IMG/VR virus record: IMGVR_UViG_3300032309_000152
Coordinates: 1-34,427 of that record
Origin: a virus
Strand: one strand, 5' to 3'
Length of the DNA: 34,427 nt
The notes beneath the pieces were generated by a model, which saw only the letters and a program-made list of their open reading frames with translations, searched no databases and was not told where the DNA came from. A program made the position numbers and the translations under genes. Positions 1 through 34,427 of the stretch are shown piece after piece. How positions within the stretch are numbered: position 1 is the first letter of the stretch; every line of letters starts with the position of its first letter.

Positions 1-123
1 ATCGTAGCCGTACCCTGTCCTTGGGAACTAGCGTAAATACCATTAAAAGTAGCACCACCGCCTACTAAATTCATAGTAGCTATGACTGATGGCACAGCAG
101 GTCTTGTCGGGCTTGTGCTTGTC
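1..123. repeat. Left copy of 123-bp terminal direct repeat
   Basis: Bases 1-123 are identical to 34305-34427 in the same orientation. Joining them gives a 34,304-bp circle. The reading frame of the C1q-like gene continues correctly over the join, which supports true circularity rather than a chance repeat. It may be biological terminal redundancy or simply assembler overlap; the sequence cannot separate these. Confidence 0.97.
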
Positions 124-728
124 CCAAAATGCTCAATACTTACACCAGTATTTTCAGTTCTCCACACAATCTCAACATAATCATTAGCAGCCATGTCAAT
201 AAAGAAATTCAATGCAGCAATGATATGACTTGGGTCACCAGCACTTTTCCTCGGAGGAGGGTGAAATCTACTGTTTGAGTTTGCGATATTTGTTCCATTC
301 TTACGAAACCAAACATCCACATCTTGACCATCGTTTGTGGTGTTCTTAAACTGAATGGAAAACTGTAAGTTGTAGAGTCCTGCGTTTTTTACATTTAACC
401 TAGAACTATTTGATAACGTAATTCCATTAGAGAAGTCGGTTGTATCAAAGGTAATAGGATAAGCAACAGTCGTACTAGCAGCAGTCTGGTCTGTTCCGTC
501 TTGAAAAGCCCCATAAGGCGCAGAATCAGCAAAAGCAGCATCAGATTCAGGGGCAAACAAGATAACGCTATCTGGGCCAATCCTTCTGTCTGTCAAAGTG
601 GTAGTAACAGCACCACCAGTTGCCAGAGTCAAAATCCCCGTGTTGTTAGTCTTGCCATCCATGATTCCACGGACAACCTCAGAAACCTCACGCTGGTCAC
701 CACCAAAAGGAGGAAGACTTTTAAACAT
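1..728 (-). CDS. C1q/TNF-like virion protein, N-terminal 242 residues (gene crosses the circular join)
   Basis: This gene runs off the left edge and finishes at 34247 on the right side; the joined product is 261 residues. The start is ATG at 728, sharing one base with the stop of the tail hub gene (TAATG), so the two are translationally coupled. Residues 1-60 (GKTNNTGILTL, TDRRIGPDSVI) look like the N-terminal anchor seen in many phage virion proteins. Residues about 115-200 (AGLYNLQFSIQF, VWFRKNGTNI, NDYVEIVWRT) have the strand pattern of a C1q/TNF-like jelly roll. It lies directly after the gp10-like hub, the place of the tail needle gp26 in P22. I infer a distal tail or receptor-contact protein. 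The fold call rests on motif pattern only. Confidence 0.8.
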   Translation of the reverse strand, partial: MFKSLPPFGGDQREVSEVVRGIMDGKTNNTGILTLATGGAVTTTLTDRRIGPDSVILFAPESDAAFADSAPYGAFQDGTDQTAASTTVAYPITFDTTDFSNGITLSNSSRLNVKNAGLYNLQFSIQFKNTTNDGQDVDVWFRKNGTNIANSNSRFHPPPRKSAGDPSHIIAALNFFIDMAANDYVEIVWRTENTGVSIEHFGTSTSPTRPAVPSVIATMNLVGGGATFNGIYASSQGQGTAT

Positions 729-2176
729 TAGCGAGAGCCTCCACCAACAATGTCCACATCAATGCCTACTGCTGTCTTCCAATTAGCACCCGTAGGAACT
801 AACTGAAAACGATGGTATCTACCCCTAGAACGTAGGGGTACTCTGTTCTCTGTTGTGGCAGCTAATGCAGTCGAATAGGTCACAGCCTCATCCAAGCGAG
901 TCCTAGACGCTACAGCAACAGTTGCAGAACCATTATCTACCTGTGGCCTAGCAAGGTTAACCATTGAATTAGTACCAGCATCAATGTCACCAGTTGTAAT
1001 TCTTCCCGTCAGATTTGAGCCGTTATAAGTAATTACCTTAGTAGCCAATGTTCCACCAAGGAAATACTTACCACCAACATACAAAACTGAGTCTAACGAT
1101 ACTGGCAAAGCATCAATGCTGTTAGAGATGCTATCTAAAGACTCAAGCGATACAGAAGCAGTTGAAGCGTCAGAGATGAAGTCAGAACCCGCATCACCAT
1201 AAGTCCACTTACCTGTTGCATAGTTGTAAATTATCAGTTTACGAGTTGCATCTGTGGCTCTGTAGTTCCACATGATAAGTTTGCGGATAGAGTCAGCAGC
1301 AGCAGACATATTGGCAAAGTCTGTCTCATCTGCATCATTAAAGAAGTATCTATCTACCTTCTCATCACCAATAGCCTTAATTGATTGACCATCACACATA
1401 TAAAAACCATCTTCAGCTAAGAAGAACGATAAGCCCATAACCTGTGCAATAGAACCACCAGCAATACATCCCTTACCACGAGAGATATTGTCAAATTGGA
1501 AAATAAAAGGTGTACCAACATAAGTCATACGATGGATAGCTTTCTCTAAGAAAACCAATCCAAACTCACCACCTCGGATACCAGTAATGTGTCCACCATC
1601 AGGAATATCCTGATAATCAGCCTGTGTATTTACGTTTTCAGTCCAATCAGTTTCGTTAGCCAATGCTGACCAACGAACACGATAGGGATAGTTAACACTA
1701 CTTTCGTTTGTGTAAGCGCAAACAACAAAGTCACGGACAACAGTAATGTACTTAGCTATCGGTGCAGTTGCAGACAAGTCAGCAAATTGAGTTGAAGTAC
1801 CCATTACATAAGACTGTAATTTATTGCTGAAGTTTGTACCGATTACATTGTTTCCGTAAACAGTAAATCTAAAACGATTATCGGATGTTGTTGTGTATCC
1901 ACCCGTCTTAGATACATCAGTTAAAACACCAACAGATGAGACTGAGAAAATCTTAGAGTTGCCTGAAGCAAATAGCTTAGTAGAGCCATCAGTAGGACTC
2001 TTACCAGCAATTAAAGCGTTAAGATTCTCGGATGCAGCCTGAGAAAACAAAGCAGCAGAGGGAAGTGGCCCGTAACCGACAGCCTGAGAGACAACATTCT
2101 TAGCGTCTGTCAATGCGCCAACTACGCCAGCTTGGTCAGGCAACCATTCGCCAAAATTTATCCGTTGGGTAGCCAT
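728..2176 (-). CDS. P22 gp10-like tail hub / packaged-DNA stabilisation protein
   Basis: This is a 482-residue protein, close to P22 gp10 (about 472 residues). It starts MATQRINFGEWLPDQAG, and the body is beta-rich with recurring short blocks (e.g. VRWSALANETDW, GLVFLEKAIHRM, LAEDGFYMCDGQS) as expected of a propeller-like hub. In P22 this protein closes the portal channel after packaging and holds the DNA in. The start at 2176 has a good ribosome binding site (AAGGAAG, about 6 bases before ATG) and overlaps the previous gene by 19 bases. Its place, after adaptor and fibre genes and before the C1q-like gene and ejection block, agrees with the P22 order. No transmembrane segment is evident. The assignment comes from length, context and sequence style; a profile search would settle it. 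Confidence 0.72.
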   Translation of the reverse strand: MATQRINFGEWLPDQAGVVGALTDAKNVVSQAVGYGPLPSAALFSQAASENLNALIAGKSPTDGSTKLFASGNSKIFSVSSVGVLTDVSKTGGYTTTSDNRFRFTVYGNNVIGTNFSNKLQSYVMGTSTQFADLSATAPIAKYITVVRDFVVCAYTNESSVNYPYRVRWSALANETDWTENVNTQADYQDIPDGGHITGIRGGEFGLVFLEKAIHRMTYVGTPFIFQFDNISRGKGCIAGGSIAQVMGLSFFLAEDGFYMCDGQSIKAIGDEKVDRYFFNDADETDFANMSAAADSIRKLIMWNYRATDATRKLIIYNYATGKWTYGDAGSDFISDASTASVSLESLDSISNSIDALPVSLDSVLYVGGKYFLGGTLATKVITYNGSNLTGRITTGDIDAGTNSMVNLARPQVDNGSATVAVASRTRLDEAVTYSTALAATTENRVPLRSRGRYHRFQLVPTGANWKTAVGIDVDIVGGGSR

Positions 2177-2769
2177 GTGTTACTTCCTTGTGTTTGTGTA
2201 GTCCAAGTATTATCCTGACTTGGTACTGGTGTCCATTCATTTGACTCTGGGTTTACAGTTGTCCAGTCATTATTTCCAACTGATGATAGCGTCCATGTAT
2301 TAGATTCTGGAGAAACATCACCCCATTCCTCACCATAAATGTAACCAACTACATTTGTAGTAGCAACCCCTCTAACAGAAGCGTATGCGTTTGTGACATA
2401 CATTCCATACGCATTAACATAAGCATAAGCACGAGCAACCGCACCACCTGCACCTACATAAGTAGCAGACGCAGATGTAGTCGCTGTTCCATTGACGCTA
2501 GAGCCAGCTACTCTGACTCTAATTCCTGCACTAGATGTAGTTCCAGTAGCGTTAACAGAAGAATTACCTAATCTAAGCCTTATGGCATTAGCATTGGTAG
2601 AAGCGTTTGCATTAACACTTGATGCGCCAGAGCGTACAGCAGTACCATTTACTACTGTTGTGGCTAGAGCATTTACCGATGCAGCACCATCAGTTGCCAA
2701 TACATCGCCAACAGCATATTGGTATTCCCAATAGCCGTATAGAACGTACTGGTCTGAATATGCTGACAT
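2158..2769 (-). CDS. Repeat-rich putative tail-associated protein
   Basis: This 203-residue protein is in two repetitive parts. Residues about 27-105 contain four near-tandem units built around (G)(A/S)SSVNA.ATT followed by short basic strands such as IRLRLG or IRVRVAG, about 22 residues apart. Residues about 150-203 contain a Trp repeat (SNTWTLS, NDWTTV, NEWTPV, NTWTTQ, NTWLPN) about every 10-12 residues. Such regular Ser/Asn/Thr-rich repeats suggest an elongated beta-solenoid. I do not recognise a named family. It overlaps the hub gene by 19 bases and follows three small genes, so it is probably a virion or tail-assembly component. No signal peptide is visible. Confidence 0.7.
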   Translation of the reverse strand: MSAYSDQYVLYGYWEYQYAVGDVLATDGAASVNALATTVVNGTAVRSGASSVNANASTNANAIRLRLGNSSVNATGTTSSAGIRVRVAGSSVNGTATTSASATYVGAGGAVARAYAYVNAYGMYVTNAYASVRGVATTNVVGYIYGEEWGDVSPESNTWTLSSVGNNDWTTVNPESNEWTPVPSQDNTWTTQTQGSNTWLPNG

Positions 2770-2772
2770 GGA

Positions 2773-3042
2773 TTAAACGTCTTCAGAACCAGCGTACTGG
2801 GTAAAAGTCTTCAAAACACGATACATAGCGGGAATTAAATCACCTTGCAATGATTCTATCCCAATGTAGTGAGCCTGTTGTTGAATAGAAGGCCATCCCG
2901 CTTTACGGGCTTCCTCTGTTGCATGAATTTCCACTTGTACTTGGATTTGGTCTTTTGTACCAAAAAAGTTAGTGATACGGGCATAAGCCTGAGTTTCAGA
3001 CTGTCCGTTTGTGTTGTTTATCGCTGTTATCTTGAGGGCCAT
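2773..3042 (-). CDS. Small conserved-looking phage protein, unknown function
   Basis: The product is 89 residues starting MALKITAINN. The open frame extends 18 codons further upstream, but the ATG at 3042 lies one base after the stop of the upstream gene and is the sensible start. The sequence alternates hydrophobic and polar residues (ITAINN, ARITNFF, IQVQVEIHA), indicating a small beta-rich fold, then a helical C-terminus (GDLIPAMYRVLKTF). It contains no Cys and no membrane segment. It sits in a run of short genes between the fibre proteins and the hub, so it may be a tail-assembly or fibre-linked protein. This is context only. Confidence 0.72.
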   Translation of the reverse strand: MALKITAINNTNGQSETQAYARITNFFGTKDQIQVQVEIHATEEARKAGWPSIQQQAHYIGIESLQGDLIPAMYRVLKTFTQYAGSEDV

Positions 3043-3043
3043 G

Positions 3044-3343
3044 TCAGTTCCAAGGTAGTGGTGCGGGTTGTGGTGTTGGGACTGCCGCTTGTGCAATCAA
3101 AATAGCCACTTCGTTTTCCATAGCAGATACTCGCTCTGGGCCAAGAGCGGCTTGTGTCCACTCCAAGGCTTGGGCTTGGGTAATCTGGTCAAATGGCGTA
3201 AAACTGTCTGGATTTGCGGGTAGCAAATTTACAGAGTAGTTAACCTGTTGACCATCTTTTGCAATGGTGAAGTTAGACATAACAACTGTCTGCGGTTCAG
3301 GGCTGTTCATCACCTGAAGTGAATTGATTGTCCAGTTATACAT
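3044..3343 (-). CDS. Small tail-region protein, unknown function
   Basis: The product is 99 residues and begins MYNWTINSLQVMNSPEPQTVV. It has a beta-rich N-terminal half (VVMSNFTIAKDGQQVNYSVNL), a helical middle (ITQAQALEWTQAALGPERVSAMENEVAILIAQ) and a Pro-rich end (PTPQPAPLPWN). The start overlaps the end of the 47-residue gene upstream by 8 bases, and its stop is one base from the next ATG, so the three small genes look translationally coupled. Similar small proteins occur beside fibre genes in many uncultured phages, possibly as chaperones or structural parts. I cannot assign a function. Confidence 0.72.
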   Translation of the reverse strand: MYNWTINSLQVMNSPEPQTVVMSNFTIAKDGQQVNYSVNLLPANPDSFTPFDQITQAQALEWTQAALGPERVSAMENEVAILIAQAAVPTPQPAPLPWN

Positions 3344-3479
3344 TTGGAATCTCCTTAGTTAATTCATCAAGTTGGGCTTTGAGATTTTGCATTACAACCC
3401 ATGCTCCTGTCTTGGTCTGTTGCTCTCCAAGAAGTGCAATCAGATATTCAATTTCTTGCTTAGATAATTCTAGTTTCAT
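3336..3479 (-). CDS. 47-residue coiled-coil micro-protein
   Basis: The frame runs from ATG at 3479 to TAA at 3336 and encodes 47 residues starting MKLELSKQEIEYLIALLGEQ. It is preceded by a clear ribosome binding site (AAGGAAAC) and overlaps the following gene start. The sequence is amphipathic and helical with Leu/Ile at heptad-like intervals, so a short coiled coil is likely. It fills the only gap between the fibre gene at 3489 and the gene ending at 3044. Function unknown. Confidence 0.65.
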   Translation of the reverse strand: MKLELSKQEIEYLIALLGEQQTKTGAWVVMQNLKAQLDELTKEIPNV

Positions 3480-3488
3480 ATTGTTTCC

Positions 3489-4358
3489 TTATGCAATAAC
3501 CGCAAGTCTGCGAACTGTACCACCAGAGTCTTTAATCTCAACATATCCTTGAATAGTCAAAGCCATGTTTGCTGTGTAAGTTCCAAACCTTACGTTACCT
3601 GTTCCTTTGGGTGTAAAAACAAGGTCAATGTTTGTGTCTGAGCCACCTACTGAAAGAATAGGGGATGAACCCGCATTGTTGCCAGTTGCTTCAAAGTAGT
3701 TGGCAAAACTTCTACCAATACGAGCAAAATATCCTATTGCTACGCCACGAGTGCCTTTTCCATCTAAACGCAACCATATGTTTGAATCAGAACCTAGCGC
3801 AGAAATAGAAGCATCGTTAGCAGTAGCCCCGCCCGTTACTTGTACATAGTTAACAGCAGAGGCTGTGTGGGCTACAGTAAATTGTTTAACAAAACTTAAT
3901 CCATTTGTATAAAAATCATGATTGCCTGTGCCTTTTGCCGTGTAAGCAAAATTTATATTTGTATCTGAACCCTGAGCGCTAAAATAAGGGGAATTATTTA
4001 TTGTTGCGCCCACTACGTTAATATAATTTATCGCTGAAGTAGCGTTTGTTATTCTAAATTGTTCAGCGTATGAAGTGCCTTGAGTAAAGAAACGAAAACC
4101 ACCTGTTGATTTTGATAAAAACTCAAGGTCAAGTGCCGAACTTGCGCCTTCTGCCCTAATTTGAGGATTTCCAGACGCACCATAAACAGCAACATAATTG
4201 TTAACTGGAGTAGTATTAGAAGACGCTAAAAATACTTGACCATTGCCTGTGTTGAATTTATGGCTACCAGTGCCCTTAGTAGTCAGGCTTAGGTCAGCAT
4301 TAGTCGCTGTGTCTGTAACATTCAGCGTGTTTGTATATTGGTCAAGATTGATTGTCAT
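3489..4358 (-). CDS. Repeat-containing tail fibre protein
   Basis: The product is 289 residues beginning MTINLDQYTNTLNVTDTATNADLSLTTKG. I chose ATG 4358, one base after the stop of the 733-residue fibre gene; the open frame upstream lies inside that gene. The protein is built from roughly 45-residue repeats: a strand block ending VxG(A/G), then ISAxGSDxNI(D/W)L, then a KGTGxxxF turn (e.g. SDTNINFAYTAKGTGNHDF, SDTNIDLVFTPKGTGNVRF). Such repeats are typical of elongated trimeric beta fibres. The C-terminus (YVEIKDSGGTVRRLAVIA) resembles a small capping module. It lies directly after the larger fibre and is probably assembled with it or is an alternative adhesin. Confidence 0.8.
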   Translation of the reverse strand: MTINLDQYTNTLNVTDTATNADLSLTTKGTGSHKFNTGNGQVFLASSNTTPVNNYVAVYGASGNPQIRAEGASSALDLEFLSKSTGGFRFFTQGTSYAEQFRITNATSAINYINVVGATINNSPYFSAQGSDTNINFAYTAKGTGNHDFYTNGLSFVKQFTVAHTASAVNYVQVTGGATANDASISALGSDSNIWLRLDGKGTRGVAIGYFARIGRSFANYFEATGNNAGSSPILSVGGSDTNIDLVFTPKGTGNVRFGTYTANMALTIQGYVEIKDSGGTVRRLAVIA

Positions 4359-4359
4359 A

Positions 4360-6561
4360 TTAGAACGTGACCTCGGTTGTAGAAATGGAACTGACCCAGC
4401 GTATTGTCGTAGATGCTGCACCCGTCACAGTCACCGCCAAGCCACCATTACTTGTATCAGCAGTTAAAGCAATAGTCCATGCTGTTGCACCAGATGTAGA
4501 TGCAACTCTATCAATTACTGGTGTTCCAATCAGCACAGTAGAGCCAGCATTAGCACCGCGCATGATTGCACCTTCAAAAGCCCATGCTGCACCATTAGCC
4601 GCACCTGTTACGTTAGCAATGACAGAGCCTTTGAAATAGTAAGCAGAGTTGTTGGGTAGGATTACTTGGTTTGTTCCTGATGCGGCATTATTGTCAGAGC
4701 ATAAAACAGTTGCAGTTGCATCTGTAGTTTGACGACCCAAAATCAATAATTGAGCCTGTGAAACGCCAGTAGACAATGCAATTGGAAAAGCAGATGGGAA
4801 AGCATGACTTCCAGAAATAACGCGTGTTGTTCCATTAACACCACCAATTACAGTTGAGTAATTTCCTGATGCGTTATTTCCATATCCGCCACCAACAAAA
4901 GATGTGTTTCCATTTGATAAATTATTCTGACCGCCAACAATTGATGAGTATTGAGAGCCGTAAGATTGATTATTACTTCCACCACCAACAAAAGCACCAG
5001 TAACAGTTGCTATGTTAGTTTTTCCACCACCAACAACAGACCAATCACCACTAGCCACATTACGATTAGCCGCAGTACCAGCATCACCACCACCCCCGAT
5101 GAAACTGTAACTTCCAGTTGCCTGATTGTTACCTCCTCCTACTACTACTCCATGAGGGGTAAAAAAGGATAGGGTTGATGTTGATGAACCGCTTGCGGCT
5201 TGGGATAGGGTTAGGCTTGTTCCTGAAATTGCGGCAACATAGGTGTTTGTATTTATTGATGTGCCAGTAATCAGTTGACCAACTTTAATTGACGCATTAG
5301 AACCACTTAAAGTTACGGCTGTCGTGCCGTTCATGGTTGCAGACTGGGTAGTTACTGTAGAAGATGAAGTACCACTATTTATTTGACCACCACCAATAAA
5401 GTTGTACCAACCTGCCGCAACATTTGATTGACCAGCAACAACTCCAGCACCATAAGAATTTGCGTTGTTTGCCGCTCCACCAGCAACAACAGCATATTGC
5501 CCCGATACAAAATTAAATCCACCGCTTAAAATTCCAGCGATAGCGCCGTTTACAGTATTGTTAGTTCCACCACCAATTACTGAATTTTGGGCAGAAGCAA
5601 CTTGACTTGCTGAACCTCTACCAGTCTGCCAATCAACAGCATTAGCACCCCTAGCATTACCACCAGTAGCAGATGATGTAGTGGCTTGTGCTTGTAATGC
5701 ACCACTACCCGCAGGGGATACATACAGAGAACCATCAGACTGTAATCCTATTGTGGAAACACCTGAAAAGGATAGGGTAGGAGTTCCGTAAACTGCTGTT
5801 GTGGTTGTGGCTATATATGTTCCAACAGAAGTGCCAATCTCTAATTGACCACCCCATAAAAAAACACCACTTGTTCCATCACCCGCATATGATGGATTTA
5901 CAGATGCCGTATCTGCATTTAAAACATTGATATTAAATCTTGCACCCGTTGATGAAGAAGTTGCAGTTGCAACAACGGAAATTCTGTACCAACCCGAACC
6001 TACTGAAGTAATGGTTGCTGGTAAAGTTCCGCTACCTAATGTCCCGCTTGATAAAAGAAAGTTTTTAAAAGATTGACCACCGCCATCAAAGCCAGTTGAT
6101 GTAGCTATTTGAATAACACTATATGCCTCTGCTTTAGCATATATGCTTTGAACATAACTTAAACCTTGATAGTTGGTAATAAACTGTCTAATAATATGGC
6201 TTGTATTAGTAACAGTAGGAATTACCTTGTCGGCTGTAGTTGTTCCGTTTGGAGCAGTTGTGGCATTTGCCGAAATAGTTACATTCGGAGAATTTGTTGT
6301 CCAAGAAGTATCATTTAATACTTCGCTATACAACAATAAATTTTGCCCTGTACCAGTAAGCACTTCTGTCTGAGCAGTAAGCGTAGTAAACGTACCAGCC
6401 GCAGGGGTTGTTGCTCCAACTGTTGTGTTGTTGATTGTGCCGCCTGTGATGGCAGCAGAAGTCTTCTCTACCTTATCCGTATTCAGATTGGTAAAGTTAG
6501 TGTCAACCTCATTGTGTGTAAGAGGTGAACCCTTCCCAGCACGAGTGACTAAGGTACTCAT
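4360..6561 (-). CDS. Large tail fibre with YadA-like beta-roll repeats
   Basis: This is a 733-residue protein. The N-terminus (MSTLVTRAGKGSPLTHNEVDTNFTNL) is the common phage fibre anchor with the LTHNEVDTNF motif. Residues about 75-260 look like a jelly-roll carbohydrate-binding-type domain (NLLLYSEVLNDTSW, WYRISVVATA, FLWGGQLEIG). The middle has many short Gly/Asn repeats (VVGGGNN, SFIGGG, AVVAGGAANNA, SVVGGGKTN) with about 14-16 residue spacing, as in YadA/Hia head beta-rolls. The C-terminal about 150 residues (AYYFKGSVIANVTG, AAWAFEGAIMRG, WTIALTADTSNGG, TEVTF) form a common phage C-terminal beta domain. It overlaps the upstream gene by 4 bases (ATGA). It is very likely the main receptor-binding fibre. 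Confidence 0.85.
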   Translation of the reverse strand: MSTLVTRAGKGSPLTHNEVDTNFTNLNTDKVEKTSAAITGGTINNTTVGATTPAAGTFTTLTAQTEVLTGTGQNLLLYSEVLNDTSWTTNSPNVTISANATTAPNGTTTADKVIPTVTNTSHIIRQFITNYQGLSYVQSIYAKAEAYSVIQIATSTGFDGGGQSFKNFLLSSGTLGSGTLPATITSVGSGWYRISVVATATSSSTGARFNINVLNADTASVNPSYAGDGTSGVFLWGGQLEIGTSVGTYIATTTTAVYGTPTLSFSGVSTIGLQSDGSLYVSPAGSGALQAQATTSSATGGNARGANAVDWQTGRGSASQVASAQNSVIGGGTNNTVNGAIAGILSGGFNFVSGQYAVVAGGAANNANSYGAGVVAGQSNVAAGWYNFIGGGQINSGTSSSTVTTQSATMNGTTAVTLSGSNASIKVGQLITGTSINTNTYVAAISGTSLTLSQAASGSSTSTLSFFTPHGVVVGGGNNQATGSYSFIGGGGDAGTAANRNVASGDWSVVGGGKTNIATVTGAFVGGGSNNQSYGSQYSSIVGGQNNLSNGNTSFVGGGYGNNASGNYSTVIGGVNGTTRVISGSHAFPSAFPIALSTGVSQAQLLILGRQTTDATATVLCSDNNAASGTNQVILPNNSAYYFKGSVIANVTGAANGAAWAFEGAIMRGANAGSTVLIGTPVIDRVASTSGATAWTIALTADTSNGGLAVTVTGAASTTIRWVSSISTTEVTF

Positions 6562-6944
6562 GCAAGAGTAACCGCCAAAGCTGTAGATGCAAACTTGAAT
6601 ACATCGCCAGCATCAATCACTTTAGAGGCCGTTAAAGCCCCGTGAAACAATAAATTACCGCTAGTTGAGGCATCGTATAGACCCATGTGTGTAATCGTTC
6701 CCCAAGAGCCTGTAGCTTGGTCAAATTCTACTGCTGCGCTGTTGGTAGATACACCATTGGAAGGCGCACCAAATGTCATAGCCTTACGGGTGTATCCGCT
6801 ACCAGTACACTCAGTTCCGCTACCTGCATCTGTTGGGTCAGTTGTAAACAAAGCAACATAAACAGTTGATGGACTTGTGTAACTTGTGTTACGGAGAACT
6901 GCATTGATTACAGCGTTCTCTAAATAGTTGCTCATTGCTGCCAT
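6558..6944 (-). CDS. Gp80-like phage tail fibre/structural protein
   Basis: The product is 128 residues, MAAMSNYLENAVINAVLRNTSY. The pattern (SNYLEN.. N..LR...Y, VYVALFTTDPTDAG, GYTRKAMTFGAP, ITHMGLYDA, LLFHGALTASKVIDAGD.FKFA) matches the small 'phage tail fibre protein' family exemplified by mycobacteriophage Gp80. It is a compact beta-barrel-like virion protein often found just before the fibre. The start has a clear ribosome binding site (GAGGTAAATC-ATG) and the end overlaps the large fibre by 4 bases. Exact placement in the particle is inferred. Confidence 0.8.
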   Translation of the reverse strand: MAAMSNYLENAVINAVLRNTSYTSPSTVYVALFTTDPTDAGSGTECTGSGYTRKAMTFGAPSNGVSTNSAAVEFDQATGSWGTITHMGLYDASTSGNLLFHGALTASKVIDAGDVFKFASTALAVTLA

Positions 6945-6947
6945 GAT

Positions 6948-7568
6948 TTACCTCGATATGTTACGCATAGCCAAAGGAACACCAGAATACTGACCCTGTT
7001 CATCAGACCTAGTTAGTGTAGAGATTGCTCTGTCGTACATAGTTCCCCATGTGTTAATACGAGCATCGTTCATTAAATACGGCTCTGCTTCAATCAAAGA
7101 AGCATAAAGCAAAGCATCAGGACAGTTAGCCAAGAACACGTTAGTAGCAACACTAGAACTCAGGTACTCAGGAGCAGCAAAGTAAAGCAACTTCAATGTG
7201 TAAACAGCATCTGGCTGTGGGGCTAACTGGAATTCAGACGCAAGGATTGTGTAATCAAGTGGCTTGCCTTGTTCTGTACTTCTAGAGTTACGAGAAAACG
7301 CAGATGGGCTAGAGTAGTTCAATGGCTGAACAGGATTACCATTCACCACAAAGTCTCTCACCTCCAAGAAATCTGTTGGTAAACCTACTGTGCCATCTGC
7401 GGCTGTCGTAGTCGCTGTTACTGTCTTCAGCATCTGACGGATACGCAACTCTCTACGGAGTCGATTCTCAGCAAATGTAATGAAGTCTGGTATCTGGTCA
7501 GTTAAGTCTGTTCGTGCTAAATAAGCAGCAACAGAAGCCTTTAACGCTGTGTATGTTGCGTAACTCAT
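6948..7568 (-). CDS. Head-tail adaptor protein (P22 gp4 slot)
   Basis: The product is 206 residues starting MSYATYTALKASVAAYL. I prefer ATG 7568, which overlaps the upstream stop as ATGA, over a GTG 8 codons earlier. Features of the phage adaptor/connector family are an N-terminal helical bundle (FITFAENRLRRELRIRQM), a central beta insert (TTAADGTVGLPTDFLEVRDFVVNG, QLAPQPDAVYTLKLLYFA) and a C-terminal helical part (PDALLYASLIEAEPYL, YDRAISTL). In P22-like phages such proteins sit under the portal and join it to the hub. Length (P22 gp4 is about 166 residues) and position after the capsid gene agree. Confidence 0.75.
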   Translation of the reverse strand: MSYATYTALKASVAAYLARTDLTDQIPDFITFAENRLRRELRIRQMLKTVTATTTAADGTVGLPTDFLEVRDFVVNGNPVQPLNYSSPSAFSRNSRSTEQGKPLDYTILASEFQLAPQPDAVYTLKLLYFAAPEYLSSSVATNVFLANCPDALLYASLIEAEPYLMNDARINTWGTMYDRAISTLTRSDEQGQYSGVPLAMRNISR

Positions 7569-7879
7569 ACCACTCCAGTTCTGGTGCGCCACGCACGATT
7601 CATTGGGTCATTTAACCAAGCAGCAAAACGCTTGTCGTCTAAAACAGCATAGCCACGCATGATTCCCTGCTTGTTCAAGTCATCAATGACTGTCAAAGGA
7701 ATAGACGCAACCTTATTGCCAAACAACTGGTCAGACCATCTTGCTCTCTCGTCATACGAGTTATATTCTTTTTTATTCTGCTCAACAATGTCAGAAACAT
7801 CCTGACGAGTCTGAATAATAATACCGCCATCACCATCAGCATGAACAGCAGTTTGACGAAAGTTATTAGGGTTTTGCAT
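7565..7879 (-). CDS. Head-region protein of unknown function
   Basis: This 104-residue protein begins MQNPNNFRQTAVHADGDGGIIIQTRQDVSDIVEQNK. It is mixed alpha/beta, with a C-terminal block (GYAVLDDKRFAAWLNDPMNRAWRTRTG) that looks strongly conserved in style. It is the first gene after the capsid terminator and is coupled to the adaptor gene by ATGA. Proteins of this kind commonly follow SU10-type capsid genes in environmental phages. A head-completion role is plausible but not shown. Confidence 0.75.
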   Translation of the reverse strand: MQNPNNFRQTAVHADGDGGIIIQTRQDVSDIVEQNKKEYNSYDERARWSDQLFGNKVASIPLTVIDDLNKQGIMRGYAVLDDKRFAAWLNDPMNRAWRTRTGVV

Positions 7880-7906
7880 AGTCTAATTCTATCAGTTTTG
7901 CTAGAA

Positions 7907-7943
7907 AAAGAAATGCCCCAGAGGATTAGTCTGAGGCATTTTT
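7907..7943 (-). terminator. Intrinsic terminator after the major capsid gene
   Basis: A stem of 11 positions (7912-7922 with 7930-7940) with a 7-base loop is followed on the minus strand by TTTCTTTTTC. On the minus strand the single imperfect pair is a G-U wobble. The plus strand also has a TTTT after the hairpin, so it may work weakly both ways. It lies 14 bases beyond the capsid stop and would set a step-down between capsid and tail genes. Confidence 0.85.
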
Positions 7944-7956
7944 AAGTTACACCAAA

Positions 7957-8907
7957 TTAAGGTGTGATGTCAGCAATGATGCCGTGAGCAGCTTCGTTAC
8001 GAACTTCCAAGGTGTACTCAGCCAACAACTGTGTGGACTCATTGTCGCCAGTTACAGCCAACTCGTTGGTCTGGAAAGGACGCAGATAAGCAACAGCAGC
8101 CATGTCGGGGTCAAGGATGAACGCTGTCTCGTTACATGAGTTAGTAGAAGTCATAAATCTGTTGGGAACAACAGAGATAGAACCGAAGTCGCTCAGGTAA
8201 ACGTCCGCAGCCGAAATGATGGTTGTGGGTGCGTTTGCAGGGGCCATGAAACGCTGTGCAGCAATACCTGTGAAGGCAGAAACCAACTGCTTGTGAGCAG
8301 GGTTGACCATCAACACTTTAGGATTGCCACCAGAAGCGTAAACTTCACGAACAACAACTTTCAAAATGTCTTCTGTGAAAGTGCGGTTTGTGCCATCTGT
8401 ACGAGCAGTAGTGCCAGATGCACCAGCAGAACCAGAAGTACCAAAGTCGCCATTGGTAGCCAACCATGCTTGCAGACCACCCAATTTACGAGCAGTAGAA
8501 GAATTGCCGTTAGCAGCAACTTGATTGCTCAACAAGGAAGTCTCCATGTCACGCTTGATTTCAGCAGATGCTTTAGCCAACTGATAAGCCTTTTCAGACT
8601 TACGGCCAGCTTTGTCAACAGCTTGCAAAGTGCCAGAAATCTTAACTGTCTTCTGTGCAATTTGGCAACGATTGCCAACACGAGTCGTAGGAGACATAGT
8701 AGCATCAGATGCTGTGTCGCCCTCAACTGCATAGTTAGACAAGCTGGCAGCCGCCAACGAGTCAGTCTGCCACTCGTGCAAAACAGCAGTAGCTTTAGTC
8801 TTGCCAATGGAAGACATGAAAGGTGTGTCTGTAGGTGAAATCGAGTAGATAACATCTGAGAGGTCTTCACGCATACCGATTGCGGTATATGTTTGATAGG
8901 TAGCCAT
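7957..8907 (-). CDS. Major capsid protein, SU10/DUF5309 type
   Basis: This 316-residue protein has the N-terminal signature of the SU10-like (DUF5309) major capsid family: MREDLSDVIYSISPTDTPFMSSIGK, followed by HEWQTDSL and NYAVEGDTAS. An HK97-like fold is expected. Residues 118-145 form the long helix region (EKAYQLAKASAEIKRDMETSLL), and a Gly/Ser/Thr loop near 150-170 may be surface exposed. The C-terminal half has AYLRPFQTNELAVTGDNESTQLLAEYTLEVRNEAAHG, typical of the family end. It has its own ribosome binding site (GGAG, 9 bases upstream), follows the scaffold gene by 18 bases, and is closed by a terminator, as befits the most abundant virion protein. Confidence 0.92.
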   Translation of the reverse strand: MATYQTYTAIGMREDLSDVIYSISPTDTPFMSSIGKTKATAVLHEWQTDSLAAASLSNYAVEGDTASDATMSPTTRVGNRCQIAQKTVKISGTLQAVDKAGRKSEKAYQLAKASAEIKRDMETSLLSNQVAANGNSSTARKLGGLQAWLATNGDFGTSGSAGASGTTARTDGTNRTFTEDILKVVVREVYASGGNPKVLMVNPAHKQLVSAFTGIAAQRFMAPANAPTTIISAADVYLSDFGSISVVPNRFMTSTNSCNETAFILDPDMAAVAYLRPFQTNELAVTGDNESTQLLAEYTLEVRNEAAHGIIADITP

Positions 8908-8925
8908 AATTTAATACTCCAAAAT

Positions 8926-9843
8926 TTAAAAGAATCGTTCAAATGCTTTTGCTGCGTCTTGGACTTTTCCAGTTTCACGCAACCTCTGCATAACCTGTTT
9001 GTCTTGTGTAGACCTTGTAGGAGGCGCAGAAGTACCAGAACGCATCATCTTGGGAGCAGACTGGAGTTTCTTGTTTAACTCTGGCTTGCTCTTTTGAAGT
9101 TGCTCATACTTCATTGCTTTATACAATGTATGCACAGCACGACTGTCATATACGGAACTGAGTTCTTGGTCAGTCCACCCAACAGACTTCGCATAGTCAC
9201 GGATTTGTTTCCGTACCGCATCACCCTGTGGCGTAGCTAACTCAGGAATCAAACTCACTAGCTTCTCAGATTCTTGACGGAGATGGTTTTGCAGTGTGGC
9301 TTGTTGCTCGGCTTGTTGCTGTTGGGCAATGCGTTGCTGTTCTTGCCTGACTACTGCTAACTGCTTCTCACGCTGACTCTGCTCAGCTACCGCTACCGCA
9401 TAACCGATAGGGTCTGTTTCCTTTAGAACATCTAAGTCCACACCCCGATTTTGCTGCGTAAGGAAGCTATCCAACGCTTGCAACTTCTGGGCATATGCCT
9501 GTCGCTCTTGTTTAACCTGCTCTAAATGACCACGTTCAGCTTCAACAGCCTTACGTTGCTCAGCCAGAGCCTGAGACTTTTTAGTGTAGTCCGTACCTTG
9601 TTGATAACCCTTGATAAGTTCGTCTAGTTCTACTTCGACTTCCTCACCAGATGCCTTGACTTTATATCTAGGCTTTGGTTGTTCTTCTTCATACTCAACT
9701 TCATCAGTCTCTTGAAGTTCCTCTGGCTGCTCGTCAGATTGGCCTTGTTCGGCTTCCTCAGAATCACCCATTAAACTCTCAAACGCTGAAGCGGCTTGGT
9801 TTACATTTAGGTTTTCACTCCCTTGTGGGTTGGTGTTTTCCAT
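8926..9843 (-). CDS. Capsid scaffold protein
   Basis: The product is 305 residues. The N-terminal 60 residues are strongly acidic (SEEAEQGQSDEQPEELQETDEVEYEEEQ). Then come a short beta segment (PRYKVKASGEEVEVELDELIKGYQQGTDYTKKS) and a long Gln/Glu-rich coiled coil at about 90-210 (KAVEAERGHLEQVKQERQAY, QRIAQQQQAEQQATLQNHL). The C-terminus is basic (MQRLRETGKVQDAAKAFERFF), like the coat-binding tail of scaffolds. Position directly before the capsid gene confirms the role: directing procapsid assembly and then leaving the head. No protease is encoded nearby, so exit without cleavage, as in P22, is likely. Confidence 0.88.
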   Translation of the reverse strand: MENTNPQGSENLNVNQAASAFESLMGDSEEAEQGQSDEQPEELQETDEVEYEEEQPKPRYKVKASGEEVEVELDELIKGYQQGTDYTKKSQALAEQRKAVEAERGHLEQVKQERQAYAQKLQALDSFLTQQNRGVDLDVLKETDPIGYAVAVAEQSQREKQLAVVRQEQQRIAQQQQAEQQATLQNHLRQESEKLVSLIPELATPQGDAVRKQIRDYAKSVGWTDQELSSVYDSRAVHTLYKAMKYEQLQKSKPELNKKLQSAPKMMRSGTSAPPTRSTQDKQVMQRLRETGKVQDAAKAFERFF

Positions 9844-9861
9844 TTGTCATCTCAATAATCA

Positions 9862-9899
9862 CCAGAAACCTTCTGGACGGAGGGTAGCTTTTAGGCTAC
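9862..9899 (-). other. Two tandem hairpins in the gap before the scaffold gene
   Basis: On the minus strand GTAGC/GCTAC (9884-9888 with 9895-9899) overlaps the stop of the 79-residue gene. It is followed by CCAGAA/TTCTGG (9862-9867 with 9871-9876) with a 3-base loop. No T-run follows, so this is not a normal terminator. It may stabilise or mark the scaffold-capsid mRNA. Confidence 0.45.
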
Positions 9900-10135
9900 A
9901 AAATTTTCCATTTCTTATCTCTAATCACAGTTTCCGAGGCCAAGCCTTCTAGGTGTCCTGTAATCAACTCAATAGACTTGATGTGCCTGTAAGCGTCTTC
10001 ACGCCTATCAGATTCTTCTGCACTTGTGTTAATTATCACACTAATCTGCTGTTTTTTCAAGTTATCTATGACTTCTTTGAAAAAGTCATCATTTAATAGG
10101 TTTTTAGCCCATTGTGCGAGTAGGTGTTTGTCCAT
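9896..10135 (-). CDS. Small helical protein between virion genes, unknown function
   Basis: The product is 79 residues: MDKHLLAQWAKNLLNDDFFKEVIDNLKK, then a central strand (ISVIINTS), then helices (SDRREDAYRHIKSIELITGHLEGLASE). It overlaps the large upstream gene by 32 bases, implying coupled translation. Small helical proteins of this sort recur between portal and scaffold in related environmental phages. It could be a packaging or head-assembly accessory protein. No catalytic motif is visible. Confidence 0.7.
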   Translation of the reverse strand: MDKHLLAQWAKNLLNDDFFKEVIDNLKKQQISVIINTSAEESDRREDAYRHIKSIELITGHLEGLASETVIRDKKWKIL

Positions 10136-12077
10136 ACTGATTCTGTATCCCAGAAATAATGTCGTTAATACTTAGGTTTCCTGACGATGGATAGCCTTGC
10201 TTGCTACCCAATATGCTCATCAAGTCGTTGTAACTCATGTTTGATGGCTGAGAATACTGAACTGGTGCTGGAACTTGACCATAGGTAGGAGACAAGAACT
10301 TTTCCCATTGTGTACCCATAAGCAAGTTACGGCTTCCAAAGTCAACAGGCTGAAGTCTAGGTCTTGGTGCAATTACTGTTGGAGGTTGACCCTTCCAGTC
10401 TTCTGGAATAGGAATAATTGGGAATTGTGTTCCTGTGTCTGTTCCTTGTGTGGCTGCATTTAAACCAGCCAAAGTTGTACCAATACCAGCAAGACGAATC
10501 ACATCACTTGTAGTCAATTCCTCTTTTTTCTTACCTGAGTCGTCTAATAATTTAGTTGTGTCAACAACATTGTTAACAAGGTTAGTTGTATCCAAGTTTC
10601 CAGAGTTAATCAAATTGATAACTGAGCCTAAATCCAATGTATTAGCGTTATTTCCAACAACTTCAACTGTATCTAAATTTGTAGGTGTAGTTGCAACATT
10701 TGATGTAGTGGTTAAATTGCTTGTGATTGCATTGATAACATCTTGTGTATTAACTGGCTTTTCACCAACAATTTCTACAGCTCCTGTGTTAGTTGGTACA
10801 GTACCAGCAATTGTGTTAATTACATTGCCTAATGATGTTGGTGCTTGGCCTGTAACAGTAACTGTGTCTGGTGTTGATACAGCAGTAGATGTACTTGTAG
10901 CAGTAGGAGTAACAGCAGTTATAGCCCTATCAATAATTGCATCGTTATAGCCACCAGAACTCAAAGTATCTCTAATTTGAGTCGTAGATAAACCTTGGTC
11001 TGCCAACTGTTTAGCATCTTGAATAGCAAGTTGACGCTCTGTTATCCCAACATCAGCAGTAGAACCAGTAGTTAAATAGTTATTAAGAGCATTGCCGCCA
11101 TAAACCAATCCACCAGTTAATAAACCAGTTTTTAATGCTTCATCAATATCTGCGCCACCAGCTAAAGAAGAAGCACCTTTAATTAAACCAGCACCAACAG
11201 ATTGAGCTGTAGAGCCAGTTAAACCAAGTGCATTACCAAGAAGTTCAGAGCCACCACCACCCAATGCGGCAGCAGTAATAATAGGGCCTAAGTCAGACCA
11301 CATTTGCTGTCCCGAACTAAGTATCTTTTCCTGACCAACTAACTTTCCAGAAGTATCAAAATACTGAATGTAATCTTTGTTATCTGGATTAACACGACTA
11401 AACCCACTTAACTCAGGTGCAGATGTACTTATCACGCCTTGCTCTGTTTGCTCAACAGTTGCGGGCTTGTATGTTGCGTTAAATCCATCTAAATTATTTA
11501 AGACTGTACTTGTTTGTCCTGTTTCTGCATTATCAACAACAGTAGAAGTACCACCTTGTTTTGCTTCTTGCTGTATTAAATTAACTATTTGTTGCGCTGA
11601 TAGTTGATTATTTGATACGGGAGCAGCAGGTGCTTCGTAAACAGGAGGAGGCGCAGGAGTAGGAAGCACTCCAGACGGAGATACTCGTTGTTCATTTTTT
11701 CCATAGTTATTCCAATGGAAATCAGCATAAGCATCTGGTGACATACCATAGCTATTTGAAGCATATGCCGCAGCTACATCAGGATTAGCTTGGAAGTATG
11801 TATTTGTCATAACTGGTGCTTGATAAACAGGCTCGTAAACAGGCTCGTAGTAAGTTTCTACTGGTGCTTGGTAAACAGGCTGATAAACTGGCTCTGGAGG
11901 AGGAGGAGCAGTAACTGCCTCGTATCTTTGTTGAGCCTCTGCTACGCTTGTATTAGTAGCTTGTGCAACCTGCTCTGGAGTTACCTTGTAGGCGTCCATA
12001 ACAGCAGCAAGTTCTGCATCACTAATAGTTGGATTGGCTAGTAAGAAATCAACAATCTGTTGTGCGGTTACTGCCAT
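10104..12077 (-). CDS. Large repeat-rich protein between portal and scaffold (putative virion protein)
   Basis: The product is 657 residues. The N-terminal 50 residues (QQIVDFLLANPTISDAELAAVM, VTPEQVAQATN) are helical. Residues about 55-90 are a Pro/Tyr repeat (PEPVYQPVYQAP, YEPVYEPVYQAP). Next is YFQANPDVAAAY...MSPDAYADFHWNNYGKNEQR, a motif known from secreted repeat proteins. A Gly/Ala-rich hydrophobic stretch (IITAAALGGGGSELLGNALGL) follows at about 270-300. Three copies of (T/A)V(T/E)(V/I)VG(Q/E/N)..P.....VIN.I lie in the 400-510 region. The C-terminus contains PRLQPVDFGSRNLLMG. No enzyme motif is seen. It occupies a gap that P22 does not have, between portal and scaffold. An internal or ejected virion protein is my best guess. 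Confidence 0.75.
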   Translation of the reverse strand: MAVTAQQIVDFLLANPTISDAELAAVMDAYKVTPEQVAQATNTSVAEAQQRYEAVTAPPPPEPVYQPVYQAPVETYYEPVYEPVYQAPVMTNTYFQANPDVAAAYASNSYGMSPDAYADFHWNNYGKNEQRVSPSGVLPTPAPPPVYEAPAAPVSNNQLSAQQIVNLIQQEAKQGGTSTVVDNAETGQTSTVLNNLDGFNATYKPATVEQTEQGVISTSAPELSGFSRVNPDNKDYIQYFDTSGKLVGQEKILSSGQQMWSDLGPIITAAALGGGGSELLGNALGLTGSTAQSVGAGLIKGASSLAGGADIDEALKTGLLTGGLVYGGNALNNYLTTGSTADVGITERQLAIQDAKQLADQGLSTTQIRDTLSSGGYNDAIIDRAITAVTPTATSTSTAVSTPDTVTVTGQAPTSLGNVINTIAGTVPTNTGAVEIVGEKPVNTQDVINAITSNLTTTSNVATTPTNLDTVEVVGNNANTLDLGSVINLINSGNLDTTNLVNNVVDTTKLLDDSGKKKEELTTSDVIRLAGIGTTLAGLNAATQGTDTGTQFPIIPIPEDWKGQPPTVIAPRPRLQPVDFGSRNLLMGTQWEKFLSPTYGQVPAPVQYSQPSNMSYNDLMSILGSKQGYPSSGNLSINDIISGIQNQYGQTPTRTMG

Positions 12078-12079
12078 GA

Positions 12080-14212
12080 TTAACCTCTGATTTCTACGTT
12101 AGATGTGATACCTGCACCAATCTTCATTGCTTTTAACTGTGCTTCCGCTTCAAACTCTTGTTGCTTCATAGCAAAGTAAGCCTGTTGTTTCTCACGCTCT
12201 AATTGCAACTTAGCGGCTTCCTTTTCACGCAACATCTGCATCTCAAGACCAGCCTTTTGTTGAGCCATCTCCATGTCAATCTGCATCTGTTGTTGTTGCA
12301 ACTGAATGTCAGCCTGTGCTTTAGCTTGGTTAGCTTGTATCTCGGCTTGTGTTCTAGCCATCAAAGCCTGTACCTCTGGAGGCATCTGTTGCTCTTGCGG
12401 AGGAGGATTAGAGAGCATCTGGTCTTGCTCTGGCGTAATAGCCTTGTAGAACTCAGCACTATCTTTAAACCCTGCAATCTCAACCATGCGTCCCAAAGTG
12501 CCACGATACTGAGCAGGAGATACATAAGGGTTAGCAGGGCCATACTGACCAATCAACTGCTCTTGCTTAGCAAGAACCATAGACAACATAGCCATTTGCT
12601 CTTGACGATTCCCTGCGCCTAAACCTACATTGATAGCAACATCGTATTGGTTAGCCCATGTTCTAGGGTCAAACTCTACGAACTCACCACGCATACGCAC
12701 TAAACGAGGCTTGTCCTGATATTTGCACAAAAGATGCAAAATTCCCTTGAATAATGACTTTACGCCCGTTTCTGCAAAGATTCGAGCAATCAATTCAATC
12801 TTACCTGCGCCAGCTTGTTGCATAGAAGCTACTGCTGCTGCTGTGACGTTCTGCAAGATAGAAGGGTCTAAGCCTTGTGAAGCATCTGATACACCAGTAC
12901 GCTTAGATTGAACTGTATCCAGATACTGAAGCATTGGGAAAGCCTGAGCAGCCACGTTCTGAACAACTAACTGCTGGACAGCATTAGGAGACTTGGCACG
13001 AATAACACCACCCGCTGTAGATGTAAGCAAGTCGTCAAGGTTTACCTGACCCTCAACAGCCACTACCCGTGCATTGTTTGTCAGATATAAGTTATCCAAC
13101 ATTTGACGAGTAATAGTGGTCTTGATTAACTGAATGTCTGTAGTTCTGTCAGCAAGTGAGTTACCAAAGAACTTGTGTGGGATTGGGATAGGACAAATAG
13201 AGTGGAATGGAACATAGTCCACTTCCTCAATCATCTCCTTACCCTTCTCATCTTGAAGAATCTCATTAGAAGAATAAAAGACTTGAACCAATGAAGCAAT
13301 GCCCTTGCCATCTATATCAGTTTTGACATAACACTCAAAGACCTCAATCTCTTGCATTGAAGGGTCATCAGTCTGGATTTGATAAGGTTGCTCACCAGCA
13401 GAGAAACGAGCCACACGCTCTGGTGTGTATGCCAAAGCATCACCCATCTGCAAACTTTCTACCTGCTTTTTGTTAAAGCCCATAGCCATCAATGTGCTAC
13501 GAGTTAACATTTGTCTGTGGGCTACGAATGGAGAATCAGCAATGGTCTTGGCTTTCTTGCTAATCAAGAACTCCTCTGGGGGTACGTTCTCAATCGTTAC
13601 CTTGCCTGACTTCTTTTTCTTTTGTACTACTACGTTATGAGTAGCACCCATAGCAGGCATACCCATCTGGTCAACAACTGGCTGTCCCATTGGGTCAAAG
13701 ATTGGGAACTCTTGGGTATCTTGCTCGACAATCTCCATGCTCTCATCACTCATCAGCATCGCTAACTCATCATTAGACAAGTCAAAGTAACGCTCTTTTG
13801 TAATGTCTTCTTTATCTTCCCAGAAAGCCTTAACGATGCCATTCTTCTGCAAGAGAGCATCCTTAAACCAATCATGCAAAACTGCTACGCCTTCGTTATC
13901 TCGATGGAATACCCAATTGCAGTAATCAGTTGCTTGTTTAGCAGAGGCTTCATCTCTTGGGCCTTGTGGCTCAAACACTACGATTTGGTCTGAGCCTGTG
14001 AAGATACGAACTAATGAAGGAAGCGCACCATCTATTGCTTCTGCCACTTCGCCAGTAACAATTGAAGACTTACCCTCCACCTCATTACCATATGGCTGTC
14101 GGAGATACGCTTGTAGAGCCTGTTTGCGCTGCTCAACAGTTTCGCTTTCAATAAATCCAATTGCATCGTCAATCTCTGCTTGGATTATCGACATTAACTC
14201 GTTCTGTGCCAT
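12080..14212 (-). CDS. Portal protein (P22-like)
   Basis: This 710-residue protein is close to P22 gp1 (725 residues). It begins with an acidic helical clip/wing region (IIQAEIDDAIGFIESETVEQRKQALQAYLRQPYGNE) and contains GKSSIVTGEVAEAIDGALPSLVRIFTG, diagnostic in style of podovirus portals. It carries the core blocks VPPEEFLISKKAKTI, IPIPHKFFGNSLADRTTDIQLIKTTITRQMLDN and a long Gln-rich coiled coil at residues about 610-700 that may form the barrel. The dodecameric ring at one vertex passes DNA in and out. The start at 14212 has AAAGGA 5 bases upstream and overlaps the preceding small gene by 44 bases. Order TerL-portal is standard. Confidence 0.92.
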   Translation of the reverse strand: MAQNELMSIIQAEIDDAIGFIESETVEQRKQALQAYLRQPYGNEVEGKSSIVTGEVAEAIDGALPSLVRIFTGSDQIVVFEPQGPRDEASAKQATDYCNWVFHRDNEGVAVLHDWFKDALLQKNGIVKAFWEDKEDITKERYFDLSNDELAMLMSDESMEIVEQDTQEFPIFDPMGQPVVDQMGMPAMGATHNVVVQKKKKSGKVTIENVPPEEFLISKKAKTIADSPFVAHRQMLTRSTLMAMGFNKKQVESLQMGDALAYTPERVARFSAGEQPYQIQTDDPSMQEIEVFECYVKTDIDGKGIASLVQVFYSSNEILQDEKGKEMIEEVDYVPFHSICPIPIPHKFFGNSLADRTTDIQLIKTTITRQMLDNLYLTNNARVVAVEGQVNLDDLLTSTAGGVIRAKSPNAVQQLVVQNVAAQAFPMLQYLDTVQSKRTGVSDASQGLDPSILQNVTAAAVASMQQAGAGKIELIARIFAETGVKSLFKGILHLLCKYQDKPRLVRMRGEFVEFDPRTWANQYDVAINVGLGAGNRQEQMAMLSMVLAKQEQLIGQYGPANPYVSPAQYRGTLGRMVEIAGFKDSAEFYKAITPEQDQMLSNPPPQEQQMPPEVQALMARTQAEIQANQAKAQADIQLQQQQMQIDMEMAQQKAGLEMQMLREKEAAKLQLEREKQQAYFAMKQQEFEAEAQLKAMKIGAGITSNVEIRG

Positions 14213-14348
14213 GCTTGTCCTTTGGAGGGCGACCCATTCTGGGTTTGTCCGATTTTAACTCATTTACCACATTTTCGAGCATTTCGATACGTTTTTCAAG
14301 TTCTTTTACTTTAGGTGCTAAATTTACACCCTGCATTTGTACATACAT
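14169..14348 (-). CDS. 59-residue coiled-coil protein between terminase and portal
   Basis: The start is ATG 14348, which shares its A with the TerL stop (TGATG). A GTG four codons earlier is less likely. The product has a heptad helix (APKVKELEKRIEMLENVVNEL) followed by a basic Pro-rich tail (KPRMGRPPKDKHG) that contains an AT-hook-like GRPPK. It overlaps the portal start by 44 bases. The plus-strand frames over the same DNA are weaker. It may help terminase-portal docking or be a DNA-binding assembly aid; this is inference. Confidence 0.6.
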   Translation of the reverse strand: MYVQMQGVNLAPKVKELEKRIEMLENVVNELKSDKPRMGRPPKDKHGTERVNVDNPSRD

Positions 14349-15610
14349 CAGACAATCCACTTCGGTAGTTGGTTGATAGGCTTAGACCACGTTGAATGTC
14401 CTTCATCCAATCCTAGTGCTAAGTAACGGAATGAGTCCGAGCCATGTGATGACCAATCATGCAATGGACGCTCATAGAAAATCTTACGCTTCTCATCGTA
14501 ATCTCTGCGATAGTTTCTCAGGCAATTCAGACCTGTCTGCACTTTAGGTACGTTAAACCAGCACCTTGGCAATAATCGTCTTACCGCTTGGATGCCATCG
14601 TCTAGTCCCATTCTGGGAGCAATCTTGACCTCTAGTCCAGCATCCTCAAGCATCTCAAGTCGGCTCTTTCCTGTGCCTAGTTCCCTGACCCTTACGTCAT
14701 GCGGAAGGATATGCTCTGCTTTGAGATAGTCGTTGTCCCTAATCCACTTCACATAGTGGTCTAGTCCTACGCCATGATTCTCGTAATAGTCAATCAGACG
14801 CACCTCAGTGCCCACTAACTGAGCCACCCAGATAGACGTAGAGTCACCCATTCCCAAGTCCCAAGCAGTAAAAGTTCTGCTCAATTCCTCTCTTGGTATC
14901 TCCTGCATATGCTTCTTGTCTTCTAGGTCATTCAGGATAGTTCCATAGTAAGAGCCTTCTACAGCAGCGTCAAAGCTACACTCAAACTCTTGGCGGTACT
15001 TATCCTCACCCATTTCATTCTTGGCAGCCTTCAGTTCTGTGTCATCTACTACACCCGTCTCTGAGGCTTTGAACTCCAACAAACCCCATCCATCCTCAGT
15101 TTCTGCCCTGTCTCTTAGTTCTTTGAAATGGTTGTGTCCCTTTGGCGTACCAATAAATAGACACCAGCCCTTCCTGTCGGCTAGTGCAGGTCTGACAATA
15201 TCTGTCCAAATCTTAGGATTCTGGTCACCAATCTCATCTAAGATTACCCCATCAAAATACTGACCACGGAGTGTTTCTGGGTTGTCTGAGCCAAACAACT
15301 GGATGCGCCTACCCCAGAAGTCCACCCTAAGTTCTGAGATATTGCTAGTGCCACCCAAAGGCTCTGCATACTTCACAAGGTAGTCCCATGCCACTCTCTT
15401 AGCTTGTCCGTATGTAGGGGCTATGTAGGCGTATCTAGGAGCTTCCTTTTGGTTAAGGACTGCATCTTTGATTAAGTGGTTAATCGCAGAGACTGTTTTG
15501 CCCATGCGCCTATGAGCAACAACAACGCCAAAACGCTTGCTGTCCATCAAGTCATGAATAGCAAGTTGTTGTTCTCTGGGTTTGTAGGCTATCTCAATTA
15601 CTTCTGCCAT
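14348..15610 (-). CDS. terL: Terminase large subunit
   Basis: This 420-residue packaging motor has an N-terminal ATPase. The Walker A variant AHRRMGKT is at 32-39, the Walker B GVILDE at 121-126, and the coupling motif IGTPKG near 153-158. A C-terminal RNase H-like nuclease starts at TAWDLGMGD (first Asp at 251), with further acidic residues at LIDYYENHG (274) and HDWSSHGSDSF (385-392). It cuts concatemeric DNA and translocates it through the portal. The start overlaps the small subunit gene by 13 bases. The motifs are complete, with no sign of truncation. A P22-like neighbourhood suggests headful cutting, but the packaging type cannot be proven here. Confidence 0.95.
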   Translation of the reverse strand: MAEVIEIAYKPREQQLAIHDLMDSKRFGVVVAHRRMGKTVSAINHLIKDAVLNQKEAPRYAYIAPTYGQAKRVAWDYLVKYAEPLGGTSNISELRVDFWGRRIQLFGSDNPETLRGQYFDGVILDEIGDQNPKIWTDIVRPALADRKGWCLFIGTPKGHNHFKELRDRAETEDGWGLLEFKASETGVVDDTELKAAKNEMGEDKYRQEFECSFDAAVEGSYYGTILNDLEDKKHMQEIPREELSRTFTAWDLGMGDSTSIWVAQLVGTEVRLIDYYENHGVGLDHYVKWIRDNDYLKAEHILPHDVRVRELGTGKSRLEMLEDAGLEVKIAPRMGLDDGIQAVRRLLPRCWFNVPKVQTGLNCLRNYRRDYDEKRKIFYERPLHDWSSHGSDSFRYLALGLDEGHSTWSKPINQLPKWIV

Positions 15611-15864
15611 TGGACGCTTATCTGAATGTCTTTACCTTCTTCTCCAGTTACTTGGAGTGGCAAGACCTTACCGATTAGTCCCATAAAAGCCTGTGGGTGA
15701 CTCTCTGCCTTCTCTACGAGATAAGCAACGCCACCTGCGCCCTCTAGTGCCTCCAGTATCATCTCTCTAAGAACAGCATTGCCCTTGTCAAGACTTCCTT
15801 TTGGTCTTCCTGCACCTTCTCGTGCGCCACCACGATATGAAATGTTTGATTGTTTTTCAATCAT
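15598..15864 (-). CDS. Terminase small subunit (putative)
   Basis: The product is 88 residues. The N-terminal GGAREGAGRPKGSLDKGNAVLREMILEAL is the basic AT-hook-like start of many small terminase or terminase-adjacent proteins, and the rest is helical (EGAGGVAYLVEKAESHPQAFMGLIGKVLP). It ends in a short basic strand (QISVQWQK). The protein is shorter than P22 gp3 (162 residues) and would recognise viral DNA and deliver it to TerL. A strong ribosome binding site (AGAGGAG) precedes ATG 15864. Assignment rests on position directly before TerL plus the N-terminal motif. Confidence 0.78.
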   Translation of the reverse strand: MIEKQSNISYRGGAREGAGRPKGSLDKGNAVLREMILEALEGAGGVAYLVEKAESHPQAFMGLIGKVLPLQVTGEEGKDIQISVQWQK

Positions 15865-15903
15865 GTTTGACTCCTCTAGGGTTGGTCAAGATAAAGTTAG
15901 TAA

Positions 15904-17202
15904 TTACTGACCTAGTAATCCTTTTTGAACTAGGTTACCTCGTTCGTCTAAGTGTATCAGGGTATTTAATGGAAAGTCTAGACCATATGGATTTACATTT
16001 TTGTCTTGCAACTCAAAAGGAAAGTATTTTCTTCTTTCTTCAGGAGTTAAATCTTTTCTGGTCTGAGTTAGTCTAGCCTCAGCTTCACCCATAAGTCGTG
16101 CATATGCTTCTCTTGGGTCATCGCCTAAGTGATTTACTGTGCTAAGAGCATCTCTATATTCATTAACTATTGGATACTTTTTAAGCAACTGTTCTTCTGC
16201 TGCCCGTGCGTCATTAAAACTTAATTTCTTTTGGAAATAATCATCCCAAATATTTGTTAATTCTTTATTCGCAATCTTGTAATCATCTGATTCCTTGAGC
16301 ATCCATGTCTTATATTTTGCATCAGACATTAAACGCTCCATAGTGTTGATATTTCCACCAACACCAAAACCCTCTTGCTCTTGAATAGCGTGCTGCATCT
16401 CATGCAATGCTGTTGACCTTGGGTCTTTTTTTAGACCTTCAGTAGTTACCTCTAAAAGTCCTTTTTTCGGCTCAAAACTTCCAAGAAAATTTGGATTTAT
16501 TGTTCCTTGCCTAACATTTATGTTTTCAAGGTCTGGGTATGCTTTATATAGCTCTGGGTGCTCAACAGCCAGTTTTGCTGGTGCGCCAGTCCATGCTTGA
16601 TTTCCTGTGTATGTATCAACAAGTTCCTTATTTGCCTTATTTTCTTCTCTTAAAACCTTTTGAGCAGAAGTCAACTCTTTAGGAAATAAGTCTGGATATT
16701 CTTTGGATTCTTTAATCTTTTGCTTGTTTTCAGCAATGTTCTGTTTGAGTAATGCTGCTTTATCGAGCATCTCTGGTGCTGTGACAAACTTAGCTTCTTT
16801 ATCGCTAATCTCTTGTCTCCATTGACCATCTGGGCCACGGACAGTTCCTGTTTCTTTCCAGATTTCCTGTGGTGTTATGCCTTTTTTCTCTAGCTTACTA
16901 GCAGCAAACGCCATCGCTTTGTCAAATGCCTTAGAGCCAGCACCGACAAACATACCAACTTCAGCCATACCAAGCAAACCGCTTTGGGTCATTTCGGCTA
17001 ACTGAGACAATGCTTTCTTGTCGGTAACTTTAAATGGTTGCTTTGGGTCACCAAATGACTTGTCAAATAAGTCTTGAAACTTCTTATCAGACTGCTGAAT
17101 GTTAAGCAGACCTTGTTGGATTGCCCTACCAGTACCCTGCAATTGCTGAGTGCGTCTAGGGTCTTGCATCCATCCTAAAGCAGAATCAAGAAGGCTTGGC
17201 AT
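15904..17202 (-). CDS. HExxH-containing protein (polyvalent-type metallopeptidase-like), putative virion protein
   Basis: The product is 432 residues. It contains TALHEMQHAIQEQEGFG, with HEMQH at 267-271, a zinc-metallopeptidase motif. Downstream is DDPREAYARLMGEAEARLTQTR (about 376-397). Together these match a domain found in large polyvalent phage proteins and MuF-like virion proteins. Residues 75-100 hold a hydrophobic Gly/Ala stretch (GLLGMAEVGMFVGAGS). The middle (150-200) is Lys-rich and helical. The stop lies 39 bases before the small terminase gene; the start shares a base with the upstream stop (TAATG). Role unknown; internal virion protease or injected effector are options. Confidence 0.75.
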   Translation of the reverse strand: MPSLLDSALGWMQDPRRTQQLQGTGRAIQQGLLNIQQSDKKFQDLFDKSFGDPKQPFKVTDKKALSQLAEMTQSGLLGMAEVGMFVGAGSKAFDKAMAFAASKLEKKGITPQEIWKETGTVRGPDGQWRQEISDKEAKFVTAPEMLDKAALLKQNIAENKQKIKESKEYPDLFPKELTSAQKVLREENKANKELVDTYTGNQAWTGAPAKLAVEHPELYKAYPDLENINVRQGTINPNFLGSFEPKKGLLEVTTEGLKKDPRSTALHEMQHAIQEQEGFGVGGNINTMERLMSDAKYKTWMLKESDDYKIANKELTNIWDDYFQKKLSFNDARAAEEQLLKKYPIVNEYRDALSTVNHLGDDPREAYARLMGEAEARLTQTRKDLTPEERRKYFPFELQDKNVNPYGLDFPLNTLIHLDERGNLVQKGLLGQ

Positions 17203-17375
17203 TATTTCATTCTGCCCATTTTCTTGGCAGCTTCTGCAATTCCAATAGCAACGGCTTGCTTAGGATTCTTAACGACTTTACCGCCCTTACCAGAGTGCAA
17301 TTCACCCTTGCCAAACTCGTGCATTACAGCACTCATCTTGGCTTTACCAGCTTTGTTCATCTTAGGAGTTTTCAT
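17202..17375 (-). CDS. DUF6496-like small basic protein
   Basis: The product is 57 residues, MKTPKMNKAGKAKMSAVMHEFGKGELHSG, and then KVVKNPKQAVAIGIAEAAKKMGRMK. The MHEF..G.L.SG.....V..pKQAvAIgiaEA pattern is that of the DUF6496 family, a tiny Lys-rich protein common in phages. I chose ATG 17375 rather than an upstream codon because the family starts there and it follows the previous stop directly. It is strongly positive, so a DNA- or virion-associated role is plausible. Function unproven. Confidence 0.82.
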   Translation of the reverse strand: MKTPKMNKAGKAKMSAVMHEFGKGELHSGKGGKVVKNPKQAVAIGIAEAAKKMGRMK

Positions 17376-17379
17376 AGTT

Positions 17380-17631
17380 TCACCATTTAACCTTGTTAGC
17401 CCAATATGCAGCACTCATCTTACCCTTGGCTATGTTCTCAGCGTGACGAGCCTTGAACGCTTCGTTACGCTTACTGCCATCAGGAGAGCCTTTTACGCCT
17501 TGTTGACCAAAGCGAATGAGTTTTACATCCTCACCAGACTTCGCTAAAACAGCGTGAGACTTGGTTGGATGGTTAGGAGTAGCTTTGGGCTTGTTATAGC
17601 CAGAAAACTGCTCAGAACCACGCTTAATCAT
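17380..17631 (-). CDS. Small basic conserved phage protein
   Basis: The product is 83 residues, MIKRGSEQFSGYNKPKATPNHPTKSHAVLAKSGEDVKLIRFGQQG. The C-terminal half reads VKGSPDGSKRNEAFKARHAENIAKGKMSAAYWANKVKW. This last block is a recognisable small-phage-protein signature, but I cannot name a function. It is highly basic. The start overlaps the previous stop by 4 bases (ATGA). It is one of four consecutive tiny Lys-rich proteins before the terminase. Confidence 0.8.
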   Translation of the reverse strand: MIKRGSEQFSGYNKPKATPNHPTKSHAVLAKSGEDVKLIRFGQQGVKGSPDGSKRNEAFKARHAENIAKGKMSAAYWANKVKW

Positions 17632-17786
17632 TTCTTTTTAGCAGTCTTAGCTGCTTGCTTAAACGCATCCGCAGTTGGCGCACCCTTCGAGCCAACCTTA
17701 CGCATACGCTCTGGAGTTTTACCAGCAGCTTTTTGCGCTTCGATACGCTTTTTCTTTGCATTGATGTTGGCATACAAACCCATCAT
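17628..17786 (-). CDS. 52-residue Lys-rich protein
   Basis: The frame runs from ATG 17786 to TGA at 17628. It begins MMGLYANINAKKKRIEAQKAAG and continues KTPERMRKVGSKGAPTADAFKQAAKTAKKK. Both ends overlap neighbours by 4 bases (ATGA), a strong sign of a real coupled gene. About one third of residues are Lys/Arg and there are almost no acidic residues. The second ATG may be the true start. The composition suggests DNA binding or packaging in the virion. No homologue name can be given from sequence alone. Confidence 0.75.
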   Translation of the reverse strand: MMGLYANINAKKKRIEAQKAAGKTPERMRKVGSKGAPTADAFKQAAKTAKKK

Positions 17787-17905
17787 TTTTTAGGCTTCTT
17801 TGCTTTGTTCTTTGCAGTACGCTCACCCCTGACAGGCATTGGCTTAGTCTTCTTCTGCATAAGTTTCTGCATCATCTCCAGAGCCTGTTGATTCGTTGTT
17901 CCCAT
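17783..17905 (-). CDS. 40-residue Lys-rich protein
   Basis: The product begins MGTTNQQALEMMQKLMQKKT and ends in a lysine tail (RTAKNKAKKPKK). ATG 17905 has an excellent ribosome binding site (GAGGAGAAAGACA before it); codons further upstream lack one. It overlaps the end of the upstream Cys-rich gene by 62 bases in another frame, and its stop overlaps the next start. It is the first of four tiny basic proteins. Confidence 0.68.
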   Translation of the reverse strand: MGTTNQQALEMMQKLMQKKTKPMPVRGERTAKNKAKKPKK

Positions 17906-18350
17906 TGTCTTTCTCCTCAGTAATTGGCCCGCCACTAATCCATGCTTCGCAGGTACGCTTAGAAGCACACTTAAAGTCAAACACCTCGCAGTAACCTAAA
18001 TCGCCAGCATCAATGACTTCCCATGCATCCATCTCTGTACCACCCATTTCCAAGCCTGATTCAATGCAAGCAAGCATCTTAGGTGTTTGGATAAATGCAG
18101 CGCAATTTCCGCAACGAGACTTTTTAGCCTGTTCTGGTGAGTTTCTCCATGCTTTAGAAATGTCACGCCAGTAATCCATGCTCGGCTCGTTAGGATTCAT
18201 TGGGCCATAGTTCGCCTTATCAATAGCCTTTTGACGATTCTCAAGATTGACTTCTACGTCACCTGTGGCAACTGGACACGCTTCGCCATTTTTCTCTTGG
18301 CTTTGTATCTCAATCTCAATTTTTACGGATGGCTCAAGTAATCCAGACAT
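17844..18350 (-). CDS. Cys-rich phage protein, putative metal/FeS binding
   Basis: The product is 168 residues. Start MSGLLEPS at 18350 has GAGGA 5 bases upstream; the earlier ATG has none. Residues 55-72 (EPSMDYWRDISKAWRNSPEQAK) are followed by a Cys cluster: RCGNCAAF (80, 83), MLACIESG (95), LGYCEVFDFKCASKRTCEAW (121, 128, 134). Then comes GGPIT and an acidic tail. Proteins with this Cys pattern recur near terminase genes in environmental phages and recall high-potential iron-sulfur proteins. It is the first gene after the early terminator and is probably led by the late promoter. Role unknown. Confidence 0.8.
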   Translation of the reverse strand: MSGLLEPSVKIEIEIQSQEKNGEACPVATGDVEVNLENRQKAIDKANYGPMNPNEPSMDYWRDISKAWRNSPEQAKKSRCGNCAAFIQTPKMLACIESGLEMGGTEMDAWEVIDAGDLGYCEVFDFKCASKRTCEAWISGGPITEEKDNGNNESTGSGDDAETYAEED

Positions 18351-18374
18351 GGTTGTCCTCATGGAGTTTGAAAC

Positions 18375-18403
18375 ATTATCTCACATAAAAAAAGAGGGGA
18401 CAA
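18375..18403 (-). promoter_or_regulatory. Candidate late sigma70 promoter overlapping a terminator
   Basis: On the minus strand the -35 is TTGTCC (18398-18403), the spacer is 17 bases, and the -10 is GATAAT (18375-18380). The -35 lies in the loop and stem of the terminator. The start of transcription would be near 18367, just before the Cys-rich gene. Matches are 4/6 and 5/6. Confidence 0.5.
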
Positions 18404-18411
18404 GCCCCTCT
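18386..18411 (-). terminator. Strong intrinsic terminator ending the early leftward operon
   Basis: On the minus strand AGAGGGG (18405-18411) pairs with CCCCTCT (18393-18399) around a 5-base loop, followed by seven T. The stem is perfect. It lies 38 bases after the HNH-type gene and separates the early genes from the packaging and structural genes. Confidence 0.92.
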
Positions 18412-18448
18412 AAGTTCTCAACGGCAACTCAAGAAACTATATTTTGCA

Positions 18449-18706
18449 CTAACCAATAAGTTTTGCAAGCGTTTCATTTAAAACTGACATTTCATCATGC
18501 TTCATGACTGACCATATCCGAGCTTGTCCGTGAATTCCGTTGTGTGGCCCTTGGTGACAGTCCTTGCATAACGGAATACAAAGATACTGCTGATGCTGCT
18601 TGATATGGTGAGCATCACTTGGCCCAGACTGACCACATACTCCACAAGCCATCTCTTTTATTCTGGCAATATGCAGTCTTTCTCGCTTTGTAAAACTGTT
18701 ATTCAA
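18449..18706 (-). CDS. Small HNH-type zinc-binding protein (putative nuclease)
   Basis: The product is 85 residues. The layout is CGVCG (Cys 21, 24), DAHHI (His 33, 34), IPLCKDCHQG (Cys 47, 50, His 51) and NGIHG (His 59). This is the beta-beta-alpha metal layout of HNH/Ref-like nucleases: two CxxC pairs with a central AHHI. It could nick DNA in recombination or packaging. It is the last gene before the terminator and overlaps the upstream gene by 8 bases. Being shorter than most HNH enzymes, a purely structural zinc protein cannot be excluded. Confidence 0.78.
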   Translation of the reverse strand: MNNSFTKRERLHIARIKEMACGVCGQSGPSDAHHIKQHQQYLCIPLCKDCHQGPHNGIHGQARIWSVMKHDEMSVLNETLAKLIG

Positions 18707-19157
18707 TTTCTACCACCTTATCACCTCGTGACCTTATGTAGTCTTTTGTTTTCTGAATGTACTTCTCAAACTCACTTCTTGGGATACTTCCTTGCTGTAA
18801 ATCAGCATATTCAATTAAATCTCTGATGGATTTAATTCCAACACCATCTAATCCCATTTGCATGGTTTCTTGGTATCGCATAGCAGCTTTATGTAGGCTT
18901 GCCTGTGCTTTTTCGCATATAGGTAAAACTTCTGGCCCTATTCCACCTTTACCCATCATCTCAGATAGATTTAAAACATCCACCAAGGTACGCCAGTCTG
19001 TAACTGTTCCATAACCTTTTGTCATTGAGTCAAGTGCGGAATACTCCATCATTCTGAGTTTGTCGAGTTTTTCCCTGTGTGTTATCGCTGCACCCACTAT
19101 TGCGTGTTGAATTGGGTCTATCAGATTCCACATCTTGCGTTTTGTGTGTTTACGCAT
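18699..19157 (-). CDS. Helical early protein of unknown function
   Basis: The product is 152 residues, MRKHTKRKMWNLIDPIQHAIVGAAITHREKLDKLRMMEYSALDSMTKG, then DWRTLVDVLNLSEMMGKGGIGPEVLPICEKAQASLHKAAMRYQE. It is almost entirely helical with a basic start. The style matches conserved hypothetical proteins of proteobacterial phages and prophages found beside nuclease genes. It overlaps its neighbours by 8 bases on each side, so it belongs firmly to the early operon. No catalytic motif recognised. Confidence 0.8.
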   Translation of the reverse strand: MRKHTKRKMWNLIDPIQHAIVGAAITHREKLDKLRMMEYSALDSMTKGYGTVTDWRTLVDVLNLSEMMGKGGIGPEVLPICEKAQASLHKAAMRYQETMQMGLDGVGIKSIRDLIEYADLQQGSIPRSEFEKYIQKTKDYIRSRGDKVVEIE

Positions 19158-19332
19158 TTTTTAATTGGTTTTGTTTAAGATGCATACCAGTAGTTCTCTT
19201 TAACCAGCACGATTGACACATCCATTTATGACCCATATCAAGACCTCCCTCTGGAGGCTTGTGTGTCTCACATTTATTGCAGAACTTAAATTTATTAGCT
19301 GGAGGATTTCCACCCAAGTCTATAGGATGCAT
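19150..19332 (-). CDS. Small zinc-ribbon-like protein
   Basis: The product is 60 residues with FCNKCETHKPPEGG (Cys 18, 21) and KWMCQSCWLKRT (Cys 39, 42). Two CxxC pairs 18 residues apart make a zinc ribbon. The C-terminus is basic. It overlaps the flanking genes by 8 and 1 bases. It may bind nucleic acid or a host protein; nothing more can be said. Confidence 0.72.
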   Translation of the reverse strand: MHPIDLGGNPPANKFKFCNKCETHKPPEGGLDMGHKWMCQSCWLKRTTGMHLKQNQLKNA

Positions 19333-19589
19333 TAGATGGCTCTCATATCGTAATCAACAGAACGAGCATGGTCTGCCTCCGCAAGTAAATGACTAGACAG
19401 ACGCATTGTTCCTTCCATTTCTAATTCTTTAAACTGCTGGTCAGTAAAGATGCCCATGACGTTGCGTCCTTCAAACCAGACTTCATCAATGTTCTCGTTG
19501 TAAGTTCCTTCTTCGTCTGTCTCGTATGTCATCACGACAGTAACGATTACAGAACCTTCACCAGTAGTTGTGTCAAATTCGTATTTCAT
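19332..19589 (-). CDS. Small acidic early protein
   Basis: The product is 85 residues, beginning MKYEFDTTTGEGSVIVTVVMTYETDEEGTYNENIDEVWFEGRNV. It has strong alternating beta strands in the first half and a helical acidic second half (QFKELEMEGTMRLSSHLLAEADHA). A ribosome binding site AAGGATTAAGAA precedes the ATG, just after a GC-rich hairpin. Function unknown. Confidence 0.75.
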   Translation of the reverse strand: MKYEFDTTTGEGSVIVTVVMTYETDEEGTYNENIDEVWFEGRNVMGIFTDQQFKELEMEGTMRLSSHLLAEADHARSVDYDMRAI

Positions 19590-19607
19590 TTCTTAATCCT
19601 TAAAAGT

Positions 19608-19622
19608 GGGGGCTATGCCCCC
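19608..19622 (-). other. GC-rich hairpin with short T-run
   Basis: GGGGGC (19608-19613) and GCCCCC (19617-19622) enclose a 3-base loop; on the minus strand ACTTTT follows. It could be a weak terminator or attenuator between the 57-residue and 85-residue genes, and it sits just before the next ribosome binding site. Confidence 0.55.
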
Positions 19623-19629
19623 TGTTAAA

Positions 19630-19803
19630 TTAAATTGATTTTTTGAAAAGGCGATACATTACTTTGTATTCTTTAGCGTCGGGATTCATGTTGCTGTAAA
19701 CCACTTTTCCATTTTCGTCTAAGCGCATCATGCAACTGAAAGCACCATTAACAACATAACCTGTTGAAGTTTTAACTACTGAACGATTTATTGTGAGTGT
19801 CAT
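19630..19803 (-). CDS. 57-residue early protein led by the duplicated promoter module
   Basis: The frame runs from ATG 19803 to TAA at 19630: MTLTINRSVVKTSTGYVVNG, then AFSCMMRLDENGKVVYSNMNPDAKEYKVMYRLFKKSI. A good ribosome binding site (TTAAGGA) is followed by 8 bases and ATG. It has strand-rich, mildly basic character. It is the first gene behind the second copy of the early promoter and leader, hence probably expressed early and strongly. I do not recognise the family; the host-takeover class of small proteins is one possibility. Confidence 0.72.
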   Translation of the reverse strand: MTLTINRSVVKTSTGYVVNGAFSCMMRLDENGKVVYSNMNPDAKEYKVMYRLFKKSI

Positions 19804-19879
19804 TTTGATTTCCTTAAAAGTACCCTTGCGAATTGCTTGGGCTGATGCAAGTATAGCAAACTAAACACACTATTTACTA
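19804..19879 (-). promoter_or_regulatory. Second copy of the early promoter plus leader
   Basis: On the minus strand the -35 is TAGTAA (19874-19879), the spacer 18 bases, and the -10 TATACT (19850-19855). A 46-base leader to the ATG follows, carrying CAGCCCAA, TTCG, AGGGT and TTTTAAGGA. It aligns without gaps to the plus-strand module at 22419-22494: about 36 of the 49 bases from the -10 through the ATG are identical. GCCC and GGGU in the leader can pair in both copies. Confidence 0.75.
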
Positions 19880-19893
19880 GGTGTTTACACCTA
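19878..19893. promoter_or_regulatory. 16-bp operator-like palindrome
   Basis: TAGGTGTAAACACCTA on the minus strand has perfect 7-base arms and a 2-base centre. It overlaps the -35 of the second early promoter and the stop codon of the 110-residue gene. A degenerate version (TAGGGAAATCACCTA) lies at the same place relative to the first early promoter. Confidence 0.7.
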
Positions 19894-20223
19894 CTCCGTA
19901 GTTTTTACGCCAAGACGCTCACTTGCTTGCTCAGACCGCCATATGTCTGCCTTCATTTGGGCAGCAATCAGCATATATTTCAAAGTCTCCTCACGAATGG
20001 TAGCCTCTTGTAAACCTCTTAATAATTCTTCGTATTCTGGGTGAGCATAAGCCTCACGCTCTTGTGCTATACCAGAATCTATGCCTCTAGCCATAGCATC
20101 TTTCATCAGTAAAGATTTTTTAGTACGCAAGAAATTTTCTATAAAAACTCTTTGAGCCTTCGCCTCGGCAAATTTGCATGAATTTTCAATGATGTACTCT
20201 ATCGCTCGGTAAGGTGCTTTCAC
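19891..20223 (-). CDS. Helical early protein, unknown function
   Basis: This 110-residue protein is nearly all helical: MKAPYRAIEYIIENSCKFAEAKAQRVFIENFLRTKKSLLMKDAMARG, then EREAYAHPEYEELLRGLQEATIREETLKYMLIAAQMKADIWRSEQ. It overlaps the nuclease-like gene by 4 bases (ATGA). Such proteins often accompany VRR-NUC-like genes in temperate and environmental phages. No catalytic or DNA-binding motif is evident. Its stop lies in the operator palindrome of the next transcription unit. Confidence 0.8.
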   Translation of the reverse strand: MKAPYRAIEYIIENSCKFAEAKAQRVFIENFLRTKKSLLMKDAMARGIDSGIAQEREAYAHPEYEELLRGLQEATIREETLKYMLIAAQMKADIWRSEQASERLGVKTTE

Positions 20224-20486
20224 TTGACTACTCCAATCATCCTAAGTGCGGCTTCTGGGCAATCTATTCTTGCCAAGGTACTTCCAGACCAATTTTCAAA
20301 AAAGTCGGCTTGTAGCTTCGTCAAACGCTTTTTAGAGTCTGTTTTAATCTCTACCAGAAATGTGTGACCCTTGTAGCCAACCAGTAGGTCAACTGGTAAG
20401 CCAATAATCCAAACATATGCGCCAGCACCACGCAAGGCAGAAACTATCTGTTCTTGGTTAGCATCAACTCTTGCTGCTCTCCTCAT
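20220..20486 (-). CDS. VRR-NUC/PD-(D/E)XK-like small nuclease
   Basis: The product is 88 residues. The motif set is E12 in the first helix (NQEQIVSALRGAG), PVDLLVGYKG (Asp 33), LVEIKTD (Glu 46 - x - Lys 48) and LTKLQADFFENW (Gln 59). This is the order of VRR-NUC and other stand-alone PD-(D/E)XK nucleases, some of which act as structure-specific or Holliday-junction enzymes. All key residues are present, so it should be active. It overlaps both neighbours and lies in the replication operon. Confidence 0.82.
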   Translation of the reverse strand: MRRAARVDANQEQIVSALRGAGAYVWIIGLPVDLLVGYKGHTFLVEIKTDSKKRLTKLQADFFENWSGSTLARIDCPEAALRMIGVVK

Positions 20487-20679
20487 TTCGTAACCTCGTC
20501 ATTCTGTCCCTCAAAAGCAAAGTATCGGACTTTCCTCTGATTCGTTCCAAGTCCACGCACACACCCTGCCACCAGAGCAAGGCTTTGCTCGAGCCAATCG
20601 TCAATTTCTTTTGGTTGAACCTGCGTATCCACTCTCTCGCTTCTGAGTTCTTGAAGTGCTCTAATTCTGCTGGAGTCAT
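20464..20679 (-). CDS. Small early protein, unknown function
   Basis: The product is 71 residues, MTPAELEHFKNSEAREWIRRFNQKKLTIGSSKALLWWQGVCVDLERIRG, then KSDTLLLRDRMTRLRNEESSKS. It is helical and basic. I chose this frame over the alternative overlapping one (TTG start at 20704) because of its ATG start and better amino-acid balance. The overlap of 23 bases with the nuclease gene suggests coupling. No obvious ribosome binding site precedes it. Confidence 0.62.
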   Translation of the reverse strand: MTPAELEHFKNSEAREWIRRFNQKKLTIGSSKALLWWQGVCVDLERIRGKSDTLLLRDRMTRLRNEESSKS

Positions 20680-20700
20680 TTATAGGCCATTGAAAGTTGT

Positions 20701-21377
20701 TCAAAACATAGCCTCTTGAATTTGTTTAGGTTGTTCATGTGCAAACAATTGTGGTTGTGAAGCAGCTTGCTCTATACGCTTACAGGCAATGTCAAAGTAT
20801 TTTTGTTCACGTTCAATTCCGATAAATTTGCGTCCCATCTGAATTGCAGCTACTCCTGTTGTACCGCTACCCATAAATGGGTCTAAGATAGTTCCAGAAG
20901 TCCATTCAACAAACTTACACATCAAACCCACAGGTTTTTCAGTAGGGTGAAATTCATTGTTTGTTCTTGGATATTCAATTACATCTGTTGGTCTCTGCTT
21001 TGGAAAAAAATGATTTTGCATTGCATAGAAAAAAGCAACTTCAGTTTGTCTAGCGTGTTCATGGTGCAAGTCACCCATTGACCAATTATTTTTTACCCAT
21101 GTAATTAAACTTTTTGGTTTTGGATAGTCATAAATGTTGTCCCATCTACCAAAAGCATAAATTGAATGATTTGTGTTCTCCAAGCACCATTTAATTACCT
21201 CAATTGCAATATCGGCAGATTCATCGTTAGCAATTTTTAAATGTTTTTCATGTCTAAAATTAGATTGAAAACTCATTCCATAAGGAGGGTCAGTAATGAC
21301 AGCATCAACTTTGTCAATCAATGGCAAAACTTCTAAGCAGTCGCCAAGATAAAGCGTAGCATTTCCAATTTCTACTT

Positions 21378-21381
<4 letters not shown>
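20701..21381 (-). CDS. DNA methyltransferase, beta class (N6-adenine or N4-cytosine)
   Basis: The product is 226 residues. Motif IV DPPY is at 31-34, the HPTEKP block at 145-150, motif I DPFMGSGTTG at 167-176, and FIGIER (motif II) at 186-191. Catalytic motif before AdoMet motif defines the beta class; DPPY most often goes with adenine-N6. It likely protects phage DNA from host restriction or times replication. No cognate restriction enzyme is seen, so it is an orphan. ATG 21381 has a strong ribosome binding site (AAGGAG) and overlaps the upstream gene by 4 bases. Confidence 0.92.
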
Positions 21382-22103
<722 letters not shown>

Positions 22104-22170
22104 AATATCCTCGCACAGTCCACCCACTTACAGAAAGAAACAATCGGCAGGCGGGGAGGCTCGCTTTTCA

Positions 22171-22190
22171 GTTGGGTAGCTACCCCCAAC
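22171..22190. other. Perfect 12-bp palindrome with extended arms
   Basis: GGGTAGCTACCC (22174-22185) is a perfect palindrome, extended by GTT and CCAAC on its sides. It lies in the 113-base gap between the Cro-like gene and the replication gene. It could be an operator or mRNA hairpin; no T-run follows it. Confidence 0.5.
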
Positions 22191-22216
22191 CTAGCCGTGT
22201 TTCAAAACATTGTAAC

Positions 22217-22369
22217 TTATTTAAACCACTCTGGTCTAAGTTCTTTAAGTTGATAAATACGCAACTCAGGGATTTTCTTCCATAGAAAGACAGCAGCCCT
22301 AGTTATACCAAGAATTCTAGCAAGCTCACTCTGTGAGCCAGCAAGTGTAATAGCAGTTTGTTTATCCAT
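22217..22369 (-). CDS. Cro-like HTH repressor
   Basis: The product is 50 residues, MDKQTAITLAGSQSELARILGITRAAVFLWKK, then IPELRIYQLKELRPEWFK. The helix-turn-helix GSQSELARILGITRAAVFLW (residues about 11-30) and the L.EL.P.W end are those of Cro/YdaS-type regulators. I chose ATG 22369 because the longer frame reads through the promoter region. Only six bases separate the -10 box TATACT from this ATG, so the mRNA may be leaderless. It is divergent from the recombination operon and is the obvious protein to bind the dyads at 22406-22437 and 19878-19893. No CI-like partner or integrase is present. Confidence 0.82.
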   Translation of the reverse strand: MDKQTAITLAGSQSELARILGITRAAVFLWKKIPELRIYQLKELRPEWFK

Positions 22370-22375
22370 ATCCTG

Positions 22376-22381
22376 AGTATA
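22376..22381 (-). promoter_or_regulatory. -10 box of the Cro-like gene promoter
   Basis: TATACT on the minus strand, preceded by TGTTTATTAAGC, resembles the TGTTTAGTTTGC before the other two -10 boxes. The expected transcription start falls on or next to the ATG at 22369. No good -35 is visible. Confidence 0.5.
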
Positions 22382-22389
22382 GCTTAATA

Positions 22390-22437
22390 AACAATTTGTT
22401 GATGTTAGGGAAATCACCTAGACAAATACCTGTTTAG
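22390..22437. promoter_or_regulatory. Operator cluster between divergent early promoters
   Basis: Three dyads are visible: AACAA-T-TTGTT (22390-22400); TAGGGAAATCACCTA (22406-22420), an imperfect copy of the perfect palindrome at 19878-19893; and CTAgACAaataccTGTtTAG (22418-22437) overlapping the -35 and spacer of the rightward promoter. The arrangement is that of a phage genetic switch. Confidence 0.55.
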
Positions 22438-22448
22438 TTTGATATACT
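22419..22448 (+). promoter_or_regulatory. Rightward early sigma70 promoter
   Basis: -35 TAGACA (22419-22424; 5 of 6), spacer 18, -10 TATACT (22443-22448; 5 of 6). A 46-base leader with GCCC/GGGU pairing ends in AAGGAG before ATG 22495. The whole block is repeated on the minus strand at 19804-19879. Confidence 0.82.
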
Positions 22449-22494
22449 GTCGTCAGCCCAAACAAATCGTGAGGGTCTTTTTAAGGAGTTTCAA

Positions 22495-22584
22495 ATGAAA
22501 GAAAAGTTAGAAAAACTTGCAGAGTGGTTGTTAGCCATCATCATCTTTGGCGGTATCGGTGTAATGCTGGCTTGGAGAGGTTAA
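22495..22584 (+). CDS. 29-residue membrane micro-protein
   Basis: This is the first gene of the rightward operon, with an excellent ribosome binding site (TTAAGGAGTTTCAAATG). The sequence MKEKLEKLAEWLLAIIIFGG continues IGVMLAWRG: a charged helix followed by one membrane span. The stop overlaps the next ATG (TAATG). It could be a leader or a small membrane effector acting early on the host; function unknown. Confidence 0.7.
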   Translation: MKEKLEKLAEWLLAIIIFGGIGVMLAWRG

Positions 22585-22739
22585 TGAACACACACTACCT
22601 AACTCAAGTCCGCAGGCTATTCAGCACCTATGATGCGCCTCCAGAGGTCATTAGAGCCTATCAAAAGCAATGGGTGAAGTCAGTACGCCAGTTGGGTGAT
22701 AAGTGGCTTGTAGCAAAGCCTATCGAAAGAATCCAATGA
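22584..22739 (+). CDS. 51-residue basic early protein
   Basis: MNTHYLTQVRRLFSTYDAPP, then EVIRAYQKQWVKSVRQLGDKWLVAKPIERIQ. I start at ATG 22584, which overlaps the previous stop; the upstream codons are inside the other gene. It is helical and basic. The end overlaps the next start by 4 bases. Unknown function. Confidence 0.72.
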   Translation: MNTHYLTQVRRLFSTYDAPPEVIRAYQKQWVKSVRQLGDKWLVAKPIERIQ

Positions 22740-22909
22740 CCAGACAAGATGCAATCAAAGATTTATCTCATGGTGAATACTGTTGCTACTGTACTGAGCA
22801 AAAGACCTACGGCTCATGCTGTGGAGAAAATCACTTCGTACCTTTCGAGGATTTATACGAGGAAGACAAAGAAGAAATGATTAAAGAGTATTTAAGTAAA
22901 GGAAAATAA
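22736..22909 (+). CDS. Small Cys-rich early protein
   Basis: The product is 57 residues from ATG 22736 (overlapping the prior stop as ATGA). The core GEYCCYCTEQKTYGSCCGENHF has five Cys and a His, likely one or two metal sites. The C-terminus is a charged helix (YEEDKEEMIKEYLSKGK). It sits directly before the ERF gene and may be a recombination accessory or an anti-host protein; neither is shown. Confidence 0.75.
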   Translation: MTRQDAIKDLSHGEYCCYCTEQKTYGSCCGENHFVPFEDLYEEDKEEMIKEYLSKGK

Positions 22910-22910
22910 A

Positions 22911-23513
22911 ATGGTACACAAGAAGTTAATGGCAGCAAGAATGGCTTTGCAAGAAGCAACACTTAAAAAGTCTGGTCACAATAAATTTGCTGGCTACAGT
23001 TACTTTGAACTTGGTGACTTTATCCCAACGATTACCGAGATTTTTTATAACATCGGTTTGTGTGGTGTAGTGTCTTACGATTCTGAGATAGCAAGTCTGA
23101 CAATTACTGACACAGACGATGGAACTAGCCTTGTCATTACATCACCTATGGCAGATGCCAATCTAAAGGGATGCCATCCTATCCAGAACCTTGGTGCAGT
23201 CGAAACATACACCAGACGCTATCTGTGGGTTACAGCAATGGAAATCGTTGAGCATGACGCTCTTGATTCCTCTGCGCCAATTAAGGAACAAGTAATCATC
23301 ACGCCAGCACAAGGCATCCGAGATGAGTTAGATATTGAAATACTAAAGTATCTTGACGAATTAGCAGTTGAACTGATTGCTATTTGTGAGAAAGACCCCA
23401 AGGCAGCTTGGGTAAGGTTGGAGAAGGAGAACTTAGAAGCAGACCAGAAGGTTGCTCTATGGACTCTGATGCCAAGTAACGTGAGAAGCGCAATTAAGAA
23501 AGCAAAAGGTTAA
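22911..23513 (+). CDS. erf: ERF-family single-strand annealing protein
   Basis: The product is 200 residues. KSGHNKFAGYSYFELGDFIPTI (20-41) and IQNLGAVETYTRRYLWVTAMEIVEHDALD (91-119) are the hallmark blocks of the Erf/essential recombination function family. These bind single-stranded DNA and anneal complementary strands in recombination and genome circularisation. P22 itself uses Erf for circularising headful-packaged DNA, which fits the P22-like virion here. The C-terminal part is variable. The ribosome binding site AAAGGA precedes ATG 22911. It is followed by an SSB-like protein and a nuclease, a compact recombination set. Confidence 0.9.
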   Translation: MVHKKLMAARMALQEATLKKSGHNKFAGYSYFELGDFIPTITEIFYNIGLCGVVSYDSEIASLTITDTDDGTSLVITSPMADANLKGCHPIQNLGAVETYTRRYLWVTAMEIVEHDALDSSAPIKEQVIITPAQGIRDELDIEILKYLDELAVELIAICEKDPKAAWVRLEKENLEADQKVALWTLMPSNVRSAIKKAKG

Positions 23514-23514
23514 T

Positions 23515-23757
23515 ATGGAATACGACAACACAAACAGAGGCTCACTCTTTAAGAATGACCGCAAAGACGATGCAAAGTTTCCTGATTACAAAGGAAGCAT
23601 TAACGTAGATGGAACAGAATACTGGCTCTCTGCTTGGATTAAATTAAGCAAGGATGGGAACAAGTTTATGTCTCTGTCTCTGAAAAATAAAAACGCAGAT
23701 GCTGCTTTGAATAAGCCTAAAAAAGCATCGTTTGATGAGTCAGAAATTCCCTTCTAA
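23515..23757 (+). CDS. Small ssDNA-binding-like protein with SSB-type C-terminal tip
   Basis: The product is 80 residues. The first 60 residues are beta-rich (NRGSLFKNDRKDDAKFPDYKGSI, EYWLSAWIKLSKDGNKFMSLSLK), a small barrel-like pattern. The end is FDESEIPF, closely similar to the DDDIPF tip by which bacterial SSB recruits repair proteins. It directly follows the ERF gene. I infer a minimal phage SSB or ERF partner that can dock host SSB-interacting enzymes. Confidence 0.75.
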   Translation: MEYDNTNRGSLFKNDRKDDAKFPDYKGSINVDGTEYWLSAWIKLSKDGNKFMSLSLKNKNADAALNKPKKASFDESEIPF

Positions 23758-23761
23758 TCAA

Positions 23762-24124
23762 ATGCGAAATTCTCTGGCTAGTCATACAGACTTCAGAGAT
23801 TTCGCTAACTTGATACAAAGTAATCCTCACTTCTTGCCTAGCAATATAGACATGATATGCGAAAGGAGAGGACACTTCTTAATTGGTGAATGGAAGAAGC
23901 CAAGTGAGAATATGGCTACTGGTCAGCAATTGCTACTCAAGGCTTTTGCTCAAGTGCCTAAATTTACTGTGCTGGTCATCATTGGTAACACAGACAAAGA
24001 ACAAACTGAAGTTGGAGATGTGTTTCAAGTGGTGCTAGGCAGATGCGTAAAGATAGGAGAAGGTCTTGATTTCCTAAAAGACTTTTATGTCATGTGGTAC
24101 GAATTTGCAAACTCGAAAGGATAG
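23762..24124 (+). CDS. Putative PD-(D/E)XK nuclease of the recombination cassette
   Basis: The product is 120 residues from ATG 23762; a start at 23735, overlapping the previous gene, would give 129. Neither has a clear ribosome binding site, so the start is uncertain. Key residues are NIDMICERRG (Asp 30), FLIGEWKK (Glu 43 - x - Lys 45), then MATGQQLLLKAF (Gln 55/56), then strand FTVLVIIG. This D...ExK...Q order is the PD-(D/E)XK nuclease core. It would supply resected ends for the ERF protein next door. The family name is not certain. Confidence 0.7.
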   Translation: MRNSLASHTDFRDFANLIQSNPHFLPSNIDMICERRGHFLIGEWKKPSENMATGQQLLLKAFAQVPKFTVLVIIGNTDKEQTEVGDVFQVVLGRCVKIGEGLDFLKDFYVMWYEFANSKG

Positions 24125-24126
24125 TT

Positions 24127-24432
24127 ATGTCATATGCAAATATAGAGATGAAGATAATTCAATGGGCAGAAGCTAGAAAAATTATTCCTAACAGCACACC
24201 AGAAGTTCAGCTTCTTAAAGCAATGTCAGAGATTGGAGAACTTGCAGATGCAACGATTAAAAATGACGAGGATGCTATTGTTGATTCTGTTGGTGATGTC
24301 ATGGTCTGCCTTATTAACTACTGTGTTTTGCAAGACATAAACTTAGTACAATGTATGGAAATAGCATACGACCAAATTAAGAATCGTAGGGGTATTCTTT
24401 TGCCTAACGGAGTGTTCCAAAAAGAAGTATGA
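24127..24432 (+). CDS. MazG-like nucleotide pyrophosphohydrolase
   Basis: The product is 101 residues, start ATG 24127 with AAAGGA upstream. LLKAMSEIGELADATIKNDEDAIVDSVGDVMVCLINYC carries the ExxE (35, 38) and DxxxD (53, 57) metal-binding pattern of the all-alpha MazG/dUTPase-like superfamily. It would remove selected (d)NTPs, or lower alarmone levels during infection as proposed for other phage MazG proteins. The end overlaps the next start by 4 bases. Confidence 0.83.
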   Translation: MSYANIEMKIIQWAEARKIIPNSTPEVQLLKAMSEIGELADATIKNDEDAIVDSVGDVMVCLINYCVLQDINLVQCMEIAYDQIKNRRGILLPNGVFQKEV

Positions 24433-24503
24433 GTCTTGTTTTTGACATAAAGATGCTCTACGATTTAGTTGCAACAATACGTTGTCTAAGGAGAACATTA
24501 TGA
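24429..24503 (+). CDS. 24-residue possible micro-protein
   Basis: ATG 24429 overlaps the MazG-like stop and the TGA at 24503 overlaps the next ATG, as in a coupled operon. The sequence is MSLVFDIKMLYDLVATIRCL then RRTL. It may be real or a coupling reading frame only. No other support. Confidence 0.35.
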   Translation: MSLVFDIKMLYDLVATIRCLRRTL

Positions 24504-24721
24504 AATTTGAAATGGAAATTGGCTTTAGCGAGCATGAGAAAATTACAGTCGAGACATGGGACTTTGACAAAATTCAAATCATCCAAGACTTTATTGCTTT
24601 TCAAGAAGAACACGGCTGGGCAGTTGAATATGAAGCAGTTGAACTTGATGATGATGATATTGAAGAAACAGAAGAAGAAGAAGTCCCAGTCTTTGCCTTA
24701 AACGCTCATGAGCCTTTGTAA
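24500..24721 (+). CDS. Acidic small protein ending the rightward operon
   Basis: The product is 73 residues, MKFEMEIGFSEHEKITVETWDFDKIQIIQDFIAFQEEHGWAVEYE, then an extreme acidic run (ELDDDDIEETEEEEVP). The start has a perfect AAGGAG. The acidic tail mimics the charge of DNA, so a DNA-mimic inhibitor is possible; this is inference only. Its stop lies one base from the stop of the oppositely directed gene. Confidence 0.75.
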   Translation: MKFEMEIGFSEHEKITVETWDFDKIQIIQDFIAFQEEHGWAVEYEAVELDDDDIEETEEEEVPVFALNAHEPL

Positions 24722-24722
24722 G

Positions 24723-24866
24723 TTACTTTGACAATAGATAAAGCCCCACATTGCTAAAACTGTACCCTGCGTACACGATAGCCATGTAGGGGTTTTCTTT
24801 TATAAGTTGCTCACCAGCAATGTAGGCATATATTGCCCCTGTGAGAACAATTAACCAAGCACTCAT
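24723..24866 (-). CDS. 47-residue membrane micro-protein
   Basis: ATG 24866 to TAA 24723 encodes MSAWLIVLTGAIYAYIAGEQ, then LIKENPYMAIVYAGYSFSNVGLYLLSK. There are two probable membrane segments, residues 3-18 and 28-45. It ends one base from the rightward operon's last stop and closes the leftward late transcript. The ribosome binding site is weak. Unknown function; a superinfection or lysis accessory role is possible. Confidence 0.62.
   Translation of the reverse strand: MSAWLIVLTGAIYAYIAGEQLIKENPYMAIVYAGYSFSNVGLYLLSK
24744..24801 (+). terminator. Probable terminator of the rightward operon, inside an antisense gene
   Basis: CCCCACAT (24744-24751) pairs with ATGTAGGGG (24784-24792, one bulge). 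An inner hairpin TGTAC/GTACA (24761-24765 with 24771-24775) lies within, and TTTTCTTTT follows. It lies within the membrane micro-protein gene on the other strand. Confidence 0.55.
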
Positions 24867-24897
24867 ACTGTTTTATTCTTTATTGTCTCTATGAGGA

Positions 24898-25887
24898 CTA
24901 AAACGCAGATACGTCAATCACTTCACCCCTGAACTCGATTAACCCATCATCAAACCGATGAACCAGCTCGGGCCAAAGCAATTGACCATTGAAAAAATTA
25001 AGTACAGCAAAACCTGACCTATGGTTGCTTGGGTTAAGTTCAGCATATGTAAATTGTGGGCCATCAATCTCAGCCAATGTTCCACAGTCGACCCCAAAAC
25101 GATTTCCTCGAAGGTCTTGGAATGGGGTCACCTTGAGGGCATGAAGGTGTCCACAGACAGTTGAAACGCCCGCATTGAGGGTTGACGTGTGGGTAGCGTG
25201 AATTCCATTCTTATATCGGTGTTTGATAATTACTTCACTAGTAGGCCATACTGCCCAACAAAATTCCCAATCTAAGAAGTGGTCTGTTAACTTAAAACCC
25301 AATACCTCTTTAAACTGTGGTGCGTGTTGCGCTAATCTATTGCCAAACCTAACGTCATGATTTCCCCATGTCCACAGTAGCTTTACATTGTGCCTTGCTG
25401 CTTTGGCTACTTCCTCAATCTCACCCAACGCAGCTTGCGTAGCTTTAAGTTCTTGAATGACAGTAGTCGCTGGTTGTTCAGTTACATCATGGCGGCTTAT
25501 TGAAGCCCCGTCAAAGGCGTCCCCATTGCATATGACCGCATGAGGAGCAAGCTCTTGTATCATATACAGAAGCCCTTTAAACGCTGTTGACCTTTGACTA
25601 GGAATAAAGTGAGCGTCAGAGAAAACAATCACAGTACCATCTAGTATGCCAAGGTCAATCTGTTTTAAAGGAGAAAACGATTGTTTCCGAGCATCATACA
25701 TAGCACCTCTATAGTCTGCTGCGGGCAATTTAGTATCATGGAATTTTTCCATGTTACGCCTACGATAGTGAACAGACCTCTCTGATATTTGAAGAATCTT
25801 TGCTAACTTTGCAACAGATTGATGCTTTTCCCACAAAGCAATAAATTCCTCATCTGAACATTTTTCAGTGTGATTTTGAGACGCCAT
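24898..25887 (-). CDS. HTH-metallophosphoesterase
   Basis: The product is 329 residues. Residues 12-47 form a helix-turn-helix (HQSVAKLAKILQISERSVHYRRRNME). The calcineurin-like phosphoesterase core follows: SDAHF (Asp 91, His 93), NGDAFDG (Asp 123), WGNHD (175-178), His 223 and CGHLH (246-249). All metal ligands are present. Such phage enzymes may act on DNA ends, RNA or cyclic nucleotides; the HTH suggests action on nucleic acid. It overlaps the HExxH gene by 23 bases and lies at the far end of the late transcript. Confidence 0.88.
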   Translation of the reverse strand: MASQNHTEKCSDEEFIALWEKHQSVAKLAKILQISERSVHYRRRNMEKFHDTKLPAADYRGAMYDARKQSFSPLKQIDLGILDGTVIVFSDAHFIPSQRSTAFKGLLYMIQELAPHAVICNGDAFDGASISRHDVTEQPATTVIQELKATQAALGEIEEVAKAARHNVKLLWTWGNHDVRFGNRLAQHAPQFKEVLGFKLTDHFLDWEFCWAVWPTSEVIIKHRYKNGIHATHTSTLNAGVSTVCGHLHALKVTPFQDLRGNRFGVDCGTLAEIDGPQFTYAELNPSNHRSGFAVLNFFNGQLLWPELVHRFDDGLIEFRGEVIDVSAF

Positions 25888-26248
25888 TGGAATTCCTATA
25901 AAGTAAATTCTCTAACAGGTTAATAACTCTATGCTCTTGCATCTCAATATCTTCTTCTGAAGACTTAGGGTCACTAGCTACAGTCATCAAGTCATGCAAA
26001 AAGATATGCAATACTTCATGCAAAGCAGTCTTATCTATGCTCTCTGGAGTTATCTTTTCAGCCCCAAAGTCACCTAAACGATACACAGCCAATCTTGCAC
26101 TAGGGGTAAACTCAACTGAAGCCATTGCTTGCTTGGCAGGTTTAGTCCCTTTTTCTATTCTCCAATCACCAAGACTTAACACTTGTTGCCACTTTTTGAT
26201 ACTTTGTGCAAAGTAAGCAGCATCATGGGGTGTAGGAATGTTGGGCAT
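25865..26248 (-). CDS. Small HExxH metallopeptidase-like protein
   Basis: The product is 127 residues. ALHEVLHIFLHDL holds HEVLH (77-81) with a further His-Asp at 85-86, a zincin or SprT-like metal site. The N-terminal half (FAQSIKKWQQVLSLGDWRIE, AMASVEFTPSARLAVYRLG) resembles the strand layout before the metal helix in this class. There is no signal peptide, so it acts in the cytoplasm if active. It is placed between endolysin and phosphoesterase. Confidence 0.75.
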   Translation of the reverse strand: MPNIPTPHDAAYFAQSIKKWQQVLSLGDWRIEKGTKPAKQAMASVEFTPSARLAVYRLGDFGAEKITPESIDKTALHEVLHIFLHDLMTVASDPKSSEEDIEMQEHRVINLLENLLYRNSNGVSKSH

Positions 26249-26278
26249 TTCAACACCTTATAGGATATTTGTTACAGT

Positions 26279-26776
26279 TTAGTTTAAAAACAAAGCTACT
26301 TCAGCCTTACGTCTTTTGACAAGTCCTGCTACTTCTTTCCCGCCCGCCTTAGTCCACGACATAAAAGCCTCGGCAGCACCTTGCCAATCCTCACGATTTA
26401 CCTTCATGCGGATAGTAGAGCGTTGGTAATTACCTAACCCAGCGTTGTAGGCAAAAGAGACAACAGCGTCGAATTTGCTTTGATGGTTAACAAGATTAGG
26501 AGACAGTCGAAGAACACCACGTTCAAAAGAATTGATGTCAACTTTGAACAACTCGACCAGTTCATCTTTAGACCAAACACGATTGTCTTCCTCTTTGAGT
26601 GGATAGTCAGACCTGATAAGATTACCATCTTTACGGGCGTTTGGAAGGGCTAATTGGTCAGCATACATAGCGTGACCCCAACCAACAGTCCAAATTGACG
26701 CAGAGCATCTATAAGGCTTGTTTCTATAGCCTTCAAAGAAGTGCATCAAGTCCTCACCAGCCTTACTAACTTTCAT
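26279..26776 (-). CDS. Endolysin, GH24 lysozyme
   Basis: The product is 165 residues. The catalytic motif FEGYRNKPYRCSASIWTVGWGH gives Glu 15, Cys 24 and Thr 30, the E-8-D/C-5-T triad of T4-like muramidases, with Cys in place of Asp as allowed in this family. AVVSFAYNAGLGNY and VKRRKAEVALFL are the usual later blocks. It lacks an N-terminal signal, so it needs a holin to reach the wall. It overlaps the holin-like gene by 4 bases. Confidence 0.93.
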   Translation of the reverse strand: MKVSKAGEDLMHFFEGYRNKPYRCSASIWTVGWGHAMYADQLALPNARKDGNLIRSDYPLKEEDNRVWSKDELVELFKVDINSFERGVLRLSPNLVNHQSKFDAVVSFAYNAGLGNYQRSTIRMKVNREDWQGAAEAFMSWTKAGGKEVAGLVKRRKAEVALFLN

Positions 26777-27276
26777 TTCTTAGACCAAGAACGTGACCCA
26801 AACCAGAATCCAATGATGCCTCCAAGCATTGCCATCTCATCTGTGGAGAAAATAATGTCAGAAACTCGGATTAAATCGTCCATGCTAGTGACCAAACTAG
26901 GACGGGAATAAACGTAGTAAGCAATCCAAGCATTGATAGAACATAGTTCCAAAACAAAGATATAGGTCACTACAGGGCGTACAGTACCAACAAAGTTCAC
27001 TACCCATGTAGAAGCACGTTCTAAGACCTTCTCATCGTGCTTGAGAGCCGCTTCAGTCATCTGGGCATCTGTTTGCATGGCAATCTGGTCTGTGCGAATT
27101 TCCTCAACTTTCTGTTGGGCAATAAACCCCTGTGCTGCCAGTTGCAACTCTCTCTCAGTCTGTATTTGAGCCAAGGCTAACTCATGCTTTTGGTCTGCTT
27201 TATTCTGAAAGTAATCCAGTAGTTTTGGTAAACCAGAAATTAAAAGACCGCCTAGTGTTGAGAATAGAGAAAGCAT
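26773..27276 (-). CDS. Holin-like membrane protein (3TM type)
   Basis: The product is 167 residues. A short hydrophobic N-terminus (FSTLGGLLISGLPKLL) is followed by a long charged helix (residues 25-88). Then come two membrane segments: about 98-123 (GTVRPVVTYIFVLELCSINAWIAYYV) and 148-162 (MAMLGGIIGFWFGSRS). The TVRP block and layout match the 3TM phage/GTA holin family. Direct coupling to the endolysin supports this. Confidence 0.77.
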   Translation of the reverse strand: MLSLFSTLGGLLISGLPKLLDYFQNKADQKHELALAQIQTERELQLAAQGFIAQQKVEEIRTDQIAMQTDAQMTEAALKHDEKVLERASTWVVNFVGTVRPVVTYIFVLELCSINAWIAYYVYSRPSLVTSMDDLIRVSDIIFSTDEMAMLGGIIGFWFGSRSWSKK

Positions 27277-27283
27277 AAAGTCC

Positions 27284-27433
27284 TTAAAAGGGAAGTTTAG
27301 ACAACAAGTAATTCACAATTCTGTCTGAAAGAAAATTGGGTAGGACTTTAATAACATCTATCAACAAATTCGTACCCCACCAAGCACCAATGATTTTAAA
27401 AGCCATGTCAGCTTGCTTTTGATATTCATTCAC
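27284..27433 (-). CDS. 49-residue lysis-region micro-protein (GTG start)
   Basis: GTG 27433 overlaps the stop of the 162-residue gene and the frame ends TAA 27284. The sequence is MNEYQKQADMAFKIIGAWWG, then TNLLIDVIKVLPNFLSDRIVNYLLSKLPF. It is amphipathic with one weak membrane stretch. It fills the gap before the holin-like gene. It could be an antiholin or membrane accessory; uncertain. Confidence 0.55.
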   Translation of the reverse strand: MNEYQKQADMAFKIIGAWWGTNLLIDVIKVLPNFLSDRIVNYLLSKLPF

Positions 27434-27918
27434 CAACCACACCTGACCTGAGCGCAATGGTCTATTGCTTGAAAAATTCCAAATGCCACAAGAACAAAAA
27501 CAACAATAATCCCACCAATAAGTAAGCCCATCTCTAATTCTTCTTGCTCTTTCTTCTTCTTACGGGCTAATTCTTCTTTCTCTCTACGAGCATTGTGAGC
27601 ATCTTCTACGTCCATAGCAGAAGCACGAGCCTTAATCTTCTGCCAAACATCCATCTTGTTAGACTGAAAGAATAACATCTGAAGTTCTTTTTCGAAGGTT
27701 GCTGCTTGGTCTAAAGCCATCTCTATCTGAAGTGCTGTACCCATGCTAGAGCCACCCTTCTTGGCAGACACTACGGCTTTGGTAGCCTCACTCTTGGCAT
27801 TGAAATACTTACCCAATAAAGGCCCGAGCGAAGCTACATCATCAACAGTTTTTGAAGCCTGTTTAATGAGTTTTACAGCACTCTGGATGCCTTCTAGGGC
27901 TACTTCTGGGCTAATCAT
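27430..27918 (-). CDS. Lysis-region protein with C-terminal membrane anchor
   Basis: The product is 162 residues. An N-terminal helical part (EGIQSAVKLIKQASKTVDD) leads to a highly charged coiled coil at about 105-130 (NARREKEELARKKKKEQEELE). One strong membrane span at 131-152 (GLLIGGIIVVFVLVAFGIFQAI) follows, then CAQVRCGW outside. It would be anchored with its bulk in the cytoplasm. Similar proteins occur near lysis genes in environmental podoviruses; spanin-like or assembly roles are both possible. Confidence 0.75.
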   Translation of the reverse strand: MISPEVALEGIQSAVKLIKQASKTVDDVASLGPLLGKYFNAKSEATKAVVSAKKGGSSMGTALQIEMALDQAATFEKELQMLFFQSNKMDVWQKIKARASAMDVEDAHNARREKEELARKKKKEQEELEMGLLIGGIIVVFVLVAFGIFQAIDHCAQVRCGW

Positions 27919-28055
27919 TTCTTTTCAATCTTTTTCCACTCTAGGCAATAAACTTTTCTGTTGTAAACATCACCTGTCCAGCCCCACCTAACACATCTGT
28001 ATTCAACCGATGTAAGGAAAGCAGATTGCAATAATATAGCTGCAAGATATGACAA
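27915..28055 (-). CDS. Small secreted Cys-containing protein nested after a membrane micro-gene
   Basis: TTG 28055 to TGA 27915 gives 46 residues. MSYLAAILLQSAFLTS looks like a signal peptide, followed by VEYRCVRWGWTGDVYNRKVY and CLEWKKIEKK with two Cys. The stop overlaps the next ATG. The first half overlaps the 32-residue gene in another frame, like Rz1 inside Rz. The start codon is the weak point: no ribosome binding site is visible. Confidence 0.55.
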   Translation of the reverse strand: MSYLAAILLQSAFLTSVEYRCVRWGWTGDVYNRKVYCLEWKKIEKK

Positions 28056-28101
28056 AACAAATAAGAAAAGCTAAAGCAATAATAGGCTCTAGCCAATCCA
28101 T
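28003..28101 (-). CDS. 32-residue single-span membrane micro-protein
   Basis: ATG 28101 overlaps the stop of the 74-residue gene (TAATG) and the frame ends TGA 28003: MDWLEPIIALAFLICFVISC, then SYIIAICFPYIG. It is one long hydrophobic helix with three Cys. Its size and position in the lysis block suggest a pinholin-like or accessory membrane peptide, or simply a coupling frame for the secreted protein overlapping it. Confidence 0.5.
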   Translation of the reverse strand: MDWLEPIIALAFLICFVISCSYIIAICFPYIG

Positions 28102-28325
28102 TATTTTTTTATCAAAGTCTGCCATATAGCACCAGCAGCCATCACCAAGCCACCTATCCAGAGCATAGGCTTAGCAAGTGAAGCAACCCATCCCAACACC
28201 TTAACTGCTCCTTGTGCGGCTTCTATGGCCTCTACAAGACCCTTGGTGTTGTCGTCAATTCTGTCAACCTTTTTCTCAACAGCAACCAAACGATTGTAGA
28301 TTTGCTCGTGTGATACTTCACTCAT
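28101..28325 (-). CDS. XhlA-like membrane-anchored lysis protein
   Basis: The product is 74 residues. The N-terminal coiled coil (EQIYNRLVAVEKKVDRIDDNTKGLVEAI) is followed by a C-terminal hydrophobic segment (VLGWVASLAKPMLWIGGLVMAAGAIWQTL). This layout is like the XhlA/haemolysin family, which helps holins. It overlaps the Gly-rich fibre gene by 4 bases. It could itself be a holin. Confidence 0.65.
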   Translation of the reverse strand: MSEVSHEQIYNRLVAVEKKVDRIDDNTKGLVEAIEAAQGAVKVLGWVASLAKPMLWIGGLVMAAGAIWQTLIKK

Positions 28326-29227
28326 ACGTCACCTGTGTTTGTAGATGGGAAAGCTCGTCCAGAACCCCAAATAATTCTTACTGCACCACCACCGCCAGCC
28401 ACACCGACAGTTATGCCGCTACCATACTGATACCAGAAGCCACCACCGCCACCGCCTCCATAAGCACCACCAATTGCGTTTGAGCCATCAGCACCACCTG
28501 AGCCACCATAGCCGTCTATGTGATAAATAGTGTCTGTTGCGCCAGCACCGCTAGTTCCTTGTCCTAAGATTCCAGTACCGCCACCAGAACCACCTTCGCT
28601 AATACTATAATTTTGGTTTGTTGCGCCACCACCTCCACCACCGCCAGAGCCATTAGCACCATTGATGCTTCCAGCAGTACCGCCCAATCCACCTGCGCCT
28701 GAATAGCCAGCAGCACCACCACCACCTGCGCCAGCATATGAGGCGTAACTTAGTAAAGTGCTACCGCCATTTCCACCCGCACCGCCAGTAGCACCAGCAG
28801 ATGCACCAGTTGCGCCATTAGTGCCTCCTGCGCCTCCTGCGCCACCAGCGACACCACCCGCACCGCCTGTACCTCTTGCAACGCTACCGCTAACAAAGTA
28901 GCTATCACCACCTGCGTTTCCGTTGGCTTGTGTACCATTAGAGCCAACAGCACCACCAGCACCCACAACAACTGTGTAAGTATTTCCTGCTGTGACAGCG
29001 TAATTATTCAGATAAGAAAGACCACCACCTCCACCGCCTCCACCATTAGTTTTGCTAGATGTAACACCAGTACCACCAGAGCCTCCACCGCCAATACAAA
29101 CAACACAAACTGAAGTTACACCTACTGGACAAGTCCATGTGTAAGTTCCAGCAGTCGTGAAGGCTATCTGGCTACCGATAGTAGTAGAACCACCAGCAGT
29201 TTGAAAAGCGTTGAGTGCGGCAAACAT
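28322..29227 (-). CDS. Gly-rich tail fibre/adhesin
   Basis: The product is 301 residues. After a short start (MFAALNAFQTAGG) comes FTTAGTYTWTCPVGVTSVCVVCIGGGGSGG. Long Gly/Ala/Ser runs (GGGGGGGG, GGAGGAGGTNG) follow, ending in VAGGGGAVRIIWGSGRAFP. The TWTCPVGVTS..V...GGGGGG block is the glycine-rich domain of phage and environmental adhesins. Gly-rich loops as in T4-like Gp38 adhesins contact the receptor. It is coupled to the upstream fibre gene (TAATG) and is likely a receptor-specificity gene. Confidence 0.82.
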   Translation of the reverse strand: MFAALNAFQTAGGSTTIGSQIAFTTAGTYTWTCPVGVTSVCVVCIGGGGSGGTGVTSSKTNGGGGGGGGLSYLNNYAVTAGNTYTVVVGAGGAVGSNGTQANGNAGGDSYFVSGSVARGTGGAGGVAGGAGGAGGTNGATGASAGATGGAGGNGGSTLLSYASYAGAGGGGAAGYSGAGGLGGTAGSINGANGSGGGGGGGATNQNYSISEGGSGGGTGILGQGTSGAGATDTIYHIDGYGGSGGADGSNAIGGAYGGGGGGGFWYQYGSGITVGVAGGGGAVRIIWGSGRAFPSTNTGDV

Positions 29228-29871
29228 TATGGTGTGTATCCTTGAGATATAGAACCATACCAGTTAGTTCCATCAGACACAAAAGACAATATGTCCATTC
29301 TTCCTGCTGTTGCAGTTATTGTCGGTGCGCCAGCAGAATTAAACTTAACACCAGTAAAGGTAGCAGTCCTATTACCAGTTCCATCTTGCCTAAGTAAGAG
29401 AACAAATGACTTACCAGCAGTAGCAGTAGGCATAGTAAAAGTGCAGTTGCCTGTCAATGTTGCTGTCTGAACAGTACCGCTAGTTAACGTAATCGTCTGT
29501 GCTGTTCCTGTGTTTCCAATGGCAACAACACTCTCAACATAGTTTGTAACAGTTGGGTTTGTCAGAGTCTTGTTGGTTAGTGTCTCTGTACTTGATGGGG
29601 TAACATAGTCAGTACCAGCAGTAGCAACACTAAACGCAGATGTTCCGTTACCCTTGACAATTCCTGTTAGCGTACCAACACCAGTACCTCCAGCAGATAC
29701 AGCCGTGTAGTCACCAGATGTACCTGATTGCCAATCTTTCAATTGAGCCATCAATGTACGGATAGCATTATTGATTCCAGATGGCGCACAGCCCTCGTCA
29801 ATGTTAATGCCAGAAATATCTGTATTGCTGTTAGCGGTGCTGCTGTACTCTGAGATTTTTGTCTTTGGCAT
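29227..29871 (-). CDS. Tail fibre protein
   Basis: The product is 214 residues. MPKTKISEYSSTANSNTDISGINIDEGCAPSGINNAIRTLMAQLKDWQSG is a very common fibre N-terminus in environmental phages (the APSGINNAIR block). The middle has short strand repeats (VTPSSTETLTNKTLTNP), and the end is FTMPTATAGKSFVLLLRQDGTGNRTATF..VKFNSAGAPT, a beta domain ending WYGSISQGYTP. The ribosome binding site AAGGACTAAT lies before ATG. It likely anchors the Gly-rich adhesin that follows. Confidence 0.83.
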   Translation of the reverse strand: MPKTKISEYSSTANSNTDISGINIDEGCAPSGINNAIRTLMAQLKDWQSGTSGDYTAVSAGGTGVGTLTGIVKGNGTSAFSVATAGTDYVTPSSTETLTNKTLTNPTVTNYVESVVAIGNTGTAQTITLTSGTVQTATLTGNCTFTMPTATAGKSFVLLLRQDGTGNRTATFTGVKFNSAGAPTITATAGRMDILSFVSDGTNWYGSISQGYTP

Positions 29872-29879
29872 ATTAGTCC

Positions 29880-31886
29880 TTAGTCGGGGTTAGCCATACC
29901 AGTTAAATCTACTCGGTACGGCTTTTCAGTATTTAAAAGACCTGTCATTGTAGATGCGCCTGTTAAACCAGCAGCTTTTCTAGCTTCTTGTTCAAGCAAG
30001 TATTTTTCGTAAGCACTCAAGGCTTTTAATGTCTCAAGGTTTGCTCTTGGGTCACCAAGTTTAAATAACATTGGGCCAAGTTCCTCTGCCGTTTGACCAG
30101 CTACGCCTTGACCTTGTGCCTTCAAATAACCTAGCGTTCCTCTAAGTGGGCCTTGCTCAATCAATTGACCAATAAAACTAGGCTCTGCTTCTAAACTTTG
30201 ACCAGCAATCTGTCTTTCAAATGTTGCAGAATTACCCAAGATTTTCTCTTGAGTCTTACGCATCATTGATTCAGTCATCATGTCTTTTTCAAACTGCTTA
30301 AAAGTAGCGTCATCTGGGAACAATGAAGAAACTCTTGAACGCTCTGCTGGAGAACCAAATATGCGCTTACGAATATCAGCAGTATCTTTAGCAGTTGTAA
30401 TCTTTTCTTTTACAGCATCCAAAGCACCAACTTTATAAGCCTCTTGTTCAGATGGAGATAACTTTGCAAATGTTCTGTTTGCTTCTGATGCCGTTTGTTT
30501 GTAGAAATCTTTTCCTAACTTAGTAGCATCAAGAAGTTCTGCCTCACCTGCAAATGCTGCTCTAGCCCTACCAAAGTCAGGAACGGCAGTATCTAATTCA
30601 GATAAGAATTCATTTTTCTTATTCTTGTAAATGTTGCCAAGTTTAGAAACCTTACCAAAAGCATCTGTTTCAGCGTCAATAAGAACATCAAGACCACGCT
30701 TAATGTTATCAAGAGTCTCAACAGTAGGACGAGACATATCAACTGTTCTACCTTCAGCAGCTAACAGTTCTTGAGCCTTTTTTGCAGCAGTTTTAAATTG
30801 TGGCAACTCAAGATATTTCAAAACATTAGGGTCAGTCACCTCACCATAAGAATATGCTTTTTGGTAAAGTGGAGTTGAAACTTGTTTTTGTCTTTGAGCA
30901 ATTGCTGTTGTGTATTCAAAGGGGTCTGTAAAGCCACCCAAGTATTTAGAAATATCACCTTGGATACGCTCGCCCTGACCTGCTGCTCGTTCTTCAAGTG
31001 CAGTCTTAGCAGTCTGCCTTGCTGTACTTGGATACTTCTGAGCAACGTCAGCAAGTGACTTAACATTTTCACCAGCAATATCAACAATTCCTACTGGCTT
31101 AGTAGCAGCAGCAATCATCTTTTCTAAGTCAGCAGGGCTTACCTTATCACGATATAAAGCCTCTAATAGTTTAGCTTTTGCACGATTAGCATAGTCAATG
31201 CTTTGACCAGTAGCTAACCCTACAGCTTTACCAGCTTGCTGAAGAACAGGAATACCACTTGTTACATCAACAACTTTGCTACCTACCATTCCAACGCCTT
31301 TGGAAACAGCAGGTACAGCACCGCCTACAAGACCACCAAAAGTACCACCAGCTTGTGCGCCAGCCACACGCTCACCAACCCCCGCAGCACCAGCACCACC
31401 GAGTGCGCCAGTAAGTGCGCCTGTGACAGCAGATGCGCCAGCCGTAACTCCAGCACGAACCAATGGTGCAGCATCTTTAGCCATTTGTGCATATTTAGCC
31501 GTTCCCAAGAATGGTAATAGTGCGTATGGTAATCCACCAACAATCTCAGTAGTCAATGCAGTCTTAGGGTTTTCTTGTCCATACTTTTGTTTAGCAAGTT
31601 CAAGTGCTGCTAAATTTTGCTCGTAAGTGCCTTGACCAGACAATGACTTCATCAATGATTCAAGTTCATCAGCAAAACCAAATGTTGCGCCTTGAGCCAA
31701 TGAACGCCCTGCGCCATACTCAGAAGTCCTACCACCAGATTGTTTAACAAGGGTTAGTGCCTTGGTAAAAGTTTCTTGTGTGAATCCTTCTTCTTTTAGG
31801 TACTTGTTAATATCATCAATTGGTGCGTTCTTATCAACCATCGTGATAAGATTTTTACGAATTCTCTCAACATTCTCATAAGCCAT
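29880..31886 (-). CDS. Large ejection/internal virion protein (gp16 slot of P22)
   Basis: The product is 668 residues (P22 gp16 is 609). Near residue 55-75 is SEYGAGRSLAQGATFGFADELESLM, a motif of large phage internal proteins. Residues about 110-215 are hydrophobic Gly/Ala-rich (GGLPYALLPFLG, VTAGASAVTGALTGALGGAGAA), suited to membrane insertion during ejection. The remainder is helical and charged. The ribosome binding site GGAGGTCAATA is the strongest in the block. It is likely expelled into the host envelope ahead of DNA. No transglycosylase motif is visible. Confidence 0.7.
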   Translation of the reverse strand: MAYENVERIRKNLITMVDKNAPIDDINKYLKEEGFTQETFTKALTLVKQSGGRTSEYGAGRSLAQGATFGFADELESLMKSLSGQGTYEQNLAALELAKQKYGQENPKTALTTEIVGGLPYALLPFLGTAKYAQMAKDAAPLVRAGVTAGASAVTGALTGALGGAGAAGVGERVAGAQAGGTFGGLVGGAVPAVSKGVGMVGSKVVDVTSGIPVLQQAGKAVGLATGQSIDYANRAKAKLLEALYRDKVSPADLEKMIAAATKPVGIVDIAGENVKSLADVAQKYPSTARQTAKTALEERAAGQGERIQGDISKYLGGFTDPFEYTTAIAQRQKQVSTPLYQKAYSYGEVTDPNVLKYLELPQFKTAAKKAQELLAAEGRTVDMSRPTVETLDNIKRGLDVLIDAETDAFGKVSKLGNIYKNKKNEFLSELDTAVPDFGRARAAFAGEAELLDATKLGKDFYKQTASEANRTFAKLSPSEQEAYKVGALDAVKEKITTAKDTADIRKRIFGSPAERSRVSSLFPDDATFKQFEKDMMTESMMRKTQEKILGNSATFERQIAGQSLEAEPSFIGQLIEQGPLRGTLGYLKAQGQGVAGQTAEELGPMLFKLGDPRANLETLKALSAYEKYLLEQEARKAAGLTGASTMTGLLNTEKPYRVDLTGMANPD

Positions 31887-33265
31887 TATTGACCTCCACG
31901 CAATGAGTTGCTAAGTCTTGGATTTAATCCATATGTGTCAGTCATTGATGTTGGTGCTGTCATGCTTGGTGCTTTATATGATTTACCAGCAGAATTAATC
32001 ATATTTTGAGTCAAGATATTACGGAAAATTGCTTTCTGCTTAATTGTTTGCTCATCATCATTGTACTGAGGAAAGTAGTTAATAAACTCAGCAGTCCACT
32101 CGTCAGCACCAATTGCCGCACCTGATTCTTTACGCAAGTTGGCACGAATAAAGTTGTTAGCAGCTTGCAAATACTGTCTACGCTCTGGAGACAAACCACC
32201 AATAGCTTGAGGAATAACCTCTGGAATTGATTTTCCAATTAAAGGAATAACGCTAGTAATTGCTTCACCAAACTTGGGTGCATTGCCTGTAGCTAGTTTT
32301 GATGTAATTGATTCTGCTGCAACCATGCGAGATGCAAATCCAGCCGCATTAGTTTCACCTTCAGTTGGTTTTCCAGACTTAGTTAATGGCTTACCATCTT
32401 GACCCATTACTGGAGTCATTTGCATTGTTTTAGGATTAAATGCCATCAATCCTTGGTCTGTTTCAATAGCTTGGAAACTTACTGGGCCTTCTGGCGCACG
32501 ACCTTTAGGTATCCGTGAAACTTCTTTACCACTTGAATCTAATTGAATAATTGCATTACCAGCATCTTGATATGTAAATCCTTTTTTATATTTTTCAAAG
32601 TCTAAGAAACTACCTTCAAATCCTTGATTTTTTGCAAGATTGTATTCAGCAATGGACGTTGGTGTTGGTTCACGTTTTGGTGCGCCTTGAGCAATAGTCT
32701 CAACTTTGTTAGTGAATGGATTTACACGAACAAGATTAGCACCTTCAGCCAATGTTGTTGTTTCACCTGCCATTGCTTTCTGAGAAGCAATCAATTCACT
32801 CAAGGCTTTACGTCCTTCTGGTGAACTCATTAACTGAGGAACTGCTTTTTGTAAATCAAAGCCACCAGCAGTCATTCCTTCGCCTACTCGATTACCCATC
32901 ATGTCTTCGCCATAAATCTCTTGTGGCTTGATGACAGCACCTTGGATAACACCTTGAATACGTTGTTGTTCAGCTAATGCTTGTTGCTCTTGCTGACGCT
33001 TACGAATCATGTCCTGCAATTGGACATTCTGCAATTGACCTTGCAATGTCTCTTGCATACCACCACGATATGCTTTCTGACCAGCTTGCAATCCTTCAGC
33101 AATAGACTGTCCTGTTTTACCGCCTTGGAACAATCGTCCTGCTAGTGCGTACAAGGCTTGTGCTTGTGCATCATCACGATTACGAGCAATGTCTTCTGGC
33201 GACATACCCAATAGACCCATTGTGTCTGAGCCACTTGTACCAAAAATGTCTAATAGTCCAGCCAT
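31886..33265 (-). CDS. Ejection/internal virion protein (gp20 slot of P22)
   Basis: The product is 459 residues (P22 gp20 is 471). I chose ATG 33265 (MAGLLDIFGTSGSD) because AAGGA lies 5 bases upstream; the longer frame overlaps the previous gene. An N-terminal Gly/Met hydrophobic part is followed by a Gln-rich coiled coil (QLQNVQLQDMIRKRQQEQQALAEQQR, about 80-110), then mixed segments with ANNFIRANLRKESGAAIGADEW near 385. Order and size fit the middle ejection protein. Function is inferred. Confidence 0.7.
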   Translation of the reverse strand: MAGLLDIFGTSGSDTMGLLGMSPEDIARNRDDAQAQALYALAGRLFQGGKTGQSIAEGLQAGQKAYRGGMQETLQGQLQNVQLQDMIRKRQQEQQALAEQQRIQGVIQGAVIKPQEIYGEDMMGNRVGEGMTAGGFDLQKAVPQLMSSPEGRKALSELIASQKAMAGETTTLAEGANLVRVNPFTNKVETIAQGAPKREPTPTSIAEYNLAKNQGFEGSFLDFEKYKKGFTYQDAGNAIIQLDSSGKEVSRIPKGRAPEGPVSFQAIETDQGLMAFNPKTMQMTPVMGQDGKPLTKSGKPTEGETNAAGFASRMVAAESITSKLATGNAPKFGEAITSVIPLIGKSIPEVIPQAIGGLSPERRQYLQAANNFIRANLRKESGAAIGADEWTAEFINYFPQYNDDEQTIKQKAIFRNILTQNMINSAGKSYKAPSMTAPTSMTDTYGLNPRLSNSLRGGQ

Positions 33266-33273
33266 GTTAGTCC

Positions 33274-34176
33274 TTAGAAGTCGAGCCAACCAGTTGGAGA
33301 AGTAGTCGCATAGTTGGTTGCAGCGTTATATGCAGCATTTGGCCCAGCCAACCAATTAGATGCACTATTCCACAAATTACCAATGCCTTGTTGTCCACCT
33401 AGATTTTTGTACAAGCCACCACCAACAGCAGCCAAGCCTAATAGGTTTTGCAATGCAGATGTATCAGCAGCACCGCTAGTAGTAGATGAAGCTACTCGTC
33501 CTAGTGGGTTGCCATATACCAACGACAGATAGTTCTGTAAGTTCTGTTGTGGTTGGTTTTGCAAGAAGTTAAACTTAGCAATGTCTGCTTGCTGTTGTGC
33601 GCCCGTATAACCTTCACGAATCTGACCAGCTTGCAACATATTCTGAATGTCTTGGTAATCAGCTTGAGCCATCTGAGGAGCAGCCATCGTAGCTTGTTGC
33701 TGACGATTACGCTCTGCTTCATAGTTCTGATATGCTAACTGTCCAGCAGTATTAGCCAATTGCTGACCAAACTGACCTGCTGCCCTGTCCTGAAGTTGAC
33801 CCATTGCACCAGAACCATAACGACCAGCAAGACTAGCCTTAGAGCCAATGTCTCCTAAAGTCTGCTTAAATTGAGTCTCAGCAGCCCTAGCAGCAGGTTG
33901 GAACGCACCCTGAAAAAAAGGATTACCAGCTAAGAAACCACCAGAAACTGTGTTCTGTATTTGATTCTGAGCAGACTGGAGGAGAGGATTACCCTGTGAA
34001 GCACGAGCCTCTAAAGCCTGTAAACCAGTTTGAGTGGTAGTTGATGGGCTTACATAGGTCTGACCACCATAGTATGCAGGGCCACCGCCCTGATACATTT
34101 GCTGTGCTTGCTGCAATCCATAACCTAGATAAGGTTGGATTGTTGGGTCAATTTGAGATGTGGTAGTAGTAGCCAT
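33274..34176 (-). CDS. Gln/Ala-rich ejection protein (gp7 slot of P22)
   Basis: The product is 300 residues, beginning MATTTTSQIDPTIQPYLGYGLQQAQQMYQGG. It is low in charge and rich in Gln, Ala, Gly and Tyr (GRYGSGAMGQLQDRAAGQFGQQLANTAGQLAYQNYEAERNRQQQ). The end has GLAAVGGGLYKNLGGQQG and NSASNWLAGPN. The ribosome binding site AGGAG precedes ATG. It is first of three internal proteins in the P22 order 7-20-16. P22 gp7 is smaller (229). Confidence 0.68.
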   Translation of the reverse strand: MATTTTSQIDPTIQPYLGYGLQQAQQMYQGGGPAYYGGQTYVSPSTTTQTGLQALEARASQGNPLLQSAQNQIQNTVSGGFLAGNPFFQGAFQPAARAAETQFKQTLGDIGSKASLAGRYGSGAMGQLQDRAAGQFGQQLANTAGQLAYQNYEAERNRQQQATMAAPQMAQADYQDIQNMLQAGQIREGYTGAQQQADIAKFNFLQNQPQQNLQNYLSLVYGNPLGRVASSTTSGAADTSALQNLLGLAAVGGGLYKNLGGQQGIGNLWNSASNWLAGPNAAYNAATNYATTSPTGWLDF

Positions 34177-34196
34177 CTTTTACTCCTAAAAGTTCG

Positions 34197-34224
34197 GATT
34201 CCAAGATGGGTCATCCACGGAATC
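34197..34224 (-). other. Leader hairpin at the start of the ejection-gene mRNA
   Basis: On the minus strand GATTCC (34219-34224) pairs with GGAATC (34197-34202), and inside it GATG (34212-34215) pairs with CATC (34205-34208). It begins at about the expected transcription start of the promoter at 34226-34254, so it could protect the 5' end of the mRNA. Confidence 0.5.
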
Positions 34225-34225
34225 A

Positions 34226-34254
34226 ATTATACATAAAAATTGAAAATCAACCAA
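34226..34254 (-). promoter_or_regulatory. Candidate sigma70 promoter for the ejection genes
   Basis: On the minus strand the -10 is a perfect TATAAT (34226-34231), the spacer is 17 bases, and the -35 is a weak TTGGTT (34249-34254). It overlaps the stop codon of the C1q-like gene and lies in the only sizeable gap (70 bases) of the tail block. Confidence 0.55.
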
Positions 34255-34427
34255 TAATTGCATATCTATACTTCTTATTAGCCGTTGAATTAGCAAAGTG
34301 GGTTATCGTAGCCGTACCCTGTCCTTGGGAACTAGCGTAAATACCATTAAAAGTAGCACCACCGCCTACTAAATTCATAGTAGCTATGACTGATGGCACA
34401 GCAGGTCTTGTCGGGCTTGTGCTTGTC
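34247..34427 (-). CDS. C1q/TNF-like virion protein, C-terminal part
   Basis: This is the remainder of the gene beginning at 728. Bases 34305-34427 repeat 1-123, and the unique end (34247-34304) adds THFANSTANKKYRYAIIG and TGA. Counting once around the circle the gene is 786 bases. The final Lys/Tyr-rich strand follows a second Gly block (LVGGGATFNG). Confidence 0.8.
   Translation of the reverse strand, partial: TSTSPTRPAVPSVIATMNLVGGGATFNGIYASSQGQGTATITHFANSTANKKYRYAIIG
34305..34427. repeat. Right copy of 123-bp terminal direct repeat
   Basis: Identical to 1-123. It lies wholly inside the C1q-like gene, so the breakpoint is not at a gene boundary, as expected for an arbitrary linearisation of a circular or permuted genome. 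Confidence 0.97.

Follow-up and report, generated by a model that had tools for sequence, protein, structure and literature searches.

The locus described here raises the question of whether three adjacent phage genes, encoding an ERF annealing protein, a small single-stranded DNA-binding protein (SSB) and a PD-(D/E)XK-like nuclease, form one fixed recombination system or a constant pair with an accessory gene beside it. The window, the whole stretch of DNA that was analysed, is an entire virus record of 34,427 bases. The three genes belong to a short plus-strand operon flanked by blocks of minus-strand genes, in which a 57-residue Cys-rich protein, ERF, an 80-residue SSB, a 120-residue nuclease and MazG are encoded head to tail. 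The intergenic gaps are 1 nt between the ERF and SSB genes, 4 nt between the SSB and nuclease genes and 2 nt between the nuclease gene and that of MazG. We read the locus as the operon that serves early recombination and replication in a tailed phage of freshwater type. A first-pass annotation of the same DNA had given coordinates and reading frames, an FDESEIPF tip on the SSB and the nuclease residues D30, E43-x-K45 and a following Gln (Q55), all of which were correct on re-reading. The features are:

20220-20486, minus strand: second PD-(D/E)XK-like protein, 88 residues, likely the standing junction resolvase (phrog_93 endonuclease, E = 1.4e-6)
22217-22369, minus strand: small HTH protein of Cro-like type, encoded divergently to the operon and a probable repressor (translation judged by eye only)
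22419-22448, plus strand: sigma-70-like promoter match, TAGACA-18-TATACT with TG before the -10 (10/12 consensus positions), the likely operon start
22736-22909, plus strand: 57-residue Cys-rich small protein upstream of ERF in the same operon (open reading frame; weak match to phrog_19782, E = 0.0013)
22911-23513, plus strand: ERF single-strand annealing protein, 200 residues (Pfam PF04404; phrog_155)
23515-23757, plus strand: 80-residue small phage SSB, predicted four-stranded sheet with a disordered tail (phrog_18154, phrog_7364; AF2)
23731-23754, plus strand: SSB-type C-terminal tip FDESEIPF (conserved PF)
23762-24124, plus strand: 120-residue PD-(D/E)XK-like nuclease (Hjc/VRR-NUC-like) in the accessory slot, ATG at 23762 (AF2; PDB matches; BFVD)
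23849-23926, plus strand: span of the nuclease residue codons, D30 at 23849-23851, E43 at 23888-23890, K45 at 23894-23896 and Q55 at 23924-23926
24127-24432, plus strand: MazG-like pyrophosphohydrolase, the next operon gene (PF03819, 22.7 bits against a cut-off of 22; phrog_1992, E = 2.8e-29)

The promoter-like match sits between the divergent HTH gene and the operon. A promoter scan of the window returned 2 matches, fewer than the mean of 7.1 in shuffles, so this match is not by itself evidence of function. We consider it likely that the locus encodes a single-strand annealing protein (SSAP) and SSB pair of a known kind, in which the SSB is unusual and probably not of the OB fold, its tip recruits partners and the nuclease is an exchangeable accessory. 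Every activity in this reading is one that we infer from observed family membership, conservation of the tip and of the nuclease residues, gene order and gene exchange.

ERF scores 30.3 bits in a Pfam profile search against the curated PF04404 cut-off of 25 and matches phrog_155 with an E-value of 6.6e-19, bearing out its earlier identification as an annealing protein; its annealing activity is predicted from the family. NCBIfam profiles gave no match for ERF, the 80-residue SSB or the 88-residue protein. The SSB gene adjoins the ERF gene in all 132 ERF-bearing contigs, with a gap of at most 20 nt in 115 and of more than 100 nt in 17. Three of these 17 inserts were searched and contain HNH endonuclease genes in two contigs (L013:5196-5699 and L100:5536-6000) and an Arc-like gene in the third (L216); the remaining inserts look HNH-like by eye. 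ERF and the SSB are a constant pair, in the arrangement that defines an erf-ssb module (erf directly followed by ssb). Such modules are already known in Firmicutes phages, and a section of the published account has erf paired with ssb in almost 80% of cases (PMC8093625). The same section describes variable downstream genes, as in the window, there including HNH endonucleases (PMC8093625). In the window clade the SSB belongs to PHROG 18154/7364, and the slot after it differs from those modules in holding a Hjc-like nuclease or a winged-helix protein.

The 80-residue protein matches phrog_18154 (E = 1.1e-16) and phrog_7364 (E = 1.6e-16), both already annotated 'single strand DNA binding protein', and by this family annotation it would coat ssDNA. 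A tblastn search matched relatives in 137 phage records, among them ORF24 of VpV262, for which an old annotation reads 'similar to single strand DNA binding protein C-terminus'; no study of the PHROG 18154/7364 family was recognised in the open-access literature. The likening of its C-terminus to the tip of bacterial SSB, made in the first-pass annotation, is upheld. All 102 distinct close relatives keep the terminal P79-F80 and have at least two acidic residues among the last 8, and the linker ahead of the tip differs in length and sequence among the SSBs of the window clade. Among 1124 other plus-strand open reading frames of 60-400 residues from the same loci, just 14 end in PF (9 of them acidic), and chance was rejected as an origin of the tip on this figure. 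The conservation of PF despite a variable linker, set against its rarity in background reading frames, argues that the tip is under selection. Incomplete proteins are omitted from the conservation counts, which keep 63 nuclease, 124 SSB and 108 ERF rows from 138 contigs.

The tip extends well beyond the close relatives. Eighteen named phages were chosen by us from the 137 matching records, and in 17 of them the SSB closes with acidic residues and Pro-Phe, in several cases exactly as DFDDDIPF, with very different linker lengths; that of phiVC8 has DFDDDIPF 14 residues before the protein end. The SSBs of phiEcoM-GJ1, PM1, VpV262, phiVC8 and SH-Ab 15497 are related to the 80-residue protein and have the same tip, but several of these adjoin genes for DNA polymerase or adenylosuccinate synthetase instead of ERF, and most have longer linkers than that of the window. 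The SSBs of phiVC8 (L243:2495-3010) and K227 (L245:2495-2974) appear by eye to be tandem duplications with two domains per chain, which fits a domain acting in pairs. In a set of 25 distinct distant SSBs, the last two residues are PF in 20 and PW in 1; 2 others carry the motif a few residues ahead of the terminus and 2 are without it. Loss of the tip in homologues, which the first-pass annotation held would count against its proposal, was therefore absent from the close relatives and present in 2 of these 25. Of three Burkholderiales plasmid relatives, chosen from 7, two end in DIPF or EIPF and the third (G4) has no tip.

The protein had also been described as a small beta protein, and its AF2 model agrees, predicting a four-stranded sheet and a short helix at pLDDT 80, with an average below 60 over the last 20 residues. 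It has the acidic Pro-Phe tip in common with bacterial SSB but not the OB-fold profile: PF00436 matched neither the 80-residue protein (Pfam, E up to 1) nor 27 relatives, and a canonical OB-fold SSB was rejected on this basis. The best-ranked structural matches to the model, all with Z of 4.5 or below, include Pur-alpha, the anti-CRISPR-type entry 7jta, which we take to be PC4-like, and the T5 PC4 homologue; those to Pur-alpha (Z 4.5 over 50 residues at 3.5 Å) and T5 PC4 (Z 3.8) are weak. Both proteins are small antiparallel-sheet ssDNA binders, as the 80-residue SSB would be, although the SSB model is without the long C-terminal helix of PC4/Pur folds. Foldseek searches of the PDB gave E-values above 0.1 throughout for the SSB model and none below 0.001 for either the SSB or the nuclease model, and sequence searches of the PDB with both proteins gave chance-level matches only. 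The structural matches are a hint of a PC4/Pur-like fold, and the 80-residue protein would probably act as a dimer with a non-OB, PC4/Pur-like sheet.

The Sak4-SSB system of phage HK620 resembles the window in placing an annealase beside a distant phage SSB with an acidic, Pro-Phe-ended tip (PMC5928155). According to passages of that study, the annealase depends on the last six SSB residues for binding to ssDNA covered by SSB, and on the tip, NDYPPF, for its loading and stimulation (PMC5928155). HK620 combines the RecA-like Sak4 with a 21 kDa DUF669 SSB in those passages, whereas the window combines ERF, of the Rad52/Erf superfamily, with an 80-residue SSB of another family. Recruitment of host proteins by the tip, as first suggested, may occur; by the HK620 precedent, the phage annealase would be an equally good partner. 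In the mechanism proposed here, ERF would anneal complementary single strands and the SSB would coat ssDNA, probably as a dimer. Its disordered tail would show a bacterial-SSB-type tip that brings partners to the coated DNA, most likely ERF from the adjacent gene and perhaps proteins of the host that bind SSB.

The earlier assignment of the third protein as a PD-(D/E)XK-like nuclease is supported by its fold class and by the invariant D30, E43, K45 and Q55, which have not been lost in homologues. All 59 distinct close relatives keep these residues and G54, and a set of 36 sequences reaching down to 39% identity shows no variation at D30, E43, W44, K45, E49, G54 or Q55. The protein has no significant Pfam or PHROG family, and no nuclease family in Pfam; NCBIfam returned only a chance-level match (E = 0.062), and a search of genome contigs returned no relative. 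Its AF2 model has a pLDDT of 87.4. Resolvases of the Hjc, Hje and RecU kinds fill PDB ranks 1-11 against this model (Z from 7.2 down to 5.3), the best being 4tkd, with a Z of 7.2 over 97 residues at 3.2 Å, where Z below 8 can reflect a common arrangement; the best resolvase E-value in Foldseek was 0.11. The VRR-NUC protein FAN1 stands at rank 49 (Z 3.4) among the structural matches (VIA), a list from which the lack of a family does not count against it. Among the matches listed, the predicted fold resembles Hjc/RecU junction resolvases more closely than lambda Exo or a resecting exonuclease.

Two BFVD relatives from uncultured phages, A0A6J5PT93 (47% identity, TM 0.72) and A0A6J5MDZ2 (35%, TM 0.91), are named VRR-NUC and have the same predicted fold. 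PF08774 (VRR-NUC) does not match the 120-residue protein, and relatives in two contigs (L295 and L289) score 14.0 and 13.0 bits against a cut-off of 23.8; the name may therefore be automatic. Hjc proteins are described in part of PMC8805305 by motif I, (G/P)X4EX9-11G(F/Y), motif II, hDhhXp, and motif III, hhh(E/D/Q)hK. Motif II is found in the window protein as I29-D30-M31-I32-C33-E34 and motif III as L40-I41-G42-E43-W44-K45, with G42 taken as allowed (A or M in some relatives), whilst motif I was found neither ahead of D30 nor conserved in the alignment. Motifs II and III, and probably the overall fold class, are common to the window protein, archaeal Hjc and Hjc_15-6 of phage Tth15-6, and the D-x12-E-x-K spacing equals that given there for Hjc_15-6 (D40, E53, K55; PMC8805305). 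Unlike Hjc, the window protein is without the motif I Glu, has a reduced N-terminal helix and has additional conserved residues (H8/D10, E34-R35, W44 and G54-Q55). Because of the middling Z, the missing motif I and the lack of a Pfam match, we keep it outside both Hjc and VRR-NUC. Its residues and modelled fold class point to a PD-(D/E)XK-like nuclease of presumed activity, which may act like a junction or flap nuclease.

Relatives of the nuclease also occur away from ERF. In another clade, 22 of 51 loci have the order RecE-like exonuclease, RecT, SSB (of the same PHROG family), RusA and nuclease, with RusA directly upstream of the nuclease; this count is of the run without a glycosyltransferase-like gene. 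In other loci of the 51 the nuclease is near RusA only (9) or is alone among the five queries (16). The SSBs of the RecT clade end in D(I/V)PW in 25 of 26 cases. At one locus (L255:2581-6354), the genes for a RecE-like exonuclease, RecT and a tip-bearing SSB (DIPW) are followed without interruption by those for RusA, a glycosyltransferase-like protein and the nuclease.

A second gene of resolvase type accompanies the module in the window clade. Of 34 long related records, chosen by us and including 16 picked for having the nuclease, 25 encode the 88-residue VRR-like protein and the other 9 encode RusA, with none encoding both and none neither; all 34, like the window, have a resolvase-type gene besides that of the 120-residue nuclease. 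Positions were compared in the window and the 16 records with the nuclease. The 88-residue protein and RusA share one location there, which lies on the other strand and 3.3 to 4.8 kb upstream of the nuclease, the exception being two records whose ends fall in between. This exact alternation, with one in each record at the same place, makes the 88-residue protein or RusA the likely standing resolvase. The type of resolvase is independent of the presence of the 120-residue nuclease, with 4 RusA and 12 VRR-like proteins in positive records and 5 and 13 in negative records (Fisher p = 1.0); the nuclease was rejected as the sole resolvase for this reason. It is therefore unlikely that the third protein is simply the Holliday-junction resolvase of the phage. 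Its closest PDB matches are Hjc, Hje and RecU and its catalytic spacing is that of Hjc_15-6, but the VRR-like protein or RusA is present in all 34 records regardless of the nuclease, and RusA lies directly upstream of the nuclease in the RecT clade.

The gene after the SSB is itself exchanged. Across 129 scorable contigs (those with less than 700 nt after the SSB and no nuclease being left out), the slot holds the nuclease in 62 and a winged-helix protein of phrog_1123 (for example L105:6334-6651 and L108:2482-2790) in 68, with both in 2 and neither in 1. Contigs found via ERF alone number 72, of which 68 were scored, giving 29 with the nuclease, 40 with the winged helix and 1 with both. On a FastTree phylogeny of ERF, at least about 15 slot changes are needed, an approximate figure, compared with 25-42 in shuffles, and ERFs that are 99.5% identical carry different slot genes. 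The slot has switched repeatedly between nuclease and winged helix. Further, 18 of the 34 long records have no nuclease anywhere and retain ERF-SSB. The exchange, together with the occurrence away from ERF, indicates that the nuclease is an accessory of recombination modules rather than a fixed part. Of the expected co-occurrence of the three families, the ERF-SSB part stands (132 of 132 contigs) and the nuclease proves optional (29 of 68 contigs found via ERF).

It is also improbable that the slot carries cargo for host takeover or counter-defence, such as degradation of host DNA, with no direct part in recombination. Its near-exclusive swapping with an unrelated DNA-binding protein and the lack of association between nuclease and resolvase type would suit such a role, but the nuclease is found again in another recombination module, alongside the same SSB family, and the proteins of the slot belong to DNA-handling kinds. 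It is very unlikely that the locus encodes a true minimal Red system of three genes, with the nuclease resecting ends for ERF: the three genes are tightly ordered and, with PF09588 (YqaJ/lambda-Exo) found in 0 of 35 records, no other member of that family would resect, but the nuclease is missing from 18 of 34 long records that keep ERF-SSB, shares its slot with a winged-helix protein, has a predicted fold nearer to Hjc/RecU than to lambda Exo among the matches listed and is joined in another clade by a separate RecE-like exonuclease. Lambda Red has a YqaJ/lambda-Exo exonuclease with its annealase, lambda Exo presumably being a PF09588 member; besides the absence of that family from the records, the 120-residue protein has no Exo-family match in Pfam or PHROG. 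The comparison of the three-gene set with lambda Red, drawn in the first-pass annotation, thus falls with the exchange of the slot, and a lambda-Red analogue with an obligate nuclease was rejected on the exchange and the PF09588 result.

We return to the SSAP-SSB pair with an exchangeable accessory gene. In this pair the nuclease would probably cut branched or flapped recombination intermediates, and the slot may instead hold a winged-helix DNA-binding protein, as in about half of relatives. Compared with the open-access literature, the conservation of the tip across this SSB family and into plasmids appears to be new, and so do both exclusive swaps and the fold, which is probably not OB. These swaps (nuclease/winged helix and VRR-like/RusA) are natural replacement experiments. 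A bare 60-residue DNA-binding domain with an SSB tip would be among the simplest systems for testing tip loading of an annealase, and it would also be a small candidate component for recombineering. Should the fold really be PC4/Pur-like, a DDDIPF-type tip would have become attached to an unrelated fold that binds ssDNA, and the tip would be a portable recruitment signal.

A wider relationship is suggested by DUF736 (PF05284), against which the 80-residue protein scores 13.7 bits, below the cut-off of 22.1, with weak matches in 23 of 27 relatives (best E = 0.022). An hhalign comparison of the SSB family with the three plasmid relatives, one of them annotated DUF736, gave a Prob of 98.6 and an E-value of 5.4e-16. 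We tentatively suggest, as plausible though short of an even chance, a non-OB, DUF736-related SSB superfamily common to phages and some plasmids, with single or tandem domains and an independently acquired tip. The window protein would be one of its smallest tip-bearing members, coupling ssDNA coating to ERF loading, with a swappable nuclease or winged-helix gene next to it. Two DUF736-type proteins of Burkholderiales megaplasmids (L338:2270-2767 and L340:2285-2785) are seemingly two-domained, with an SSB-type tip at the end, and the gene after that in L338 has a sub-threshold NERD nuclease match.

Two further genes lie near the operon. An N6/N4 DNA methyltransferase is encoded in the early region at 20701-21381 on the minus strand (PF01555, E = 4.7e-22). 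A 73-residue protein at 24500-24721 on the plus strand, without a Pfam or PHROG family, includes the strongly acidic stretch DDDDIEETEEEEV and may act as a DNA mimic.
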